Shown in pieces: positions 1 through 64,000 of a stretch of DNA of 64,000 nt (position 1 is its first letter; every line of letters begins with the position of its first letter). Under the pieces are notes generated by a model. The model worked only from the letters and a program-made list of their open reading frames with translations, did not search any database and had not been told where the DNA came from. Made by a program: the position numbers and the translations under genes. The stretch lies in assembly GCF_025996515.1 (NCBI RefSeq), contig NZ_BLRH01000009.1, forward strand, positions 930,001-994,000, given 5' to 3'. Source of the DNA: Rhizohabitans arisaemae. GTDB taxonomy: Bacteria > Actinomycetota > Actinomycetes > Streptosporangiales > Streptosporangiaceae.

Positions 1-1435
1 TGCCCACGGCCCGCACGGGGAGCACCTCGAACAGCGTCCGCCTGCCGCGGTCGCCGAGAGAAACCCGGGCCACGTCGGGATTCGAAGTGCACGAGGACCC
101 GCCCCACCATGTCACGGTCCGGCCGAGCGGATACCGCGCCTTCAGGTTCAGGCCCACCCCGCGCCACAGGGGCTCGGTCCGCGTCGGCAGGCGCGACACG
201 GCCGAGAAGAGGAGTCGTAGATAGGCGTAGTAGGCGACGACCTGCGTGCGGTCCGGGTTGCGCAGGGCCGCGTTGACCTGCCGGGAGAACGCCGGATCGC
301 AGGTGTAGAGGTGGAGTGCCGCGGCCTCGTCGGCGGACAGGCCGCCGACCGAGGTGTTCGCGTACTCCTTGCCGAACCGGTGCGACCGGTCCAGCCGCCG
401 GTCGAGACCCGGCACCAGCCTGGCCGCGGAGGTGAGGCCGTGGCGGAAGTCCATGAGGGGGGTGCGGAAGACCCCCCTGATCGGGGGGAGTTCCAGACCC
501 TCGTGCTTGACGCTCTCGAGACGTTCGAGATACAGCGGGTTCGGTTCCATGGTGGCGGTGCTGAACGCCCCGGTGCGGGCGGCTGCGTCCTCGTCCACCC
601 CACCGGTCCGCGGCCGGTTCCACCCCTTGCTCGGCAGCCAGTCGATCTCGTCTGCGCCCAGCGCGTCGAGCGCCATGTTCACCACGCCGAAGTGGTTCCC
701 GTCGCAGAAGACGCCGCGCTGCGCCGTCGGGTTGGGGTGGTCGATGTGCCAGACCTTCACCTCGGGATACTTCCTCTGGATACGCGGCACCGCGTCCTTC
801 AAGCCGGGGGCATGATCCCCCCACCACGCGAACACGACACCGCGGTCCTCCTCGCCGGCGCTTTGCTTGGCCTTGAGGATCTCCTCGACGACCTTCTCCA
901 CGACCGGTCGCCAGAACGCGGTGTGCCGGTCGGCGGCCATCGCGTCGCCACCGGCGGTGAGCGCCGCGTTGAGCAGCAGCACGCCCTGGGTGAGCATCGC
1001 CTGGAACCACTCCGGCGGCTGCACCGTGTCGTGCTCTTTCAGCAGTTTGCGGATGTCGGCGATCGGCGTCCTCTTGGGGATGCCGTGCTTCCACATCGCC
1101 GCCGCCTTCACGACGGAGCGGATGGAGACGACCCGGCCCAACCGGCTGTCGCCCCAGTCGTGGAAGGTGTTGTCGAACATGGCGATGCCGGTGGCGCTCC
1201 CAGCCGTGAGGTAGGGGTTCTGGCCGAAGACCACGACCTTCCACTTGTGCGGCGGATTGGGCTTGAGCGCCTGGAAGGTGAGTTCCCGGACGGGTACGAC
1301 CTGCGGGCTGCGGCCCGGGCCGATAAAGGTGGCCGCGTCCGGTTGTGCCTCGATGACCGGCTTCAGCAGCGGCAGCCACGGCTCGCCGCCGGTGAACAGT
1401 TCGGCGAGGGCCAGCGGGTCGCTGGTGTCGCTCAT
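1..1435 (-). CDS. Uracil-DNA-glycosylase-like / ADP-ribosyltransferase fusion protein (C-terminus cut by window edge)
   Basis: The open frame runs from an ATG at 1435 (GGGAG six bases upstream) off the left edge, giving 478 residues without a stop. Residues about 1-265 follow family 1 uracil-DNA glycosylase in order: motif A appears as GQNPYL (71-76) instead of GQDPYH; VSIRSVVKAA resembles the SLRNIFKEL region; GVLLLN ends at N156; VFAWWGDHA resembles the LLWGxxA strand; and HPNP (H233) replaces HPSP, followed by an RG...HF...IDW tail. Residues about 370-478 match the R-S-E class of arginine-type ADP-ribosyltransferases: a helical lead-in, LWRGV with R425, then VTWWG and SSCTS (447-451), then RTLFEV. 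The catalytic ExE would lie beyond the edge. The glycosylase Asp is Asn and the motif A His is Leu, so base-excision activity may be altered. Domain assignments come from motif reading; the fusion is direct observation, the function is not known. Confidence 0.85.
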   Translation of the reverse strand, partial: MSDTSDPLALAELFTGGEPWLPLLKPVIEAQPDAATFIGPGRSPQVVPVRELTFQALKPNPPHKWKVVVFGQNPYLTAGSATGIAMFDNTFHDWGDSRLGRVVSIRSVVKAAAMWKHGIPKRTPIADIRKLLKEHDTVQPPEWFQAMLTQGVLLLNAALTAGGDAMAADRHTAFWRPVVEKVVEEILKAKQSAGEEDRGVVFAWWGDHAPGLKDAVPRIQRKYPEVKVWHIDHPNPTAQRGVFCDGNHFGVVNMALDALGADEIDWLPSKGWNRPRTGGVDEDAAARTGAFSTATMEPNPLYLERLESVKHEGLELPPIRGVFRTPLMDFRHGLTSAARLVPGLDRRLDRSHRFGKEYANTSVGGLSADEAAALHLYTCDPAFSRQVNAALRNPDRTQVVAYYAYLRLLFSAVSRLPTRTEPLWRGVGLNLKARYPLGRTVTWWGGSSCTSNPDVARVSLGDRGRRTLFEVLPVRAVG

Positions 1436-1502
1436 CGCGGGCTCCCGAGTTTGCGAACCGTGCAGGTCGTGGCACGGACGATCGGATGGATCGGAGAACC
1501 GG

Positions 1503-1535
1503 AAAGCCCACCCGTCGGCGCGCGTGGGCGGGCTT
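1503..1535 (-). terminator. GC-rich hairpin downstream of the aminotransferase gene
   Basis: AAGCCC-A-CCC pairs with GGG-C-GGGCTT across a 13-base loop, with one internal mismatch. It lies between the end of the aminotransferase gene and the start of the fusion gene on the minus strand, so it could end the upstream transcript. There is no T-tract, which is usual in actinobacteria. Confidence 0.35.
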
Positions 1536-1593
1536 CCCGCAGACACCGGTTGGGTCGACGCCATGATCCGCGGAAGACCCACGGCAGGCTGGT

Positions 1594-1640
1594 CCCGGCC
1601 CGGCCCGGCTCGGCCCGGCTCGGCTCGGCTCGGCTCGGGG
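1594..1640. repeat. Short tandem repeat of the 5-mer CGGCT/CGGCC
   Basis: About nine consecutive 5-base units (CGGCC, then CGGCT) fill the gap right after the aminotransferase stop codon. A perfect 5-mer run of this kind is prone to slippage. It is outside both coding frames; no function is visible. Confidence 0.7.
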
Positions 1641-1643
1641 AGC

Positions 1644-2819
1644 TCAGCCGAGGCGTTTGATGCGGTCCACGGCTTCGTCGATGACCTCGTCGCGTTTGCA
1701 GAAGGCGAATCTGATGTACGGCCGTCCGGCGGCGACGTCGTCGTAGAAGACCTGGGTGGGGACGGCGACGACGCCGCAGAGCCCGGGCAGGCGGCGGGCG
1801 AGGTCCAGGCCGTCGGTGAAGCCGAGCGGGCGGATGTCGGCCTGGACGAAGTAGGTGCCTGCCGGGCGGTAGACGGTGAACCCGGCCGAGGCCAGGCCGT
1901 CGGCGAGGCGGTCCCGCTTGGCCTGCAGCGCCGTACGGAGCCCGTCCACCCAGGGCATCTCCTCGCTCAGGGCGTAGGCCACGGCCCGCTGCCAGGGGGC
2001 GCCCATGGTGAAGGTGGTGAACTGCTTCACGGTCTGGACGGCCTGGACGCAGTGCCGGGGGGCCCGCACCCATCCGGTCTTCCAGCCGGTCACCGAGAAG
2101 GTCTTCCCCGCGGAGGAGATCATGACGGTCCGGTCCCGCATGCCGGGGAAGACGGCGAGCGGGATGTGCTCGACCGCGTCGAAGGTCAGGTGCTCGTAGA
2201 CCTCGTCGGTGATCGCGGTCAGGTCGTGCTCCACGCAGAGCTCGGCGATCGCCGCCAGCTCCTCCCGGGTGAAGACGGTGCCCGTGGGGTTGTGCGGGGA
2301 GTTGACCAGGATCAGCCGGGTCCGCGGGGTCACCGCCGCCCGCAGCTCGTCCGGGTCGAAGGTGAACCGGCCCAGCTCCGGGCGGAGGGTGACCGGCTTG
2401 CGCACCGCGCCCGCGAGCGCGATCGCCGCGGCGTAGGAGTCGTAGTACGGCTCGAAGACGATCACCTCGTCGCCGGGCTCGGCGAGGGCGAGGATCGAGG
2501 TGGCGATGGCCTCGGTGGCCCCGACGGTGACCAGGACCTCGCCGTCGGGGTCGTAGGCGAGCCCGTACCGGGCCCGGGTCGTCTCGGCGATCTCCCGCCG
2601 GAGCTCGGGGAGACCCGGCCCGGGGGGATACTGGTTCGCCCCGCCGCGGATCGCCTCGACCGCGCGCTCCAGCATCGCGGCGGGTCCGTCGGTGTCGGGG
2701 AACCCCTGGCCGAGGTTGATCGACTCGGTTCGCACCGCAAGCGCGGTCATCTCGGCGAAGATGGTGGTGCCAAACTCCCGCATACGGGTCACTAGCGCCT
2801 CATTCACACAGCTCACCAT
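1644..2819 (-). CDS. PLP-dependent class I/II aminotransferase
   Basis: A fold-type I aminotransferase of about 390 residues, close in pattern to kynurenine/glutamine or N-succinyldiaminopimelate aminotransferases. Visible family features are NLGQGFPD near the N-terminus, the NSPHNPTG segment that carries the PLP-contacting Asn, TDEVYE, the Schiff-base lysine in SSAGKTFSVTGWK, and a C-terminal PYIRFAFCK containing the substrate carboxylate-binding Arg. Cytosolic; transfers an amino group between an amino acid and a 2-oxo acid. Several starts are possible (ATG 2819, GTG 2807, GTG 2792); the last has the best spaced GAGG. It is divergent from the DUF418 gene, whose ATG is only 14 bases away, so the promoters must overlap the coding ends. 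The exact substrate cannot be told from sequence. Confidence 0.9.
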   Translation of the reverse strand: MVSCVNEALVTRMREFGTTIFAEMTALAVRTESINLGQGFPDTDGPAAMLERAVEAIRGGANQYPPGPGLPELRREIAETTRARYGLAYDPDGEVLVTVGATEAIATSILALAEPGDEVIVFEPYYDSYAAAIALAGAVRKPVTLRPELGRFTFDPDELRAAVTPRTRLILVNSPHNPTGTVFTREELAAIAELCVEHDLTAITDEVYEHLTFDAVEHIPLAVFPGMRDRTVMISSAGKTFSVTGWKTGWVRAPRHCVQAVQTVKQFTTFTMGAPWQRAVAYALSEEMPWVDGLRTALQAKRDRLADGLASAGFTVYRPAGTYFVQADIRPLGFTDGLDLARRLPGLCGVVAVPTQVFYDDVAAGRPYIRFAFCKRDEVIDEAVDRIKRLG

Positions 2820-2833
2820 AGCTTGAGGAGCCC

Positions 2834-3901
2834 ATGGACGATCTCCCCCCACGGCGCGTTCACTCCATCGACGTGCTCCGTGGCTTCGCGCTGTGCGGCA
2901 TCACCGTGGTGAACACCTGGCAGCACACCACCGCGCACCCCGCCGGACCCACCGTCTTCGACGACGCGATCGGCACGTTCCTGCAGGGCAGGTTCTACCC
3001 GATCTTCTCCCTGCTCTTCGGGGTGAGCTTCGTCCTCTTCCTCCGCTCGGCGCGCCGGCGCACCACCCGGCCCCGCCGGGCCATGCTCCGCCGTCTGGCC
3101 GTCCTCGCGCTCCTCGGGCTCGCCCACCGTCAGATCTACCCGGGCGAGGTCCTGCTCCCCTACGCCGCCTACGGCCTCGTCGTCCTCCTCCCGGCTAGTT
3201 TCCTGCCCCGCGCGGCCGTCCTGTCGGCGGGGGTGATCGGGACTCCCCTCGTCCTCGCGCTGGACAGCGACCCCTACCTGCTCATCGCCGGTCTCTTCCT
3301 GATCGGCGCGGCCGCGGCCGAGTACGGGCTGGTCGACCGGCTCGACCGGCTCCCGGCCACGCCGCTGCTGATCGTCGCGGTCGTCGGCGCGCTCGCCGGC
3401 CTCCCCCCGGCGATCCTCGACCTCGGCTCCGGACTCGTCTGGGTCGACTACGCCGCCGGAGTCGTCGGCGGCGTCGTCTACTGCGCCGCCGTCCTGCTCC
3501 TGCTGCGCACCCCGGCGCGGCGCGCCCTGACGGCGGTGCTGGAGCCGCTCGGCCGGATCGCGCTCACCGCCTACCTCACCGCCACCCTGGCCATCCTCGC
3601 CGCCCTGCCGATCCTGGAAGCCGACCCGACCGGGATCGGCTTCGTGGCCGTCCCCGCGGTGATCCTCGCCGTGCAGACCGTCTTCGCCCGGCTCTGGCTG
3701 CGCCGGTTCCGGCACGGGCCGCTGGAGTGGGTCTGGCACCTTTTCGCCTGGGGGGTCGCGCGCGGGCCCGTACCCAAGGCCGTCGCGGCGCCCGTTTCCG
3801 AGAACGGCGGATTGGCGGCAGACTGGTCGGGTGACGCGCATCGCCCTCTGCCAGACCACGCTCAGCGACGAGCCGAAGACCAACCTGGGACGGGTCCGTG
3901 A
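2834..3901 (+). CDS. DUF418 family integral membrane protein
   Basis: A 355-residue membrane protein. It opens with RVHSIDVLRGFALCGI, the N-terminal signature of the DUF418/YeiB family, and has about eight or nine hydrophobic segments. The closing QTVFARLWLRRFRHGPLEWVW is the typical DUF418 end, where a Trp-rich GPLEW motif precedes the last helix. The tail after GVARGPV is low in complexity and overlaps the nitrilase gene by 71 bases, so the functional protein probably ends near that motif. GAGGAG just before the ATG acts as ribosome binding site. Role of the family is unknown; transport or membrane acyl-transfer has been suggested. Confidence 0.85.
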   Translation: MDDLPPRRVHSIDVLRGFALCGITVVNTWQHTTAHPAGPTVFDDAIGTFLQGRFYPIFSLLFGVSFVLFLRSARRRTTRPRRAMLRRLAVLALLGLAHRQIYPGEVLLPYAAYGLVVLLPASFLPRAAVLSAGVIGTPLVLALDSDPYLLIAGLFLIGAAAAEYGLVDRLDRLPATPLLIVAVVGALAGLPPAILDLGSGLVWVDYAAGVVGGVVYCAAVLLLLRTPARRALTAVLEPLGRIALTAYLTATLAILAALPILEADPTGIGFVAVPAVILAVQTVFARLWLRRFRHGPLEWVWHLFAWGVARGPVPKAVAAPVSENGGLAADWSGDAHRPLPDHAQRRAEDQPGTGP

Positions 3902-4628
3902 GGCCCTGGCCCGGGCGTCCGACGGCGGCGCCGAGCTCGCGATCTTCCCTGAGGCCACGTTGAGCCGATTCCACCCCGGGCTCAGGGACGTCGCCGAGCC
4001 GCTCGACGGACCCTTCGTCTCCGCGGTCGCGGAGGCGGCCCGCGCCGCCGGGACGGCGGTGATCCTGGGGACGTTCGAACCCGCCGGCGACGGCCGGGTG
4101 TACAACACCTCGATCGCGCTGGACGCCTCCGGGGCTCTGGCCGGCTCCTATCGGAAGATCCACCTGTTCGACTCCTTCGGCCAGCGGGAGTCCGAGCTCG
4201 TCGCACCGGGCGACGACCCCGTGACGGTGGAGGTCGCCGGGCTGAGGGTCGGCCTGATCACCTGCTACGACATCCGGTTCCCCGAGCTCGCCCGCGCCCT
4301 GATGGACGAGGGGGCCGAGCTGCTCGCCGTGATCGCCGCCTGGGGCACGGGCGTGTTCAAGGAGGAGCACTGGGTCACGCTGGTCCGAGCACGGGCGATC
4401 GAGAACACGGTCTGGACCGCCGCCGTCGGCATGGCGGCCGACCCCGGGCGGCCGAGCGTGTACGGGGTGGGCCGCAGCATGCTCGTCGACCCGCTCGGCG
4501 TGGTGGCCGCCGACCTCGGCCCGTACGCGGCGGTACGCGTCGTGGAAACCGACCCCGAGCTGACAAAACGGGTCCGGAGTACTTTGCCGTCCCTGGAACA
4601 TCGCCGCCTGGGCGGCAACAGATCTTAA
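3831..4628 (+). CDS. Carbon-nitrogen hydrolase (nitrilase superfamily amidase)
   Basis: A complete 265-residue nitrilase-superfamily enzyme with the full Glu-Lys-Cys triad: E41 in FPEATLSRF, K109 in YRKIHLFDSFG and C145 in ITCYDIRFPE. Length and the YRKIHLFD/CYDIRFPE motifs resemble the NIT/deaminated-glutathione amidase and omega-amidase branch rather than true nitrilases. Cytosolic; hydrolyses a small amide to the acid and ammonia. The start is GTG at 3831, inside the end of the DUF418 frame, so the two are probably cotranscribed. Substrate not determinable. A second, unrelated copy of this superfamily lies at 35493-36392. Confidence 0.92.
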   Translation: MTRIALCQTTLSDEPKTNLGRVREALARASDGGAELAIFPEATLSRFHPGLRDVAEPLDGPFVSAVAEAARAAGTAVILGTFEPAGDGRVYNTSIALDASGALAGSYRKIHLFDSFGQRESELVAPGDDPVTVEVAGLRVGLITCYDIRFPELARALMDEGAELLAVIAAWGTGVFKEEHWVTLVRARAIENTVWTAAVGMAADPGRPSVYGVGRSMLVDPLGVVAADLGPYAAVRVVETDPELTKRVRSTLPSLEHRRLGGNRS

Positions 4629-4629
4629 A

Positions 4630-5103
4630 GTGATGACTGTGCGAGAGCCAGATCATGGGCGTAGAACCCAGATGCAGAAGGTCATCCCGCCCCGGTTGCT
4701 CGTGCCCTACCTGGCCGGGGAGCGGACTGTGATCTCGGGATACGTCTACCGCGTGCAGGACTGCACCCGCCTGACGACGCCCGCCAAGCTCTACCACGGG
4801 CTTGACCTGGGGTTCGACGGTTCCGAGCTGAGCGCCGGGGTGCCCGAGCTCTACCTGCTCCGGTGGTTCGCCCGCGACACCGACTCCTACGTGGTCCCCT
4901 ACGGTCCCCACATGGGCGGTGACTGGAACGATTCACCGCCTTTCGCCGGGAACGGGTTCACGACCAGCCGGGAGCACGTCGTCCCGCAGTTCCACACCAT
5001 GCCGATGCCCATCCCCGCGGGAGCGGAGATCATCCATGTGTCCTCCCGGGGCGAGGAGCCGTTCGCCTGGTTCGACGGGCTGCTCTGGCAGCGTCCCGCA
5101 TGA
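4630..5103 (+). CDS. Unknown protein, first gene of a coupled pair
   Basis: A 157-residue soluble protein that I do not recognise. It is rich in aromatic residues and Gly (YHGLDLGFDG, PYGPHMGGDW, WFDGLLWQRP) with no signal peptide or membrane segment. It may start at GTG 4630 or at ATG 4672 (MQKVIPP); the second would shorten it to 143 residues and removes a stretch with weaker composition. Its stop overlaps the ATG of the next gene by four bases, so the two products are likely made together, perhaps as partners. GC-rich codon use matches the neighbours. Confidence 0.7.
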   Translation: MMTVREPDHGRRTQMQKVIPPRLLVPYLAGERTVISGYVYRVQDCTRLTTPAKLYHGLDLGFDGSELSAGVPELYLLRWFARDTDSYVVPYGPHMGGDWNDSPPFAGNGFTTSREHVVPQFHTMPMPIPAGAEIIHVSSRGEEPFAWFDGLLWQRPA

Positions 5104-5528
5104 GTGACCACGAGGCGGGCGTGCACGGTTTCATCGCCCACTACCAGGGCAGGTCCTACGCGGCCAACCTCGGCCCCGGCGAGGACGACGTCGTCCTGTT
5201 CGCCGAGACCGCGCAGGAGGGGTGGCAGGCCGCGCCCGGGTACTGGTGGCTGCGGGTCAGCCGGGGCAGGCTCACCTGGCTGGTGCTGCTGCGCACCGTC
5301 GGGGTGTTCGCCGGCGAGCCGTGCATGGTCCTCGGCGAGGAGGCCGACGGGCTGCACATCGCCTACGCCGGTCACGACGGGGTCCAGGCCGACGCCATCG
5401 GCTACTGGCAGGTCGACCACGGCGCCTACGAGGTGGTCGTACCCCCGGAGGAGGTCCAGTCGACCCGGGTCGAACGGATCGACCTGCCGGCCGGGACCGG
5501 CTGGCGGCCCCACCCGCCGGCCGACTGA
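5100..5528 (+). CDS. Unknown protein, second gene of a coupled pair
   Basis: A 142-residue soluble protein without a recognised family. It begins MSDHEAGVHGFIAHYQG and contains several Trp/Tyr-rich beta-like segments (APGYWWLRVSRG, AIGYWQVDHGAYEVV). Its ATG overlaps the preceding stop as ATGA, which implies translational coupling. The 63-base gap to the convergent CoA-transferase gene has no strong hairpin. Codon use is typical for the window, so it is likely a real host gene. Confidence 0.72.
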   Translation: MSDHEAGVHGFIAHYQGRSYAANLGPGEDDVVLFAETAQEGWQAAPGYWWLRVSRGRLTWLVLLRTVGVFAGEPCMVLGEEADGLHIAYAGHDGVQADAIGYWQVDHGAYEVVVPPEEVQSTRVERIDLPAGTGWRPHPPAD

Positions 5529-5591
5529 CCAACCTTCCCGGGATTTGTTACGACTTCGAGGGATATGTACGGCGCGGCGCGCGGCCCGGGG

Positions 5592-6776
5592 TCAGGCCTC
5601 CCGCTCCCTGGCCTCCAGCCAGGCGAGCACCTCGGCGTTGTCCGCGCCGAGCTCGGGCGGCGCCAGGTGGTCCCGGGCGGGCATCCCGTCGAAGCGCAGC
5701 GGCGGGCCGGGGAGCCGGATGGGTCCGAGCGCCGGGTGGTCCACCTCGACGATGAGTCCCTGCGAGGCCACCTGGTCCCATCCGTACACCTCGTCGACGG
5801 AGCGGATCGCCCCGGCGGGCACGCCGGCCGCGGTGAGCCGCTCCAGCCAGTGGGCGCGGTCGTGGACGCGGAGCACCTTCTCCATCTCGTCGATCAGCTC
5901 GTCCCGGTGGGCGAACCTGGCGCTGTTGACGGCGTAGGCCGGGTTGTCGATCCCCAGGATCGCGGCGACCTTGCGCCACTGGGCGTCCGTGGCCACCGCG
6001 ATCTGGATCATCCCGTCCGCGCAGTGGAAGGCGCCGTACGGAGTGATCGACGCATGGTGGTTGCCGGAGGCCTTGGGCACCTGCCCGGCCACCGTCCACG
6101 CGGTGCCGTGATAGGCGTGCACCCCGACCACGGAGGCGAGCAGGGAGGTCCGGACCACCCGCCCGCGTCCGGTGCGGTGCCGTTCGTGCAGCGCCGCGGC
6201 GACGCCGTACGCCCCGTGCAGCCCGGCGAGCAGGTCCGCGATGGAGGCGCCGACCCGGTAGGGCTCCTCCGGGGAGGGACCGGTGAGGCTCATCAGTCCC
6301 GCCTCGCCCTGGGCGATCTGGTCGTACCCCGGGCGCCCGCCCTCCGGCCCGTCGTGGCCGAATCCGGAGATGGAGAGGATCACCAGGCGCGGGTTGAGCG
6401 CGTGCAGGCGCTCCACCGGGAAGCCGAGACGGTCGAGGACACCGGTGCGGAAGTTCTCGATGAGCACGTCGCAGTGGGGGATCAGCCGCTCGATCAGCTT
6501 CACCCCCGACTCGGACTTCAGGTCGACCGTGATCGACTCCTTGTTCCGGTTGCACGACAGGAAGTAGGTGGAGATGTCACCGTTCTCCCCGACGAACGGG
6601 GGTCCCCAGCTCCGGGAGTCGTCGCCCCCGCCCGGGTGCTCAACCTTGATCACCTTCGCGCCGAGGTCGCCGAGCATCTGCGCCGCGTGCGGTCCCGCGA
6701 GCGCGCGCGAGAGGTCGAGGACGACCACGCCTTCCATCGGTCCGGTCGAAGGTCCTGCCAACGGCTGAGCAGCCAA
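5592..6776 (-). CDS. CaiB/BaiF family CoA-transferase
   Basis: Family III CoA-transferase of about 394 residues. The start of the fold reads GVVVLDLSRALAGPHAAQMLGDLGAKVIKVE, given here in pieces: DLSRALAGP, then DLGAKVIKVE. It is followed by NRNKESITVDLK and ENFRTGVLDRLG, all standard for the L-carnitine/formyl-CoA transferase group. The Asp in GRPGYDQIAQ is the expected acyl-aspartyl nucleophile. It swaps CoA between two carboxylic acids in the cytosol. I prefer the TTG at 6776, six bases after GGAGG; ATG 6782 would sit directly on that site and ATG 6737 has none. The donor and acceptor acids are unknown; it stands alone. Confidence 0.88.
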   Translation of the reverse strand: MAAQPLAGPSTGPMEGVVVLDLSRALAGPHAAQMLGDLGAKVIKVEHPGGGDDSRSWGPPFVGENGDISTYFLSCNRNKESITVDLKSESGVKLIERLIPHCDVLIENFRTGVLDRLGFPVERLHALNPRLVILSISGFGHDGPEGGRPGYDQIAQGEAGLMSLTGPSPEEPYRVGASIADLLAGLHGAYGVAAALHERHRTGRGRVVRTSLLASVVGVHAYHGTAWTVAGQVPKASGNHHASITPYGAFHCADGMIQIAVATDAQWRKVAAILGIDNPAYAVNSARFAHRDELIDEMEKVLRVHDRAHWLERLTAAGVPAGAIRSVDEVYGWDQVASQGLIVEVDHPALGPIRLPGPPLRFDGMPARDHLAPPELGADNAEVLAWLEAREREA

Positions 6777-7399
6777 GATCATCCTCCAAGCCAGGTGGGG
6801 CCTACCGCGGCCTAGCCTGCCAGGTGGGTCTCCACCGCCCACAGCCAGGCCCCAATTCCGACTCTACTCCCTTTTGACGACAAATCCGACTTTTAGTCGA
6901 TATCATCAAGGAATGCGGCTTAACGCGTGCCCCATCTCCCGAGCCCGCCACGTCCGGCCACCGGGTTATTCGGCATGGTGTCGGCCGGTCACAAAAACCC
7001 CTCGATCGCCGTACGAAATCGCTATCAATCACCCGATCACGCTCGGAGATCGTGTAGGTTCATCCCTGTCATCCAGGTTTGTGTGGGCCGAAGTCTGGAA
7101 CGCTCCCCGTCTAGTCACATCAAAAGGAATTCAATTCTCAATTGACCGGGCCCCACGTTCCGCCCACAATCCGCTCATTGACGTCGGACGGTTACGGCCG
7201 TCAATTGCCCGGCACACGGCTTGAGTAGCCGTCTGCCGCCTTTCTGACCTGCGGAAATCCGTAATAGTCCGTCAAATGCGCGCCGACCTCACCCTGTTGC
7301 CCGGTGGATATCCACCGGGCTTTGTACCCCCCATCACCACGGCTCCCGGCTCCGCTCCACGGAGTCCGCGGGCCGCCGTTCGTTGGAAGGAGCACCCGC
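6777..7399. other. Long intergenic region before the first M4 protease
   Basis: About 620 bases with lower GC than the coding DNA and no convincing frame on either strand. It must hold the promoters for the CoA-transferase gene (minus) and the protease gene (plus). The last 15 bases carry GGAAGGAG, the ribosome binding site of the protease; the same site recurs before the second protease. No clear -35/-10 pair could be fixed by eye. Confidence 0.5.
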
Positions 7400-9838
7400 G
7401 TGAGACGAAATGCCGCATTTGGTGTGGTAGCCGCCTTCACGGGGATCGTTGTGGCGCTGTCCGCGCCGACCGCGGTGGCGAGCGCCCCCCAGGCACCCCC
7501 CACCCCGACGCCGTCGCCGACCCCCCCGGCGAGCCTGGCCGCCCTCTCGGCCGACCGGCTGGTCCAGAGTCAGTCCGCACGCCTGTTCACGTCCGCCAAG
7601 GACGAGATCCACCGCCTCGGGGTGGTGTCCGGGCACGCGGGGCTCCAGTACGTCTCCTACGGCCGGACCCACGCGGGCCTCCCCGTCTACGGCGGCGACT
7701 TCGTCGTGGTGACCGACGCCACGGGCCGGGTGCTCAGCACCTCCGTCGCCCAGGACAGGACGCTCAGCGTCGGGACCACGCCCAAGATCTCCTCCGCCAA
7801 GGCCGCCGAGATCGCCCGCGCGCAGCTGAAGGAGGTGACGGACAGCACCGAGCCGGTGCTCACGGTGATGGCCGAGGGCAGCGGGCGCCTGGCGTACAAG
7901 GTCGAGGTCAACGGCCCGAACAACCGGAACCCGAGGATCGAGAGCAGGCTCCACGTCTACGTGGACGCCCGTACCGGCGCCGTCGCCGAAAGCTCCGACC
8001 TGGTCAAGGCGGGGCACGGTATCAGCCACTACCACGGCCAGGTCACCGTCGGCACCACCCCGGTCGCGGGCGGCTACGCGCTGAACGACCCGGCGCGACC
8101 GGGCCTGGCCTGCGGCGGCCAGAACGGGACGCACTTCACCAGTCCCGACGACCACTGGGGGGACGGGACCGGTACCCACCTGGAGACCGCCTGCGTCGAC
8201 GCCATGTACGCGGGGGCCAAGGAATGGGACATGCTCGGCGCGTGGCTCGGCCGCAGCGGGCTGGACGGAGCGGGTGGCGGCTTCCCCGCCCGGGTGGGTC
8301 TCGCCGACGTCAGCGCCTACTGGACCGGCAGCCACATCAGCCTCGGCCGCTCCATGGACGGGCAGCGGCACGCGACCGCCATGGACGTGGTGGCGCACGA
8401 GTTCGGCCACGCGATCTTCCAGCACACCCCGGGCGGCGCGACGGGCAGCAATGAGAAGGACGCGCTCAACGAGTCCGCCGGTGACATCTTCGCCGCGCTC
8501 ACCGAGTTCTACGCCAACGAGCCCGCCACCTTCGACCCGCCGGACTACGACGTCGGCGAGGAGTTCGACGTGGTCGGCAACGGCCCGATCCGCCGGATGC
8601 ACCAGCCCTCGCTGATCCCCGGTCACCCGGACTGCTACTCGCCCTCGGTGCCGAACATGGACCTCTACGAGGCGTCGGGCGTGCAGAACCACTGGTTCTA
8701 CCTGCTCGCCGCGGGCAGCTCACCCGGCGGCGGCCTCCCCGACAGCCCGACCTGCAACGGCACCTCCGTCACCGGCATCGGCATCCAGAAGGCCGGGCAG
8801 GTCTTCATGGGCGCGCTCATGCGCAAGACCACCACCTGGACGCACTCCCTGGCCCGCAAGGCGTCGCTGGAGGCCGCGCTCGCGCTCTACCCGAACTCCT
8901 GCACCGAGTTCGACACCGTCAAGGCGGCGTGGAACGCGGTCAGCGTCCCCGCCGAACCCGACGAGCCGGGCCCCTGCACGGTCCGCTCCGAGTTCTCCAT
9001 GTCGCTCAGCCCGACCTCGGCGACCGTCCAGGCCGGCCAGTTCGCGACCACGACGGTGAGCACGACGACGACCCTGGGCCTCCCGCAGAACGTCGTCTTC
9101 TCCGCCACGGGCGCGCCCGCCGGCGCCACCGTCGCGTTCGCCCCGCCCTCGGTGGTCTCGGGCGCCTCCTCCACCATGACCGTCACGGTGCCGCCGGGCA
9201 CGACCCCCGGTCCGTACAACATGATCGTCACCGGTGACGGGGACGGGACCGGGATGGACCAGACCGCGCCGTTCACCCTCACCGTGACCCCGATGGTCAG
9301 TACGGTCTTCGACGACACGTTCGAGACCAACCTCGGCTGGACGGTGAACCCGAACGGCACGGACACCGCGTACTCCGGCCAGTGGTCGCGCGGCAACCCG
9401 CAGGGCACCTCCTCCGGCGGGGTCACCCTGCAGCTCAACAACACCGTGAGCGGGGTCAACGGTCTGGTGACCGGGGCTTCGGCCGGGCTGTCGGCGGGAA
9501 GCAACGACATCGACGGCGGGGTGACCACCGTCCAATCGCCGCCGATCACCATCCCGCCCGGCACGTCCACGCTGACCTTCTCCTGGTATCTGGCGCACCT
9601 GAACAACTCCAGCAGCGCCGACTACTTCCGAGTCCGGGTGATCAGCGGGGCGGTCAACAACGTGGTCTTCCAGCAGCTCGGCTCGTCGGCCAACCGGGCG
9701 GGCGCCTGGGCGACCGCGACCGTCAACCTGACCCCGTACGCCGGGCAGACCATCCGCCTCCGCATCGACGCCGCCGACGCGAGCGGGGCGAGCCTGGTCG
9801 AGGCCGGCGTCGACAACGTCAAGGTCGCCACTCCCTGA
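7400..9838 (+). CDS. Secreted M4 (thermolysin-like) metallopeptidase with Ig-like and jelly-roll C-terminal domains, copy 1
   Basis: An 812-residue precursor starting at GTG 7400, seven bases after GGAAGGAG. Domains in order: Sec signal peptide (about 1-30), a Pro/Thr-rich linker, FTP and PepSY inhibitory propeptides (about 45-210), the M4 catalytic domain with HEFGH (333-337) and NESAGD with E358 as third zinc ligand, and GVQNHWFY carrying the catalytic His. After the protease come an Ig-like domain beginning LSPTSATVQAGQ and a C-terminal beta-sandwich beginning VFDDTFETNLGW, seen in many secreted actinobacterial proteases. Role: secreted protein degradation after propeptide removal. It is followed by a tandem paralogue with the same architecture and the same ribosome binding site. 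Confidence 0.95.
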   Translation: MRRNAAFGVVAAFTGIVVALSAPTAVASAPQAPPTPTPSPTPPASLAALSADRLVQSQSARLFTSAKDEIHRLGVVSGHAGLQYVSYGRTHAGLPVYGGDFVVVTDATGRVLSTSVAQDRTLSVGTTPKISSAKAAEIARAQLKEVTDSTEPVLTVMAEGSGRLAYKVEVNGPNNRNPRIESRLHVYVDARTGAVAESSDLVKAGHGISHYHGQVTVGTTPVAGGYALNDPARPGLACGGQNGTHFTSPDDHWGDGTGTHLETACVDAMYAGAKEWDMLGAWLGRSGLDGAGGGFPARVGLADVSAYWTGSHISLGRSMDGQRHATAMDVVAHEFGHAIFQHTPGGATGSNEKDALNESAGDIFAALTEFYANEPATFDPPDYDVGEEFDVVGNGPIRRMHQPSLIPGHPDCYSPSVPNMDLYEASGVQNHWFYLLAAGSSPGGGLPDSPTCNGTSVTGIGIQKAGQVFMGALMRKTTTWTHSLARKASLEAALALYPNSCTEFDTVKAAWNAVSVPAEPDEPGPCTVRSEFSMSLSPTSATVQAGQFATTTVSTTTTLGLPQNVVFSATGAPAGATVAFAPPSVVSGASSTMTVTVPPGTTPGPYNMIVTGDGDGTGMDQTAPFTLTVTPMVSTVFDDTFETNLGWTVNPNGTDTAYSGQWSRGNPQGTSSGGVTLQLNNTVSGVNGLVTGASAGLSAGSNDIDGGVTTVQSPPITIPPGTSTLTFSWYLAHLNNSSSADYFRVRVISGAVNNVVFQQLGSSANRAGAWATATVNLTPYAGQTIRLRIDAADASGASLVEAGVDNVKVATP

Positions 9839-9851
9839 TCCCGGCGACCTT

Positions 9852-9886
9852 CGAAGCCCCGGCACCCGCCAGGTGCCGGGGCTTCG
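9852..9886 (+). terminator. Perfect 15-bp hairpin terminator after M4 copy 1
   Basis: A 15-base-pair perfect stem (arms 9852-9866 and 9872-9886) with a five-base loop begins 13 bases after the protease stop. Its GC-rich stem without T-tract is the usual actinobacterial form. Confidence 0.85.
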
Positions 9887-10420
9887 GCGTTTCGCGGTAC
9901 GGGCTCCGCCGGGCCGAAACGCTCCGGGTGCCGGTCGTATCGGGCTTTCCGTACGGGCCGTCGGGTGTCAACTCGGCAAATCACTCCAGTTTTCCCATAC
10001 CGTTTTCAGATTTAGGTGCCGACCTATTGGTATCCGGACATTCGATGACCGGCTCGGCCGCAGATCCTGCCGTGTCCGACGGAGCGTTCCACCCACCGAC
10101 CGCCACCACCAGGGGATTCGTCCGGGCCTCCGGATGCGCCGATGGAACGTTCCCCATTCAGAGATTTCGCTAAATACTTAATTATCACTTAAGAGGCCAA
10201 GAATTGACATCCCTTGACTTTGCATCATTACGATAGTCAACTTCATGACAAATGGTCAGGAATGGCCATTAACCCCCCTGGCCGTCAGACGAGCGTCCAC
10301 CTCACCCCGCCCCGGCGTCACCTCCGCCGGGATCCGGGAACCGGCACCCCCCACCATCACGGTCCACGGCCATCCCACAAGGAAACCCGGGGACCGCCGC
10401 TCGTTGGAAGGAGCACCCGC
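9887..10420. other. Intergenic region between the two M4 protease genes
   Basis: About 530 bases with an AT-rich middle (about 10000-10270) and no supportable gene. It contains a candidate promoter near 10204-10234 and a perfect ten-base palindrome AATGGCCATT at 10261-10270, just inside the probable transcript leader. Confidence 0.5.
10204..10234 (+). promoter_or_regulatory. Candidate promoter for M4 copy 2
   Basis: TTGACA at 10204-10209 and TACGAT at 10229-10234, separated by 19 bases, resemble a sigma-70 type promoter. A second TTGACT at 10214 is too close to serve with the same -10. This sits about 190 bases before the GTG start. Spacing is slightly long, so this is a suggestion only. Confidence 0.4.
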
Positions 10421-12841
10421 GTGACACGAAACGCCGCGTTCAGCCTCATGGCCGCGATCACCGGGATCGTCATGGTGCTGTCCGCGCCCGCCGCGGTGGC
10501 ACAAGCCCCGCAGGCACCGCCCACCCCGTCCCCGGCACCCCCGGCGGCCCTCGCCGTCCAGTCGGCCGACCGGCTGGTCCAAGCCGACTCGGCCCGGCTC
10601 CTCAAGTCCCCCAAGGATACCGTCCACCGTCTCGGGGTCGAGTCCGGGCAGGGCGGACTCCAATACGTCTCCTACGGCAGAACCCATGCGGGTCTCCCCG
10701 TCTACGGCGGCGACTTCGTCGTCGTGACCAACGCCTCCGGCGGCGTGCTGAGCACCTCGGTCTCCCAGGCCAAGGCGCTGAACGTCGGCACCACCCCCAA
10801 GATCTCCCCCGCCAAGGCCACCGAGGTCGCCCGGGCGCTCGTGGACACGGTGGAGAGCTCCACCGCCCCCGTGCTGACCGTGATGGCCGAGGGTACCGGC
10901 CGCCTCACCTACAAGGTCGAGGTGAACGGCGTCACCAAGGGGATCGAGAGCAGGCTCCACGTCTACGTGGACGCCCTCAGCGGCGCGGTCGCCGAAAGCT
11001 CCGACCTGGTCAAGGCGGGAACCGGCACCAGCTACTACCACGGCCCGGTGACCATCGGCACCCGAGCCGCCGGGACCGGCTACGAGATGGTCGACCCCGG
11101 CCGGCCGAACGTGCAATGCGGCGGGCAGGGCGGCACGCCGTACACCGGCACCGACGACGTCTGGGGCAACGGGGGCGGGACCGACCTGGAGACCGCGTGC
11201 GTGGACGGCCTGCACGCGGCGGGCAAGGAATGGGACATGCTCGGCGCCTGGCTCGGCCGCAACGGCTTCAACGGGAGCGGCGGCGGATTCCCGATGCGGG
11301 TGGGCCTGGCCGACGTCAACGCCTACTGGACCGGAAGCTACACCAGTTACGGCCGGTCCCAGGACGGTCAGCGGCAGGCGACCGCGATGGACGTGGTGGC
11401 GCACGAGTACGGTCACTCGATCTTCCAGACCACCCCGGGCGGCTCCACCGGCAGCAACGAGAAGGGCGGCCTGAACGAGTCCACCGGTGACATCTTCGGC
11501 GCGCTGACCGAGTTCTACGCCAACGAGCCGGCCGCCTACGACCCGCCGGACTACGACGTCGGCGAGGAGGTCAACCTGGTGGGTTCCGGTCCGATCCGCC
11601 GGATGCACCAGCCCTCGCTGATCTCCGGGCACCCCAACTGCTACTCGGCCTCGGTGCCGAACCTCGGCGTGCACGCCATGGCCGGGGTGCAGAACCACTG
11701 GTTCTACCTGCTCGCCGCGGGCAGCGCCCCCGGTGGCGGCCTGCCCAACAGCCCCACCTGCGACGGCAGCACCATCACCGGCATCGGCATCCAGAAGGCC
11801 GGGCAGGTCTTCATGGGCACGCTGATGCGCAAGACCACCACCTGGACCCACTCCCTGGCCCGCAAGGCGTCGCTGGAGGCCGCGCTCGCGCTCTTCCCCG
11901 GCTCCTGCGTCGAGTTCAACACCGTCAAGGCGGCGTGGAACGCGGTGAGCGTGCCGGCCGCGGCGGGTGAGCCCACCACCTGCTCCACCGGCGGGGACGA
12001 CTTCTCCCTGGCGCTGAGCCCGACCTCCGCCACCGTCAACGCGGGCCAGACCGCCACCGTCACGGTGAACACCACGACGACCTCGGGGAACCCGCAGAAC
12101 GTCACCCTCTCCGCCGCGGGCGCTCCGGCCGGTTCCGTCGTCACGTTCACCCCGCCCTCGGTCCTGTCGGGCGGCACCTCCACGCTGACGATCGCGGTGC
12201 CCGGGACCGCGACCCCCGGTCCGTACAACGTGATCGTCACCGGCGACGGGGTCAGCGTCGACCGGACCGCGCCGTTCAGCCTGACCGTGGCGGGGACGAG
12301 TGACGTCGTCTTCGACGACACGTTCGAGACCAACCTCGGCTGGACCCCGAACGCGGGCGGCACCGACACGGCCACCTCGGGCCAGTGGGTGCGCGGCAAC
12401 CCGGCCGGCACCACCTCAGCCGGCGTCACCCTGCAGCTCAACAACACCGTCAGCGGTGTGAACGGCCTGGTCACCGGGGCGGCCGCGGGACTTTCGGCCG
12501 GCACCTACGACGTGGACGGCGGCCTCACCACCATCCAGTCCCCGGCGATCACCCTGCCGAGCGGGTCGTCGACCCTGACCTTCTCCTGGTACCTGGCCCA
12601 CCTCAACAACGCCACCAGCGCCGACTACTTCCGGGTCCGGGTCGTCGCCGGAGCCGTCAACAACGTGGTCTTCCAGCAGCTCGGCGCGGCGACCAACCGG
12701 GCGGGCGCCTGGGCGACCGCGACCGTCAACCTCTCCGCCTACGGCGGGCAGACCATCCGCCTCGTCGTCGACACCGCCGACGCCTCGACCGCGAGCCTGA
12801 TCGAAGCGGGCGTCGACAACGTCAAGATCACCCGCCCGTGA
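10421..12841 (+). CDS. Secreted M4 (thermolysin-like) metallopeptidase, copy 2
   Basis: An 806-residue paralogue of the preceding protease, starting at GTG 10421 after GGAAGGAG. It has the same signal peptide, FTP/PepSY propeptide, M4 catalytic domain, Ig-like domain and C-terminal beta-sandwich. The zinc motif is HEYGH (328-332), the third ligand is E353 in NESTGD, and GVQNHWFY carries the catalytic His. Large blocks are identical to copy 1 at protein level, so this is a tandem duplication that kept the ribosome binding site but not the whole upstream region. Divergence is spread through the substrate-facing catalytic domain as well as the C-terminal domains. Both copies look active. Confidence 0.95.
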   Translation: MTRNAAFSLMAAITGIVMVLSAPAAVAQAPQAPPTPSPAPPAALAVQSADRLVQADSARLLKSPKDTVHRLGVESGQGGLQYVSYGRTHAGLPVYGGDFVVVTNASGGVLSTSVSQAKALNVGTTPKISPAKATEVARALVDTVESSTAPVLTVMAEGTGRLTYKVEVNGVTKGIESRLHVYVDALSGAVAESSDLVKAGTGTSYYHGPVTIGTRAAGTGYEMVDPGRPNVQCGGQGGTPYTGTDDVWGNGGGTDLETACVDGLHAAGKEWDMLGAWLGRNGFNGSGGGFPMRVGLADVNAYWTGSYTSYGRSQDGQRQATAMDVVAHEYGHSIFQTTPGGSTGSNEKGGLNESTGDIFGALTEFYANEPAAYDPPDYDVGEEVNLVGSGPIRRMHQPSLISGHPNCYSASVPNLGVHAMAGVQNHWFYLLAAGSAPGGGLPNSPTCDGSTITGIGIQKAGQVFMGTLMRKTTTWTHSLARKASLEAALALFPGSCVEFNTVKAAWNAVSVPAAAGEPTTCSTGGDDFSLALSPTSATVNAGQTATVTVNTTTTSGNPQNVTLSAAGAPAGSVVTFTPPSVLSGGTSTLTIAVPGTATPGPYNVIVTGDGVSVDRTAPFSLTVAGTSDVVFDDTFETNLGWTPNAGGTDTATSGQWVRGNPAGTTSAGVTLQLNNTVSGVNGLVTGAAAGLSAGTYDVDGGLTTIQSPAITLPSGSSTLTFSWYLAHLNNATSADYFRVRVVAGAVNNVVFQQLGAATNRAGAWATATVNLSAYGGQTIRLVVDTADASTASLIEAGVDNVKITRP

Positions 12842-12860
12842 CCCCCTGATCCATCCACAC

Positions 12861-12894
12861 CCGGAGCCCCGGCATCCCCCCGCCGGGGCTCCGG
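12861..12894 (+). terminator. 13-bp hairpin terminator after M4 copy 2
   Basis: Arms 12861-12873 and 12882-12894 pair perfectly around an eight-base C-rich loop, 20 bases after the stop codon. Sequence of the stem is related to, but not the same as, the terminator of copy 1. Confidence 0.8.
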
Positions 12895-12930
12895 CCTTTC
12901 CCGGCCACGCGCACGCCGTACGGACGACCG

Positions 12931-13023
12931 CTCTACGGCAACTACACCCACGTCAGGGTCGTGAACGGATTCAGCCTGCCGAAGAAGACCGACCGCACCG
13001 TGCAGCGACGACTCAGTTGCTGA
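12931..13023 (+). pseudogene. C-terminal remnant of a paralogue of the small secreted protein gene
   Basis: The frame from 12931 reads LYGNYTHVRVVNGFSLPKK and then TDRTVQRRLSC followed by a TGA. This aligns, without gaps, with the last 30 residues of the intact gene at 13212-13682 (LYKNFTQGVIVAGNTIPK, then TFKHELQRRITC). No start, signal peptide or upstream part of the family is present before it, only the protease terminator. It is therefore the surviving 3' end of a deleted tandem copy. Confidence 0.7.
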
Positions 13024-13211
13024 GCGGACGTCCGACGGGAAAGCCGGAGCGCACTCGGGGGTGCGGCCCGGCCCCGTCGTTTTTGTTTGGGCGGCCGGGA
13101 CGGGCTGCCAAACAATCACCCGGCTGGCTAGATCTGGTGTCGCACCCCCGGCGACGGCGCGCTCCGCGGCCGGGGCCACGACCTCGATCCCCCACAGAAG
13201 GTGACACACCT

Positions 13212-13682
13212 ATGAAGACCATCAAGACGATCACGGTGGCGGCGACGATGATCGCCGGGATGGCGCTGTTCGCCGGACCCGCGAGCGCGGCGAAGACCAC
13301 GCAGGCTCAGGCCGGGTCGGCGGCGTCCTCCTACCGAATCCCGTGCCAGGGCGGCAAGCTCAACATGTCCAAGCCGTACCGAAGCGGCCGATACATCAAG
13401 GCCACCTCCACCGTGAGCTGCAGCCGCTACACCGGTTTCGCGACCCGGGGCGGGTACTACAACGTCTACCTTGAGCAGTATCGCGGCCTCGGCATCTGGC
13501 GGAACAAGGCCCACAACCGCACGTCGATCCCCAGCCGGGCGTTCACCAAGACCGTCACCGCGACGTGGAAGTGCTCCGGCGGCAACCAGCTCTACAAGAA
13601 CTTCACCCAGGGCGTGATCGTGGCCGGGAACACCATTCCCAAGACCTTCAAGCACGAACTCCAGCGCCGGATCACCTGCTGA
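13212..13682 (+). CDS. Small secreted protein with four cysteines
   Basis: A 156-residue exported protein. Residues 1-26 form a clear Sec signal peptide ending AGPASA, after which a basic, Tyr/Gly-rich domain follows. Four cysteines (IPCQGG, VSCSRY, WKCSGG and the final RITC) could form two disulfide bonds. The last residue of the protein is Cys, as in the adjoining remnant. I do not recognise a characterised family; small basic disulfide-bonded secreted proteins in this group include enzyme inhibitors and wall-binding proteins, so those are possibilities only. ATG at 13212 follows GAAGGTG. Its own hairpin follows at 13709. Confidence 0.8.
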   Translation: MKTIKTITVAATMIAGMALFAGPASAAKTTQAQAGSAASSYRIPCQGGKLNMSKPYRSGRYIKATSTVSCSRYTGFATRGGYYNVYLEQYRGLGIWRNKAHNRTSIPSRAFTKTVTATWKCSGGNQLYKNFTQGVIVAGNTIPKTFKHELQRRITC

Positions 13683-13708
13683 CCCGCTGACCGCACGCCT
13701 GCGACCAC

Positions 13709-13741
13709 GGGCCGGGACACACCTCGCGGGTGTTCCGGCCC
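13709..13741 (+). terminator. Imperfect hairpin after the small secreted protein gene
   Basis: GGGCCGGGACACACC pairs with GGGTGTTCCGGCCC around a TCGC loop with a small bulge. It starts 27 bases after the stop codon and stands between two convergent genes, so it may serve both. Confidence 0.55.
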
Positions 13742-13765
13742 GGACGCGTGCGCGGATACCGATCC

Positions 13766-15583
13766 CTAGAGAACGTCGACGTCGGCGTGGGTCTTGCCGC
13801 CGGAGAGGGTCGGGTAGCCGGGGCCTCGATCGAAGAACGGGCGGGATTCCGTACGGGCTTCGCGCATGCGGGCCCGCAGCTTCGCGGTGGCGGCCAGGTC
13901 GGCGGCGGCGCCGACGAGGAAGACGCCGTAGTCGTCGCGGGCGCCCTCGGGCGAGACCTTCCCGTCGCGGACGTCGGCCGCCACCAGCGCCGGATCACGG
14001 TCGAGCGGGTCGCCCCAGCCGCCGCCACCGGTGGTACGGATCCGGATGATCTGCCCGGCTTTGACGGGTTCGCCGTCGACGAGGCCTTCCATCTCGGTTC
14101 CGTCCACCTCGACCCGGAACGGACGGCCGGCCGCGCCGCCGTTCACGCCCCAGCAGGACAGGATCGAACGGTCCGCGATCGACATGTAGCGGGCGTCGGT
14201 GAGCATCCGGATGTGCTTGTCGTAGCCGAGCCCGCCGCGGAACTCGCCGGGGCCGCCGCTGTCGACGGCGAGCCCGAGCCGTTCGACCCGGAACGGCCAG
14301 CGGGCCTCGGCGAACTCGACCGGGATGTTCCGGGAATCCGGGACAACATGGATGGTGTCTTCGCCGTCGGCGTACCAGCGTCCGCCCGAACCGCCGCCGA
14401 GGACCTCCCGCATCAGGTAAGGGACGCCGTTGTGCTCGCCGTAGACGCCGGTGTATCTGATCGTCTCCTGGTCGGCGGGCATGCGCCCGCCGGTGGCCTT
14501 GGCGAGGACTCCGGCGAGGACGCCGAGCAGCCTTAAGATCACGAACGTCCGGGCGTTGGTGGGGGCGGGGAAGATCGGCGTGATCAACGTCCCCTTGTCC
14601 GGAAATATCATCTCAATGAGGGGGACGACGCCTTCGTTCACGTCGAGCTCGGCCATCCGCTCCGGCGTGTCGGCCAGGTTGCGGAGGATCGGGGCCAGCC
14701 ACTTCTTCAGGAACACCCCGTCGGCGTAGTCGCCCGCATGGTTGATCGGACCCTTGGCCTGCGGAGACGTTCCGGTGAAGTCGATCGTCAGCAGATCCGG
14801 GGCCGCGGTGAGGGTGATCCGCTGGGTGTGCAGCCGAGGCGGGTCGACCCCGTCGTGCTCGGCGTAGTCCTCCCAGACGTAGACCCCCGGCGGGATCTTG
14901 GCGAGGATCTCCCGGCGGAAGGTCTCGGTCGTCTTGTCGATGATCGCGTCGAAGCAGCCCTCGACCGCCTCCCTGCCGTACCGGTCGAAGACCTCCTCAA
15001 GCCGCCGGGCCCCCATCAGGCAGGCGGAGCACTCCGCGTCCAGGTCCCCGGCGAGGGAATCGGGCATCCGGGAGTTCCGCGTCATGATCGTCAGAGCCGC
15101 CCTGTTGGGCACACCCCGGTCCCACAGCTTGATCGGCGGGACCATCAGCCCCTCCTCGAACACCGATCGCGCGTGCGAGGGCATGGAACCGGGCACCGCG
15201 CCGCCGATGTCGTCGTGGTGACCGAACGCCTGGACGAACGCGACGACCCGGCCCTCGTGGAACACCGGCACGGTGACACACAGGTCGGGCAGATGACCGA
15301 TACCGCCCTCGGACAGGTAGACGTCGTTGTGGAAGAAGACGTCGCCCGGCCGCATCTCCTCGATCGGGAAGTCGCGCACCACCGGCTGGACCAGCGCCGA
15401 ATACGACCGCCCGGTCAGCTTGCGCAGCCGTACGTCGTGGATCCCCGCCCGGAAGTCGTGCGCGTCCCGGATCATCGGCGACCGCGCGGTACGGGCGATC
15501 GCCGTCTCCACCTCCCGCTCCACCGACGCCAGCGTGCCCTCGACGATCTCCACCAGTACCGGGTCGACCTTCGCGCGCTTCAC
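13766..15583 (-). CDS. hyuB: Hydantoinase B / oxoprolinase family subunit
   Basis: A 605-residue HyuB-type protein starting at GTG 15583 behind AAGGGGGAG. It begins KRAKVDPVLVEIVEG and holds the family segments ARSPMIRD, PGDVFFHNDVY, FDGTSPQ-type IDFTGTSPQAKGPINHA, GGSGGRWYADGED and the closing GGGGWGDPLDRDP. With HyuA it forms an ATP-dependent N-methylhydantoinase, 5-oxoprolinase or acetone-carboxylase-like enzyme; the order here and the absence of a recognisable gamma subunit favour the hydantoinase/oxoprolinase kind. Cytosolic. It is downstream of hyuA on the same strand, unusually separated from it by about 520 bases. Confidence 0.92.
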   Translation of the reverse strand: MKRAKVDPVLVEIVEGTLASVEREVETAIARTARSPMIRDAHDFRAGIHDVRLRKLTGRSYSALVQPVVRDFPIEEMRPGDVFFHNDVYLSEGGIGHLPDLCVTVPVFHEGRVVAFVQAFGHHDDIGGAVPGSMPSHARSVFEEGLMVPPIKLWDRGVPNRAALTIMTRNSRMPDSLAGDLDAECSACLMGARRLEEVFDRYGREAVEGCFDAIIDKTTETFRREILAKIPPGVYVWEDYAEHDGVDPPRLHTQRITLTAAPDLLTIDFTGTSPQAKGPINHAGDYADGVFLKKWLAPILRNLADTPERMAELDVNEGVVPLIEMIFPDKGTLITPIFPAPTNARTFVILRLLGVLAGVLAKATGGRMPADQETIRYTGVYGEHNGVPYLMREVLGGGSGGRWYADGEDTIHVVPDSRNIPVEFAEARWPFRVERLGLAVDSGGPGEFRGGLGYDKHIRMLTDARYMSIADRSILSCWGVNGGAAGRPFRVEVDGTEMEGLVDGEPVKAGQIIRIRTTGGGGWGDPLDRDPALVAADVRDGKVSPEGARDDYGVFLVGAAADLAATAKLRARMREARTESRPFFDRGPGYPTLSGGKTHADVDVL

Positions 15584-16110
15584 GACTCCCCCTTCGGCAT
15601 GAGATCGCCTGCTTCGTTTGGATAAATCGCGATTGATCCCAGATATCCAGCCAATACCCTGGTGGCTCCGTCCACTGCGGTGATCAGGCGTGTCGTGGCC
15701 GCCTCTTCCCCGGACCTCTCCACCACACCACAACCGGTTGAGGCCGATTGGGCGGCAACCGCCTCAGCAAACAGCGAAGCCCGTACCACACGGAAATCCG
15801 CTACGCCGGAGCACATGAGCGAGCCCGGAGCGCGGATGATCACGGGCATCGATGAGCCGGCAGCCGCGTCACGCGCAAGACTCGTTTCCACGGACCACCT
15901 CGACCCGGATGCACGGGCGACCTTCGCCTTTCCCCCAAGATTTCCCCAGGCCACGGCCGCTCCCCGGGCTCCTCGGAGCGAGCCGCCCCGCCGAGCGAGC
16001 GGCCGGCCGACCCGCGAGGCCCGTACCATCCCAGGATCACTTGGCTTGATCACAGGTGAATCCGCGCTCGGGATGATCAATCGCTCCGGCTGGGGTTCAC
16101 CCGGCCTCAC
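15580..16110 (-). CDS. Doubtful 176-codon open frame that exactly bridges hyuA and hyuB
   Basis: This frame begins at a GTG overlapping the hyuA stop as GTGA and ends in a TGA overlapping the hyuB GTG in the same way. Such double coupling would suit a genuine middle gene. Against it, the third codon position is AT-rich near its end (codons such as TTA, GCT, GGA, TAT, ATT, CCA), unlike every safe gene nearby, and the product is not recognised and does not resemble acetone carboxylase gamma subunits. It could be a horizontally acquired insert, a decayed gene, or plain intergenic DNA holding a hyuB promoter. Confidence 0.22.
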   Translation of the reverse strand: MRPGEPQPERLIIPSADSPVIKPSDPGMVRASRVGRPLARRGGSLRGARGAAVAWGNLGGKAKVARASGSRWSVETSLARDAAAGSSMPVIIRAPGSLMCSGVADFRVVRASLFAEAVAAQSASTGCGVVERSGEEAATTRLITAVDGATRVLAGYLGSIAIYPNEAGDLMPKGES

Positions 16111-18152
16111 GATCGCTTGCCGGTCACGAGAATGTTGCCGTGGCCGTCGACGGCGGCGGTGAAGCCGGGATGGATCGGGAGGGTGGAGCCGTACTCCTCG
16201 ATCACCGCAGGGCCGTTGACGACGTCCCCGGCTCTCAGCTGTTCTCGGGCATAGATCCGGATTTCTCCGGAATCTCCAGCATCAAAGACGACTTTTCGGA
16301 TCCCCTGGGGTTTGGAGCTGTTTGTTCCGTACGGCCTGCGGCGGAGGACCGGGCGCTTGATCGGGCCGATGCCCGAGACGCGAAGGTTCACCCATTCGAC
16401 GCCGTGCCGGGGATCGTCGCGGTAGCCGTACCCGTACAAGCGTTCGTGTGCCTCGTGGAAGCGGTCCAGCACCGTGGCGACGAACTCCGCGTCGATCGGA
16501 CCGCCCGGCGCGGCCACCCGAACCTCGTATGCCTGGCCGAAATACCGGAGGTCGACGCTGCGGGCGTAAACGTGCTGTTCGAACCCTTCCTTGTTCAGAG
16601 CCTCCCCGGCCTGCCCCTCCAACTCGGCGAAGATCGCGCTCACCGCCCCGAGATGCGGATCCCGTGCGACATACGTCCGTACATAATCGTTCTTGACATC
16701 GACGGTGAGCAGCCCGAACGCGGAGACGTTCCCCGGGTCCTCCGGCACGATCACCGAGGGCAGGCCGAGGATGTCGATGAGCCGGCAGACCAGCAGCGGG
16801 CCGGAACCGCCGAATGCCACCATCGGCAGATCCCGGACGTCCAGCCCGCGCTCGACGGTGATCCGGCGGATCGCGTTGGCCTGGTTCCACGCGCTGATCT
16901 CCAGAATGCCGAGCGCGGCGCGCTCCGGGGGCAGGCCGAGCCGCCCGGCGAGCTCCGTGATCCCCTTGTGCGCGGCCGACACGTCCAGCGGGATCTCCCC
17001 ACCGAGCAGATGCGGAGGAATCCGCCCGAGCATGACATGGGCATCGGTCACGGTGACGTCGTCTCCGCCCCGGTCTCCGCCATGGCCCGGGTAGCAGAGC
17101 GGTCCCGGATCGGCCCCGGCGCTGCGCGGCCCGACCTTGAGCGTCCCCTCAGGCGAGATCCAGGCGATCGATCCGCCGCCCGCGCCCACGGTCACGATGT
17201 CGATCATGGGGATCTTGCATGGGTATCCCCCGATTCCGCCCTCGGTGGTGAGCGTCGGCTCGCCGTCCAGCACGAGGGCGACGTCGGTCGAGGTACCCCC
17301 GCCGTCCAGGGTGATCACGGACGGCGCCCCGGCGGCCGATGCGATCATGGCCGCCCCCAGCGCCCCGGCGGCAGGCCCGGAGAGGACCGTCGTGATCGGC
17401 TGGTGGACCACCTCGCCCGCGGAGAGCACTCCCCCGTTGCTCTTCATCACATAGAGCGGGGTCCGATCGAGCTTCGCGGCGATATTGGCGATGTATCGCT
17501 TCATGGTGGGTTTCACCGCGGCGTCGACCAGGGTGGTGACCGAGCGCTCGTACTCCCGATACTCCCGGAGGACCTCGCTGGAGATCGACACAACCGCCTC
17601 CGGGTGCTCCTTGCCGAGCACGTCCCGCATCAGCAGCTCATGGGCGGGATCGGCGTACGAATGCAGGAAACACACCCCGATGGTGGTGATGCCCCGGTCC
17701 CTGAACCATCGGGCGACCTGTACGGCTTCCGCGTGGTCGAACGGGCGCACCTCCGCGCCGGTGTGGTCGAGCCGCCCGCCGACAGTCTTGACCCGGTGCA
17801 CCGGCACGATCCGGCGGGGTTTGACCCAGAAGTAGGAGTTGCCGTAGCCGTCGGGGACGCTCTGCCGGGCGATCTCCAGGATGAACTCGAACCCCTCGGT
17901 GGTGACGAACCCCAGCTCACCGACCCGGTCTTCCAGCAGCTGGTTGGTGGCGACGGTCGTCCCGTGCGAGAACGCCTGCACCTGCGCGCCGGGCAGCAGC
18001 GCGAGGATCTTGCGTACCCCGGCGAGAAACCCCTCCGACGGGTCTTCCGGGGTGGAGGGCGTCTTCGTCGTGACGATCTCGCCGGTCTCCTCGTCCACGG
18101 CGACCACGTCGGTGAAGGTCCCGCCCGTGTCCACCCCTATGCGTACCTGCAT
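16107..18152 (-). CDS. hyuA: Hydantoinase A / oxoprolinase family subunit
   Basis: A 681-residue ATP-binding HyuA subunit. It opens QVRIGVDTGGTFTDVVAVD, the actin-fold phosphate loop of the family, and contains SHGTTVATNQLLED, MKSNGGV, LSGPAAGALGAAM, TLDGGGTSTDVAL and GAGGGSIAW, all typical. The C-terminal HyuA_C part follows (YGYGYRDDPRHGVEWVNLRV). Together with HyuB it should carry out ATP-driven opening of a cyclic imide or lactam (hydantoin or 5-oxoproline) in the cytosol. It is the first gene of a minus-strand unit. The exact substrate is not set by sequence. Confidence 0.92.
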   Translation of the reverse strand: MQVRIGVDTGGTFTDVVAVDEETGEIVTTKTPSTPEDPSEGFLAGVRKILALLPGAQVQAFSHGTTVATNQLLEDRVGELGFVTTEGFEFILEIARQSVPDGYGNSYFWVKPRRIVPVHRVKTVGGRLDHTGAEVRPFDHAEAVQVARWFRDRGITTIGVCFLHSYADPAHELLMRDVLGKEHPEAVVSISSEVLREYREYERSVTTLVDAAVKPTMKRYIANIAAKLDRTPLYVMKSNGGVLSAGEVVHQPITTVLSGPAAGALGAAMIASAAGAPSVITLDGGGTSTDVALVLDGEPTLTTEGGIGGYPCKIPMIDIVTVGAGGGSIAWISPEGTLKVGPRSAGADPGPLCYPGHGGDRGGDDVTVTDAHVMLGRIPPHLLGGEIPLDVSAAHKGITELAGRLGLPPERAALGILEISAWNQANAIRRITVERGLDVRDLPMVAFGGSGPLLVCRLIDILGLPSVIVPEDPGNVSAFGLLTVDVKNDYVRTYVARDPHLGAVSAIFAELEGQAGEALNKEGFEQHVYARSVDLRYFGQAYEVRVAAPGGPIDAEFVATVLDRFHEAHERLYGYGYRDDPRHGVEWVNLRVSGIGPIKRPVLRRRPYGTNSSKPQGIRKVVFDAGDSGEIRIYAREQLRAGDVVNGPAVIEEYGSTLPIHPGFTAAVDGHGNILVTGKRS

Positions 18153-18224
18153 AGATCACTGTCTACTCACCATGACGTCCGCGGCGAACCGGCACACTGT
18201 GCCAAACATCATCCGCTGGAACGG

Positions 18225-18635
18225 TCATGGCCGACTGTTCACCCGGCCCATCACCGCGTTGATCACGGACTCCGCCTGCGCGGTGGGCACGTGGGCGGCC
18301 ATCCGAACCGCGACCTCGTTCATCCGGCGCAGCTCCGCTTCCACCTGCTCCTTGCCCGACTGGCCGGTCAGCACCCCGAAGTACGCACCGATGATCGTCC
18401 CGGTGACCCCCGCGACCCCGGCGAACAGGACCGCCATCTCACTGTTGACCACGACGGCGGCCACGAAACTGATCAGGACCACGATCAGTCCGGCCAGGAC
18501 CACGAAGAACCCGAACCGCCAGCGGGTCGAGTCGCTTCCGGAGAGATCGCCGACCAGACGGCCGGACCGGCGCCCCCTGCGGGGGTCCTCGACCTCCTCG
18601 GCCTCGTGCGCTGGCCCGGTGAAGGGGAAACCCAT
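18225..18635 (-). CDS. Small membrane protein with two helices
   Basis: A 136-residue protein with a charged N-terminus (about 1-38), two hydrophobic segments near residues 40-65 (FGFFVVLAGLIVVLISFVAA) and 68-95, the second Gly-rich and able to pack tightly, then a basic amphipathic C-terminal helix. No family recognised. It stands alone between hyuA and the divergent thymidine kinase gene, with weak ribosome binding signal. Confidence 0.65.
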   Translation of the reverse strand: MGFPFTGPAHEAEEVEDPRRGRRSGRLVGDLSGSDSTRWRFGFFVVLAGLIVVLISFVAAVVVNSEMAVLFAGVAGVTGTIIGAYFGVLTGQSGKEQVEAELRRMNEVAVRMAAHVPTAQAESVINAVMGRVNSRP

Positions 18636-18729
18636 GAGCGTCTCCTGACATCCCGACGGCAGTTATGCGAGAAATGTCCCACGGGACTGGGAACCACGCC
18701 AACCTCATGACCCACTAAGCTGGCGCCCC

Positions 18730-19386
18730 GTGACTGAATTGTCAGCGTTGTCCCCGGTACCTGCGGCCGGCGTCAGCGGACTTCACCGCGACGCCGTGCT
18801 CAAGTTCTTCCACGGCCCCATGGACTGCGGAAAATCGACGCTGGCCCTCCAGATGAACTACAACCACAGCCGCCAAGGCAGACGCGGACTCGTCCTCACC
18901 AAACACGACCGCTCCGGCGGCCCCCGCGTCACCAGCCGGATCGGCCTCGGCGGCGACGCCATCGAAGTCGACGACGACCTCGACCTCACCGAACTGGTCA
19001 ACCCGCACGGCCGGCGCCTCGACTACCTCATCTGCGACGAAGTCCAGTTCTTCTCCATCGCCCAGATCGAACAGCTCGCCACGCTCGTCGACGACTGCGA
19101 CGTGGACGTGTACGCCTTCGGCCTCTCCTCCGACTTCCGCTCCGAACTCTTCCCCGCGGCCCGCCGGCTCTTCGAACTCGCCGACGAAGTCGAACGCCTC
19201 CAGGTCGAAGTCCTGTGCTGGTGCGGCCGCCCCGCCCGCCTCAACGCCCGCACCGTCGGCGGCGAACTCGTCCGCGCCGGCGAACAGGTCCTCATCGCCG
19301 ACACCGTCGAAGCCGAAACCCGCTACCAGGTCCTCTGCCGCCGCCACTACCGCACCGGCGACCTCGGCAAATCCATCACCCCGTAG
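18730..19386 (+). CDS. tdk: Thymidine kinase
   Basis: A 218-residue type II thymidine kinase from GTG 18730. The P-loop is GPMDCGKST (29-37), the Walker B region LICDEVQFF follows, then the lasso region, and the structural zinc site is seen as CWCGRP...and CRRHY near the C-terminus. It phosphorylates thymidine to dTMP in nucleotide salvage, in the cytosol. The first 20 residues are a non-conserved extension. Monocistronic by context. Confidence 0.95.
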   Translation: MTELSALSPVPAAGVSGLHRDAVLKFFHGPMDCGKSTLALQMNYNHSRQGRRGLVLTKHDRSGGPRVTSRIGLGGDAIEVDDDLDLTELVNPHGRRLDYLICDEVQFFSIAQIEQLATLVDDCDVDVYAFGLSSDFRSELFPAARRLFELADEVERLQVEVLCWCGRPARLNARTVGGELVRAGEQVLIADTVEAETRYQVLCRRHYRTGDLGKSITP

Positions 19387-19659
19387 GGCCTGCACACAGA
19401 TCCACCAGGAGCAGAACTCCGAAGCACTCCCAAGCGGGTGAACAAGGCCTCATGATGCCGATCGTCGTCGATCGGTGCCGCCCAGTTGTGTGAGGGCCTC
19501 CGCACCGAGTCCGGTTTTCCCATCGGATGCCTTCCGCGAGCCAGCCTCGTGCACACGCCGATGGCGTTACACGGCACGAGCGATCAGGCTGAGGAGCACG
19601 AGCTCCGCAGGCAACCAGTACGCCTTCGTGATCCAGACCCGCAACAACCTCAACCAGTC

Positions 19660-20136
19660 ATGGTCATGGGTCTCGATCGCTGGGGACGCGAAAAGCGAGT
19701 CCATGTGCCGCAGAGCGGAAGACGACTCCCTGGGCACGCCTCGGCGTTCGGCAGGGCACGCTTCGCCGCCTACCTGAGCCACCTGGTCGCCACCTGTCCC
19801 AAGGTGGTCGACTACTACCTATTCGAGGACCGGGACGACACCGAGTGGCGAGTCCTGGTGTGGGACGTTCCCGCCACCGGATACGACCGCAGAGGCTCAG
19901 TTCCCCCACTCGGTGATCCTCGTCGTCCGAGGTATGCGCTTGCCCTGGCCATCGAAGGAGGAGAGCCGCACGCTACCAGCATCTGGCCCTGCCTCGTCGT
20001 CCATAGACGACTCCAGGCCATGCGCGAACGCGTCGTCCAGAAGGCAGCCACCCAGTCAAACGGCTCACTAAGCATGGGGGTAGCGCTTGATCCCAGTCCT
20101 GCGGGGGGCGGGCCTTCCTCTGCGGACACGCGTTGA
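19660..20136 (+). CDS. Uncertain open frame, possibly a decayed gene
   Basis: From ATG 19660 the frame gives about 158 residues with a plausible soluble core (RFAAYLSHLVATCPKVVDYY, then WRVLVWDVPA). The part upstream of this ATG in the same frame is low in complexity, while a different frame over 19610-19690 looks more protein-like (NQYAFVIQTRNNLNQSW), which would suit a frameshift. GC is lower than in the flanks. No family recognised, so a truncated or frameshifted gene is as likely as an intact one. Between 19387 and 19659 I see no other supportable feature. Confidence 0.3.
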   Translation: MVMGLDRWGREKRVHVPQSGRRLPGHASAFGRARFAAYLSHLVATCPKVVDYYLFEDRDDTEWRVLVWDVPATGYDRRGSVPPLGDPRRPRYALALAIEGGEPHATSIWPCLVVHRRLQAMRERVVQKAATQSNGSLSMGVALDPSPAGGGPSSADTR

Positions 20137-20159
20137 GGTGTCATGCCGCCTATGTCAGG

Positions 20160-20291
20160 CTAGTCGATCTTTGCTGGTGTAGCTCCTCGTAGGCGATGCT
20201 TGCCACGCCGTTCCGTGAACCACTGCACAAGTTCTCCGAGGCCCTTGATGCGATAGTTGCCCTGCACTTCTTCGGGTGGATCACCCTGCCG
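20160..20291 (-). pseudogene. In-frame continuation after the immunity gene stop: possible relic
   Basis: Directly after the TAG of the immunity-type gene, the same frame stays open for 43 more codons up to the TAG at 20160-20162. It includes EEVQGNYRIKGLGELVQWFT, then ERRGKHRLRGATPAKID. This piece is GC-richer than the immunity gene before it and reads like the tail of a real protein. It may be what is left of an earlier host or immunity gene replaced by the present one. Confidence 0.3.
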
Positions 20292-20798
20292 CTATTGAAT
20301 AGGCCTTATTGTGCCAGAAATATGAATAGACCAAACATCGCCAGTATTATAGCTTGCACCCCCAATCATCATTGGGCAGCCAACCACGATGATCTCCACA
20401 CCTGATTGAACCACACAAAATTGAATGAACTCATCTCCATCCTGCCCAGACACCTCATCAAGCTCAAACCCAGCATCACTTATGACATCTTTCAGAGATG
20501 AAATTGTCAGACGATTTGCAAAATCCCCATACTTCACTATCAAAGCAGAAGGAACAGCGTCAGGGTCGGCCCATAATAGCCTATGGACTTGAATACCAAT
20601 AGCTCCACACTTCCAGTCAATATCCCGAAAGAATGAAAATTCCAACAGGCCGTAGTCCCGGCGCAGGACCCCTCGCCTCCGATCATCGATGAAGTCCGCA
20701 CCAAACCGATTCTGCACCTCCTCTGGCACTGATCCGAGGCTGACTCCCAGCACGACATTTGCCGTTGCCGCTTGTGCGTAGAAATCCAAATCACTCAT
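20292..20798 (-). CDS. Putative immunity protein for the RHS toxin
   Basis: A 168-residue acidic soluble protein starting with ATG 20798, which overlaps the stop of the giant RHS gene as ATGA. It lacks signal and membrane segments, as expected of a cytosolic inhibitor. A short LRRDYGLLEFSF segment followed by an IQVHRL segment resembles small proteins found behind other actinobacterial RHS genes (from memory, not searched). Both this gene and the end of the RHS gene are close to 50 percent GC, far below the window average, so they were probably acquired together as a toxin/immunity cassette. Function is inferred from position, not from a known family. Confidence 0.7.
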   Translation of the reverse strand: MSDLDFYAQAATANVVLGVSLGSVPEEVQNRFGADFIDDRRRGVLRRDYGLLEFSFFRDIDWKCGAIGIQVHRLLWADPDAVPSALIVKYGDFANRLTISSLKDVISDAGFELDEVSGQDGDEFIQFCVVQSGVEIIVVGCPMMIGGASYNTGDVWSIHISGTIRPIQ

Positions 20799-23700
20799 CC
20801 CATTTTCTCCAAAGCCTTAATCAAGAAATGCATTTCCGCTGCACGATTCCTCTTCATGCCCAGTTCGCCCCTGTTCATACGCGCCATCATGTCCTTCGCA
20901 TTCCGAATTAGACTCGCGCGCAACTGTGAGTCGAAAGCGATAGCGTCGGCGACCTGCTGGAGTTGCGCGCTGCTAGGCAGACCGTTTCGAAGTCGAATTC
21001 CCACAACCCCAACCCCCCCCTTGCCATCCGGGAAAATACGGGCTTCCTTGTTGCCTATGTATACATGAGCACCCTTAGTACCCCAGTCTCCGAATGAGAC
21101 GGAAACCTTAATGCACGGAGCTGCGTTATGGACAAGTACATCCGAATCTCCAACAGCAACATGATACGAATGCAGCTCGTCAACAGTGAGATTTCGAACT
21201 CTCGCGCCAAGCTGGCGATAATGCATCATCTCAGATACTTTGTGAGTGTCGCCTGTCGAACTGAGAAGACGCATGCCCACTACTAGCTGATCAGCATTCA
21301 GCCATCGGCTGTGGTCGTTGACCCAGAACGGATGTTCTGCGGTGGCGGTAACGACACCAGTTTGGTTACCCAAGTCTCCGTCAGTGTCCACCGTGATTTG
21401 GAAGAGCTCTTTGTCGCCTTCACCGCTGATCAGCACAATAACCGGTTTTCCGGCGGTCTTTCCTGTCTCAGGATCAGTAGCCAAGACCTTATCCCCGATC
21501 TTGACGTCCTCGATGTGCTTATAGGTCCCGTCTCCCATCAAAACCTCGGTGTCGGGAACGAAGCTACTGCAAGCCTTCGCGGCCGTCTTTAGCGCCGTAC
21601 CCAACTTTGAGAAGGATTTTCCTACCAGGCCGACTACTTTCTTGCCCGGTAGAGCATCGAGCGCCGCAGATACACACGCCATGTAGTTGCCCCCATGGCA
21701 AGCGATCCAGTCTCCGGCGAGGAAGTCCATCATTTGGGCAAGCTCGGTTTTCTTGAACGCCTCCTCGTTCATTGCAGTCCAGTCATCTTGCGACAACCCA
21801 AGCCAATTGGCCCTATCGACACAGTTATTGAATTGCTGCGGGGTATCAAACTTCAATACACAGCCATCAAGGAACTCGCGAGTCTTTTGGGCCAAAGCCG
21901 CCGCAATTCGCCATTGCTGACATTCCGACTTGCCGTACGTTTTCTCACAAGCAATCCTCGATCTCTCTTCCCGGCAGTGGCCTGCCTTCCCGCCTTTCTT
22001 GCAGTCGTCAGGATCTACCGCCAAACCGGTTGGGTCGGAGAGGCCGATGGGGTTGTCGCCGGCGTAGGAGTAGGGGTTTGACCATTGCGGGCGGCGTAGG
22101 TCGAGCAGCGGGTCTGGGGAGATGAACTTGCCGATGGCCGGGTCGTAATACCGGGCCGACAGATAGGTCAGTCCGGTCGCGGCGTCTTCGACTTTGCCCA
22201 GGAATCCGCGGTCGGTCTGGGGTAGGAAGTCTCCGCCGCGCTGTTCTCCGTATGGGAGGTAACGCTGCCGACTTACCTGGCCGGTGGTGTCGCCGATGGC
22301 GAGTTGCTCGCTGCCGTGCAGGCCTGAGAGCAGCCAGGTGAGGCCGCTGCCGCCGGTGCGGAGCGCCACCGTGGCGCCGTCGGGTGAGGTGTAGTACCGC
22401 TTGCAGGTGACCTGGCCGCCGGCGAGTTCCAGTTCCATCGAGCCGAGGTAGAGCACAGTCTTGCCCGCTTCGCGGCGGATCAGGCGCTCGCCGTCTGCGT
22501 CGTAGACCATCGAGGTGGTGGCGCCGTCCACGACTGCCTTGGCGAGTTGTCCGAGCTCGTTCCATTCGAAGCCTGCGGATTTGCCGTCCGCCACGCGGGT
22601 GAGCAACTGCCCCGCCGCGTCGTAGGCGTAGGTGTCGTCACCCGCTGTACCGCTGATTCTGGTCACCGCATTCGGGCGTACCGCGGTCGGTCCCGAGGCC
22701 GGATAGTGGTAGACCGATTCAGCCCCAGAGGAGTTCACCTTGGTGATATTGCCGACGGCATCGTAGGTGTAGCCCAGATTGTAGGGGGAGGTGCCCAGTC
22801 CGTCGGCGGAACCGCTCGCGCAGTTGCCAGCCGTTGTCGTCCAGGCCTGGCGCAGCCGCTCCAGGGCGTCGTAGGCGAAACACTCCGATTGGGATCCGGC
22901 CTTGTCCAGGATTCGGGTGATGTTTCCGCCGACGTCGTAGAAGAGCTGGTCGTCCTGCGCCGTGTTCACACTGGAGGTGCCAGACCTGGCGGTCGTCCTG
23001 ACATTGGTCAGGTATCCGGTCCCGTCGTCCCAGGTCATGCTCCGTCGGACCTGGCTGCTGGCTCCATACAGACGCTCAATCGGGAGCGCTGTCTTCGAGA
23101 AACGAGTCTCCTTGACGTAGGTGAATCCGCCCCCGAAATCGGAGGTGAGACCGTGTGCGAGGCCCTGGTCGCTGTAGGAGGAGGTGATCGTCTCGGCGGG
23201 AAGCCCACCGACAGCAGGCATACCGACGGATGCGATGCGTCCTGCGGTGTCATAGGAGGCGCTAAACGAGTAGTTGCCCGCGAGCAGCCCCTCGGACGCC
23301 GGAATCGACAATGTGGATCCGGTCGGCCGACCCATCACGTCGTAGCCGGTCACCGTATCGACGTAAGGCTGGCCCCCGGTCCAGCGTGTCGCCGAGGTCA
23401 GCTGCCCCTTGTGCAGGGTGTCGTACACCCATTCCGCGAGCCTCGTTCCGTTCCCAACCTCACCGGCCCACTGGGCGGTACGCCGGCCCATGTCGTCGTA
23501 GACGTAGGAGAGCTTCTGACCCTTGCCGTCGATACTTGAGATCATCCGGCCTGCGGCGTCATAAGTGCTTGTCGAAGATCCGGAATCGGGGTCGGTTCCC
23601 GCGATTCGACGACCCAGCAGGTCGTAGGTAAAGGTCCGTACGTTCCCCTTGGCGTCGATGATCTTCGTTGGCTTGCCCGCGTGGTCGTGCTCGTAGGTCG

Positions 23701-26700
23701 TGTCGTAGTGGGTTACGGCATCGATCCATTCCTCGACCTTGGTCACCTTGCCGCCGATGTCGACGTGGTGGACGGTCTTGTTGCCCTTGGGGTCGATCAA
23801 CTCTTCGCGGTCACCGAGGAACCGGGTGGTGGTGCGACGCAGTTCGGTGCTCAGGTTGTAGTCGATCTTGGCGACAGCGTTGTCTGTACCGTCGTAGACG
23901 GTTTCGCTCCAGGACGCCAGGTCCTTCATCGCGGGGTTCAGAAGTCCCGAGCCCGCAGCGTCCTCATTGTGGACGGGGCCCGAAGCCGCCCACTCCTGGC
24001 CACGGGAGTTGTGAGCCATCACGGAGACGATGCGTCCACCGGCAGGCGAAGCCGCCTGAATCTCCCGCTTACGCCCGAAGCCATCGATGTAGGTGTGCTT
24101 GGTCAGCCATTTCGCATTCGCGCCGGCCCCGGCGTGAAGCTGGCTCACTGAGGAGCTCACCGCCGCCGTGGGCTGCTCGATCGACCCGTCGTAGGGGATC
24201 GAGTAAGTGATCTTTCCGGCAGGGGTTCCTCCGCTCTTTGGCTGCAAAGGCGTCCAGAGCGTGGTGGTACGGGCCAGCGCGTCGTAGTCGATGTTGGTGT
24301 CCTGGAGGTTCGTCCCCCGGATGCCAACCGTGTTTCCGTGGTAGGGGGACGTCCACTTCGTTATCTGATGCCCCAGCGGATTGGTTGCCGTCACTCCGTT
24401 GGTTGGCCAGTTCACCGCGGGGTTGAAGACCGTCGTGGTGGTCTTCCCCAGCGCGTCCGTCATTGCGGTGGGGCGGCCGTAGTTGTCGTAGGTGGTTCTG
24501 ACCGTGGAGATGGCAGTCTCATTGATGGAGCTGCGCATCTCGGTGGGATTGCCATCCGACGGGGTGTTGGTCGCGGGGTCGGTACCGCCGTCGTACAGGG
24601 TGATCTTCTTCCCGAGCAGCCGCCCTGCACTGCATGAGTCCCCTTCGCGGGTTTCCTCAGCAGACGGCAAGCCCAGAATCCACGGGCTCGTGTTACCGAC
24701 GTAGGTCGTTCGGGTGCAGGTGTTGTCGGTGGGGACGGCCAGGTCGCCGTGGTTGTTGACCTGGGTGGGGTAGCCGTCGTTGTTGTAGGCGGTGAGGGAC
24801 TGGCCCCAACGGTAGCCGCCGTCGGCGAGGACGGTTCGGGTGCGTTCCTTGGACGGTTTGACGATGACGGGGTCGTAGATGCTTGGCTCGCCACCCGCCG
24901 CGTCGGTCCACATCCAGTATTCGTGCCGGGTCGACTGGATCTCTTCGTATTTGCCGGGGGCGGGGCCGGGGTCGACGGCGAGGCGGTCGTAGGTGAATGT
25001 CTGCCAGGGCGACCAAGCGGAGGTGTTGGTGCCGGCTACGGCACGGACACGCCAGCGGAGTTGCCACCCGGAGCTGAGGCTGGCGTTGACGGTGGCGGAG
25101 GCTCGGCCGCCGGTGACCACCAGGCTGGAGGCACCTCTCCAAAGGAGTGCTCCGCCGGGGGAGGTCTGGAGTTCGAACTCGGCGCGCAGGTTGGTGCCGC
25201 GTGCGCCGGCGATGTGTGCGGAGAGCGTTGGGGACGGGGTCGAGGTGACGCGCTGACCGGCGGTGACCCAGGACGGGGTCATCTCCAGGTCGCCTGCGGT
25301 CAGGGTGGCGGCGGGCTGCCCGGCGGTGAAGTGGCGCCAGGTGGACCAGGAGTAGGAGGCGACGCGGACGCGCCAGCGTACCTTCCAGCCTTCGGTGAGC
25401 AGCTGTGCCGGTACGGCTACCGCAGCCTGCCCCCCGGAGGGGACGTTCGCCGCCGAACCCGCCCAGATCAAGCCGCTGCCCTGGCTGGGAGGCGCGGACG
25501 GGGAGTGCTCAAGCTGGAACTCGACGGCACTGGCAGCACCGGACGACTCGGTAACCCGCGCGGACAGCTGTGGTGTGAGCGAGGTGCTGATCCGCTCTCC
25601 CCCGGTCACCCGGGACGGCGTAACACCGAACTGGTCGAGTACGGGGTCGGGGCGGTCGACTGTCAGGTTCGACCAGGACGACCAGGCGGATGTCGCCGAG
25701 GGGCTCGCAGCTCTGGCCCGCCAGCGCACCTGCCAGCCGTCGGACAGCGTGGCGGCCGGTACGGACACCGTCGCCTGCCCACCCGAGGCGACCCCCGGCA
25801 CCGAACCCGACCAGATCAAACCCGAACCCTGGCCCGCAGGCGCAGACGGAGCATGCTCCACCTCGAAATCGGTCCGCAGTGCGGCTCCGGCCGGATCGGT
25901 GACGGTGACGTGCAGGGAAGGCGTGAGGCTGGTGGTCACGATCGTGCCGTCGACGAGGTCGGACGGGGTGACCTGCGGATGTTCGACGAGCGGATCGGGG
26001 TAGTCGACGGCGAGTTCCTGCCAGGGCGACCACACGGACGCCGTACTCAGGACGGGGTTGAGTGCACGGACCCGCCAGCGGACCTGCCAGCCGTCGGACA
26101 ACGTCGCAGCCGGTACGGACACCGTCGCCTGCCCACCCGACACCACACTCGCCACCGAACCCGACCAAATCACACCACTCCCCTGGCCCGCAGGAGCCGA
26201 CGGAGCATGCTCCACCTCGAACTCCGCCCGTGAGGCAGCCCCAGTGGGTTCGGTCACGGTGGCGCGGAGTTCGGGAGTCAGGGAGGAGGTGGTGATCAGT
26301 CCGTTGACGCTCTGGGACGGGCTGACCTGCAGGTCGCCGACGACAGGTGGGGGTAGGTCGACCCGGAGTTCCTGCCAGGCGGACCAGACGGAGAACGCGT
26401 CCGCCTTGGTGGCGCGGGCCCGCCAGCGGACGATCCAGCCGTTGGCCAGCCGACCGGCGGCGACGGTCACCGAAGCCTGAGCGCCGGAAGCCACGCCAGC
26501 CACCGAACCCGACCAGATCGCACCACTGCCCTGACCGGCCGGAGCCGACGGAGCGTGCTCCAGCTGGAATTCGGCGCCGAGCGGTCCACCGGCGGGGTGG
26601 GAAACGGTCACGTGCAGCTGCGGAACGAGCGAGGAGGTGACGACCTGACCGCCGACCAGCTGTGCCGGCGTGACCTGGGGCTGATTCACAGAGAGCGCCG

Positions 26701-29700
26701 GATCCGGGTCAGGAAGATCGACCCGCAGGTCGGACCATGTGGTCCAGCTCGACGCCGAACCGGCCGCGGCGTTGACGGCGCGAACCCGCCAGCGGACCGC
26801 CCACCCGTCCGTCAGTTTCCCCTCGGGAACGGTCACCGAGGCCTGGCTACCCGAGGCGACCCCTGTCGCCGAACCCGACCAGATCGCGCCTGTGCCCTGA
26901 CCGGCCGGAGCCGAGGGAGCGTGTTCCAGTTCAAACTCGGCGGACAGTACGGCACCCTGCGGGTCGGTCACCCGGGCCAGCAAGGCAGGGGTCAGGCTGC
27001 CTGTCGCCGTCGTCCCGTTCACCTGTGCCGACGGAGTCACCTGAAGCTGATCGACGACCGGATCGGGCACATCCACCCGCAGCTCCGCCCAGGCGCTCCA
27101 GGCCGAGGACGAACCGGCGGTCACGGCTCGCGCCCGCCAGCGGACCAGCCACCCGTCGGACAGCTTCGCCGCGGGAACGGTCACCGAACCCTGGGCACCG
27201 GAAGCCACACCGGCCACCGAACCCGACCAGATCGCCCCCGCGCCCTGACCCGCCGGAGCCAAGGGAGCATGCTCCACCTCGAACTGGCCGGTCAGCGTCC
27301 CGTTCTCCGGATCGGTCAGTGTCGCCCGCAGGCTCGGCGTGACCGAAGAGGTGACCGTCTCGCCGTTGACCTGGGTGGACGGGGTCACCTGGAGTGCGCT
27401 GACCGTCGGATCCGGGGTGTCCACTGCCAACGCCTGCCAGGCCGACCAAGCGGACGCCATACCTCCGCTCACCGCGCGGACACGCCAACGGACCTGCCAG
27501 CGGTCGGCGAGCCTGCCTCCGGGGACGGTCGCTGAGGCTTGCGCACCGGAAGCCACGTTCACCACCGAACCCGACCAGATCGCGCCTGTGCCCTGACCCG
27601 CCGGAGCAGACGGAGCGTGCTCCACCTCGAACTCGGCTGTGGAGGAGGCGGCGGATGGATGGGTCACGGTCGTGTGCAGACTCGGTGTGTAGGAGGAGGT
27701 GACCGTCTGACCGTTCACCTGGGTGGACGGGGTGACCTGCAGCTGATCCACGGATGGCTTGGGCAGATCCACTTTGAGCGTCTGCCAGCCCGACCAGGCC
27801 GAGGCCGTACCCCGCCCGGCGTTGACCGCCCGAGCCCGCCAGCGGACCAGCCACCCGTCGGTCAGGGTGGCCGCCGGTAGCGTCACGGAGGCGGCGTTAC
27901 CCGGGGTGACCGCAGCGGAGGCGCCCGACCAGATGACCCCCGTACCCTGACCGGAGGGGGCAGTGGGGTCGTGCTCCACCTGGAATTCTCCGGTCAGCGA
28001 GCCGCCGGCGGGGTCGGAGACCAGGCCGGACAAAGCCGGGGTCAGCGTCGAGGTCACCGGTGTCCCGTTCACCACCTGGGAAGGTGTGACCGCGAGACCG
28101 CTGATTCCCGGGTCCGACAGGGTGTAGACGACCTTGAGGCGTGGGGTGTGACCGTTCGTACCGGTGTACTCGGAGGATCGGATGACGGAGTATCGGCTGT
28201 TGTGGCCGATGGCCTCGGTGACCGCCCGGACCTGCACGCCGTGGTTCGCCGTGCCGTCCGCCCACGCCTGGGCGATCGCCGTGATCGGCCAGGAGAGGGT
28301 CCCCGCGGGGCAGGTGGCCGGACGTGTGATCACCGCGGCGCCGTCCGCGGTCACCCCGGGCTGGGTGCTCCAGAACACGGTCGCCAGCCAGTTCTGCGTG
28401 ATCCGGGATACCCGCATGTCATTGTTCGTACCAAGGCATCCGTAGTCGTTGGCGTCCCACAGTTCCAGCGCCGCACTGGTCACGGTCTTCCCGACCAGGG
28501 ATGCGGTGTCGAACTTCATCAGGGCACGGCGGTGATACTCGAAATTGGAACCCACGTTGATGTACTGACTGTTCTCAGGCAGGCTGGAACTCGCAGCGCT
28601 GAAGACCTCAAGGTCCCGAACCAAGGGAAGCACGACCGAGAAGCCCAGCCCATCCGGATTGGCCATGGTTTCCGGTGCTCCGGGCGGGCCGGCCACCCGT
28701 GTCGGCTTGCCCGACGCCACCGCGATCAGCGATGCCGCGACATGAGCCGCCCCATCGGCTACCGGCGCTGAAGGCTTCGCCGACGGACCGGCTGTGGTTT
28801 TCGAGGCGATCTGCTGGGCACCGGCCCCGACCTGCTTCATCCGCCAGCTCTGCTCCTGCAGCACCTGCCCGGCCAGCCATCGGCGGTCGGGGTGGACGTT
28901 GCCTTCGAAGTCGGTGACCAAGGTGCCCTTGGGTATCCAGCCGTAGTACGAATCGTCGTACATGCCTCGGTAGAACGACTGGGAGGAGACGCTGTACTGC
29001 TCGGGATCGTCACCGGAGCCTTTGATCACGCGGACCGTCTGGTAGCCGCGGAACTCGCTCCAGGTGAGTTCCTGGTTGTCGGCCCCCCAGCCGCTCGATC
29101 GCGCCCACGCCGGCTTGCCGACGTACTCGTAGCGGGTCACCATATCCGGTGAGCCACCGACGAGGTCCTTCTCCACCACCTTGGCGACCAGGTACTTGTG
29201 GTACACCCCGTAGGAGCCGAAGCGGGGACCCCACCGGATGCACCGGTGCCGGTTGGGATCCGCCCACTCCACGCAGACGCCCTTGTTCCAGTACTCGAAC
29301 GGCTGGTAGCAGTCGAACTCCGCCCGATCCCAGCTCACGCTTTCCAGGGCGGTGCCGCTCGGACACAGGTTGGCCTGGCCGTAGTGGACCTCGATCCGGC
29401 CACCCAAGCCGTTGGCGATCGCCGCGACCCGCGGATACTGGGCTCTGGGGAAGGCGTCCGCCATCGGGCCCACCGGGAGCAGGGCCGCGTCGAACTCAAC
29501 CACGGGAAGCCTGATCTGGTTGGCGTCGTCACCGATCAAGCCGACCGGCCGGACGTAATCCAGCCACAGAGCCGGGGCCACCTTCTGACCTGGGATGACC
29601 TCCCATCCACCGATGTATTTCTGGCGGAGCTGAAGCTTGGTGACGTTGTCCCAGCCCGAGGTGGCCGGGTTCCGGCTCTCGGTGACGATCGAGTCCAGGC

Positions 29701-31681
29701 GGCGGGCCACGAAGAACCCCGGGGAACCGGCCAGACAGACGTCGTTCTGGTCGCAGTTGAGATCTTGCGGCAGGTCCCAGCTGCACTGGCTACCACCGAC
29801 CGGTCCACTGTTCGGGTCGGTCGGATCGGGCGGGATCTCCTGGCAGGAGTAGTTCGGCTGGCCCGGTGGGGGCGGCTCGAGGGTGTCGTCGTCGGCGACC
29901 GGGCAGGGATCTGTGGTGTAGGGGTTGGCAAGCGGGTCTTCGCGGACCATCCCGGCCCGGCATCGGTTGACCGAGTTGAAGACCACCCTGGCGACGTGCT
30001 GGCTCCCCGCGACCTGGGTGTTCGCCCCCCATTCCACCCTGCTGAGGTAACCGCCCCGGTCGTAGCCGATCGGCGTGTTGCACGGCACCGGGAAGGGGTC
30101 GTTCGGCCCGCCCTGACAGGTGCGGTGCCGCAGGACGTACTGGTTGGTCTCCTTGGTGTAGTGGTAATCCGTCACGTTCTCGTTGGGGTCGATGCTCTGA
30201 TCGATGTTCCACCGCCACACGCCTCGGCAGGACGGCTCCGGCGGGGTCGGTGGCCACTGCGGCGTCGATGTGCCGCCGGGGAAGGTCGGCCTGGGATACC
30301 GGCTCTGGCAGGGATCTCCCTGATCATCGCCGATGAACGGCATCCGCCAGCGTGAGGCGTCGCCGGTGCCGAACGTGTGTACGCCGCCGTCAGGTGTCCG
30401 CACCGTCCACGAGGAGTACTCGAACGAATCCGGCGGCTGGGGCACACCCTGGTTCGGCTCCCAGTGCGGGAAGCTGAAGCCGGAGAACTCGACCTTCCAC
30501 GTCGGTTGGTCGACACTCTGGAAACGGCCGTTCCGATAGACAATCTTGGACGATTTGCCGCCGAGGCTGACGACGTACTCCGGGTAGCCGCCGACCGCAT
30601 GCCAGCACATATGCCCGATGTCATCCTGATCCGGGTGCTTGGCAGCGGTGTCCCCCTCCGCCGCGGAGGTCCCGCAGGCGCGGTAACGCCGCTCGATGTA
30701 GCCGCCACCGGTCACCTCCCAGCCGAGACCCACCCAGCCGGAGAAGTTGTTCGACCCGGCCGTCATGCCGTCGATCCGGGACGCGTCGTAGGCGAGGGCC
30801 ATGCCGGGGCCCGAGCCCGCCACCGACGGCGGCTCGGCGATCGGATAGCTGTAGGAGAACGAACCGGATGAGAGACCCGTCGTCCAGGTACCGGTCGGCT
30901 TGAGATCCGTCGCCGCGAAATTTCCGCCTTCCCCCGAGGTCGAGGACGACATCATGAACACGGCGTCGGCGTCCTGTTCGGCTTGCGCGTCCTTGCCCGG
31001 CAGGAGCGGCGGAGACCCGTCACCCTGGATCGGTGCACGTTGAGCCGCGACGGGGAGATCCGCGATCAGCTGGTCCTTTGTGCCGTCACGGATGAGCTGA
31101 ACCGGCTCCGGCCGCAGTGAACAGCCCTCCCCCGCGCCACGCCGTACCGCACATCCCGGAAGACGCACCAGCTTGAGTCGCTCGCCGAATGAGCCGCCAT
31201 AAAGGTCACGGATCCCGCTGTAGTCGAACGCCAGGCGTGCGATTCCAGGGCGGTCACCACCGTCGGCTCGGGACACCCTGACCGCCAGGCCCACACCACC
31301 GAGTCGCTTGGCCACCTGCGGCCCAAGCGACTCAACTCGGACCTTGGTCACCGGGCTTGAATCCCTGGCGGGAACGTTCCTGACCGAGACCGGCAGATCC
31401 TGGGCTTTCTGGGGTTTGGCACCGGGCACAGGAACGTCCACCACGGCCGTACCGGCATTGGGCCAGGTGAGCTTGGCCGGTTTCGGCTCCAACTTGTCCT
31501 CAGGCCCGGAGTACTCTTTGGGCTTCGGCGGTGTACGGCCTTCGACGGAGCGTTCCTCAGTGCCGGGTGGCGGCGCGGTAGCGGCTTGGGCCAGATCCTC
31601 GGGGACACCGATACCTGCCACCAGAACCGCTCCAGCCGTCAAACCGGCAGCAAGCAGCACAAAAAGGCGACGTGACGACAC
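20795..31681 (-). CDS. Giant secreted RHS/YD-repeat polymorphic toxin with HINT domain
   Basis: A 3628-residue protein. Order: Sec signal peptide (1-33); SpvB-like N-terminal region (about 270-450, YSYPIAEPPSVAGSGPG); DNRLRE-like domain (about 1040-1190); nine Ig/fibronectin-like repeats of about 116 residues (about 1190-2237); RHS/YD repeats (about 2260-3150) that build the hollow shell; the RHS core end ISPDPLLD...NPYSYAGDNP...DPTGL (to about 3217); a HINT autoprocessing domain from C3371 to VHN at 3517-3519; and a 109-residue C-terminal tip (3520-3628) that I cannot assign to a toxin family. Expected role: contact-dependent antagonism, with the tip released from the shell. GC falls sharply after about 21990, which marks the exchangeable end. 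The immunity gene overlaps its stop. Confidence 0.92.
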   Translation of the reverse strand: MSSRRLFVLLAAGLTAGAVLVAGIGVPEDLAQAATAPPPGTEERSVEGRTPPKPKEYSGPEDKLEPKPAKLTWPNAGTAVVDVPVPGAKPQKAQDLPVSVRNVPARDSSPVTKVRVESLGPQVAKRLGGVGLAVRVSRADGGDRPGIARLAFDYSGIRDLYGGSFGERLKLVRLPGCAVRRGAGEGCSLRPEPVQLIRDGTKDQLIADLPVAAQRAPIQGDGSPPLLPGKDAQAEQDADAVFMMSSSTSGEGGNFAATDLKPTGTWTTGLSSGSFSYSYPIAEPPSVAGSGPGMALAYDASRIDGMTAGSNNFSGWVGLGWEVTGGGYIERRYRACGTSAAEGDTAAKHPDQDDIGHMCWHAVGGYPEYVVSLGGKSSKIVYRNGRFQSVDQPTWKVEFSGFSFPHWEPNQGVPQPPDSFEYSSWTVRTPDGGVHTFGTGDASRWRMPFIGDDQGDPCQSRYPRPTFPGGTSTPQWPPTPPEPSCRGVWRWNIDQSIDPNENVTDYHYTKETNQYVLRHRTCQGGPNDPFPVPCNTPIGYDRGGYLSRVEWGANTQVAGSQHVARVVFNSVNRCRAGMVREDPLANPYTTDPCPVADDDTLEPPPPGQPNYSCQEIPPDPTDPNSGPVGGSQCSWDLPQDLNCDQNDVCLAGSPGFFVARRLDSIVTESRNPATSGWDNVTKLQLRQKYIGGWEVIPGQKVAPALWLDYVRPVGLIGDDANQIRLPVVEFDAALLPVGPMADAFPRAQYPRVAAIANGLGGRIEVHYGQANLCPSGTALESVSWDRAEFDCYQPFEYWNKGVCVEWADPNRHRCIRWGPRFGSYGVYHKYLVAKVVEKDLVGGSPDMVTRYEYVGKPAWARSSGWGADNQELTWSEFRGYQTVRVIKGSGDDPEQYSVSSQSFYRGMYDDSYYGWIPKGTLVTDFEGNVHPDRRWLAGQVLQEQSWRMKQVGAGAQQIASKTTAGPSAKPSAPVADGAAHVAASLIAVASGKPTRVAGPPGAPETMANPDGLGFSVVLPLVRDLEVFSAASSSLPENSQYINVGSNFEYHRRALMKFDTASLVGKTVTSAALELWDANDYGCLGTNNDMRVSRITQNWLATVFWSTQPGVTADGAAVITRPATCPAGTLSWPITAIAQAWADGTANHGVQVRAVTEAIGHNSRYSVIRSSEYTGTNGHTPRLKVVYTLSDPGISGLAVTPSQVVNGTPVTSTLTPALSGLVSDPAGGSLTGEFQVEHDPTAPSGQGTGVIWSGASAAVTPGNAASVTLPAATLTDGWLVRWRARAVNAGRGTASAWSGWQTLKVDLPKPSVDQLQVTPSTQVNGQTVTSSYTPSLHTTVTHPSAASSTAEFEVEHAPSAPAGQGTGAIWSGSVVNVASGAQASATVPGGRLADRWQVRWRVRAVSGGMASAWSAWQALAVDTPDPTVSALQVTPSTQVNGETVTSSVTPSLRATLTDPENGTLTGQFEVEHAPLAPAGQGAGAIWSGSVAGVASGAQGSVTVPAAKLSDGWLVRWRARAVTAGSSSAWSAWAELRVDVPDPVVDQLQVTPSAQVNGTTATGSLTPALLARVTDPQGAVLSAEFELEHAPSAPAGQGTGAIWSGSATGVASGSQASVTVPEGKLTDGWAVRWRVRAVNAAAGSASSWTTWSDLRVDLPDPDPALSVNQPQVTPAQLVGGQVVTSSLVPQLHVTVSHPAGGPLGAEFQLEHAPSAPAGQGSGAIWSGSVAGVASGAQASVTVAAGRLANGWIVRWRARATKADAFSVWSAWQELRVDLPPPVVGDLQVSPSQSVNGLITTSSLTPELRATVTEPTGAASRAEFEVEHAPSAPAGQGSGVIWSGSVASVVSGGQATVSVPAATLSDGWQVRWRVRALNPVLSTASVWSPWQELAVDYPDPLVEHPQVTPSDLVDGTIVTTSLTPSLHVTVTDPAGAALRTDFEVEHAPSAPAGQGSGLIWSGSVPGVASGGQATVSVPAATLSDGWQVRWRARAASPSATSAWSSWSNLTVDRPDPVLDQFGVTPSRVTGGERISTSLTPQLSARVTESSGAASAVEFQLEHSPSAPPSQGSGLIWAGSAANVPSGGQAAVAVPAQLLTEGWKVRWRVRVASYSWSTWRHFTAGQPAATLTAGDLEMTPSWVTAGQRVTSTPSPTLSAHIAGARGTNLRAEFELQTSPGGALLWRGASSLVVTGGRASATVNASLSSGWQLRWRVRAVAGTNTSAWSPWQTFTYDRLAVDPGPAPGKYEEIQSTRHEYWMWTDAAGGEPSIYDPVIVKPSKERTRTVLADGGYRWGQSLTAYNNDGYPTQVNNHGDLAVPTDNTCTRTTYVGNTSPWILGLPSAEETREGDSCSAGRLLGKKITLYDGGTDPATNTPSDGNPTEMRSSINETAISTVRTTYDNYGRPTAMTDALGKTTTTVFNPAVNWPTNGVTATNPLGHQITKWTSPYHGNTVGIRGTNLQDTNIDYDALARTTTLWTPLQPKSGGTPAGKITYSIPYDGSIEQPTAAVSSSVSQLHAGAGANAKWLTKHTYIDGFGRKREIQAASPAGGRIVSVMAHNSRGQEWAASGPVHNEDAAGSGLLNPAMKDLASWSETVYDGTDNAVAKIDYNLSTELRRTTTRFLGDREELIDPKGNKTVHHVDIGGKVTKVEEWIDAVTHYDTTYEHDHAGKPTKIIDAKGNVRTFTYDLLGRRIAGTDPDSGSSTSTYDAAGRMISSIDGKGQKLSYVYDDMGRRTAQWAGEVGNGTRLAEWVYDTLHKGQLTSATRWTGGQPYVDTVTGYDVMGRPTGSTLSIPASEGLLAGNYSFSASYDTAGRIASVGMPAVGGLPAETITSSYSDQGLAHGLTSDFGGGFTYVKETRFSKTALPIERLYGASSQVRRSMTWDDGTGYLTNVRTTARSGTSSVNTAQDDQLFYDVGGNITRILDKAGSQSECFAYDALERLRQAWTTTAGNCASGSADGLGTSPYNLGYTYDAVGNITKVNSSGAESVYHYPASGPTAVRPNAVTRISGTAGDDTYAYDAAGQLLTRVADGKSAGFEWNELGQLAKAVVDGATTSMVYDADGERLIRREAGKTVLYLGSMELELAGGQVTCKRYYTSPDGATVALRTGGSGLTWLLSGLHGSEQLAIGDTTGQVSRQRYLPYGEQRGGDFLPQTDRGFLGKVEDAATGLTYLSARYYDPAIGKFISPDPLLDLRRPQWSNPYSYAGDNPIGLSDPTGLAVDPDDCKKGGKAGHCREERSRIACEKTYGKSECQQWRIAAALAQKTREFLDGCVLKFDTPQQFNNCVDRANWLGLSQDDWTAMNEEAFKKTELAQMMDFLAGDWIACHGGNYMACVSAALDALPGKKVVGLVGKSFSKLGTALKTAAKACSSFVPDTEVLMGDGTYKHIEDVKIGDKVLATDPETGKTAGKPVIVLISGEGDKELFQITVDTDGDLGNQTGVVTATAEHPFWVNDHSRWLNADQLVVGMRLLSSTGDTHKVSEMMHYRQLGARVRNLTVDELHSYHVAVGDSDVLVHNAAPCIKVSVSFGDWGTKGAHVYIGNKEARIFPDGKGGVGVVGIRLRNGLPSSAQLQQVADAIAFDSQLRASLIRNAKDMMARMNRGELGMKRNRAAEMHFLIKALEKMG
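24975..28110 (-). repeat. Nine tandem Ig-like repeats within the RHS protein gene
   Basis: Nine successive units of about 348 bases encode domains that each run from a VTPS-type start, through EFEVEHAPSAPAGQG and IWSGS, to DGWxVRWRxRA and SxWxxW. Units 2-7 are the most alike; units 1, 8 and 9 are more diverged. They should form a long extended stalk between the N-terminal domains and the RHS shell. The DNA similarity of the inner units makes copy-number change by recombination likely. Confidence 0.85.
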
Positions 31682-31972
31682 GCCGAAACCCCCCCTGGGT
31701 AAATCCGGCCACGAAAGCCGGAATATGCGCCAGACCGGCGCTGATGTGCGTAATAAATTCCTAATAAATTGCCAAATATGATGTTATGTCAGGCGTTTGG
31801 CGATCAGTCAAGATCTCATTTTCATCTCGCATGAGAGGGCACCAAAGTTCCCGATTCTGTGAGCAGATGATCACAGGATGAAATATCGCCCTGGAGATAG
31901 GTTTGAGCATCTTCATCCCCTCTCAGGCTGCTCCCGTGGATGGCAGAAGGGTGCGGCACTACAGTTCGGGAC
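31682..31972. promoter_or_regulatory. AT-rich divergent region upstream of the RHS gene
   Basis: This 290-base region is unusually AT-rich for the window and has no gene. TAATAAATT occurs twice at 31751-31759 and 31762-31770, an 11-base period that places both copies on the same face of the helix. It lies about 70-90 bases before the RHS start and is a candidate activator or silencer site, for example for an Lsr2-like protein. Confidence 0.4.
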
Positions 31973-32464
31973 ATGGTGGGGATCGAGGTGCGGGTGGTTG
32001 GGCCGGAGGATTGGGAGGTCTGGCGGAGGGTGCGGCTCGCCGGGCTGGCGGATGCGCCGGATGCGTTTGCGTCTACGTTGGCCGAGGAGCAGGGGTATGA
32101 CGAGGCGCGGTGGCGGGAGTCGCTGGGGCCTGGGCGCGGGGTGCGGTTTATCGCGTTTGTGGATGAGGCGCCCGTGGGGATGGCGGGTGGACTGGAGCCG
32201 GAGAAGCCGGATGGCCGGTCGATGCTGATCAGCATGTGGGTGACGCCTGCGGCTCGAGGGTCCGGAATCGCGGGAAGGTTGATCTCCGAGGTGGTCGGCT
32301 GGTCGAAGGACCTCGGTCATCGGGCGATCGAGTTGTGGGTCGTGGACGGGAACGAGACTGCTCGTCGGCTCTATCTCAAGAATGGCTTTGAGCCGGTTGA
32401 GGAGTACATGCAGCTCCCCAGCAACCCGGCTCTACGAGAACAACTACTGGTCCGCACCTTATGA
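31973..32464 (+). CDS. GNAT family N-acetyltransferase
   Basis: About 163 residues from ATG 31973 (MVGIEVRVV). The acetyl-CoA pyrophosphate loop is seen in MWVTPAARGSGIAGRLI, and the end of the fold in ELWVVDGNETARRLYLKNGF, where N, A and Y of the NxxARxLYxKxGF motif are conserved. The substrate amine is unknown. Codon use is less GC-biased than usual for the window, with many GGG, GCG and CGG codons mixed with T-ending ones. An earlier ATG at 31940 would add 11 residues without homology. Confidence 0.88.
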   Translation: MVGIEVRVVGPEDWEVWRRVRLAGLADAPDAFASTLAEEQGYDEARWRESLGPGRGVRFIAFVDEAPVGMAGGLEPEKPDGRSMLISMWVTPAARGSGIAGRLISEVVGWSKDLGHRAIELWVVDGNETARRLYLKNGFEPVEEYMQLPSNPALREQLLVRTL

Positions 32465-32830
32465 CGAGACATCTGCACCTATCGGATGGACGTTCGCATT
32501 CGGCAACCGAACCTGTCCAAAGTCCCATTCACCATGTCTCGTTCACCTTCCGGGCTTCTGGTGACGACTCCCCTACCGACGGTATGCGCAGGACGATGGG
32601 CCGTACACGCGTTTGAAGGCGTAGGCGAAGCGTAATCCGAAGTGTGGCCGCCCCCGGGTGGTTCTGTTGGCGAGTCTGGGAACCAGATGTTGGTCAGTGG
32701 CTTTCGAGATCATCGGCCGGAATGTGCGGTGTTGATGAGGTGGAGAGCCATCCGCGCGGCTCAGGTGCCCGGGACGTCCGGGCTCTTGACGCTGTCGACA
32801 GCCGACCGCGCTGCATCAGAGTATGAAGCC
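32465..32830. other. Intergenic stretch with a gene relic
   Basis: No intact gene in these 366 bases. The only recognisable piece is the end of an AraC-type regulator on the minus strand (32573-32641). The rest appears non-coding. Confidence 0.4.
32573..32641 (-). pseudogene. Relic of the C-terminus of an AraC-type regulator
   Basis: Twenty-two codons before a TAG read FGLRFAYAFKRVYG and then PSSCAYRR. This matches the last helix-turn-helix of AraC/XylS regulators, where a phenylalanine-rich segment leads into AFKRxYGxSPSxYRR. Upstream codons do not continue the domain, so only the gene end remains. Confidence 0.35.
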
Positions 32831-33199
32831 ATGTCGGATCAGATCCCCGCCCATCTTGACGAGATCGGTCCAGGCTGGCATCCGCTGCTGCTACGCCTGC
32901 ACGAGGAACTGCTGGCCGTCAGCCCCAGCTACAGTGTCCAGCAGGTCAAGGAGAAGTACGGCGCCTTGCGCATCTACCTCCGCACCGGCCTGTTGCGCCA
33001 CCTGCACCAAGGGGGCGACGGGTGGCCCGAACCAGACGAGGCGGAACGCTACAAGCAGGAGGACGACGCGGCGACACTCCTCGTACGCGCCGCTGAACAG
33101 GAGTCGGCCAGGATCTGTGAGTACTGCGGTAATCCCGGCCAGGCCAGGGAACGCCCTTGGATCAAAACCCTGTGCGACGATTGCAACGCCTGTCGCTAA
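32831..33199 (+). CDS. Small unknown protein with C-terminal Cys pairs
   Basis: From ATG 32831 the product is 122 residues. It has GPGWHPLLLRLHEELLAV near the start, VQQVKEKYGALRIYL in the middle and a C-terminal zinc-ribbon-like end, ICEYCGNPG followed by WIKTLCDDCN. This pattern (I recall it as a frequent actinobacterial hypothetical, often beside mobile or toxin loci) suggests a small metal-binding protein. A longer frame from 32642 exists but its extra part is not protein-like. Function unknown. Confidence 0.65.
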   Translation: MSDQIPAHLDEIGPGWHPLLLRLHEELLAVSPSYSVQQVKEKYGALRIYLRTGLLRHLHQGGDGWPEPDEAERYKQEDDAATLLVRAAEQESARICEYCGNPGQARERPWIKTLCDDCNACR

Positions 33200-33385
33200 G
33201 ACCGAGCGTTTCGCGGCAGCCGCACGGTCTTTCTCGGCCGGTACGAACAGGATTGCACGCGGCTCTTCGCGGCTCTCGTTTCGCCGACATCTGCGGCGTT
33301 GAAGATCGCTATCCGGCTCCCGAAACCGGCTACAAGTGGCTCCCAAACTCGTCGACGAAGCCACCCGGGTGGGCCTGGCGGTCGA

Positions 33386-33409
33386 AGGTAGGTGGGCGCC
33401 CACCTACCT
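33386..33409. terminator. Perfect 24-bp palindrome in the gap before the nuclease-like genes
   Basis: AGGTAGGTGGGC is followed at once by its exact reverse complement GCCCACCTACCT. It sits in an otherwise featureless 330-base gap (33200-33527) between two convergent genes. It could end transcription from both sides, or be a binding site for a dimeric protein; the lack of a loop favours the second as much as the first. Confidence 0.4.
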
Positions 33410-33527
33410 CTTCGCCGGCTCAGCAGCGCGATCGGTGTCAGGCTTTGCGGCGAGCCGTTGCCAGTCCCGGTGCTGAGGGGGCAGCCCACGGACTACCAGG
33501 CTGGGTAGCCGACGGCTCGTGACTGAA

Positions 33528-34421
33528 TCAGTGCTTGCTGAACAGCTCTTTGGCGTCGCTTACGGCGACGGCTCGGTGTAGCCAGGCGTCGAGGAGTCCC
33601 TCGTCGTCGCAGTCGGCGATACGGTCCCGAATGCGCTTGGGCACGTCCAGGCCGCGTGCCTCCAGTACGGTGAGGACCGCCCGGGCTTCCCCCCTGACGA
33701 AGCCGGTGGCCTCTCCGTCCAGGAATCCGTCGTTGTAGAACGTCGAGGCGAACTCGGTACGGTACTTGTCGCCCCCGCTGTCGGGGGGTCCCAAGACCTG
33801 CGCTACGTCGATGGCGGTGAGGCGAGCCTTGACGTACTCGACGTAGAGCTCTTCGGCGCCTTCCGCAGGATCATTCAGCGTCTCCTGCAGCACCTCCAGG
33901 ATCTCCGCTTCGGCAGGGCCGTCGCGGTGGGCGAGCGCGGACAGCACCGCGAGTTCGGGAAGGGCCTTCACCTTCTCGGGGTCGGCGACCACCGGGATCC
34001 TGCTCGGCCCCAGGACCAGCGGGCGGAGAATCCAGCGAGGAGCGACGTCGATGGGTTCTTCGCACCACCTGGCGATCTCATCGTCAGGACAGAGAACCAG
34101 TAGCATCACCGGGCACCGCAGGCGTTCCCGGACCAGCACCATATCGGCCGGCCAGGTGTACCGCTTTCTTTCGTCCTCTTCTCGCTGAACATCGACCAGG
34201 ATGGCGAGCTTGGGCGCCTTACAGGATTCGTCCGCCGACCACAAGGTGACGACGACGCCTTCGAACATCGGCGTTTCGAAGTTGATTGAGATGGTGGGTT
34301 CGATTCGTGCGGTCTCGAATTCCGGGATCTCCACGCCGAGCAGTTCCTTGAGGAGATTCGGCGCGAGACCAGGTTGGTTGTGGATGAGCACGATCGGCAT
34401 ATCCAGTTCTGATATCTGCAT
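33528..34421 (-). CDS. PD-(D/E)XK-like protein, diverged paralogue
   Basis: A 297-residue protein related over its whole length to the gene just upstream (34461-35354). The core strand reads PKLAILVDVQ with KRYTWPAD after it, and CPVMLLVLCPDDEIARWC, which is the layout of PD-(D/E)XK nuclease-fold proteins of the Rpn/transposase-associated kind. Compared with its paralogue, the first acidic position (ADMVI in the paralogue) is replaced by EGVVVTL and VEVQ is VDVQ, so the catalytic site looks impaired. The C-terminus ends with the conserved RIRDRIADCDDEGLLDAWL segment shared by both. A leaderless promoter precedes it. Confidence 0.75.
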   Translation of the reverse strand: MQISELDMPIVLIHNQPGLAPNLLKELLGVEIPEFETARIEPTISINFETPMFEGVVVTLWSADESCKAPKLAILVDVQREEDERKRYTWPADMVLVRERLRCPVMLLVLCPDDEIARWCEEPIDVAPRWILRPLVLGPSRIPVVADPEKVKALPELAVLSALAHRDGPAEAEILEVLQETLNDPAEGAEELYVEYVKARLTAIDVAQVLGPPDSGGDKYRTEFASTFYNDGFLDGEATGFVRGEARAVLTVLEARGLDVPKRIRDRIADCDDEGLLDAWLHRAVAVSDAKELFSKH

Positions 34422-34428
34422 GGAAGAG

Positions 34429-34434
34429 ACATTA
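34429..34434 (-). promoter_or_regulatory. Leaderless -10 element of the first nuclease-like gene
   Basis: TAATGT on the minus strand lies exactly seven bases before the ATG at 34421, the arrangement of leaderless genes. The surrounding sequence (CTGGAGCACCAACT before it) is shared with the paralogue. Confidence 0.55.
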
Positions 34435-34460
34435 CCAAGAGTTGGTGCTCCAGGTTTAGA

Positions 34461-35354
34461 TTATTGCAACTCTTCTCTGAAAAGCTCCTCGGCCGAAGCG
34501 ACCTTGACGGCCCGATCCAACCAGATATCCAGCTGCGCCTCGTCACGACAGTCGGCGATACGCTGCCGGATTCCCTCGGATACTACGACGCCACGTACAT
34601 CAAGAACTTTAAGAACCGAATCCGCGTGACCCTCCGCGTGGCCCTCCGAGCGACCGTCCTCGAAGACCGTCGTCGCGAAGTCGCCCTGGTATTTGTATGA
34701 CCCGGATGCCATGAGTCCTCCTAGCTGTTTCTTCCCGGCTTTGGAAAGTTTGGCGAATACGTAGTCCAGGTATAGCGTGGCCGTCTCCTCATCCAGTGAA
34801 GCCACCCCGTCGACCAGGGATTTGAGCACCTGCTCGGCGAGTGGTCCTTCGCTGTGACCCAGTGCTGAGAGTACCCCCAGCTCCGGCAGGCGACTCGCCA
34901 GTTCGGGGTCGGTCACCACCGGAATTCCGCCCGGCCCCAACGCGAACGGACGAAGATTCCAGCCGGGTGGACCCATGGCGATCTCACCCGTGCACCACCG
35001 GGCAACCTTGTCGTTGGGGCAGAGAACCAGCAACATCACCGGGCAATCCATACGGTGACGGACAGTAGCCAGATAGACGGGCCAGGTCAGGCGTTTTTGC
35101 CGGTCCTCCCGCCGCTGGACTTCCACAATGACGGCCAGCTTGGGCTGGGCTTGAGGATCGGTGGATTCGCGGAAAGTGATGACCATGTCAGCCCGATACT
35201 CGGTGGGTTTGACATCGGTGAAATCCGCGCATTCGATCCTGGCCTCCGCGTAGACGGGAACGTCTACGCCGAGTGGCTCCTTAAGGAGTGCGGCCGCGAG
35301 GTCAGGCCGGTTACGGAAGAGCTCGATCGGCATTTCATGCTCTAGCGTTGGCAT
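34461..35354 (-). CDS. PD-(D/E)XK-like protein, conserved paralogue
   Basis: A 297-residue protein and tandem paralogue of 33528-34421. It holds the fuller active-site pattern: an Asp in YRADMVITF, then KLAVIVEVQ with E and Q in the place of ExK, and KRLTWPVY after it. CPVMLLVLCPNDKVARWC follows, and the C-terminal RIADCRDEAQLDIWLDRAVK is shared. The fold resembles the Rpn/PDDEXK family of putative DNA-cutting proteins; cleavage is inferred, not shown. There are 39 bases between the two genes, containing the promoter of the next one. Confidence 0.78.
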   Translation of the reverse strand: MPTLEHEMPIELFRNRPDLAAALLKEPLGVDVPVYAEARIECADFTDVKPTEYRADMVITFRESTDPQAQPKLAVIVEVQRREDRQKRLTWPVYLATVRHRMDCPVMLLVLCPNDKVARWCTGEIAMGPPGWNLRPFALGPGGIPVVTDPELASRLPELGVLSALGHSEGPLAEQVLKSLVDGVASLDEETATLYLDYVFAKLSKAGKKQLGGLMASGSYKYQGDFATTVFEDGRSEGHAEGHADSVLKVLDVRGVVVSEGIRQRIADCRDEAQLDIWLDRAVKVASAEELFREELQ

Positions 35355-35361
35355 GCCAAAG

Positions 35362-35367
35362 ACATTA
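35362..35367 (-). promoter_or_regulatory. Leaderless -10 element of the second nuclease-like gene
   Basis: TAATGT on the minus strand, again seven bases before the ATG (35354). Upstream bases CTGGAGCTCCAACT match the paralogue's promoter at all but one position, so both genes were duplicated with their promoter. Confidence 0.55.
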
Positions 35368-35492
35368 CTAAAAGTTGGAGCTCCAGGTTAAGGGTTCCGC
35401 AAACCAGTCCAACTTAAGGGTATTTATGAGCAATGCCCGAATTGTTCACTCAGCCCTGCGAGCTATAGGGATGAGATTAACACCCGAGTCCG

Positions 35493-36392
35493 TCAATCGT
35501 GGTGAAACGGGGATTGGGCCGGACCGAGGAGGTCGGTCGCATAGCGGCCGTAAAGGGCCAAGTTTCGGTCGGCGAGATGGTCGAAGCGCTGAGGGACCGA
35601 CGAGCCGGGGGTGAGGGACTTAAGTGCCGAGTCCGGGTGAATCCTGGCGGAGATCCAGCTCTCGTGGGAGGCGGCCCGGGCGACGACCTCGGCGATCGGG
35701 GTGACGATGATCGAGTTGCCGAAGTAGAGCACACCGCCGGGGTCCGCGCCGACCGCGTTGGCGCCGATCACGTAGACGTGGTTGTCGTAGGCGCGGGCCC
35801 GGGTGGTCAGCTCCCAGATGTCGGCCGAGCGGAGCAGCGCGGAGGGGCGGCAGATCACCGCGGCCCCCCGGACCGCCTGGATCCGCCAGAGTTCGGGGAA
35901 GTCGCCGTCGAAGCAGATCGCCATGCCGATCGAGCCGAGCTCGGTTTCGACCACGGTGACCGTGGAGCCGACGGTCGTCCAGCCGCCTCGGGCCGCGTCC
36001 TCCGGGCCGAAAGGGTGAGTTTTGTCGTAGATCCCGAGAATGTCGCCGGACGGGCCGATGAGCACGGCCGCGTTGTGGACGATCCCCGGCGCGGGCCCAC
36101 GGCGGTAGGTGCCGAGACAGACGTGCACCCCGAGCCGGGCGGCGACCTTCTGCAGGGGCTCGCTGATCGGTCCGGGCACCGCGGAGACGAGTTCGTACAG
36201 CCTGGCGGCGGGAACCCCGGGTGTGAAACCGGTCGTGCACGACTCGGGGAGCACGATCAGCTCGGCGCCGGTCGCCTCGGCACAGCGTTCGACGTACTCC
36301 ACCGCCCGCGCGAGATTGGCCGTGACGCCCTCCGCGGTGAGCGGTCCCGGCACCGGCGCGATCTGGACGGCGGCCGCGGTGAAGTCGCGCAT
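35493..36392 (-). CDS. Carbon-nitrogen hydrolase (nitrilase superfamily), second copy
   Basis: A 299-residue enzyme from ATG 36392. The triad is visible as Glu in VLPESCTTG, Lys in YDKTHPFGPED and Cys in AICFDGDFPE. It is a different branch from the gene at 3831, with a longer insertion before the Lys. It hydrolyses amides or carbamoyl compounds in the cytosol. The ATG overlaps the stop of the CoxG-like gene by one base (TGATG), so it is the second gene of a coupled pair. The partner suggests a role near the molybdenum hydroxylase genes further on, which is inference. Confidence 0.9.
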   Translation of the reverse strand: MRDFTAAAVQIAPVPGPLTAEGVTANLARAVEYVERCAEATGAELIVLPESCTTGFTPGVPAARLYELVSAVPGPISEPLQKVAARLGVHVCLGTYRRGPAPGIVHNAAVLIGPSGDILGIYDKTHPFGPEDAARGGWTTVGSTVTVVETELGSIGMAICFDGDFPELWRIQAVRGAAVICRPSALLRSADIWELTTRARAYDNHVYVIGANAVGADPGGVLYFGNSIIVTPIAEVVARAASHESWISARIHPDSALKSLTPGSSVPQRFDHLADRNLALYGRYATDLLGPAQSPFHHD

Positions 36393-37150
36393 CAGGGGCG
36401 TCGCCGACCCGACCGGCCGAGCAGCCAGCCGATCACCGTGCTGCCGAGGGCGACTCCCGCGCCGGCGCCGAAGGCCGCGAGCATCGCCCACAGGCTCGCC
36501 CGGGAGGTGGTCTTCTCCGCTTTCGGCCGGACATACTCCCGCGGTTCCGCCGGGGTCGGCACCTCGGCCACCGGACCGGACTCCCCCGCCACGGTGGGGA
36601 CGTCTTGCGCGGGATGGGCGGCTACGCCGTTCAGCGAGACGCCGTTCACGGGCGTGGCGACCGGGGTGACCTCCGCACCGGTCGTCTCCGCGATCAAGGC
36701 CTCCACGGAGAGGTCCTTGGTGAGGTCCCGGTCGACCGCGGCGAAGAACCGGGTCGCGGTCTTCTTCGCGACCGAGGTGAGCACCCGCTGGCCCACCCCG
36801 CCGATCATGCCGCCGACGACCGCCTCGGCCTCGTAGTCGATCCGGGTGCCGCCGTCGACCTCGGCCAAGCTCACCCGGACGGTGGCGTCGACCGTGCCCG
36901 AGGCGCCTTGACCGGAGGCCTTCATCACGAAGCGGTCCAGCGGCTCGGGGTCGAGCAGGACCACTTCACCCTGGTAGACGCCCTTGATGGAGGCGACTCC
37001 CGCCTCGACGGTCATCCGGTAGGTGTCGCCGCCGGTCGCCTCAAGCTTGATCGCGCCAGGGATGGTACGGACAAGTACCGCAGGATCCCGCAACGCATCC
37101 CAAACACGGGCGCGGGGGGCGGCGACGACGGCGTTTCCGGCAACCTTCAT
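36392..37150 (-). CDS. CoxG-like SRPBCC domain protein with C-terminal membrane anchor
   Basis: Residues 1-150 form a CoxG/SRPBCC domain: VWDALRDPAVLVRTIPGA at the start, GVYQGEVVLLDPEP in the middle and GGMIGGVGQRVLTSVAKK near its end. A Pro/Val-rich linker (about 150-215) leads to a single C-terminal helix (about 220-245, ending GWLLGRSGRRRP), which should tether the protein to the inner face of the membrane. CoxG-type proteins recruit CO dehydrogenase-type molybdenum hydroxylases to the membrane and pass electrons or quinone. The hydroxylase genes are 5-8 kb away, not adjacent. Confidence 0.88.
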   Translation of the reverse strand: MKVAGNAVVAAPRARVWDALRDPAVLVRTIPGAIKLEATGGDTYRMTVEAGVASIKGVYQGEVVLLDPEPLDRFVMKASGQGASGTVDATVRVSLAEVDGGTRIDYEAEAVVGGMIGGVGQRVLTSVAKKTATRFFAAVDRDLTKDLSVEALIAETTGAEVTPVATPVNGVSLNGVAAHPAQDVPTVAGESGPVAEVPTPAEPREYVRPKAEKTTSRASLWAMLAAFGAGAGVALGSTVIGWLLGRSGRRRP

Positions 37151-37725
37151 GGAGGAACCCTAGAGAATTCCCCGAGGACTCGCTAACAGCAAATCCTGCC
37201 TAGAGGCAATCGGAATATTAGGTGTCAGCGTTCCGCGAGGAGTTCGCCAAAATGGTCACCTTTGTCGGATTCCAGGAGAGATCGGATGGTACGGGCTGTG
37301 CCCGCCCCAGCATGTTCGGAAGCCCGGTCCCCGATTCGCCGGAAGACCACTCGGGCACCGCGGACCTGTACGGCTGAACGTTCATCGGCCGGTCAGACGG
37401 TGGCAAGGGCATCTATGAGGGCGAGAACCCGGTGGCGTTCCCGGGCTTAACCGGCGGCCGGCCGGCCCGCTGTTCCGATGATCATTGCGGTCTGCGCACC
37501 CTAGGAGGCGCGCACAACGCGACGATCACCCGGCCTCACGCGTACGGGCTGCGCCGAACCGATCTTGGTGGCCACCGGGCCTGGTCCATCTCCCTCCGGA
37601 CAGGAGCTTGCTCTTTCGGAGAGGCGTGCCGGAGGTCCGGAGGCTCCTTCGAGGGCACTAGCCTGCTGTGCCGTTGGAAATCTTGGGTACGGGGCCCAAG
37701 ACGATCCCGGGGGAAGGACAGCCAC
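37151..37725. other. Long gap with at most weak coding signal
   Basis: About 575 bases between divergent genes. One short frame, GTG 37222 to TGA 37377 (51 residues, with VSAFREEFAKMVTFVGF), continues in frame after the stop as TFIGRSDGGKGIYEGE, which looks like a broken small gene; I do not name it. GGAAGGA at 37712-37718 is the ribosome binding site of the next gene. Confidence 0.35.
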
Positions 37726-38598
37726 TTGTCACACAACAGGGGAAAAATCGGCGTTTGTCTGGCCATGGCCACGGCACTGGTCTCCTGCGGCACGCCTGCG
37801 GAGAACACCCGAGAGCAGGGAACAAGGTCCACGAAAGCACCGGACCCGGCCGCGGCCGAACAGCCCGCCAGCCCGCCGCCCACTCCCCCGGGAGCCCTGC
37901 CCCGGACCGGTGAGGTGGCCAGGATCCCCAAACCCGCCGACGGGCTCCCACCGGTGATCAGCAAGATCCCGACCAAGCGGAAGGTGGTCTTCCTCACCAT
38001 CGACGACGGCTGGGAACAGGATCCGCATTTCGTGGACTTCGTCCGTACCGAACGCATTCCGATCGCGGTCTTCCTCACCCGGGACGCGGCCGAGGCGCGG
38101 GGTGCGCTCGACCCCACCGTCACCGGGGGCTCGTACATCGGTGCCGGAAAGTATCCGTATTTCCGGAAGCTGAGGGATGCCGGGGCCACGTTCGAGAATC
38201 ACACGTTGACCCATCCAAACATGCGGCTGCTCGGCTACGAGGCCCAGCGCAGGGAGATCTGCGGTGCGTCGGCCGTGATCGCCAAGCAGATCGGCGTCCG
38301 CCCGTGGCTGTTCCGGCCGCCGTTCGGCAATCTGAACACCGCGACCCGGCGGGCCGCCAAGGAGTGCGGCATCGACGCAGTCCTGCTCTGGACGGCGACC
38401 GTGCAGCGCGAGGGGAAGATCGCCTACCAGGTCCCGGACAAGCGGCTCTACCCCGGGGACGTCATCTTGCTCCATTTCCGGCCGAACCTGGCCGAGGACT
38501 TCCGCCGGCTGGTCCGCAAAATCGAGCGCCGGGGCTTCGAGCTGGGCAACCTCGACGCCTACCTCAAGGCCGCCGGAGTCCGCCCGCGAGCCCGTTAG
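37726..38598 (+). CDS. Lipoprotein polysaccharide deacetylase (NodB domain)
   Basis: From TTG 37726, seven bases after GGAAGGA, the product has 290 residues. The N-terminus is a lipoprotein signal (VCLAMATALVSCGTPAE, lipobox LVSC), followed by a Pro-rich linker and a NodB homology domain: TIDDG (metal Asp pair), HTLTHPNM (the H-x3-H metal motif), RPPFGN and LLHF. It should remove acetyl groups from cell-wall or extracellular polysaccharide at the outer face of the membrane. Longer frames reaching to 37432 lack a ribosome binding site and a signal. Its stop overlaps that of vapC, tail to tail, by four bases. Confidence 0.88.
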   Translation: MSHNRGKIGVCLAMATALVSCGTPAENTREQGTRSTKAPDPAAAEQPASPPPTPPGALPRTGEVARIPKPADGLPPVISKIPTKRKVVFLTIDDGWEQDPHFVDFVRTERIPIAVFLTRDAAEARGALDPTVTGGSYIGAGKYPYFRKLRDAGATFENHTLTHPNMRLLGYEAQRREICGASAVIAKQIGVRPWLFRPPFGNLNTATRRAAKECGIDAVLLWTATVQREGKIAYQVPDKRLYPGDVILLHFRPNLAEDFRRLVRKIERRGFELGNLDAYLKAAGVRPRAR

Positions 38599-39026
38599 GC
38601 GCCGGTCGCCAGGCGCCGCTCGGCCTGTCCGGTGATCTTGGCGATGAGCGGGAAGTCCTTGTCGATGTGGAGCAGGGTCGCCCCGACCCGTTCCGCGCAG
38701 GCGGCGATGATCAAGTCCTGCGGGGGTCGGCGCCAGAGCCCCTGGGGCGCGAGCAGCCGCTGCACGTCCAGCGCCCGGTCCATCACCCACGCCATGTCCT
38801 CGGCGTACGAGCCGGCGGCCGGGTCGGGCAGCTGTTTCAGCGACAGCTGGGCGAACCGCAGACGCTCGTAGTCGACGGGGTTCCGCGCCGAGTACAGCAC
38901 CTCCAGCATCGCCATGTGGCAGGTGGCCACGGTGTCCGCGTTCAGGATGAGGTTCATCTCGGCTCGGGCCACGGGGTCGCGGCGTGCGGCCTCCCAGGCG
39001 GATTTGTCCACCAGGTAGACGGTCAC
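38595..39026 (-). CDS. vapC: VapC family PIN-domain ribonuclease toxin
   Basis: A 143-residue PIN domain. The acidic site is spread as usual: D7 in VYLVDKSAW, E42 in MAMLEVLYS, D104 in PPQDLIIAA and an Asp in LLHIDKDFPLIA near the C-terminus. It acts as a site-specific RNase, held inactive by the adjacent VapB. Its ATG overlaps the vapB stop as ATGA, which is typical for such pairs, with the antitoxin gene first. Confidence 0.9.
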   Translation of the reverse strand: MTVYLVDKSAWEAARRDPVARAEMNLILNADTVATCHMAMLEVLYSARNPVDYERLRFAQLSLKQLPDPAAGSYAEDMAWVMDRALDVQRLLAPQGLWRRPPQDLIIAACAERVGATLLHIDKDFPLIAKITGQAERRLATGA

Positions 39027-39229
39027 TCCTCGCTTCCCCGCTCGTAGGCGTCCTCGGTGAGGTCGATGTCGATCTCGTCCAGCAGTGCCATGAACTTCTT
39101 TCCCGCACGCCGGTAGGCGATCTCCCGGAGTGCGGCGTTCACGGTGGCGACCTTTGAGGTGGTGCCCAGTTCCTCGGCGGCCAGGGCCAGGGCCTCGTCG
39201 TCCAAGTCGATCTGTGTCTTCGCCATCAT
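39023..39229 (-). CDS. vapB: VapB family antitoxin
   Basis: A 68-residue protein. The N-terminal half (KTQIDLDDEALALAAEELG, then TTSKVATVNAALREIAYRR) is a ribbon-helix-helix DNA-binding unit of the VapB type. The acidic C-terminal half (LDEIDIDLTEDAYERGSEE) should wrap around VapC. Start at ATG 39229, behind GGGGGAA; ATG 39226 is also possible. The pair would repress its own promoter in the gap shared with cydA. Confidence 0.88.
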   Translation of the reverse strand: MMAKTQIDLDDEALALAAEELGTTSKVATVNAALREIAYRRAGKKFMALLDEIDIDLTEDAYERGSEE

Positions 39230-39279
39230 GCAGTTCCCCCCGGCCCCAGATACCAAATCTTCTTCTCTATGGATATCAC

Positions 39280-39419
39280 TGTAGTACACGGTCTGATACC
39301 TCCCCTGGAGACCCAGCACGGCCGACGACCGCCTTTGATACCAGCGGGGTGTGATCTTCCTCTCGAAAATCCCGGAAAACCAAGGCGCGCACACTTGCTC
39401 TACGTGTTGTAGTACTACA
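39280..39419. promoter_or_regulatory. Possible operator sites in the vapB-cydA divergent region
   Basis: TGTAGTAC occurs at 39280-39287 and again within the perfect 12-base palindrome TGTAGTACTACA at 39408-39419. The palindrome sits about 35 bases before the cydA ATG and the other copy about 50 bases before vapB, so one dimeric regulator (VapBC or a redox repressor) could touch both promoters. Confidence 0.45.
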
Positions 39420-39454
39420 TTGGATAGAGGCAAAGCCTGGGGCAAGGGGAGAGC

Positions 39455-40855
39455 ATGGACGCACTTGATCTGGCGCGGTGGCAGTTCGGGATCACCACCG
39501 TCTACCACTTCCTGTTCGTCCCGCTCACGATCGGCCTGGGGGTCTTCGTCGCGGCGATGCAGACCGCCTGGTACCGGACCGGCAAGCCCGAGTACCTCCG
39601 CCTCACCAAGTTCTTCGGCAAGCTCTTTCTGATCAACTTCGCCCTCGGTGTGGTGACCGGGATCGTGCAGGAGTTCCAGTTCGGGATGAACTGGAGTGAG
39701 TACTCGAAGTTCGTGGGCGACGTCTTCGGCGTCCCGCTCGCCTTGGAGGCCCTGCTCGCGTTCTTCCTGGAGTCGACGTTCCTCGGCTTGTGGATCTTCG
39801 GCTGGGACCGCCTCCCCAAACGCATCCATCTCCTGACGATCTGGGCGGCGGCCATCGGATCGAACATCTCCGCGTACTTCATCCTCGCCGCCAACGCCTG
39901 GATGAAGCACCCGGTCGGCTACGTGGTGGAGAACGGACGCGCGCAGATGACCGACATCTGGGCGGTCCTCACCAATTCGACCGCGCTCGCCCAGGTGCCG
40001 CACGTCGTGGCGGGCGCCTTCATCGTGGCCGGGGTGTTCGTGCTGGCGGTCAGCTCCTACCATCTGCTCCGCGGCAAGGACGTCGAGGTCTTCCGCAAGA
40101 GCCTGCGCGGCGCCCTGGTCGTCACCGCGGCCGCCGGGGTGCTGGTCGTGGCGACCGGTGACCTCTCCGCCAAGCTCCTGCACACCCAGCAGCCGATGAA
40201 GCTCGCCGCCGCCGAGGGCCTGCGCCACGACGAGCAGGGCGCCCCCTTCTCCCCCATTCCTGGGGTGGAGATCCCCAAACTGCTGAGCATCCTCGCGACC
40301 AACGACCCGAACGCCACCATCCAGGGCACCGAGGACCTTCAGCGCAGATTCGCCCAGCAGTTCGGCCCCGGCGACTATCGGCCCAATCTCCCCGTTGTGT
40401 ACTGGTCCTTCCGCGTGATGTTCGGCTTGGGCCTGGCGACCACCGCCCTGTCGGTCGTCGGCCTCTGGCTGACCCGGCGGCGCCGTACAAGTCCCGACAA
40501 AAGCCGAAGAATCCCGCGCAAGAACCGGGAACGCCGTCCCCCGCCCACCTGGTTCGCCCGCCTCTGCCTGCTCGCCCTCCCACTTCCGCCCATCGCGATG
40601 ATCGCGGGCTGGCTGCTGAGCGAGATCGGCCGGCAGCCGTGGACCGTCCAGGGCGAACTGCTCACCGCTGCGAGCGTCTCCCCCGGGGTCACCCACACCG
40701 AGATCGCGATCTCGCTCAGCGTCTTCACGGTCCTGTACGGCGTCATGGCGATCGTGGAGACCGTGCTGCTTGTCCGCTACATCAAGGCCGGTCCGCCGCC
40801 GGAGACACCCACGCCCACCCCGGCGGAGCGCCCCGAACCCGCGATGAGCTACTAG
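39455..40855 (+). CDS. cydA: Cytochrome bd ubiquinol/menaquinol oxidase subunit I
   Basis: A 466-residue subunit with about nine membrane helices. H18 in TTVYHFLF is the heme b595 ligand, H in LAQVPHVVAG matches the heme b558 His, and GRQPWTVQGEL is the conserved motif after the Q-loop, which is of the short type. It oxidises quinol and passes electrons to oxygen with high affinity, in the cytoplasmic membrane. The ATG follows GGGGAGAGC. cydB follows nine bases after its stop. Confidence 0.95.
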   Translation: MDALDLARWQFGITTVYHFLFVPLTIGLGVFVAAMQTAWYRTGKPEYLRLTKFFGKLFLINFALGVVTGIVQEFQFGMNWSEYSKFVGDVFGVPLALEALLAFFLESTFLGLWIFGWDRLPKRIHLLTIWAAAIGSNISAYFILAANAWMKHPVGYVVENGRAQMTDIWAVLTNSTALAQVPHVVAGAFIVAGVFVLAVSSYHLLRGKDVEVFRKSLRGALVVTAAAGVLVVATGDLSAKLLHTQQPMKLAAAEGLRHDEQGAPFSPIPGVEIPKLLSILATNDPNATIQGTEDLQRRFAQQFGPGDYRPNLPVVYWSFRVMFGLGLATTALSVVGLWLTRRRRTSPDKSRRIPRKNRERRPPPTWFARLCLLALPLPPIAMIAGWLLSEIGRQPWTVQGELLTAASVSPGVTHTEIAISLSVFTVLYGVMAIVETVLLVRYIKAGPPPETPTPTPAERPEPAMSY

Positions 40856-40864
40856 GAGAACGTC

Positions 40865-41791
40865 ATGGAGCTGTGGTTCGTCCTGATAGCGGTTCTCTGG
40901 ATGGGTTACTTCATCCTGGAGGGGTTTGACTACGGAGTCGGGATCCTGCTCCCGATGATCTCGCGGGACGACACCGACCGGCGGGTGATACTCGGGACGA
41001 TCGGCCCGGTCTGGGACGGCAACGAGGTCTGGCTGATCACTGCGGTCGGCGCGATGTTCGCCGCCTTCCCCGCCTGGTACGCCGACCTGCTCAGCGGCTT
41101 CTACCTCCCCATCGTCGCCATCCTGGTCGGCCTGATCATCCGGGGTGTGTCGCTGGAGTTCCGCGGCAAGGCGACCACCCCCGAAGGCCGCGCCTGGTGC
41201 GATCGCGGGATCTTCTTCGGCAGCCTCATCCCCGCCTTCATGTGGGGTGCCGTCTTCGGGACCCTGCTGTACGGGGCCCTGCCCGGATCCGTCGGCCTGG
41301 AGGTGCTCAGCCTGCCCGCCCTCTTCGGCGGTCTGCTCTCCCTCGCGCTGTTCACCTTGCACGGCGCGGCCTTCCTGACGCTCAAAACCGGCCTGTCGGT
41401 CCGGGCCCGTTCCCGCAAAGCCGCTCTGGCCTGCGCCTTCGCCACGGTCCCGCTGTCCGCGCTCCTGGTCCCCGCCGCCCCCGGCTGGACCAAGATCACA
41501 GCTGCGCTCGCGGTGGCCCTGCTCACCGTCGCCGTCGCCTTCACCCTGCGCGCCCGGGACGGCTCGGCGTTCCTGTCCACCGCGCTGGCGATCGTCGTCA
41601 TGTCCGTCACCCTGTTCGGCGCGCTCTGGCCGTCGCCGCTGCCCGGCCTCACGGTCTACGAGGCGGCCTCCAGCCCGTACACCCTCCGCCTGATGACCTG
41701 GGCCGGGATCATCCTGCTCCCGCTGATCCTGGCCTACCAGGGATGGACGTACTGGGTGTTCCGCAAACGACTCACCCGAAAGACCGTCTAG
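40865..41791 (+). CDS. cydB: Cytochrome bd oxidase subunit II
   Basis: A 308-residue subunit with about eight helices. Its start (LWFVLIAVLWMGYFILEGFD, then GVGILLP) and GPVWDGNEVWLI are the CydB signatures. The ATG follows CTAGGAG. Pairs with CydA in the same operon; the usual cydCD exporter genes for its assembly do not follow here. Confidence 0.95.
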   Translation: MELWFVLIAVLWMGYFILEGFDYGVGILLPMISRDDTDRRVILGTIGPVWDGNEVWLITAVGAMFAAFPAWYADLLSGFYLPIVAILVGLIIRGVSLEFRGKATTPEGRAWCDRGIFFGSLIPAFMWGAVFGTLLYGALPGSVGLEVLSLPALFGGLLSLALFTLHGAAFLTLKTGLSVRARSRKAALACAFATVPLSALLVPAAPGWTKITAALAVALLTVAVAFTLRARDGSAFLSTALAIVVMSVTLFGALWPSPLPGLTVYEAASSPYTLRLMTWAGIILLPLILAYQGWTYWVFRKRLTRKTV

Positions 41792-41814
41792 CCCCCGCAG
41801 GACGGTCACCGCGG

Positions 41815-41853
41815 CCGGCGGGCCGGGATCATGCCGGGATCCCGCCCCGCCGG
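41815..41853 (+). terminator. Hairpin terminator after cydB
   Basis: Arms of about 16 bases (CCGGCGGGCCGGGATC and the complement ending CCGCCGG) pair with one mismatch around a short loop, 24 bases after the cydB stop. Confidence 0.7.
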
Positions 41854-42089
41854 TCGCCTCTTCCCCCCGGCGCCGCCCGTACGGCCGTAAGCGCCCAAAT
41901 TTCACAACAAACCAATGCATGCCGTACGGGCAAACGCGGCCACCGCACACGCCACACGGAAACCGGACCGGCAGGCGCAAGCGGGTCCGAGCGGTCCGCC
42001 GACTCCGGGTCGACCCATGCCTATCAAGCTAATCGGACCCAACATGGGCCTATTTCGCGACAAACCAGGCATTGCCGGTACGGCAGAGG
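41854..42089. repeat. Non-coding gap with a diverged direct repeat
   Basis: ATTTCACAACAAACCA at 41899 and ATTTCGCGACAAACCA at 42053 begin two related stretches of about 31 bases that both run on to a GTACGG. An inverted pair CCCGTACGGC/GCCGTACGGG (41876-41885, 41921-41930) overlaps the first copy. No gene seen. Confidence 0.4.
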
Positions 42090-44492
42090 CTACCCAGCCG
42101 AGCGGGAGGTGCGTTCGGCTTCACCCCGGGCGGCGGCCAGGCGCAAGTCGTACAGGTCGGACGGGGAGATCGGCATCCGGCTGATCACCAGCCCTTCGGC
42201 GTCCTCGATCGCGGAGGCGACGACCGCGGAGACGGGGATCACCCCCGCCTCGCCCGCGCCCTTGATGCCGAGCGGGTTGAGCGGGGACGGCGTCTCCAGG
42301 TGGGCGGTCTCGATCCGCGGGATCTCGGTGGCGTAGGGCATCAGGAAGTCCATGAAGGAGGCGTTGAGCAGCTGGCCGTGCTCGTCGTAGGCCATCCGCT
42401 CGTAGAGGGCGCCGCCGACCCCTTGGGCGACCCCGCCGTGAATCTGCCCCTCCACGATCAGCGGGTTTATCAACTTTCCACAGTCGTGGACGACGACGTA
42501 GCGCAGGATGTGGATCTCCGCGGTGACCGGGTCGGTCTCCACGACGGCCGCGTGCATCCCGGAGGCGAAGGTGGAGCGGATCGGCGAGTAGTAGTCGCGT
42601 CCCTCCAGCCCGGGTTCCTCCTTCAGCGGGGGCTCGTCGGGGGAGCCGGGCGCGGCGAACTGGGTGGCCCGCGCGGCTTCGGCGTCGAAGGCGTAACGCA
42701 GCGGGTTGGACAGGACGGCGACGGTTTTCAGCGGGATCGCGGCGGTGGGGTTCCCGCGGACCCGGACGATCCCGGACACGATCTCCAGGTCGCCGGGGTC
42801 GGCCTCCAGCGCCTCGGCGGCCACCCGGAGCGCCTTGTCCCGGACTTTGCGGGTGGCGAGGGCGATGGCGTTGCCGCTCATCACGGCGGCGCGCGAGGCG
42901 AATGTGCCGACCGCGTAGGGAAAGCGCCTGGTATCCCCCGTCACAACGGAAATATCGGAAATGTCGACTCCGAGCTCCTCCGCCACGATCTGGGCGAAGA
43001 CCGTCTCGTGCCCCTGTCCCTGCGAGGTGAGCCCGGTCGAGACGTGCACCCGGCCGTCGGAGGTCACCTGGACGTGCCCGCCCTCGTACGGGCCCACGCC
43101 GGTCCCCTCCACGTAGCAGCCGAGCCCGATCCCGATCCGTCTCCCCTCGGCCGCCGCCTCCGCCCGGCGCTCCTCGAAGGAGTCCCAGTCGATCAGGGAT
43201 TTCAGCAGCTCCAGCGAGGCCGGGTAGTCCCCCGAGTCGTAGATCAGCGGGCGCCCGTCCTGAAACGTCAAGCCCTGGTCGTAGGGGAACTCGGACGGCT
43301 GGATGAAGTTGGCCGCCCGGACCTCGGTCCGGTCCAGCCCGAGATGGTCGGCGATGCGGTCCATCGTCCGCTCCATGGCGAAGACGCCCTGGGGCCGCCC
43401 CGCACCCCGGTACGGCGTGACCTGGACCGTGTTGGTGTAGATCGACTGGAACTCCACCCGATAGGCGCCGATCTTGTACGGGCCCAGAGCCTGGGTGGAG
43501 GTGATGATCGGGACGATGATCCCGTACGGCGTGTACGCGCCGTGGTCGTGCAGGATGTTGAGCTCCAGGCCCAGCACCCGCCCGGCGGAGTCGAACCCCA
43601 CCCTGACGTACTGCACCTGGGCTCGCTCGTGCGCCGAGGAGATGAAGTGCTCGCGGCGGTCCTCGGTCCACTTGACCTCGCGCCCGAGCCGGATGCAGGC
43701 CCACGGCACCAGGATCTCCTCCGGCCACGGGTGCACGATCTTCACGCCGAAGCCGCCGCCCACGTCCGGGGCGACCACCTCGACCGAGGGCAGCGGCAGC
43801 TCCAGCGTCGCCGCGATCGCCATCCGCACGCTCGTGGAGGCCTGGGTGGAGGTGTACACGCGCAGCGAGGAGTCGCCTGAGTCCCAGCGCGCGTAGACCC
43901 CGCGCCCCTCCAGCGGCATCGACGCGCTCCGCTCCACGTCCAGCCGGAAGGCCAGGGTGTGCTCCGCCTCCTCGATCGCCTCCCGGGCGTTGCCGACCTC
44001 CTGGACGAGGTGGGCGCCGACGTTGCCGGGGACGTCGGCGTGGACCAGGGCGGAGCCCTGCACCGCGTTCTCCGGGCCCACCACCGGCGGCAGCGGCTCG
44101 TAGTCGACCCGGATCAGCGCGCAGACGTCCTCGGCCGTGTACCGGTCGACGGCCACCACCATCGCCACCGGCTCCCCCACGTGCCGGACCACGTCCCGGG
44201 CGAGCGGATGGGCGGTACGGCCGTGGGTCAGCGCCGGATGCGGGATGAGCAGCGGCAGCGGCTCGCCGACCCGGTCGGGCAGGTCCTCCCAGAGGTAGAT
44301 CGCGACCAGGCCGTCCACCTCGACCGCGTCGGAGACGTCGACGCCAGCGATCCTGGCGTGGGCGTGCGGGGAGCGGACGAAGGCCGCCGCGAGCGCGCCC
44401 GGCCCGAGGTCGTCCAGGTACCGGCCGCCGCCGACGAGCAGGCGAGGGTCTTCCCGGCGCGGGATGGGCTCACCGAACAGCTTCGTCGTCAT
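42090..44492 (-). CDS. Molybdopterin-binding subunit of a xanthine dehydrogenase/CoxL form II hydroxylase
   Basis: An 800-residue large subunit. The active-site loop is PYRGAGR (361-366 with Y361), the form II pattern, and not the AYRCSFR of true CO dehydrogenase; the catalytic Glu is E748 in GAGEAGVIP. Other family segments include GQGQGHE-type SQGQGHETVFAQ and DVGGGFGVK. It hydroxylates a heterocycle or aldehyde with water as oxygen source, using a molybdopterin cytosine dinucleotide centre. It overlaps the iron-sulfur subunit gene by 23 bases as the last gene of M-S-L order. Beside PucR and AllHFG, a purine or related substrate is likely (inference). Confidence 0.9.
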   Translation of the reverse strand: MTTKLFGEPIPRREDPRLLVGGGRYLDDLGPGALAAAFVRSPHAHARIAGVDVSDAVEVDGLVAIYLWEDLPDRVGEPLPLLIPHPALTHGRTAHPLARDVVRHVGEPVAMVVAVDRYTAEDVCALIRVDYEPLPPVVGPENAVQGSALVHADVPGNVGAHLVQEVGNAREAIEEAEHTLAFRLDVERSASMPLEGRGVYARWDSGDSSLRVYTSTQASTSVRMAIAATLELPLPSVEVVAPDVGGGFGVKIVHPWPEEILVPWACIRLGREVKWTEDRREHFISSAHERAQVQYVRVGFDSAGRVLGLELNILHDHGAYTPYGIIVPIITSTQALGPYKIGAYRVEFQSIYTNTVQVTPYRGAGRPQGVFAMERTMDRIADHLGLDRTEVRAANFIQPSEFPYDQGLTFQDGRPLIYDSGDYPASLELLKSLIDWDSFEERRAEAAAEGRRIGIGLGCYVEGTGVGPYEGGHVQVTSDGRVHVSTGLTSQGQGHETVFAQIVAEELGVDISDISVVTGDTRRFPYAVGTFASRAAVMSGNAIALATRKVRDKALRVAAEALEADPGDLEIVSGIVRVRGNPTAAIPLKTVAVLSNPLRYAFDAEAARATQFAAPGSPDEPPLKEEPGLEGRDYYSPIRSTFASGMHAAVVETDPVTAEIHILRYVVVHDCGKLINPLIVEGQIHGGVAQGVGGALYERMAYDEHGQLLNASFMDFLMPYATEIPRIETAHLETPSPLNPLGIKGAGEAGVIPVSAVVASAIEDAEGLVISRMPISPSDLYDLRLAAARGEAERTSRSAG

Positions 44493-44973
44493 CCGGACCC
44501 GTCTCTTCCGCCGTGAGCTCCGCGGCCCGGTGGACCGCTTTGACGATGTTCTGGTACCCGGTGCACCGGCACAGGTTCCCGGAGACGCCCTCCAGCGCCT
44601 CCGCCTCGGTCGGCGCCGGGTTGTCCCGGAGCAGCGCCGTGACCGTGCAGAGGAAGCCGGGGGTGCAGAAGCCGCACTGGAGCGCGTGGCTCTCGTGGAA
44701 CGCCCGCTGCACCGGGGAGAGCTCCCCGCCGGGCCCGGCGAGCCCCTCCACCGTGGTGATCTCGTGCCCGTCGGCGGTCACCGCCAGCATGAGGCAGGAG
44801 CGGATCGGGTCCCCGTCCAGCAGGACGGTGCAGCAGCCGCAGACCCCGTGCTCGCACCCGACGTGGGTGCCGGTCAGCCCGAGGTCGTGGCGCAGGCAGT
44901 CCGACAGCAGACGCCTGGCGGGCACGACGACCCGGGCGACCGATCCGTTGACGGTGAGCGTGATCTCGTTCAC
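44470..44973 (-). CDS. Two [2Fe-2S] small subunit of the molybdenum hydroxylase
   Basis: A 167-residue ferredoxin-type subunit from GTG 44973. The first cluster is bound by CEHGVCGCC with a further Cys in IRSCLM, and the second by CGFCTPG and CRCTGY. It passes electrons from the molybdenum centre to the FAD subunit. Its GTG overlaps the end of the FAD gene by four bases. Confidence 0.93.
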   Translation of the reverse strand: MNEITLTVNGSVARVVVPARRLLSDCLRHDLGLTGTHVGCEHGVCGCCTVLLDGDPIRSCLMLAVTADGHEITTVEGLAGPGGELSPVQRAFHESHALQCGFCTPGFLCTVTALLRDNPAPTEAEALEGVSGNLCRCTGYQNIVKAVHRAAELTAEETGPDDDEAVR

Positions 44974-45812
44974 CCGCGAGCCTCCTCGGTGGCCTGCCCC
45001 AGCGCGCGGACGGCGAGCACCCCGGTGAGGTGCCGCCGGTAGGCGGCGGTGGCGTGGATGTCGTCCTCGGGCTCGATCGCCGCCGCGACCGCCTCCGCCG
45101 CGCCGTCCCAGCCGGCCCGGTACGGCGTCTCGACGACGATCGGGACCGGGCCGACCCCGACGCAGGCCACCGCGGCGCGTTCGGGTTCCCCGTCCGGCCC
45201 GAGGGTGACCAGGGCGGCGACCCCGGCGATCGCGTAGTCCCCGTGTCTGCGCGCCGTCTCGGCGAACGCCGTACCGGATCTTGGGGGAAGGGCCGGGAAG
45301 AACACCGACACGGCCAGCTCGCCCGGTTCCAGGGCCGATTCGAGCGGGCCGACGAAGAACTCCGCGGCGGGGATCGTCCGGCCCCCGGCCGCGTGCCGGG
45401 TCTGGACCGACCCGCCGAGCAGGGCGAGTACGGCGGGCAGCTCGGCCGCCGGGTCGGCGTGCGCGATGCTCCCGACGACCGTCCCCCGGTTTCTGATCAC
45501 CGGGTGGGCGACGAGGCGCAGCGCCTGCCCCAGCAGGGGCTGCACCCGCCGGAGCTCCGGTAATCGCTCCACCTGGGAGTGCCGGGCCAGCGCGCCCACC
45601 CGGACGCCGTCCGGCCCGGCCTCGACGAAGCCGAGCCCGGCGACCCGGTTGACGTCCACGATGTGCCCGGGGGTCACCAGGCGCATGTTGAGCAGCGGGA
45701 TGAGGCTCTGCCCCCCGGCGAGGATCTTGGCCTCCGCCCCGGCCTCGGCCAGGATCTCGACGGCCTCGTCGACGCCGGCCGGGGCGTGATAGTCGAACGC
45801 GGGCGGTTTCAA
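44970..45812 (-). CDS. FAD-binding medium subunit of the molybdenum hydroxylase
   Basis: A 280-residue subunit. Both FAD motifs are present: AGGQSLIPLL and TVVGSIAHADPAAELP. It receives electrons from the iron-sulfur subunit and passes them to an acceptor. First gene of the three-gene unit, with about 110 bases to the end of the pucR-type gene upstream. Confidence 0.93.
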   Translation of the reverse strand: MKPPAFDYHAPAGVDEAVEILAEAGAEAKILAGGQSLIPLLNMRLVTPGHIVDVNRVAGLGFVEAGPDGVRVGALARHSQVERLPELRRVQPLLGQALRLVAHPVIRNRGTVVGSIAHADPAAELPAVLALLGGSVQTRHAAGGRTIPAAEFFVGPLESALEPGELAVSVFFPALPPRSGTAFAETARRHGDYAIAGVAALVTLGPDGEPERAAVACVGVGPVPIVVETPYRAGWDGAAEAVAAAIEPEDDIHATAAYRRHLTGVLAVRALGQATEEARG

Positions 45813-45923
45813 ATGCGCGTTTCCTTCGCGGACCTAAAGATGCGTCTGGACGGTCACACGACCTTGTGGGAGGCACGGTAAGCCCAGGTTTCCCATTCCA
45901 CACCATCGAGATCTGCCAAACCT

Positions 45924-47486
45924 TCAGATTCCCCGCATCCGCAGAACATGAAGGGCCAGGGTGAGGTTGAGCCGGAGATGCGCGTCCTCGGTGAACCGCC
46001 CGAGCAGCCGCTCCAGCTTGCCGATCCGGTAGCGGAGCGTGTTGTAGTGGAAGTGCAGCCGCCGCGCCGTCTCCGCCACGTTGAGGTTGGTGTCGAGCAG
46101 CACGGCCAGGGTGCGCCGCAGGTCGGCGTTCTCCGGGTCGTCGTCCCCGGCGAGCTGCCCCAGCGTCTCCCGGACGAAGGCGTGCAGCTCGGCCGTGTCC
46201 TGGACGAGGGAGAGCAGCCGGTAGACGCCGAGCTGGTCGAAGTGGGCGACCGAGGAGACCCCGTGCAGCTGGCGGCCGACCCGGGCGGCCTTCAGCGCCT
46301 GGCTGTACGCCTCCGGCAGGTGGTCGGCGGTCTCGGCGACCCGGCTCATGCCGGTGGAGAAGGTGGCCGAGCCCTGATCGGCGAACGCGCCGGCCGCGTC
46401 CTTGGCGACCCGCCGGGTGTCGACCCCGCTTCCGACGATCGCCACCACCTCGTGGGAGAAGCTCACCACGGCGCCCTTGCCGTCGTGGCGGCGTACCGCG
46501 GAGGTCCAGGCGGCGAGCAGCCGGTCCTGGACGGGCCGCTCGTCGCCGCCGAGCGGGTCGAGCTCGGCGACCAGGACGGTCACCGGCCTGGCCAGGTCCC
46601 AGCCGAACCCGCGGCCCCGGGTGGCGACCCGGTCCCCGCCGCCGGCCCGGCCGGTCAGCACGTCCCGCAGGAAGTCGGCGCGGTACTTGCTCTCCACCGC
46701 GGCCACGGCCTCCTGGCGGGTGACCACGAGGGCGGCGACGGTGGCGGCGCGTTCCAGGATGCCGACGTCGCTGTCCCGCAGGGTGCCCGCCGCGCTGTAG
46801 GCGACGATCCTGCCGTGGTGGTGGCCGCCCGCGACCACCGGGACGACCGCGTGGTGCCCGTCGAAGACCCGGGCGGGGCGTTTGAGCGCGGGCAGGTGCT
46901 CGGCCGGCCCGGAGGAGGCCAGGATCGTCCCGACCTGATCGGTCGCCGCCACCGAGACGTCCAGCAGTTCGGCCACCTGCGCGGTGACCTCCTCCAGGCC
47001 GCCGCCGGCCAGCACCACCTGGACGAGCGCCCGGTGGGCTTCCTCGGCGCGGGCGAGCACGGCGGCCTGCCGGTTGAGGATGTCGGTGAGCACCTGGTTG
47101 AGGATGTCGTCGAAGCCGACGTCGCCGGCGAGCTGGATGATGGGGAAGCCGAGGCGGTCCGCCTGCTCGATCATCTCGGCGGGGATCTCGTCCAGGTAGC
47201 GGCCGAGTTTGATGGCGAGTGCGGACAGGCCGCGCTCGTCGAGGTCGATCACGAGACGGCCGAGGGACTGGGGGGTGTTGCGCAGCGGGTATCCCGTGGT
47301 GAGCAGCAGCTCATGGGGTTTCACCCAGGCCAGGATGTCCGGCACCTCCATGACGTTCAGCCGCTGGACGATGCGGCCGAGGCCGGCTTCGCCGGCGATC
47401 AGGCGTGCGCCGGCGAGGGTGGACACACCCAGTACTTCGCCGACGGACACCCCGTGGAGGATCGTGCCGGTGCTGGCAAGGCGCAT
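45924..47486 (-). CDS. PucR family transcriptional regulator
   Basis: About 520 residues. The N-terminal PucR domain (VGEVLGVSTLAGARLIAGEA, then PHELLLTTGYPL), a middle GGDEF-like fold region and the C-terminal helix-turn-helix (TNLNVAETARRLHFHYNTLR, then YRIGKLERLLG) are clear. PucR proteins control purine catabolism in Bacillus and actinobacteria. The gene sits between the CoxMSL-type genes it precedes and the divergent allHFG unit, so both are likely targets. Start ATG 47486 preferred; GTG 47528 adds a short Pro-rich leader. Confidence 0.92.
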   Translation of the reverse strand: MRLASTGTILHGVSVGEVLGVSTLAGARLIAGEAGLGRIVQRLNVMEVPDILAWVKPHELLLTTGYPLRNTPQSLGRLVIDLDERGLSALAIKLGRYLDEIPAEMIEQADRLGFPIIQLAGDVGFDDILNQVLTDILNRQAAVLARAEEAHRALVQVVLAGGGLEEVTAQVAELLDVSVAATDQVGTILASSGPAEHLPALKRPARVFDGHHAVVPVVAGGHHHGRIVAYSAAGTLRDSDVGILERAATVAALVVTRQEAVAAVESKYRADFLRDVLTGRAGGGDRVATRGRGFGWDLARPVTVLVAELDPLGGDERPVQDRLLAAWTSAVRRHDGKGAVVSFSHEVVAIVGSGVDTRRVAKDAAGAFADQGSATFSTGMSRVAETADHLPEAYSQALKAARVGRQLHGVSSVAHFDQLGVYRLLSLVQDTAELHAFVRETLGQLAGDDDPENADLRRTLAVLLDTNLNVAETARRLHFHYNTLRYRIGKLERLLGRFTEDAHLRLNLTLALHVLRMRGI

Positions 47487-47566
47487 CGCCGGAGGTGACG
47501 GTGAGGGGGGCACCGGTTTTGAGGTCACAAACCCCTTTTACCCCGACTCTCCCGCTGTCAGGAAGA

Positions 47567-47591
47567 GCCAACTTTCGCGGAACGGCTTGGC
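47567..47591. promoter_or_regulatory. Possible operator between pucR and allH
   Basis: GCCAA and TTGGC form an inverted repeat with a 15-base spacer in the divergent promoter gap. Position fits a regulator acting on both genes. The arms are short, so this may be chance. Confidence 0.25.
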
Positions 47592-47657
47592 ACCTTTCTC
47601 CGTACGGGGTATGTCGCGGCCCGGTCTACGGTCGCGTCAAGGTCACGGGAGGCACGG

Positions 47658-48539
47658 GTGAGCGTAGGAACACGGCGGAGGGCTCCGACTCGAATCCATC
47701 TGACCGGCGCGGCGAGCATCGCGCTCCGCGCCACGCTGGAGCATCCCCGCAGGCCGGCCCGGGTGCTCGCGGTCTTCCCCCTCGGGCTGTACCTGGAGGT
47801 GCGGTCCCAGGTCGAACCGCACGTCGTCGCGGTGGTCCACGGCCACGCCAGCAAACCCCCCAACGGCGTGGTCGTCTCGGGGAACGGGTGGCCGCCCGCC
47901 TCCATCGGGGAGGAGGCCGCGATCGGCGACGGGACGGTCGAGATCGGGGACGCGGTGATCCGCACCCGGCGCTGGTGGGATCCGGGCCTCATCCTCGGCG
48001 CCGTCGGCCGGGACCGCCTGGCCGACTCCCTGGAGGCGGGGACCCGGCTCGTCGCGGCGCACTCCCGGCGCTGCGGGCTCGCCGGACACGAGGCCGGGGA
48101 GTCGCTGGCCGCCGCGTGCGGCGCGGGTGACCTCGCCCGCGCGGTCATGGCCGCGGAACGCCTGGTCGGGCTCGGGCCGGGGCTCACCCCCAGCGGCGAC
48201 GACATGATCTCCGGTCTGCTGATGACCCTCCGGGTCTTCGGCGGCGCCTGCCCCGGGGGCCTGCCCGCGGTCAAGCTCGCCGACTGGCTCGGCGCGGCGG
48301 TCACCTACGACGCCCGGACCCGGACCACGCCGATCTCGGCGACGATGCTGCACTGCGCCGCCCGCGGCCAGGGGTCGCCGGAGGTGCGCGCGGTGCTGCG
48401 CGGGGCCGCCGGGCTGCTGCCGCTGGAGCCGGCGATGCGAAAACTCCTGCTCATCGGCCATACCTCGGGCGCCGACCTGGCCTGGGGAATCTTGGCGGGG
48501 CTCCGTGCGGTGCTGCGGCTCTCGGAAGGGGCCAGGTGA
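47658..48539 (+). CDS. allH: DUF2877 protein, AllH-like subunit of oxamate carbamoyltransferase
   Basis: A 293-residue protein from GTG 47658 after GGGAGG. It contains VGLGPGLTPSGDDMISGLLM and RTTPISATMLHCAARGQ, the signature of DUF2877/YlbF. In E. coli this family is AllH, which with AllF and AllG makes oxamate carbamoyltransferase, releasing carbamoyl phosphate from oxalurate. It is the first of three genes coupled by four-base overlaps here, which supports a complex. The carbamate kinase that often follows in this pathway is not in the window. Confidence 0.82.
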   Translation: MSVGTRRRAPTRIHLTGAASIALRATLEHPRRPARVLAVFPLGLYLEVRSQVEPHVVAVVHGHASKPPNGVVVSGNGWPPASIGEEAAIGDGTVEIGDAVIRTRRWWDPGLILGAVGRDRLADSLEAGTRLVAAHSRRCGLAGHEAGESLAAACGAGDLARAVMAAERLVGLGPGLTPSGDDMISGLLMTLRVFGGACPGGLPAVKLADWLGAAVTYDARTRTTPISATMLHCAARGQGSPEVRAVLRGAAGLLPLEPAMRKLLLIGHTSGADLAWGILAGLRAVLRLSEGAR

Positions 48540-49918
48540 ACACTGTCCAGCTCCGCCGGGGGGCCTACCACGACTCGGTGACGCTGATGCGGATCAGCCA
48601 GGGGCTCACCGCGCTGCCCGGTGTCGAGGTGGCGCTGGTGGCGATGGCCACCGAGCTCAACCTGGGGCTCGCCCGCGACCTCGGGCTGGACATCCCCGCC
48701 CAGGCCACCCCCGCCGACCTGCTGGTGGCGGTACGGGCGCTGGACGCCGACGCGCTCGCCGCGGCGATGGCCGAACTCGACGAGCGGCTCGCCCGCACGC
48801 CGGCCGCCGCGGACGGGCCGGGGATGCGAACGGCACCGCGGACGACCCGGTCCGCGCTCCGCTCGGGCGAGGCGACGATGGTCCTGGTCTCGGTACCCGG
48901 AAGCCACGCCTTCGCCGAGGCGATGGACGCGATCGAAGCCGGGCGATCCGTCATGATCTTCAGCGACAACGTCCCGGTCGAACAGGAGATCCTGCTCAAG
49001 GATCGGGCGGCGGAGCGGGGGGTCCTGGTGATGGGGCCGGACTGCGGCACCGCCCTGGTCGGCGGGGTCGGCTTCGGTTTCGCCAACGTGGTGCGGCCGG
49101 GCCCGGTGGGCCTGGTCGCCGCCTCGGGGACCGGCGCCCAGCAGCTCTCCTGCCTGCTCGACCTGGCGGGCGTCGGCGTCAGCGGCATCATCGGCACGGG
49201 CGGCCGGGACACCGGCGACGCGGTGGGCGGGCGATCCACCCTGCGAGCCCTGGCGATGCTCGACGACGACCCGGCGACGGAGCTGATCGCGCTGGTGTCC
49301 AAACCGCCGTCCCCCCGGGTCGAGCGGGCGCTTCGCGCGGCGGGGGAGCGGCTGCGCACCCCGGTGGTCCACGCGATCTGCGGGCGGACCGACCTGACCT
49401 CGGCCGCGGCGGAGATCCTGACGGCCCTCGGCCGTACGGTACCGGTCTGGCCGTGCTGGACGGCGCCGCAGACCCCGCGGGCGGGCACGCTGCACGGCCT
49501 GTTCGCGGGCGGGACCCTGTGCGAGGAGGCGCGCCTGATCGCGCAGGGGTGCGGACTCGGCGATTCGGTCTTCGTCGACTTCGGGGACGACGCGCTCACC
49601 AGGGGGCGGGCCCATCCGATGATCGACCCGGGGCTCAGGCTGGAGCGGATCGCCGCGGCGGCCGCGGACCCGGCGTGCGCGGTCGTCCTCCTGGACGTGG
49701 TGCTGGGGCACGCCGCCGACCCCGACCCCGCCGCCGCCCTGGTCCCGGTGCTCCGGCGGGCGACGCAGCCGGCGGTGGTCTCCCTGATCGGAACCCGGGG
49801 CGACCCGCAGAACCTGGAGGCCCAGGCCGCGGCCCTGCACGCGGCGGGGGCGGCGGTCTTCACCTCCAACGCCGAGGCGGCCCGCCACGCCGCCGGACTC
49901 ATCCTGGGGGACCGATGA
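48536..49918 (+). CDS. allF: FdrA family protein, AllF-like
   Basis: A 460-residue FdrA protein. It has tandem Rossmann-like CoA-ligase-type halves (SDNVPVEQEILLKDRAAERG, then MGPDCGTALVGG and GTGGRDTGDAVGG), the pattern of FdrA/succinyl-CoA synthetase-like proteins. Start GTG 48536 overlaps allH as GTGA. In enterobacteria FdrA (AllF) is one subunit of oxamate carbamoyltransferase. Without the neighbours the protein could be mistaken for an acyl-CoA synthetase subunit. Confidence 0.85.
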   Translation: MNTVQLRRGAYHDSVTLMRISQGLTALPGVEVALVAMATELNLGLARDLGLDIPAQATPADLLVAVRALDADALAAAMAELDERLARTPAAADGPGMRTAPRTTRSALRSGEATMVLVSVPGSHAFAEAMDAIEAGRSVMIFSDNVPVEQEILLKDRAAERGVLVMGPDCGTALVGGVGFGFANVVRPGPVGLVAASGTGAQQLSCLLDLAGVGVSGIIGTGGRDTGDAVGGRSTLRALAMLDDDPATELIALVSKPPSPRVERALRAAGERLRTPVVHAICGRTDLTSAAAEILTALGRTVPVWPCWTAPQTPRAGTLHGLFAGGTLCEEARLIAQGCGLGDSVFVDFGDDALTRGRAHPMIDPGLRLERIAAAAADPACAVVLLDVVLGHAADPDPAAALVPVLRRATQPAVVSLIGTRGDPQNLEAQAAALHAAGAAVFTSNAEAARHAAGLILGDR

Positions 49919-51312
49919 GCTCGACCGCGAACTCCCCGCTCGCCCCGCTGCTCGCCGGCGAACCCGAGGTGGTCACCGTGGGCGCCTCGGTGCTCGACGA
50001 GGCGCTGGAGGGTCAGGCGGTCCGCCGCAAGCCGGTGCAGTGGCGTCCCCCGATGCAGGGCACCGAGAGCGCGCTCGCCGCCGTACTCGCCGATCCGCGC
50101 CGCGGCGCGGCCAACGAGGTCGCGGTCGGCCGCCTGCTCGGCGCCCACCCCGTCCTGGTCGACGTGCGTCCCGCCGCGGACCTCCTGCCGGCGGGAACGT
50201 TCCTGCACGCGGGGCCGCCGATCACCTGGGAGCGGGCGTCGGGCCCGATGCGGGGGGCGCTGATCGGGGCCGTCCTGTTCGAGGGCCTCGCGGACGACCC
50301 CGAGGGCGCGGAGCGGCTGCTGCGGTCGGGCGGCGTCACGCTGGACTCCTGCCACCACCACGGCGTGGTCGGGCCGATGGCGGGGGTGGTCAGCCCGTCG
50401 ATGTGGATGTTCCAGGTGCGGGACGCCGAGTACGGCGGCACCGCGTACTGCTCGCTCAACGAGGGGCTCGGCAAGGTCCTGCGGTACGGCGCCTACGGCC
50501 CGGAGGTGATCGAGCGGCTGCGGTGGATGTCGGCGGTGCTCGGTCCCGTGCTCCGCGACGCCCTCGGCCGGCACGGTCCGGTGGACGTCCGCTCGATCAT
50601 CGCGCAGGCGCTGCAGATGGGCGACGAGCTGCACAACCGGAACCGGGCGGCGACCTCGCTGCTCGCCCGGGAGCTCGGTCCCTCGATCGCCGAGTCGCCG
50701 CACGGGCCCGAGGTGCTCCGCTTCATCGGCGCCAACGACCACTTCTTCCTCAACATCGGCATGGCCGCGGGCAAGGTGAGCACGGACGCGGCGCGGAACG
50801 TCCCGGGGTCCACGCTGGTGGTCGCCATGTCCCGCAACGGGACCGATTTCGGGATCCAGGTGTCGGGCACCGGGGATCGGTGGTTCACCGGCCCGGCCGG
50901 GGTGCCGGACGGCCTCTACCTCGGCGCGTTCGGCCCGGACGACGCCAACCCCGACATCGGGGACTCCACCATCACCGAGACCGCCGGACTCGGCGGGTTC
51001 GCGATGGGCGCCGCTCCGGCGATCGTCCGTTTCGTGGGGGGCGAGGTGTCGGACGCGCTCGCCGCGACCGAGTCGATGTACGAGATCACCCTCGCCGAGC
51101 ATCCCGCCTACCAGATCCCGATCCTGGGCTTCCGGGGCACGCCGACCGGCATCGACGTCACGCTGGTGGCGCGAACGGGGCTGCTGCCCGTGGTCAACAC
51201 CGGGATCGCGGGACGCCTGGCGGGGACCGGGCAGGTGGGGGCGGGACTGGTCACGCCGCCGTCGGAGGCGTTCACCGAGGCGCTGCGCGCCCTCGCCGCA
51301 CATACCCTTTGA
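49915..51312 (+). CDS. allG: DUF1116 protein, AllG-like
   Basis: A 465-residue DUF1116/YlbE protein. Segments ANEVAVGRLLGAHPVLVDVR, HHHGVVGPMAGVVSPSMWMF and MGDELHNRN fit this family. ATG 49915 overlaps the FdrA stop as ATGA. In the allFGH set it completes the oxamate carbamoyltransferase. Cytosolic. Confidence 0.85.
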   Translation: MSSTANSPLAPLLAGEPEVVTVGASVLDEALEGQAVRRKPVQWRPPMQGTESALAAVLADPRRGAANEVAVGRLLGAHPVLVDVRPAADLLPAGTFLHAGPPITWERASGPMRGALIGAVLFEGLADDPEGAERLLRSGGVTLDSCHHHGVVGPMAGVVSPSMWMFQVRDAEYGGTAYCSLNEGLGKVLRYGAYGPEVIERLRWMSAVLGPVLRDALGRHGPVDVRSIIAQALQMGDELHNRNRAATSLLARELGPSIAESPHGPEVLRFIGANDHFFLNIGMAAGKVSTDAARNVPGSTLVVAMSRNGTDFGIQVSGTGDRWFTGPAGVPDGLYLGAFGPDDANPDIGDSTITETAGLGGFAMGAAPAIVRFVGGEVSDALAATESMYEITLAEHPAYQIPILGFRGTPTGIDVTLVARTGLLPVVNTGIAGRLAGTGQVGAGLVTPPSEAFTEALRALAAHTL

Positions 51313-51387
51313 TCGGGTTTTCACCACTGTCGGCCCACATTGTCGTTATCGTCATCCCGCACAAAACACTTCGATATTGTCCGCTCT

Positions 51388-53292
51388 ATGCTCAATGGTC
51401 AGGGGCGTGGTGACTTGCAGGCGGGTGGCACGACGAACGGCCAGGGCAGACTCGTCGGCAGGCGCTACCGCCTGATGTCCCCGGTCGGACGGGGCGGAAT
51501 GGGTGTCGTGTGGCACGCCCACGACGTCCTCCTCGACCGCGACGTCGCGGTCAAGGAGCTCATGCTGCCCCTCGGGTCCGACGAGGCCGCGACCGCGGGC
51601 GCCCACCGCCGGGTGCTCCGCGAGGCCCGCGCCGCCGCCAGGCTCAGCCACCCGGGCATCGTCACCGTCCACGACGTCGTCGAGGAGGACGGGCGCCCGT
51701 GGATCGTGATGGAGTACATCCGATCCTGGTCCCTGGAGCAGGCGGTCCGGCAGACGGGCCCGCTCCCGGTGGTCCAGGCCGCCGAGATCGGCATCCGCAT
51801 CCTCGACGCGCTCCGGCACGCCCACGGCTCGGGGATCCTCCATCGCGACGTCAAGCCCGGCAACGTGCTGCTCACCGCCGACCGCGTGATCCTCACCGAC
51901 TTCGGCATCGCGGCGGCCGAGGGCGATGTGTCGATCACCCACAGCGGCCTGCTCATGGGCTCCCCCTCCTACATCCCGCCCGAACGGCTGCGGAGCGAGG
52001 ACATCACCTCGGCGGCCGACCTCTGGTCCTTCGGCGCGACCCTGTACGCCGCGGTCGAGGGGCGGCCCCCCTACGACGGCTCCGACGTGGTGGCGATCCT
52101 TGGCGCGATCATGGCCAGGGAGCCCGCGCCGCCGCGGCGGGCCGGGGCGATGGAGCCGATCCTGGCCGGTCTCCTCAAGAAGGACCCCGCCGAGCGCCTG
52201 ACCGCCGAGCAGGCCGCCGAACTGCTGGAACAACTCCTCCGCACCTCGGTGAACCGGGCGGGCGCCGCCTGGATCCCCACCTCCGCCGACCCCGTGCCGA
52301 TCCACCTCCTCCCCCCGTTGGAGCAGGTCTCCGGGCCGCAGCCGTACCGGATCGTGGAGACGCCCTCGGGGCCGGTGCGCATCCCCGTCGAGCTCTCCCC
52401 GGGCCAGGAGGGCCAGGAGCCCCTCGCGAGCCCGGTCGGCGCCGGGTCCGGCGAACCGGCCGGCCGCCCCGAACGCCCGCCGTCCCGGCCCCGGCGCGTC
52501 CAGACCGGCCGGACGCTGTCGGGCCGCACCCACGACGTCGCGGTACGGTGGCCGACCGCGCCCGCCGCCGAGGTGGACGGGCCGGAGCGCACCACGGGGG
52601 CCCACCCCGTCCCGGACGGCCCGGGCTCGGACGGCCCCACCGGGCGCGACCACGAGGTCTGGTTCCGGGACGGCCGCCCCACCGCACGGCTGATCTTCGC
52701 CGGAGCGGGCGCCGTCGGGTTCGTCGCCGTCGTGCTGGTCACCCTCCTCTCCGGTTCGACGCCCGCCGCCGACCCGCCCCGGCCTCCGGCCGCCTCCTCC
52801 GTCGGCCTCGGACAGGTCGCGGGCCCGCCCTCCGCCCAGGCGCTCACCGTCGCCCCGGAGGGCTACACGGTGAAACGGTTCGACGGGGTGTCGCTGATCG
52901 TGCCGAAGGGCTGGACCGCGGTCGCGGCCGGGGGGAACCTCACCGTCAACGGGCCCAGGCACTCCGGGAGCAGCATCCGGATCAGCCGGGCCACCCCCGC
53001 CGGAGACGGGGGGCTGGGCCTGCTGCGGCAGGCGGACCGGGAGAGCAGGCTCAGCGAGTACACCCTGCTGAGGCTGGAGGCGACGGCGTACCGGGACCGG
53101 CCGTCCGCCGACTGGGAGTACACCTTCCTCAACCTCAACGACGAGGTGATGCACGTCCTGGAACGCCATGTGCCGGTGCGCGACGACCGGGCCTATCACG
53201 TCAAGATCACCTTCACCGACGTGGAGTGGAACGGCGGCAGCCGGCAGATCGTCGCCACCCTCTTCGACTCGTTCGCCACGACAGGGGACTGA
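51388..53292 (+). CDS. Receptor-type Ser/Thr protein kinase (PknB-like)
   Basis: A 634-residue kinase. Catalytic domain about 27-290: GRGGMGVVW glycine loop, K56 in DVAVKEL, H152-R153-D154 in HRDVKPGN and D171-F172-G173. A Pro/Arg-rich cytosolic linker (about 300-430) precedes a single membrane helix near 435-455 (LIFAGAGAVGFVAVVLVTLL). The extracellular part (about 480-634) is a single beta-rich sensor of unknown ligand, not PASTA repeats. Start ATG 51388 is the first in-frame Met before the fold; a TTG at 51340 is also open. Confidence 0.92.
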   Translation: MLNGQGRGDLQAGGTTNGQGRLVGRRYRLMSPVGRGGMGVVWHAHDVLLDRDVAVKELMLPLGSDEAATAGAHRRVLREARAAARLSHPGIVTVHDVVEEDGRPWIVMEYIRSWSLEQAVRQTGPLPVVQAAEIGIRILDALRHAHGSGILHRDVKPGNVLLTADRVILTDFGIAAAEGDVSITHSGLLMGSPSYIPPERLRSEDITSAADLWSFGATLYAAVEGRPPYDGSDVVAILGAIMAREPAPPRRAGAMEPILAGLLKKDPAERLTAEQAAELLEQLLRTSVNRAGAAWIPTSADPVPIHLLPPLEQVSGPQPYRIVETPSGPVRIPVELSPGQEGQEPLASPVGAGSGEPAGRPERPPSRPRRVQTGRTLSGRTHDVAVRWPTAPAAEVDGPERTTGAHPVPDGPGSDGPTGRDHEVWFRDGRPTARLIFAGAGAVGFVAVVLVTLLSGSTPAADPPRPPAASSVGLGQVAGPPSAQALTVAPEGYTVKRFDGVSLIVPKGWTAVAAGGNLTVNGPRHSGSSIRISRATPAGDGGLGLLRQADRESRLSEYTLLRLEATAYRDRPSADWEYTFLNLNDEVMHVLERHVPVRDDRAYHVKITFTDVEWNGGSRQIVATLFDSFATTGD

Positions 53293-53359
53293 CCACCCGT
53301 CATGCCGTCACGTCATAAGTCGGATGAACCGGGGATAGTTGGATGGCAAAATACTCGTT

Positions 53360-54637
53360 GTGCACAGTACCCGGACACTCAATGACATAGCTCCATCCGA
53401 ACAGGCTCGAAGGGTTCAACGCCGGGTACTCGCCGTCCTCAGCGGCGCCCAGATCGTCGGCGGCATCGGCATCGCCGTCGGATTCTCCATCGCCACCCTG
53501 ATCGCCGCCAGGCTCTCCGGCTCCGCCTTCATCGGCGGCCTGGCCAGCACCTGCCTGGTCCTCGGCGCCGCGCTCCTCGCCCTCCCCACCGCCTGGGCCG
53601 CGGGCCGGTCGGGCCGCCGCGGCGCCCTGGTGTTCGCCTACGGATTCGGCGTCGCCGGGGCGGTGATCTCGGTCGTCGCGATCGGCCTCGGCTCCTGGCC
53701 CCTCCTGCTGGCCGGGCTGGTCCTGTTCGGCGGAGGCAGCGCGGCCAACCTCTCCGCCCGGTACTCCGCCAGCGACCTGTCGCCTCCCGGCCGGTCCGCC
53801 CGCCACATCTCCATCGTCATCTGGGCCGCGACCGTCGGCACCGTGACCGGCCCGAACCTCGCCCAGCTCGCCGACGACCTCGGCGTGGGCGGCGGCCTCG
53901 CCCAGGCCGCCGGCCCGTTCGCCCTGTCCGCCGCGGCGTTCGGCACCGCCGCCCTCATCGTCTTCGCCGGGCTCCGGCCCGACCCGCTGCGACTCGCCCG
54001 CCGACTGCGGCCCGACGCCGGACCGCAGACCTCCGCCGCCGGGCCGCGCTCGGCGTGGACGGCGTTGCGAGCCTCCCCCCGGGCCATGCTGGCCCTGACG
54101 GCGATCGCCGTGGTGCACACCGGGATGGTCTCCGTCATGTCGATGACCCCGGTGCACATGGAGCACCACGGCGCCACCCTGAGCATCGTCGGGCTCGTCA
54201 TCAGCCTGCACGTCGTGGGGATGTACATGTTCTCCCCCCTCGTCGGCCTGCTCGCCGACCGGATCGGGTATCTCCCCGTCCTCGCCCTCGGCCTGATCCA
54301 GATCGCCGCCGCGTCCGTCGTCGCCGCGACCGCTCCCCCGCACAGCGTGCCCCACCTGTCGGCCGGGCTCGCCCTGCTCGGCCTCGGCTGGTCCTTCGGC
54401 ATGATCGCGGGATCGGCGCTGCTCACCGAATCCGTGGCGATCGCGGACCGGCCCGGCGTCCAAGGCCTGTCCGACCTGGCGATGAACGTGGCCGGGGCGA
54501 TCGGCAGCGTCATCGCCGGCGCCATGGTGGCCTTCACCTCCTACGCCGCACTCGGCGGAGGCGTCGCCGTCCTCTCCCTGCTCGCCCTCGTCTGGTTCCT
54601 GCTCCGCGCCCGGGCCGCGAGCCGTACCCTCACCTGA
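53360..54637 (+). CDS. MFS transporter
   Basis: A membrane protein of about 425 residues with 12 predicted helices in two halves. The loop AGRSGRRGALV lies where the MFS motif A RxGRR is expected, and GLLADRIGYLPVL is its mirror in the second half. Many MFS efflux proteins share this form; substrate unknown. Starts are uncertain (GTG 53360 or TTG 53339). It follows the kinase gene by about 70 bases, so the two may be cotranscribed. Confidence 0.87.
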   Translation: MHSTRTLNDIAPSEQARRVQRRVLAVLSGAQIVGGIGIAVGFSIATLIAARLSGSAFIGGLASTCLVLGAALLALPTAWAAGRSGRRGALVFAYGFGVAGAVISVVAIGLGSWPLLLAGLVLFGGGSAANLSARYSASDLSPPGRSARHISIVIWAATVGTVTGPNLAQLADDLGVGGGLAQAAGPFALSAAAFGTAALIVFAGLRPDPLRLARRLRPDAGPQTSAAGPRSAWTALRASPRAMLALTAIAVVHTGMVSVMSMTPVHMEHHGATLSIVGLVISLHVVGMYMFSPLVGLLADRIGYLPVLALGLIQIAAASVVAATAPPHSVPHLSAGLALLGLGWSFGMIAGSALLTESVAIADRPGVQGLSDLAMNVAGAIGSVIAGAMVAFTSYAALGGGVAVLSLLALVWFLLRARAASRTLT

Positions 54638-54644
54638 GCAAGGC

Positions 54645-54866
54645 GACGCACTAGGCCGTACGGCCTGCGCGGGTCATGCCCTGGAACGACTCAACCAGCA
54701 CCGGACCCGCACGGCGCAACAGGGTCCGCGGGGGATGTAGACGTCGGCGGAGGCACCGCGGTCGCGCCCCCCCTTTGGTTTCCACTCCACGCCCCGGCCG
54801 CAAGCCGGACCCCCCACCCGAACAAGGTGACGCAATGCGCCGTACGGCCTGCGCGGATCATGCCCT
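54645..54866. repeat. Direct repeat of 38 bases at the MFS/mobA gene ends
   Basis: Copies at 54645-54682 and 54829-54866 differ at four of 38 positions and share the core CCGTACGGCCTGCGCGG. The second copy lies against the 3' end of the MobA-like gene, the first just after the MFS stop, with related bases on both sides. Between them is GC-rich DNA with no gene. Confidence 0.75.
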
Positions 54867-55458
54867 AGATCGGCTCAGACGGCCCTGGACCGGTGAGTCG
54901 CCGCAGGTCCTCGGGGGTGTCGACGTCGGCGGGGTCGGCGACGTCGTCGCAGGGGACCGGCGTGACCAGCTCGGGGTGGGCCCGCAGGAAAACCCGCGCC
55001 CCCGCGTCGCCCTCCGCCAGTTCGGCGGCCCCGGCCCAGTGCTCCCGGGCGAGGAAGACCGGGTTGCGCGGACTGCCGCCGTAGGTGGCGACCGCGACGG
55101 GGGCACGGGCCGCGATGAGGCGCCGTACGGCCTCCGGCCCGATCAGCGGCTGATCCACCAGGGCGATCACCACCCCGGAGGCGTGACCGGGCAGCGCGGC
55201 GAGCCCGGCGCGCAGGCTCGACCCCATTCCGCTCGCCCATTTCGGGTTGTGCACCACCACCGCGCGGGGCACCGCCACGTCCACCGCCCCCAGCACGACG
55301 ACCACCGGATCGCAGCCGCCCTCCCCGAGCAGCCGGACCCCCCGGTCGACCAGGCGCTCGCCGCCGTACTCCACCAGCGCCTTGGGTCGCCCCAGCCGGG
55401 ATCCCGAACCCGCGGCGAGCAGCAGCCCGGCCACCCCGTCCGCCCCTCGCATCGTCAT
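54865..55458 (-). CDS. MobA/MocA-like molybdenum cofactor nucleotidyltransferase
   Basis: A 197-residue nucleotidyltransferase from ATG 55458 behind GGGAGGG. The N-terminal LLLAAGSGSRLGRPKAL is the NTP-transferase loop of MobA/MocA. ALVDQPLIG holds the metal-binding Asp and TYGGSPRNPVFLARE the substrate loop. It most likely adds CMP to molybdopterin (MocA role), giving the cytosine dinucleotide cofactor of CoxL-type hydroxylases. It follows the CoxE- and MoxR-like genes of the same pathway. Confidence 0.85.
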   Translation of the reverse strand: MTMRGADGVAGLLLAAGSGSRLGRPKALVEYGGERLVDRGVRLLGEGGCDPVVVVLGAVDVAVPRAVVVHNPKWASGMGSSLRAGLAALPGHASGVVIALVDQPLIGPEAVRRLIAARAPVAVATYGGSPRNPVFLAREHWAGAAELAEGDAGARVFLRAHPELVTPVPCDDVADPADVDTPEDLRRLTGPGPSEPI

Positions 55459-55460
55459 GA

Positions 55461-56552
55461 TCACCCTCCCGCGAGCAGGCGGGCGAGTCGCTCGTAGGCG
55501 GCGAGGCTGTGCCCGGCGATGAACTCGTCGACGTGCGGAAGGGAGACCCGCATGCCCGCGGTGAGCGGCTCGTACCCGATGCGGCCCTTGTGTGGGTTGA
55601 CCCAGATCACCTGGTGGGCGAGGCGCGACAGGCGGGCCATCTGATCGCCGAGCAGGCTCGCGTCTCCCCGCTCCCAGCCGTCCGAGGCGATCACGACGAT
55701 CGCCCCCCGCGCCCGCGAGCCGGTGAGGAACTCCTTCAGCTCCGCGCCGAGGCGGGTGCCGCCGCTCCAGTCGGGGATCGCGGCCGAGACCGCGGTCATC
55801 GCCGTCGCCGGATCGCGGTGCCGCAGCTCCGCGGTGACCCGGGTGAGGCGGGTGCCGAGGGTGAAGACCTCGGTGGCCCTCGGCTCGGACCGGACCAGCG
55901 CGTGCGCCAGCCGGAGCAGCGTGTCCGCGTAGGCCGCCATCGAACCGCTCACGTCGATCAGCAGCACCACCCGGCGCGGACGCCGCCGGTGCCGCCTGCG
56001 GTGCAGCACCCCGATCTCGCCGCCCTGCCGGAGCATCGCCCGGACCGTCCGGCGCTGATCGAGCCGGCCCCGGCGGGCGGGCAGGAACCGCCGCGACACC
56101 CGCGACATTCGACCGGCGCGGAGCATCCCGAGCAGCCGGTGCACCTCGTCCCGTTCCGCCGCGGTGAGCCCGGCCACGTCCCGGGTGCGCAGCACCTCGA
56201 CCTCGCTCACCCCGGCCGGGGTCAGACCGGACTCCCCCTCCTCCTGTTCCCCCGGCTCGCCGACGGGCGTCGCGGTGTGCCGGACGATCACGACCGGCGG
56301 CGCCGACCGGGCCAGGCGGGGCGTCTCCCCGGCGAAGTAGGCGGCGAAGCACCGGTCGTACCGCGGAAGATCGTCGGGAGTGGAGCAGAGCGTGACCCGC
56401 CCCGCCCAGTAGACCTCGTCCCGGTTCGCCGCGCTCACGTGACCGAGCGCGCGGATCATCAGCCGGGTCCGCTCGTGATCGGCGTCCACCCCGGCCGCCC
56501 GCAGGGTACGGGCGAAGCCGACGATCGTGTCCGTCACGTCCCGCCCGCTCAC
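55461..56552 (-). CDS. CoxE-like VWA domain protein
   Basis: A 363-residue protein. The C-terminal half is a von Willebrand A domain with a full MIDAS motif, D200-V-S-G-S204, followed by SGGTRLG and IASDGWERG. The basic stretch RRRHRRRPRRVVLLIDVS precedes it. CoxE proteins act with the CoxD AAA ATPase to fit the copper/molybdenum or sulfur groups of CoxL hydroxylases. It overlaps the MoxR gene by four bases and is two bases from mobA. Confidence 0.87.
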   Translation of the reverse strand: MSGRDVTDTIVGFARTLRAAGVDADHERTRLMIRALGHVSAANRDEVYWAGRVTLCSTPDDLPRYDRCFAAYFAGETPRLARSAPPVVIVRHTATPVGEPGEQEEGESGLTPAGVSEVEVLRTRDVAGLTAAERDEVHRLLGMLRAGRMSRVSRRFLPARRGRLDQRRTVRAMLRQGGEIGVLHRRRHRRRPRRVVLLIDVSGSMAAYADTLLRLAHALVRSEPRATEVFTLGTRLTRVTAELRHRDPATAMTAVSAAIPDWSGGTRLGAELKEFLTGSRARGAIVVIASDGWERGDASLLGDQMARLSRLAHQVIWVNPHKGRIGYEPLTAGMRVSLPHVDEFIAGHSLAAYERLARLLAGG

Positions 56553-57436
56553 CCCGGCCGCCGCCCCCAGTCGGCGAGCGCGGCCTGCTGGTCCTCCCGG
56601 TACTTCAGCACCGCGCCGAGCGTGGCCGCTGCGAGGCCCGGATCCAGCTCCCTGGCGCCCAGCGCGAGCAGCGCCTCGGTCCAGTCCAGCGACTCGGCGA
56701 TCCCGGGCGGCTTCAGCAGATCCCGGCCGCGCAGGCGGTGTACGGCGGTTGCCACCTGCTCGGCGAGCAGCTCGGTGCTCTCCGGGAGCCGGCGGCGGAT
56801 GATCGCCACCTCGCGTTCGTGGGAGGGATGCTCCAGCCAGTGGTACAGGCAGCGGCGTTTCAGCGCGTCGTGCACCTCGCGGGTCCGGTTGGAGGTGACG
56901 ATCACCACCGGCGGCCGCTCGGCGCGGATCGTCCCGAGCTCGGGGATGGAGATGGTGAAGTCGGACAGCACCTCCAGCAGGAACGCCTCGAACTCGTCGT
57001 CGGCCCGGTCGATCTCGTCCACCAGCAGCACGCTCCCCGGCTCCTCGATCGCCCGCAGCAGCGGACGCCGGATCAGGAACCGGCGATCGTAGAGGTCGTC
57101 CTCCAGCTTCCCGACGTCCCGCACCCCCGCGGTTTCCGCCGCCTTCAGGTGGAGCAGCTGACGCGGGAAGTCCCAGTCGTAGAGCGCCTGCGCCGCGTCC
57201 AGACCCTCATAGCACTGCAGCCGGATCAGCGGGGCGTCCAGGACCTTGGCGAGCGTCTTGGCCAGCTCGGTCTTGCCCACCCCCGCCTCACCTTCGAGGA
57301 ACAGCGGTCGGCCCATCCGCAAGGCGAGGAAACACGCCACGGCCAGACCCTCGTCGGCGAGGTAGTCGTGTTCTTCGAGCTTGCGGCCCAACTCCGAGGG
57401 AGATCGCACGCCACCCAGGTTACCCAGTACCTTCAC
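56549..57436 (-). CDS. MoxR/CoxD-like AAA+ ATPase
   Basis: A 295-residue AAA+ protein. Walker A is GEAGVGKT (49-56), Walker B is LLVDEIDRAD, and sensor 1 is VIVTSNRTRE. It uses ATP to help the maturation of a partner enzyme, with the CoxE-like VWA protein as its usual partner. First gene of the MoxR-CoxE-MobA unit. Confidence 0.92.
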   Translation of the reverse strand: MKVLGNLGGVRSPSELGRKLEEHDYLADEGLAVACFLALRMGRPLFLEGEAGVGKTELAKTLAKVLDAPLIRLQCYEGLDAAQALYDWDFPRQLLHLKAAETAGVRDVGKLEDDLYDRRFLIRRPLLRAIEEPGSVLLVDEIDRADDEFEAFLLEVLSDFTISIPELGTIRAERPPVVIVTSNRTREVHDALKRRCLYHWLEHPSHEREVAIIRRRLPESTELLAEQVATAVHRLRGRDLLKPPGIAESLDWTEALLALGARELDPGLAAATLGAVLKYREDQQAALADWGRRPG

Positions 57437-57611
57437 GCTGAACGCGGCGGCCCTGCACCACGCGAAGAGCGGACGTGACGTGACCAGCGCCTAGGTGCCC
57501 AAGGCGCTACGTCCGCACCTACCCGCCCGGCCCGGTAGGTACGGTCCGGGTGACGACCTGAACGTGCTCACCGTGTTAGCACGATCACTGTCACAAGCCT
57601 GTATTTGACGG

Positions 57612-57650
57612 AAGGCCACGGACCGAACGACGATGTCGATCCGTGGCCTT
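57612..57650 (-). terminator. Hairpin terminator of the small Cys-rich gene
   Basis: AAGGCCACGGA at 57612-57622 pairs perfectly with TCCGTGGCCTT at 57640-57650. It begins two bases after the stop of the minus-strand gene at 57653 and its ends can give a short T-run on that strand. Confidence 0.75.
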
Positions 57651-57652
57651 GA

Positions 57653-57871
57653 TCACTCCGTTGGTGGCCGGCTGTCCGACGGTTGCTCCGGCTCGAAGTC
57701 ATCGACCGTGCCCACGGTGTACGTGAGGTAGCGCCGACCCTGACATGACTTGCACATCTCCTCGACGCCCGCGGTGACGATCTGCCGATCGACTATCGCC
57801 ATGCGACCCACGACGACGTGACCCGCTCCGTAACAGCGGGGACAAATCATGCGCTCTTCCCTGATCGCCAT
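57653..57871 (-). CDS. Small zinc-ribbon-like protein
   Basis: 72 residues. CPRCYGAGHV and CKSCQGRRY form two Cys-x-x-Cys pairs of the DnaJ zinc-finger kind (CxxCxGxG), separated by about 28 residues, followed by an acidic tail. ATG 57850 (MICPRC) is an alternative start. Probably a real small metal-binding gene; partner unknown. Confidence 0.7.
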   Translation of the reverse strand: MAIREERMICPRCYGAGHVVVGRMAIVDRQIVTAGVEEMCKSCQGRRYLTYTVGTVDDFEPEQPSDSRPPTE

Positions 57872-57974
57872 CAGTAGGCCGTTCCCGTCCCGTCGCAGCG
57901 TTTGCCGTCAACGTATACGACTTCGATCACCATCGCCTGGCCCGGGAGGCACGGTCGGAGGTACCGTCTGCCGG

Positions 57975-60273
<2,299 letters not shown>

Positions 60274-60852
60274 TCATCGGCTGATCAGCTTCTCGACATA
60301 CTTGGCGACGATGTCGACCTCGAGGTTGACCGGCTCGCCGACCTGCTTGGCGCCCAGGTTGGTGAGCGCGAGGGTGGCGGGGATGAGGCTCACCTCGAAC
60401 GCCTCGTCACCCACCCAGGACACCGTCAGACTCACTCCGTCGACGGCAATCGACCCCTTTTCCACGACATATCGGGAAAGAGTGGAGGGAAGGGAGATAC
60501 GCACCACATGGTCGGGCGAGTGGGAGACGATGGTCCCCGTCCCGTCCACATGGCCCTGCATGATGTGCCCGCCCAGCCGGGCGTCCGCGCGCAGCGCCCG
60601 CTCCAGGTTGATCGGGGCCCCGGCCCCGAGGTCCCGCAGACTGGTCCGGGAGAGCGTCTCGTCGATCACGTCCACCTCGAAGACGTCCTCGGCGACGTCG
60701 ACCACGGTGAGACAGACGCCGTTGACCGCGATCGAGTCGCCGTGCCGGGCGTCGGAGGTGACGAGCTTGCCGCGGACGGCGAGCCGGACCGTCGCCCCCC
60801 GCCGGGTCGCCGAGACGAGTTCGCCCAGTTCTTCCACTATTCCGGTGAACAT
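60274..60852 (-). CDS. ribE: Riboflavin synthase alpha chain
   Basis: 192 residues with two lumazine-binding halves, beginning [10 protein letters not shown]. Each half has the family turn: [10 protein letters not shown] in the first and [10 protein letters not shown] in the second. Condenses two lumazines to riboflavin, usually as a trimer. It overlaps ribD by 16 bases. Confidence 0.95.
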
Positions 60853-61940
60853 GACGCATGCTCCGTTCTGGCAGTGACCCGCAAGTCTGGACCGATGGGG
60901 GTGATGTCATCGATACGCAGCCGGTGCGCCGCGGCGAGCGTGGCGACCCCGGCCGCGCCGAGCGCCGCCGTACCCTCGCCGAAGAGCACCGGGGCGAGGT
61001 AGGCGACGACCCGGTCGACGAGCCCGGCGGCGAGGAAGGAGCCGGCCAGGGTGGGGCCGCCCTCCAGGAGCACGCTCACCACCTCCCGGCGGCCCAGTTC
61101 GGCCAGGAGCGCGGAAAGGTCCAGGCCGTCCTTGGCCCGGGGCAGCCGGATCATCGCCGTCTCGCACTCCAGTGCCCCGGGCCTGGCGTCCTCGGAGATC
61201 GCCAGCAGGGTCGGCGCGTCGGCGTTGAGCACCCGCGCGGTCGCCGGGGTACGGGCGTCGCTGTCGACGACGACGCGCAGCGGCCCGGCCCGCGTGCCCG
61301 CCGTACGCGCGGTCAGCAGCGGGTCGTCGGCGAGGACCGTCCCGATGCCGGCGACCACGGCGTCGCACTCCGCGCGGAGCCGGTGCACGTCGGCCCGGGA
61401 CTCCGCCGAGGTGATCCACTTGCTGGTGCCGTCCGCGGCGGCGGACCTGCCGTCGAGGGTGGCGGCGAACTTCCAGGTGACGTGCGGCCGGCCCGACCTG
61501 GCGTAGCGGAGCCACTCCGCGTTGACCGGCTCGGCCTCGTCGGCCAGGACGCCGGTCCGGACCGCCACGCCGCGTTCGGCGAGGATCCGGCACCCGCCGG
61601 AGGCGAGCCGGGTGGGATCGGGGACGGCCACCACCACGGCCGCGACCCCGGCCCGCAGGATCGCCTCCACGCAGGGACCGGTCCGCCCGGTGTGCGCACA
61701 GGGCTCCAGGGTGACGTAGAGGGTGGCGCCGCGCGCCCGCTCCCCCGCCTGGCGCAACGCCACCACCTCGGCGTGCGGGCCGCCCGCGTAGGCGTGATAC
61801 CCCTCGCCGACCGTCTGACCTCGGGCGTCGACGACGACGCAGCCGACCACGGGATTGGGGGAGGTCGTACCTCGACCCCGCGCGGCGAGACGAACGGCCC
61901 GCCGCATGTGCGTATGCGCCTCCGATGGTTCGTCCGCCAT
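60837..61940 (-). CDS. ribD: Bifunctional diaminohydroxyphosphoribosylaminopyrimidine deaminase / 5-amino-6-(5-phosphoribosylamino)uracil reductase
   Basis: 367 residues from ATG 61940. The deaminase zinc site is seen as HAEVVAL and PCAHTGRTGPC; the reductase half has SKWITSAESRADVHRLRAEC and LLEGGPTLAGSFL. Performs two steps of the riboflavin pyrimidine branch. First gene of the operon, about 100 bases after the riboswitch. Confidence 0.95.
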   Translation of the reverse strand: MADEPSEAHTHMRRAVRLAARGRGTTSPNPVVGCVVVDARGQTVGEGYHAYAGGPHAEVVALRQAGERARGATLYVTLEPCAHTGRTGPCVEAILRAGVAAVVVAVPDPTRLASGGCRILAERGVAVRTGVLADEAEPVNAEWLRYARSGRPHVTWKFAATLDGRSAAADGTSKWITSAESRADVHRLRAECDAVVAGIGTVLADDPLLTARTAGTRAGPLRVVVDSDARTPATARVLNADAPTLLAISEDARPGALECETAMIRLPRAKDGLDLSALLAELGRREVVSVLLEGGPTLAGSFLAAGLVDRVVAYLAPVLFGEGTAALGAAGVATLAAAHRLRIDDITPIGPDLRVTARTEHASCSPE

Positions 61941-62040
61941 CCCGGTCCTCCTCGCTCGACGACGGTCGACACGAGCCCCGGGGAAACGGCGCGAGGGTGC
62001 GCCTTGACCCGGCCCCACCCTGCGGTGTGACCGGTCGCGT

Positions 62041-62163
62041 GTCTCCTCCCATCCGGACTGTTGACCGTCGGTACCGGAATTTCACCGGTTCAACCGGTCG
62101 ATGGCTTCGACCGGGTCGCGGACTTTCACCGCCGGTTCGGAATTTCACCGACCCCGGAGCACG
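62041..62163 (-). ncRNA. FMN riboswitch (RFN element)
   Basis: On the minus strand the RFN core is plain: a GGTGAAATTCCGAACCGGCGGT half, then AGTCCGCGACC, a variable arm, a second GGTGAAATTCCGGTACCGACGG half, then AGTCCGGATGGGAGGAGA. It lies between the ribD start and its promoter, so FMN should lower expression of the rib operon. Confidence 0.95.
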
Positions 62164-62304
62164 CTGCTCACCTATCAGTGTGCCATGCCGGAAAAAGTGC
62201 GCCAGACCGGGCCGAGCTATTCGACGCGCGGCCCGCTCGGATCACCGGGGGGTGGAGTGCGAGACACTGGTGCCCGACAGCAGTGACACCGTCGGAAAGA
62301 GCCC

Positions 62305-62751
62305 ATGACCAGCCCACCAGAGTTGCCCGTCACCTGGCGCCCCAAGCGGGGCCGCTGGGTGCCGCACGGCTCCGCGATCGTCTCCCTCGTGGGTTTCGCC
62401 GCCCTGGCCGTGTTGATGCCCGCGTCCTTCAAGCTGCCGGACCGGATCATGATGTTCCTGTTCGGCGCGCTGCTCGCGTGGATCCTCTATCTGCTCGGCC
62501 GGTGCCGGGTCGTCGCCGACGTCTCCGGGGTCACCGTCGTCAACGCCATGCGGACCCACCGGTACTCCTGGGCGGAGATCATCCAGGTGAACATGGTCCG
62601 CGGCGACCCCTGGCCGCGCCTGGACCTCGCCGACGGGTCCACGATCGGCGCGATGGGCATCCAGGGCGGCGAACCGGCCCGGGCCTGGCAGGCCGTCGAG
62701 GAGTTCAAGGCGCTCATCCACAAGTTCGGCGAGGCGCCGGACTCACGTTGA
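62305..62751 (+). CDS. Membrane protein with a bacterial PH domain
   Basis: 148 residues. Two helices (about 24-42 and 47-66) are followed by a PH-like domain (RCRVVADVSGVTVVNAMRTH, then YSWAEIIQVNMVRG). This is the usual size of small actinobacterial PH-domain membrane proteins beside rib genes. Function unknown. Confidence 0.82.
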   Translation: MTSPPELPVTWRPKRGRWVPHGSAIVSLVGFAALAVLMPASFKLPDRIMMFLFGALLAWILYLLGRCRVVADVSGVTVVNAMRTHRYSWAEIIQVNMVRGDPWPRLDLADGSTIGAMGIQGGEPARAWQAVEEFKALIHKFGEAPDSR

Positions 62752-62789
62752 CCTACCGGGCGCACTCCGCCTGAGCTCCGAGGCCCGGC

Positions 62790-62949
62790 CTGAGGTTCCG
62801 TACGGCCTGCGCCGGGTCCTGCGCCCCGTAGACCGCGTTCCCCGACAAACCGGACTCGTGGTGACCTGGTTAGCGGGCGCCCTCCGCCTGGGCCCTGAGG
62901 TTCCGTACGGCCTGCGCCGGGTCCTGCGCCCCGTAGACCGCGTTCCCCG
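62790..62949. repeat. Exact 55-base direct repeat: duplicated 3' end of rpe
   Basis: Bases 62790-62844 and 62895-62949 are identical over 55 positions with a period of 105. The second copy is the 3' coding end of rpe; the first lies downstream of its stop as a non-coding copy. Weaker similarity reaches back to about 62757 and 62874. It shares CCGTACGGCCTGCGC with the repeat at 54645. Confidence 0.85.
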
Positions 62950-63532
62950 CGACAAAGACGTCCGCGCCGGCCTCGGCGGCCCGCTCGATCGTCTCCGCGG
63001 ACACCCCACCGTCCACCTGCAGCCAGACCGACCCGCCGTGCTTGTCGATGAGCTCGCGGGCCCGGCGTACCTTCGGTAGGACCACGTCGAGGAACCGCTG
63101 CCCGCCGAACCCCGGCTCCACCGTCATCAGCAGCAGCATGTCGAGTTCGGGCAGGAGGTCCTCGAATGCCTCGACGGGCGTCGCCGGATTGACGCCCAGC
63201 CCGGCCCGCGCACCGGCCGCGCGGATCGTGCGCAGGGTCCGGATCGGGGCCTTGGCCGCCTCCACGTGGATGGTGACGCTCCCGGCCCCGGCCTCGGCGT
63301 AGGCGGGCGCCCAGCGGTCCGGGTCCTCGATCATGAGGTGGCAGTCGATCGGCGTGGACACCGCCTTGAGCAGGGACTCCACCACCGGCAACCCCAAGGT
63401 GAGGTTGGGCACGAAGTGGTTGTCCATCACGTCGACGTGCAGCCAGTCGGCCGTACCGGCGACCGCCGCGCACTCGTCGGCGAGCCTGGCGAAGTCGGCG
63501 GAGAGAATGCTGGGTGAGATCTGTACAGGCAT
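62870..63532 (-). CDS. rpe: Ribulose-phosphate 3-epimerase
   Basis: 220 residues of a TIM barrel. [35 protein letters not shown] and [10 protein letters not shown] bear the metal-binding His/Asp and phosphate-binding loops. Interconverts ribulose 5-phosphate and xylulose 5-phosphate, and supplies ribulose 5-phosphate for the neighbouring riboflavin genes. Start at ATG 63532. Confidence 0.95.
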
Positions 63533-63856
63533 GATTCCCGAGTGTATTGCTCCCCCGGCTCAGCCCGTACCCTCCCTCCCCGGAGGCGCACGGAACAGGG
63601 AAAACACCCTCTCCTTCCCAGGCCTTGGCTGCAGACACCGAAGAGCTCCCGCTCACCTCCGAAGAGGAGAGCGGGAGCTTAATCGGCTCCGGCGGCCAAC
63701 CGGGCATCTCGCTGATCACGACGATCGGCGCAACCGGACCTGTCGGGGTTGACACCGCGTCATGTGGGCTTGCGGCCCATCCTTCGCAGTGACGCCGATT
63801 TCGTAGCGTAAGAGCGGCTCACTACCCGCCGGTAACGCTGCGGGCGACGACCTCCG
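63533..63856. other. Non-coding region upstream of rpe
   Basis: About 320 bases with no supported gene apart from the hairpin at 63644-63679. Frames here are short and their codon use is not that of the window. Confidence 0.45.
63644..63679. terminator. 11-bp hairpin upstream of rpe
   Basis: AGCTCCCGCTC (63644-63654) pairs with GAGCGGGAGCT (63669-63679) around a 14-base loop. It could end a transcript coming from the right on the minus strand before rpe is reached. Confidence 0.5.
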
Positions 63857-63979
63857 TCAATGCCCCAGTTTTGCCGTACCTCCCATTACGCAGGAGACTG
63901 CCGCGGGACCCCACGCGATGTGCGGCACCGAACGCATAAGGGCGGCACCCGCCACATCTGCTACCCAATGGTCTTTCAC
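63857..63979 (-). CDS. Possible small peptide gene at the right edge
   Basis: A GTG at 63979, eleven bases after AAGGA, opens a 40-residue peptide (VKDHWVADVAGAALMRSVPH, then IAWGPAAVSCVMGGTAKLGH). The frame is also open to the right edge, so it could be the end of a longer gene. Not recognised; real only if conserved elsewhere. Confidence 0.2.
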   Translation of the reverse strand: MKDHWVADVAGAALMRSVPHIAWGPAAVSCVMGGTAKLGH

Positions 63980-64000
63980 TTTCTGGACGCATCCTTGCCA

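Follow-up and report, generated by a model that had tools for sequence, protein, structure and literature searches.

A uracil-DNA-glycosylase-like domain joined to an ADP-ribosyltransferase in Rhizohabitans arisaemae and its relatives: a candidate DNA-damage-linked module with a macro-domain partner

The DNA analysed here (the window) is a stretch of 64,000 nucleotides from Rhizohabitans arisaemae, contig NZ_BLRH01000009.1. The left edge of this stretch cuts through a gene on the minus strand. From position 1435 to position 1 the gene runs as a single open frame of 478 amino acids. Past the left edge, on the same contig (C8), the frame reaches 526 amino acids and a stop at 929855, so that 48 codons and the stop codon fall outside the window on its left side. 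The protein combines a uracil-DNA-glycosylase-like domain (the UDG half) with an ADP-ribosyltransferase (the ART half), and is called UDG-ART below. The features of the locus are as follows.

1..1435, minus strand: UDG-ART gene, residues 1-478 of 526, supported by homologues; the frame ends at G000:C8:929855
620..1414, minus strand: uracil-DNA-glycosylase-like domain, residues ~8-272, from NCBIfam, PHROG, PDB profile and fold comparison
1208..1225, minus strand: motif A, GQNPYL, with Asn in place of the catalytic Asp, from residue comparison over 90 loci
968..985, minus strand: GVLLLN, with the uracil-contacting Asn kept (90/90), from residue comparison
728..739, minus strand: HPNP, with the motif B His kept (90/90), from residue comparison
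2..499, minus strand: ADP-ribosyltransferase domain, from residue ~313, truncated where the window ends, from Pfam and fold comparison
155..169, minus strand: LWRGV, with the catalytic Arg425 (R in 90/90), from residue comparison
83..97, minus strand: SSCTS, STS-type motif, from residue comparison; the ExE residues E488/E490 lie outside the window
1436..1643, no strand: upstream region of the UDG-ART gene, with no macro gene and no RecA-NDp motif, unlike that of the paralogue on contig C59

The original prediction had read this frame as a join of a UDG-like domain and an ADP-ribosyltransferase, and the join is real, as seen in the complete 526-residue frame and in its conserved relatives. All of the motifs it had named were found as described (GQNPYL at residues 71-76, GVLLLN at 151-156, HPNP at 233-236, LWRGV with R425, SSCTS at 447-451, and RTLFEV), and extension to the left in search of an ExE motif after residue 478 uncovered E488-E489-E490 in SAFAGEEEF. 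A frameshift or misassembly at residues 270-370, which had been named as a possible source of error, was ruled out, because the C59 paralogue, 76% identical and alignable over residues 3-522, and the homologues align through this part. The window protein was aligned to 70 further sequences, with an identity of 69-75%. Residues ~283-370 form the least conserved part, with a mean pairwise identity of 0.72 compared to 0.84 for the UDG half and 0.83 for the ART half. Homologues with the halves always in separate genes had been named as a further objection; both halves stand in one frame at 90 of the 90 loci compared, which were found as near-full-length matches.

The set of 90 loci consists of the window copy (L005), the C59 copy (L006), L009-L012 from plasmid records, 80 genome-contig loci (L013-L092), and L100, L101, L103 and L104. 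Pieces of the genome under study (L001-L004, L007-L008), duplicates of included genes as judged by frame length and score (L093-L099, L102), and later finds (L123-L125) stand outside this set. Profile and fold alignments were made from part-sets chosen for spread, with 6 (A1), 77 (A2) and 71 (A4) rows for UDG-ART and 38 (A3) and 48 (A5) rows for the macro domain. Since these sequences are relatives of one another, with 69-75% identity to the window protein, the residue and motif counts given below are not independent.

NCBIfam uracil-DNA glycosylase models matched the window part of the protein with a best value of 3.8e-20 and 72.7 bits, against a cut-off of 162. PHROG 12143 matched the UDG half at 1.3e-16, and a search of PDB with profile A2 found the Ung chains 8ail (1.2e-14) and 5x3g (3.4e-14) for the first half. 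Additionally, the modelled first half resembles Ung 4wpl (Z 11.8, 200 aligned residues, rmsd 4.2), in a model of low confidence at residues 73-104. The structure model of UDG-ART is modest (pLDDT 70.4, pTM 0.50, motif A region below 50); therefore, no active-site geometry is claimed.

In E. coli Ung, motif A carries the catalytic Asp, and a Phe stacks on the uracil. UDG-ART differs from family 1 Ung at both positions. GQNPY was found in 90 of 90 UDG-ART loci versus GQDPY, the family 1 form with the catalytic Asp, in 46 of the 46 stand-alone Ung loci examined, a control set obtained from the family, phylum and G501 genome searches. Because all 46 of these stand-alone Ungs carry Asp, the Asn can be regarded as a mark of the fused family. 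The whole motif is GQNPYP in the other 89 of the 90 loci and GQNPYL in the window copy. Met occupies the position of the stacking Phe in 90/90 loci, motif B reads H-x-N-P and not HPSP, and the fusion to an ART is a further difference. On the other hand, UDG-ART is like the family 1 Ung/BdiUng class in its predicted fold and in the pocket Asn, Tyr and motif B His, all of which are kept in the UDG half as judged from the alignment. The stretch GQxPYPRxESAxG is also common to UDG-ART and PDB 5x3g, which we take to be BdiUng.

The change from Asp to Asn, together with Met for the stacking Phe, suggests that catalysis was lost or changed in the UDG half, and the earlier description of a base-removing enzyme is doubtful with this Asn present at all 90 loci. 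Asn acts as the catalytic, water-activating residue in other members of the UDG superfamily, and the UDG half could therefore be active. An excerpt of PMC7505663 describes a catalytically inactive UNG that serves as a uracil-DNA-binding probe or sensor, and for this reason the role of a reader is preferred here. The chances that the UDG domain is a reader are about evenly balanced.

For the ART half, Pfam PF01129 matched the whole 526-residue protein at 3.3e-9 (36.8 bits, cut-off 22.3). PF01129 and PF03496 were the only Pfam matches at E values up to 1, and no match to the DarT model was found in UDG-ART in this range. The PDB search with profile A2 found the arginine transferase Vis for the second half (2.7e-5). 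The modelled second half resembles ART2.2 (1og4, Z 16.8, 202 aligned residues, rmsd 2.9), tied with the toxin/immunity ART 6drh (Z 16.5). The Arg, the S-S-C-T and both Glu of the ExE were present in 90 of 90 loci, which places the enzyme in the R-S-E class; the H-Y-E triad of PARP was not found. UDG-ART shares the R, S-S-C-T, ExE, ARTT loop and predicted fold with R-S-E arginine ARTs (ART2.2, the 6drh toxin and Vis), and is unlike them in having an N-terminal UDG domain and a pairing with a macro gene. The ARTT loop, SAFTGEEE, fits the pattern X-X-phi-X-X-E/Q-X-E in its Glu form. According to the portion of PMC7827354 available, Glu at the sixth ARTT position contacts arginine, and the guanine-modifying ScARP has Gln there. 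Judged from the ARTT loop only, Arg is a likely acceptor of ADP-ribose.

In a scan of one genome for each of 84,980 species, 199 UDG-ART relatives were counted, with search patterns taken from the UDG half, which UDG-less or strongly diverged relatives would escape. Every match among the best 80 of these 199 spans nearly the whole protein. The genera among the best 80 include Nonomuraea, Streptosporangium, Microtetraspora, Micromonospora, Catellatospora and Dactylosporangium, and also Streptomyces, Kitasatospora, Nocardia and Actinoplanes; as only the best 80 of the 199 were kept, homologues beyond Actinomycetota are possible. With 199 relatives counted, the join appears to be conserved more than chance would produce. 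Full-length UDG-ART was found in 12 of 150 genomes of the family and 3 of 396 genomes of the phylum, with the genome under study included in both counts. The remaining matches in these 150 and 396 genomes are all weak and confined to the UDG part; none extends past query residue 369, and some of them run through stop codons. No separate ART half was found in the 150 family and 396 phylum genomes. In the open-access literature, no description of the UDG-ART architecture or of a pair of UDG-ART and macro gene was found among the matches listed, and the fusion is apparently actinobacterial and undescribed.

The original prediction had also suggested anti-phage defence or antagonism, which finds little support. 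More specifically, the target could be phage DNA that contains uracil or is deaminated, for which the kept pocket could be of use, and an excerpt of PMC9503650 reports that ADP-ribosyltransferases take part in phage-host conflicts. Against this, a PADLOC search with the window part of UDG-ART found nothing, no relative was confirmed in viral contigs in two scans, and the 14 matching phage records match the UDG half only. Also, the promoter type described below is common to repair genes and places the module with recA, uvrC, polA and ung. Defence against such phage DNA is thus considered very improbable. The related candidate of a phage polyvalent or defence protein was likewise not favoured, based on PADLOC (window part of the protein), the viral contigs and the phage records.

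Most UDG-ART genes have a constant neighbour. A macro-domain gene adjoins UDG-ART in 88 of the 90 loci: 71 have it head-to-head (69 divergent and 2, L083 and L103, with overlapping match ends), 10 have it on the same strand just upstream, and 7 have a fused macro-UDG-ART. The macro gene is absent at only two loci, L055, where the contig begins, and the window copy. At the C59 copy, the head-to-head macro gene P0004 matches PF01661 at 9.4e-9 (35.7 bits, cut-off 22). Of the 150 family genomes, the 12 with full-length UDG-ART are also those with a close macro gene (above 300 bits), which is present in 0 of the other 138. The fused frames contain 0 stops and have Pro/Ala/Thr-rich linkers, and a fused form is annotated as a single protein, WP_251091506.1. 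No widely shared third partner gene was found among neighbour clusters (frames of at least 70 amino acids within 9 kb, 35% identity, 60% coverage, L055 left out), in which several loci have short flanks and weaker neighbour links may escape; the largest cluster is an SDR-like family that covers 11 of 89 loci, with no constant side or strand. In the tree, rooted by midpoint only and with L103 left out, all 7 fused and 9 of the 10 same-strand forms fall in one Streptomyces clade with an SH-aLRT of 93, below the mark of 95, and the fused label needs 2 changes. Because fused and same-strand forms share this clade, an order from head-to-head through same strand to fused is suggested. The anatomy of the UDG-ART and macro module is, as judged from these comparisons, as good as certain.

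Pairing of an ART gene with a macro gene is also the arrangement of DarTG, and a toxin-antitoxin or suicide module of this type should be considered, in which UDG-ART would be a toxin guided to DNA by the UDG fold, the macro protein its antitoxin, and DNA damage or infection the event that tips the balance. The strict pairing in the same 12 of 150 genomes, the patchy spread with no widely shared neighbours, and the presence of some modules in plasmid-labelled records (16 plasmid records match, four with a full-length homologue) are all consistent with such a system, and the text available from PMC9503650 predicts a toxin-antitoxin role for a sirtuin-macro pair found in actinobacterial phages. 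However, in 7 of 90 loci the macro domain and the ART form one fused protein, which speaks against a removable, labile antitoxin; the damage-type promoter is most evident ahead of the macro gene; and the window copy without a macro gene is tolerated, though the C59 macro protein could act in trans. UDG-ART is also unlike DarT in having a PF01129 R-S-E type ART, PF01129 and PF03496 being matched and not DarT, and in its additional UDG domain; the module differs further in being mostly head-to-head, sometimes fused, and accompanied by a RecA-NDp motif. A toxin-antitoxin function is therefore rated unlikely.

The published RecA-NDp/PafBC consensus, as given in an extract of PMC5656591, is tTGTCRgtg-8 nt-TannnT, and this was the pattern scored, with the mismatch of the one-mismatch form allowed in the -35 part. 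An earlier scan of 69 intergenic regions with damage-response motifs had found the RecA-NDp core, with up to 2 mismatches, in 36 of 69. For the LexA SOS box, the uncontrolled counts between the genes were 4/69 (full box, up to 3 mismatches) and 5/69 (core, 1 mismatch). Upstream of the macro start, the published pattern was found strictly in 44 of 88 loci and with one mismatch in 72 of 88, compared to 0 in 20 first-order Markov resamplings; with two mismatches and the final T dropped, it was found in 80 of 88 regions versus a resampled mean of 0.9. As the intergenic regions share descent, these counts are inflated. The one-mismatch motif is present in 7/7 fused, 10/10 same-strand, 55/69 divergent and 0/2 overlapping loci, and in the 72 positive regions it starts 62-101 nt ahead of the first modelled macro codon. 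It is missing from 16 of the 88 macro upstream regions, and the two-mismatch form from 8 of the 88. The intact pair on C59 has a one-mismatch site only. Over the 90 loci, which amount to 1.75 Mb or, with both strands counted, 3.49 Mb of strand, there are 46 strict matches, and all of them are accounted for by 44 macro-side and 2 UDG-ART-side loci.

On the UDG-ART side, in loci without a same-strand macro gene, the motif was found strictly in 2/73, with one mismatch in 10/73 and with two mismatches in 27/73, versus resampled means of 0, 0 and 0.7. Because the motif is weaker on this side, the writer itself may not be damage-induced in head-to-head loci; in fused and same-strand loci the motif stands ahead of the whole module. 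The pattern was also checked on whole genomes. The genome under study has 6 strict sites and G501, a genome with a fused-type module, has 17, while the reversed pattern gave 0 and 0. From the 23 frames downstream of these sites, 10 picked as repair-like or module frames were scanned with Pfam. Among those picked in G501 are RecA, UvrC, DNA polymerase I, UDG, a RadA-like ATPase, a WGR protein and the module macro; among those picked in the genome under study are SbcD, an exonuclease with GIY-YIG, and a SWIM zinc-finger protein. From these motif matches, the macro-led forms probably belong to the PafBC/RecA-NDp damage regulon. Of the role first proposed for the protein, the tie to DNA damage is supported by this promoter; base removal is doubtful, and phage antagonism has little in its favour.

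The partner is a macro-domain protein by both profile (PF01661) and predicted fold (1njr). N55 and D65 are kept in 88 of 88 macro proteins. The macro model has a pLDDT of 82.2, and its best fold match, over model residues 9-213, is yeast YMX7/YMR087W (1njr, Z 17.1, 184 aligned residues, rmsd 3.2), followed by a match with Z 15.4 and 142 aligned residues; in the sequence profile search, 1njr reached only E 0.025, behind six other macro chains. The DarG macrodomains 5m31 and 5m3i are in the fold list, lower than 1njr. We know of no macro domain that cleaves ADP-ribose from arginine. YMR087W is described, in the part of PMC6397177 at hand, as a Macro-2-type enzyme that processes ADP-ribose-1''-phosphate and lacks de-mono-ADP-ribosylating activity. 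For these two reasons, the macro domain as an eraser of the ART mark may be wrong, and the probability of an eraser is put at about even. The fold likeness to YMR087W is the point at which the writer-eraser reading is weakest, and it is also the best reason to consider a product in which ADP-ribose is linked to phosphate.

Such a product is part of another explanation, in which an active, altered glycosylase would remove an unusual base, the ART would cap DNA or phosphate, and the Macro-2-like macro domain would resolve linkages of the ADP-ribose-1''-phosphate type. Besides the model nearest to the ADP-ribose-1''-monophosphatase 1njr, the water-activating Asn of other UDG-superfamily members, the pocket residues kept in 90/90 loci, and the DNA-damage promoter motif would all fit. 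However, with Glu at its sixth position the ARTT loop has the form that goes with arginine, not the Gln of ScARP in the PMC7827354 excerpt, and the Asn and Met in 90/90 loci suggest lost or changed catalysis. DNA-end modification of this kind is regarded as quite improbable.

The best explanation is that the UDG-ART family is the writer of an actinobacterial, DNA-damage-linked ADP-ribosylation module in which the UDG fold would read the lesion, and on the comparisons made here we give it an even chance. DNA damage would turn the module on through PafBC. The UDG domain would then flip and hold deaminated bases or abasic sites, with excision absent or slow, and the ART would ADP-ribosylate itself or proteins at the lesion, Arg being the likely acceptor. 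Finally, the macro domain would remove or process the ADP-ribose, and the signal would end. Overall, this would be the logic of PARP1/PARG built from unrelated parts. The broader claim of an independent, PARP1/PARG-like damage signalling of actinobacteria, with a silenced glycosylase as reader, an R-S-E ART, a macro eraser and a PafBC switch, is tentative and stands somewhat below even.

An excerpt of PMC4245714 presents PARP1/PARG damage ADP-ribosylation as eukaryotic and WGR-PARPs as sporadic in bacteria. Like PARP1/PARG, the module has a putative DNA-reading domain fused to an NAD-using ART, a macro-fold partner and a tie to the damage response. Unlike PARP, UDG-ART is of the R-S-E and not the H-Y-E class, no WGR domain was found in it, its presumed reader is a UDG fold, and mono- rather than poly-ADP-ribosylation is expected; it is not a member of that family. 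Another relevant comparison is SCO6735, a macrodomain protein of S. coelicolor with a RecA-NDp promoter and five-fold UV induction, whose deletion mutant shows no significant damage sensitivity in the text available from PMC5087735. The section available from PMC9411070 places SCO6735 in the ALC1/TARG1 branch and gives its endogenous transferase as not known; this one macrodomain is what has connected ADP-ribosylation with the DNA damage response of Streptomyces. The module macro is like SCO6735, for which UV-inducibility has been shown, in lying behind a RecA-NDp promoter, and is unlike it in being nearest to YMR087W in predicted fold and in having a dedicated putative writer. The module would add a putative writer together with its macro partner, under a damage promoter of the type that precedes SCO6735. 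If the broader claim of PARP1/PARG-like signalling is true, the module would amount to a first set of writer, reader and eraser dedicated to endogenous ADP-ribosylation in the bacterial DNA damage response. It would also be one of the few cases in which a repair glycosylase has become a sensor. Because the module occurs in tractable Streptomyces, the role of endogenous ADP-ribosylation in bacterial repair is testable.

The macro-domain partner lies on another contig and is hence invisible from the window alone, as is the duplicate status of the window copy. The window copy is sister to the C59 copy with a support of 88 and has a branch of 0.61 versus 0.11. The dN/dS between the two copies is 0.52, compared to 0.25-0.30 between the C59 copy and three orthologues. 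Among the 90, the window copy alone has altered these motif A positions (P76L, R77T, E79G). There is no macro gene in the surrounding 20 kb and no RecA-NDp motif in the 600 bases upstream. From these data, the window gene is a fast-evolving, diverged duplicate, and the intact pair is on C59. With its long branch, its dN/dS, and the absence of macro gene and motif, the window therefore shows a derived duplicate, and the system itself is found at C59. Decay of the window copy into a gene that no longer works would agree with the branch length, the dN/dS, the three changes at positions invariant in the other 89, and the absence of partner and promoter motif; it is nevertheless held to be somewhat unlikely, as the window copy has a full-length open frame, retains all catalytic residues and shows a dN/dS below 1.

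As seen in the stand-alone uracil-DNA glycosylases (Ungs), 22 of 46 carry GQDPYP instead of GQDPYH as motif A, L106, L108 and L109 being among them. Therefore, the Pro in motif A of the fused glycosylase-ADP-ribosyltransferase family is nothing out of the ordinary, and the Asn alone is unusual.

Downstream of the intact copy of the fused gene on contig C59 of the same genome, and separated from it by one small frame, lies a gene with two Pfam domains:
L006:4113-6599 (C59), minus strand, DUF4132 + DUF7737 gene.
Conservation of this gene beside the module (the fused gene with its macro-domain partner) was not seen in neighbour clustering.

Modules were also found in plasmid-labelled records of Embleya and Streptomyces (L010, L011, and L012), a setting that may bear on their patchy spread. 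At 334 kb, the linear plasmid L011 is the smallest of these records; it carries an IS200/IS605 transposase within a few kb of the module.

Other genes lie behind RecA-NDp sites, the PafBC-type DNA-damage promoters. The strict site at G501:C12:164883 (L164), in a genome with a fused-type module, precedes a gene for a protein with WGR, a domain accompanying PARPs. The site at G000:C8:1089233 (L154), in the Rhizohabitans genome outside the window, precedes a gene whose product combines an exonuclease domain with a GIY-YIG nuclease domain.

Within the window, one open frame probably encodes a giant multidomain protein:
window 20795-31681, minus strand, open frame of 3628 residues.
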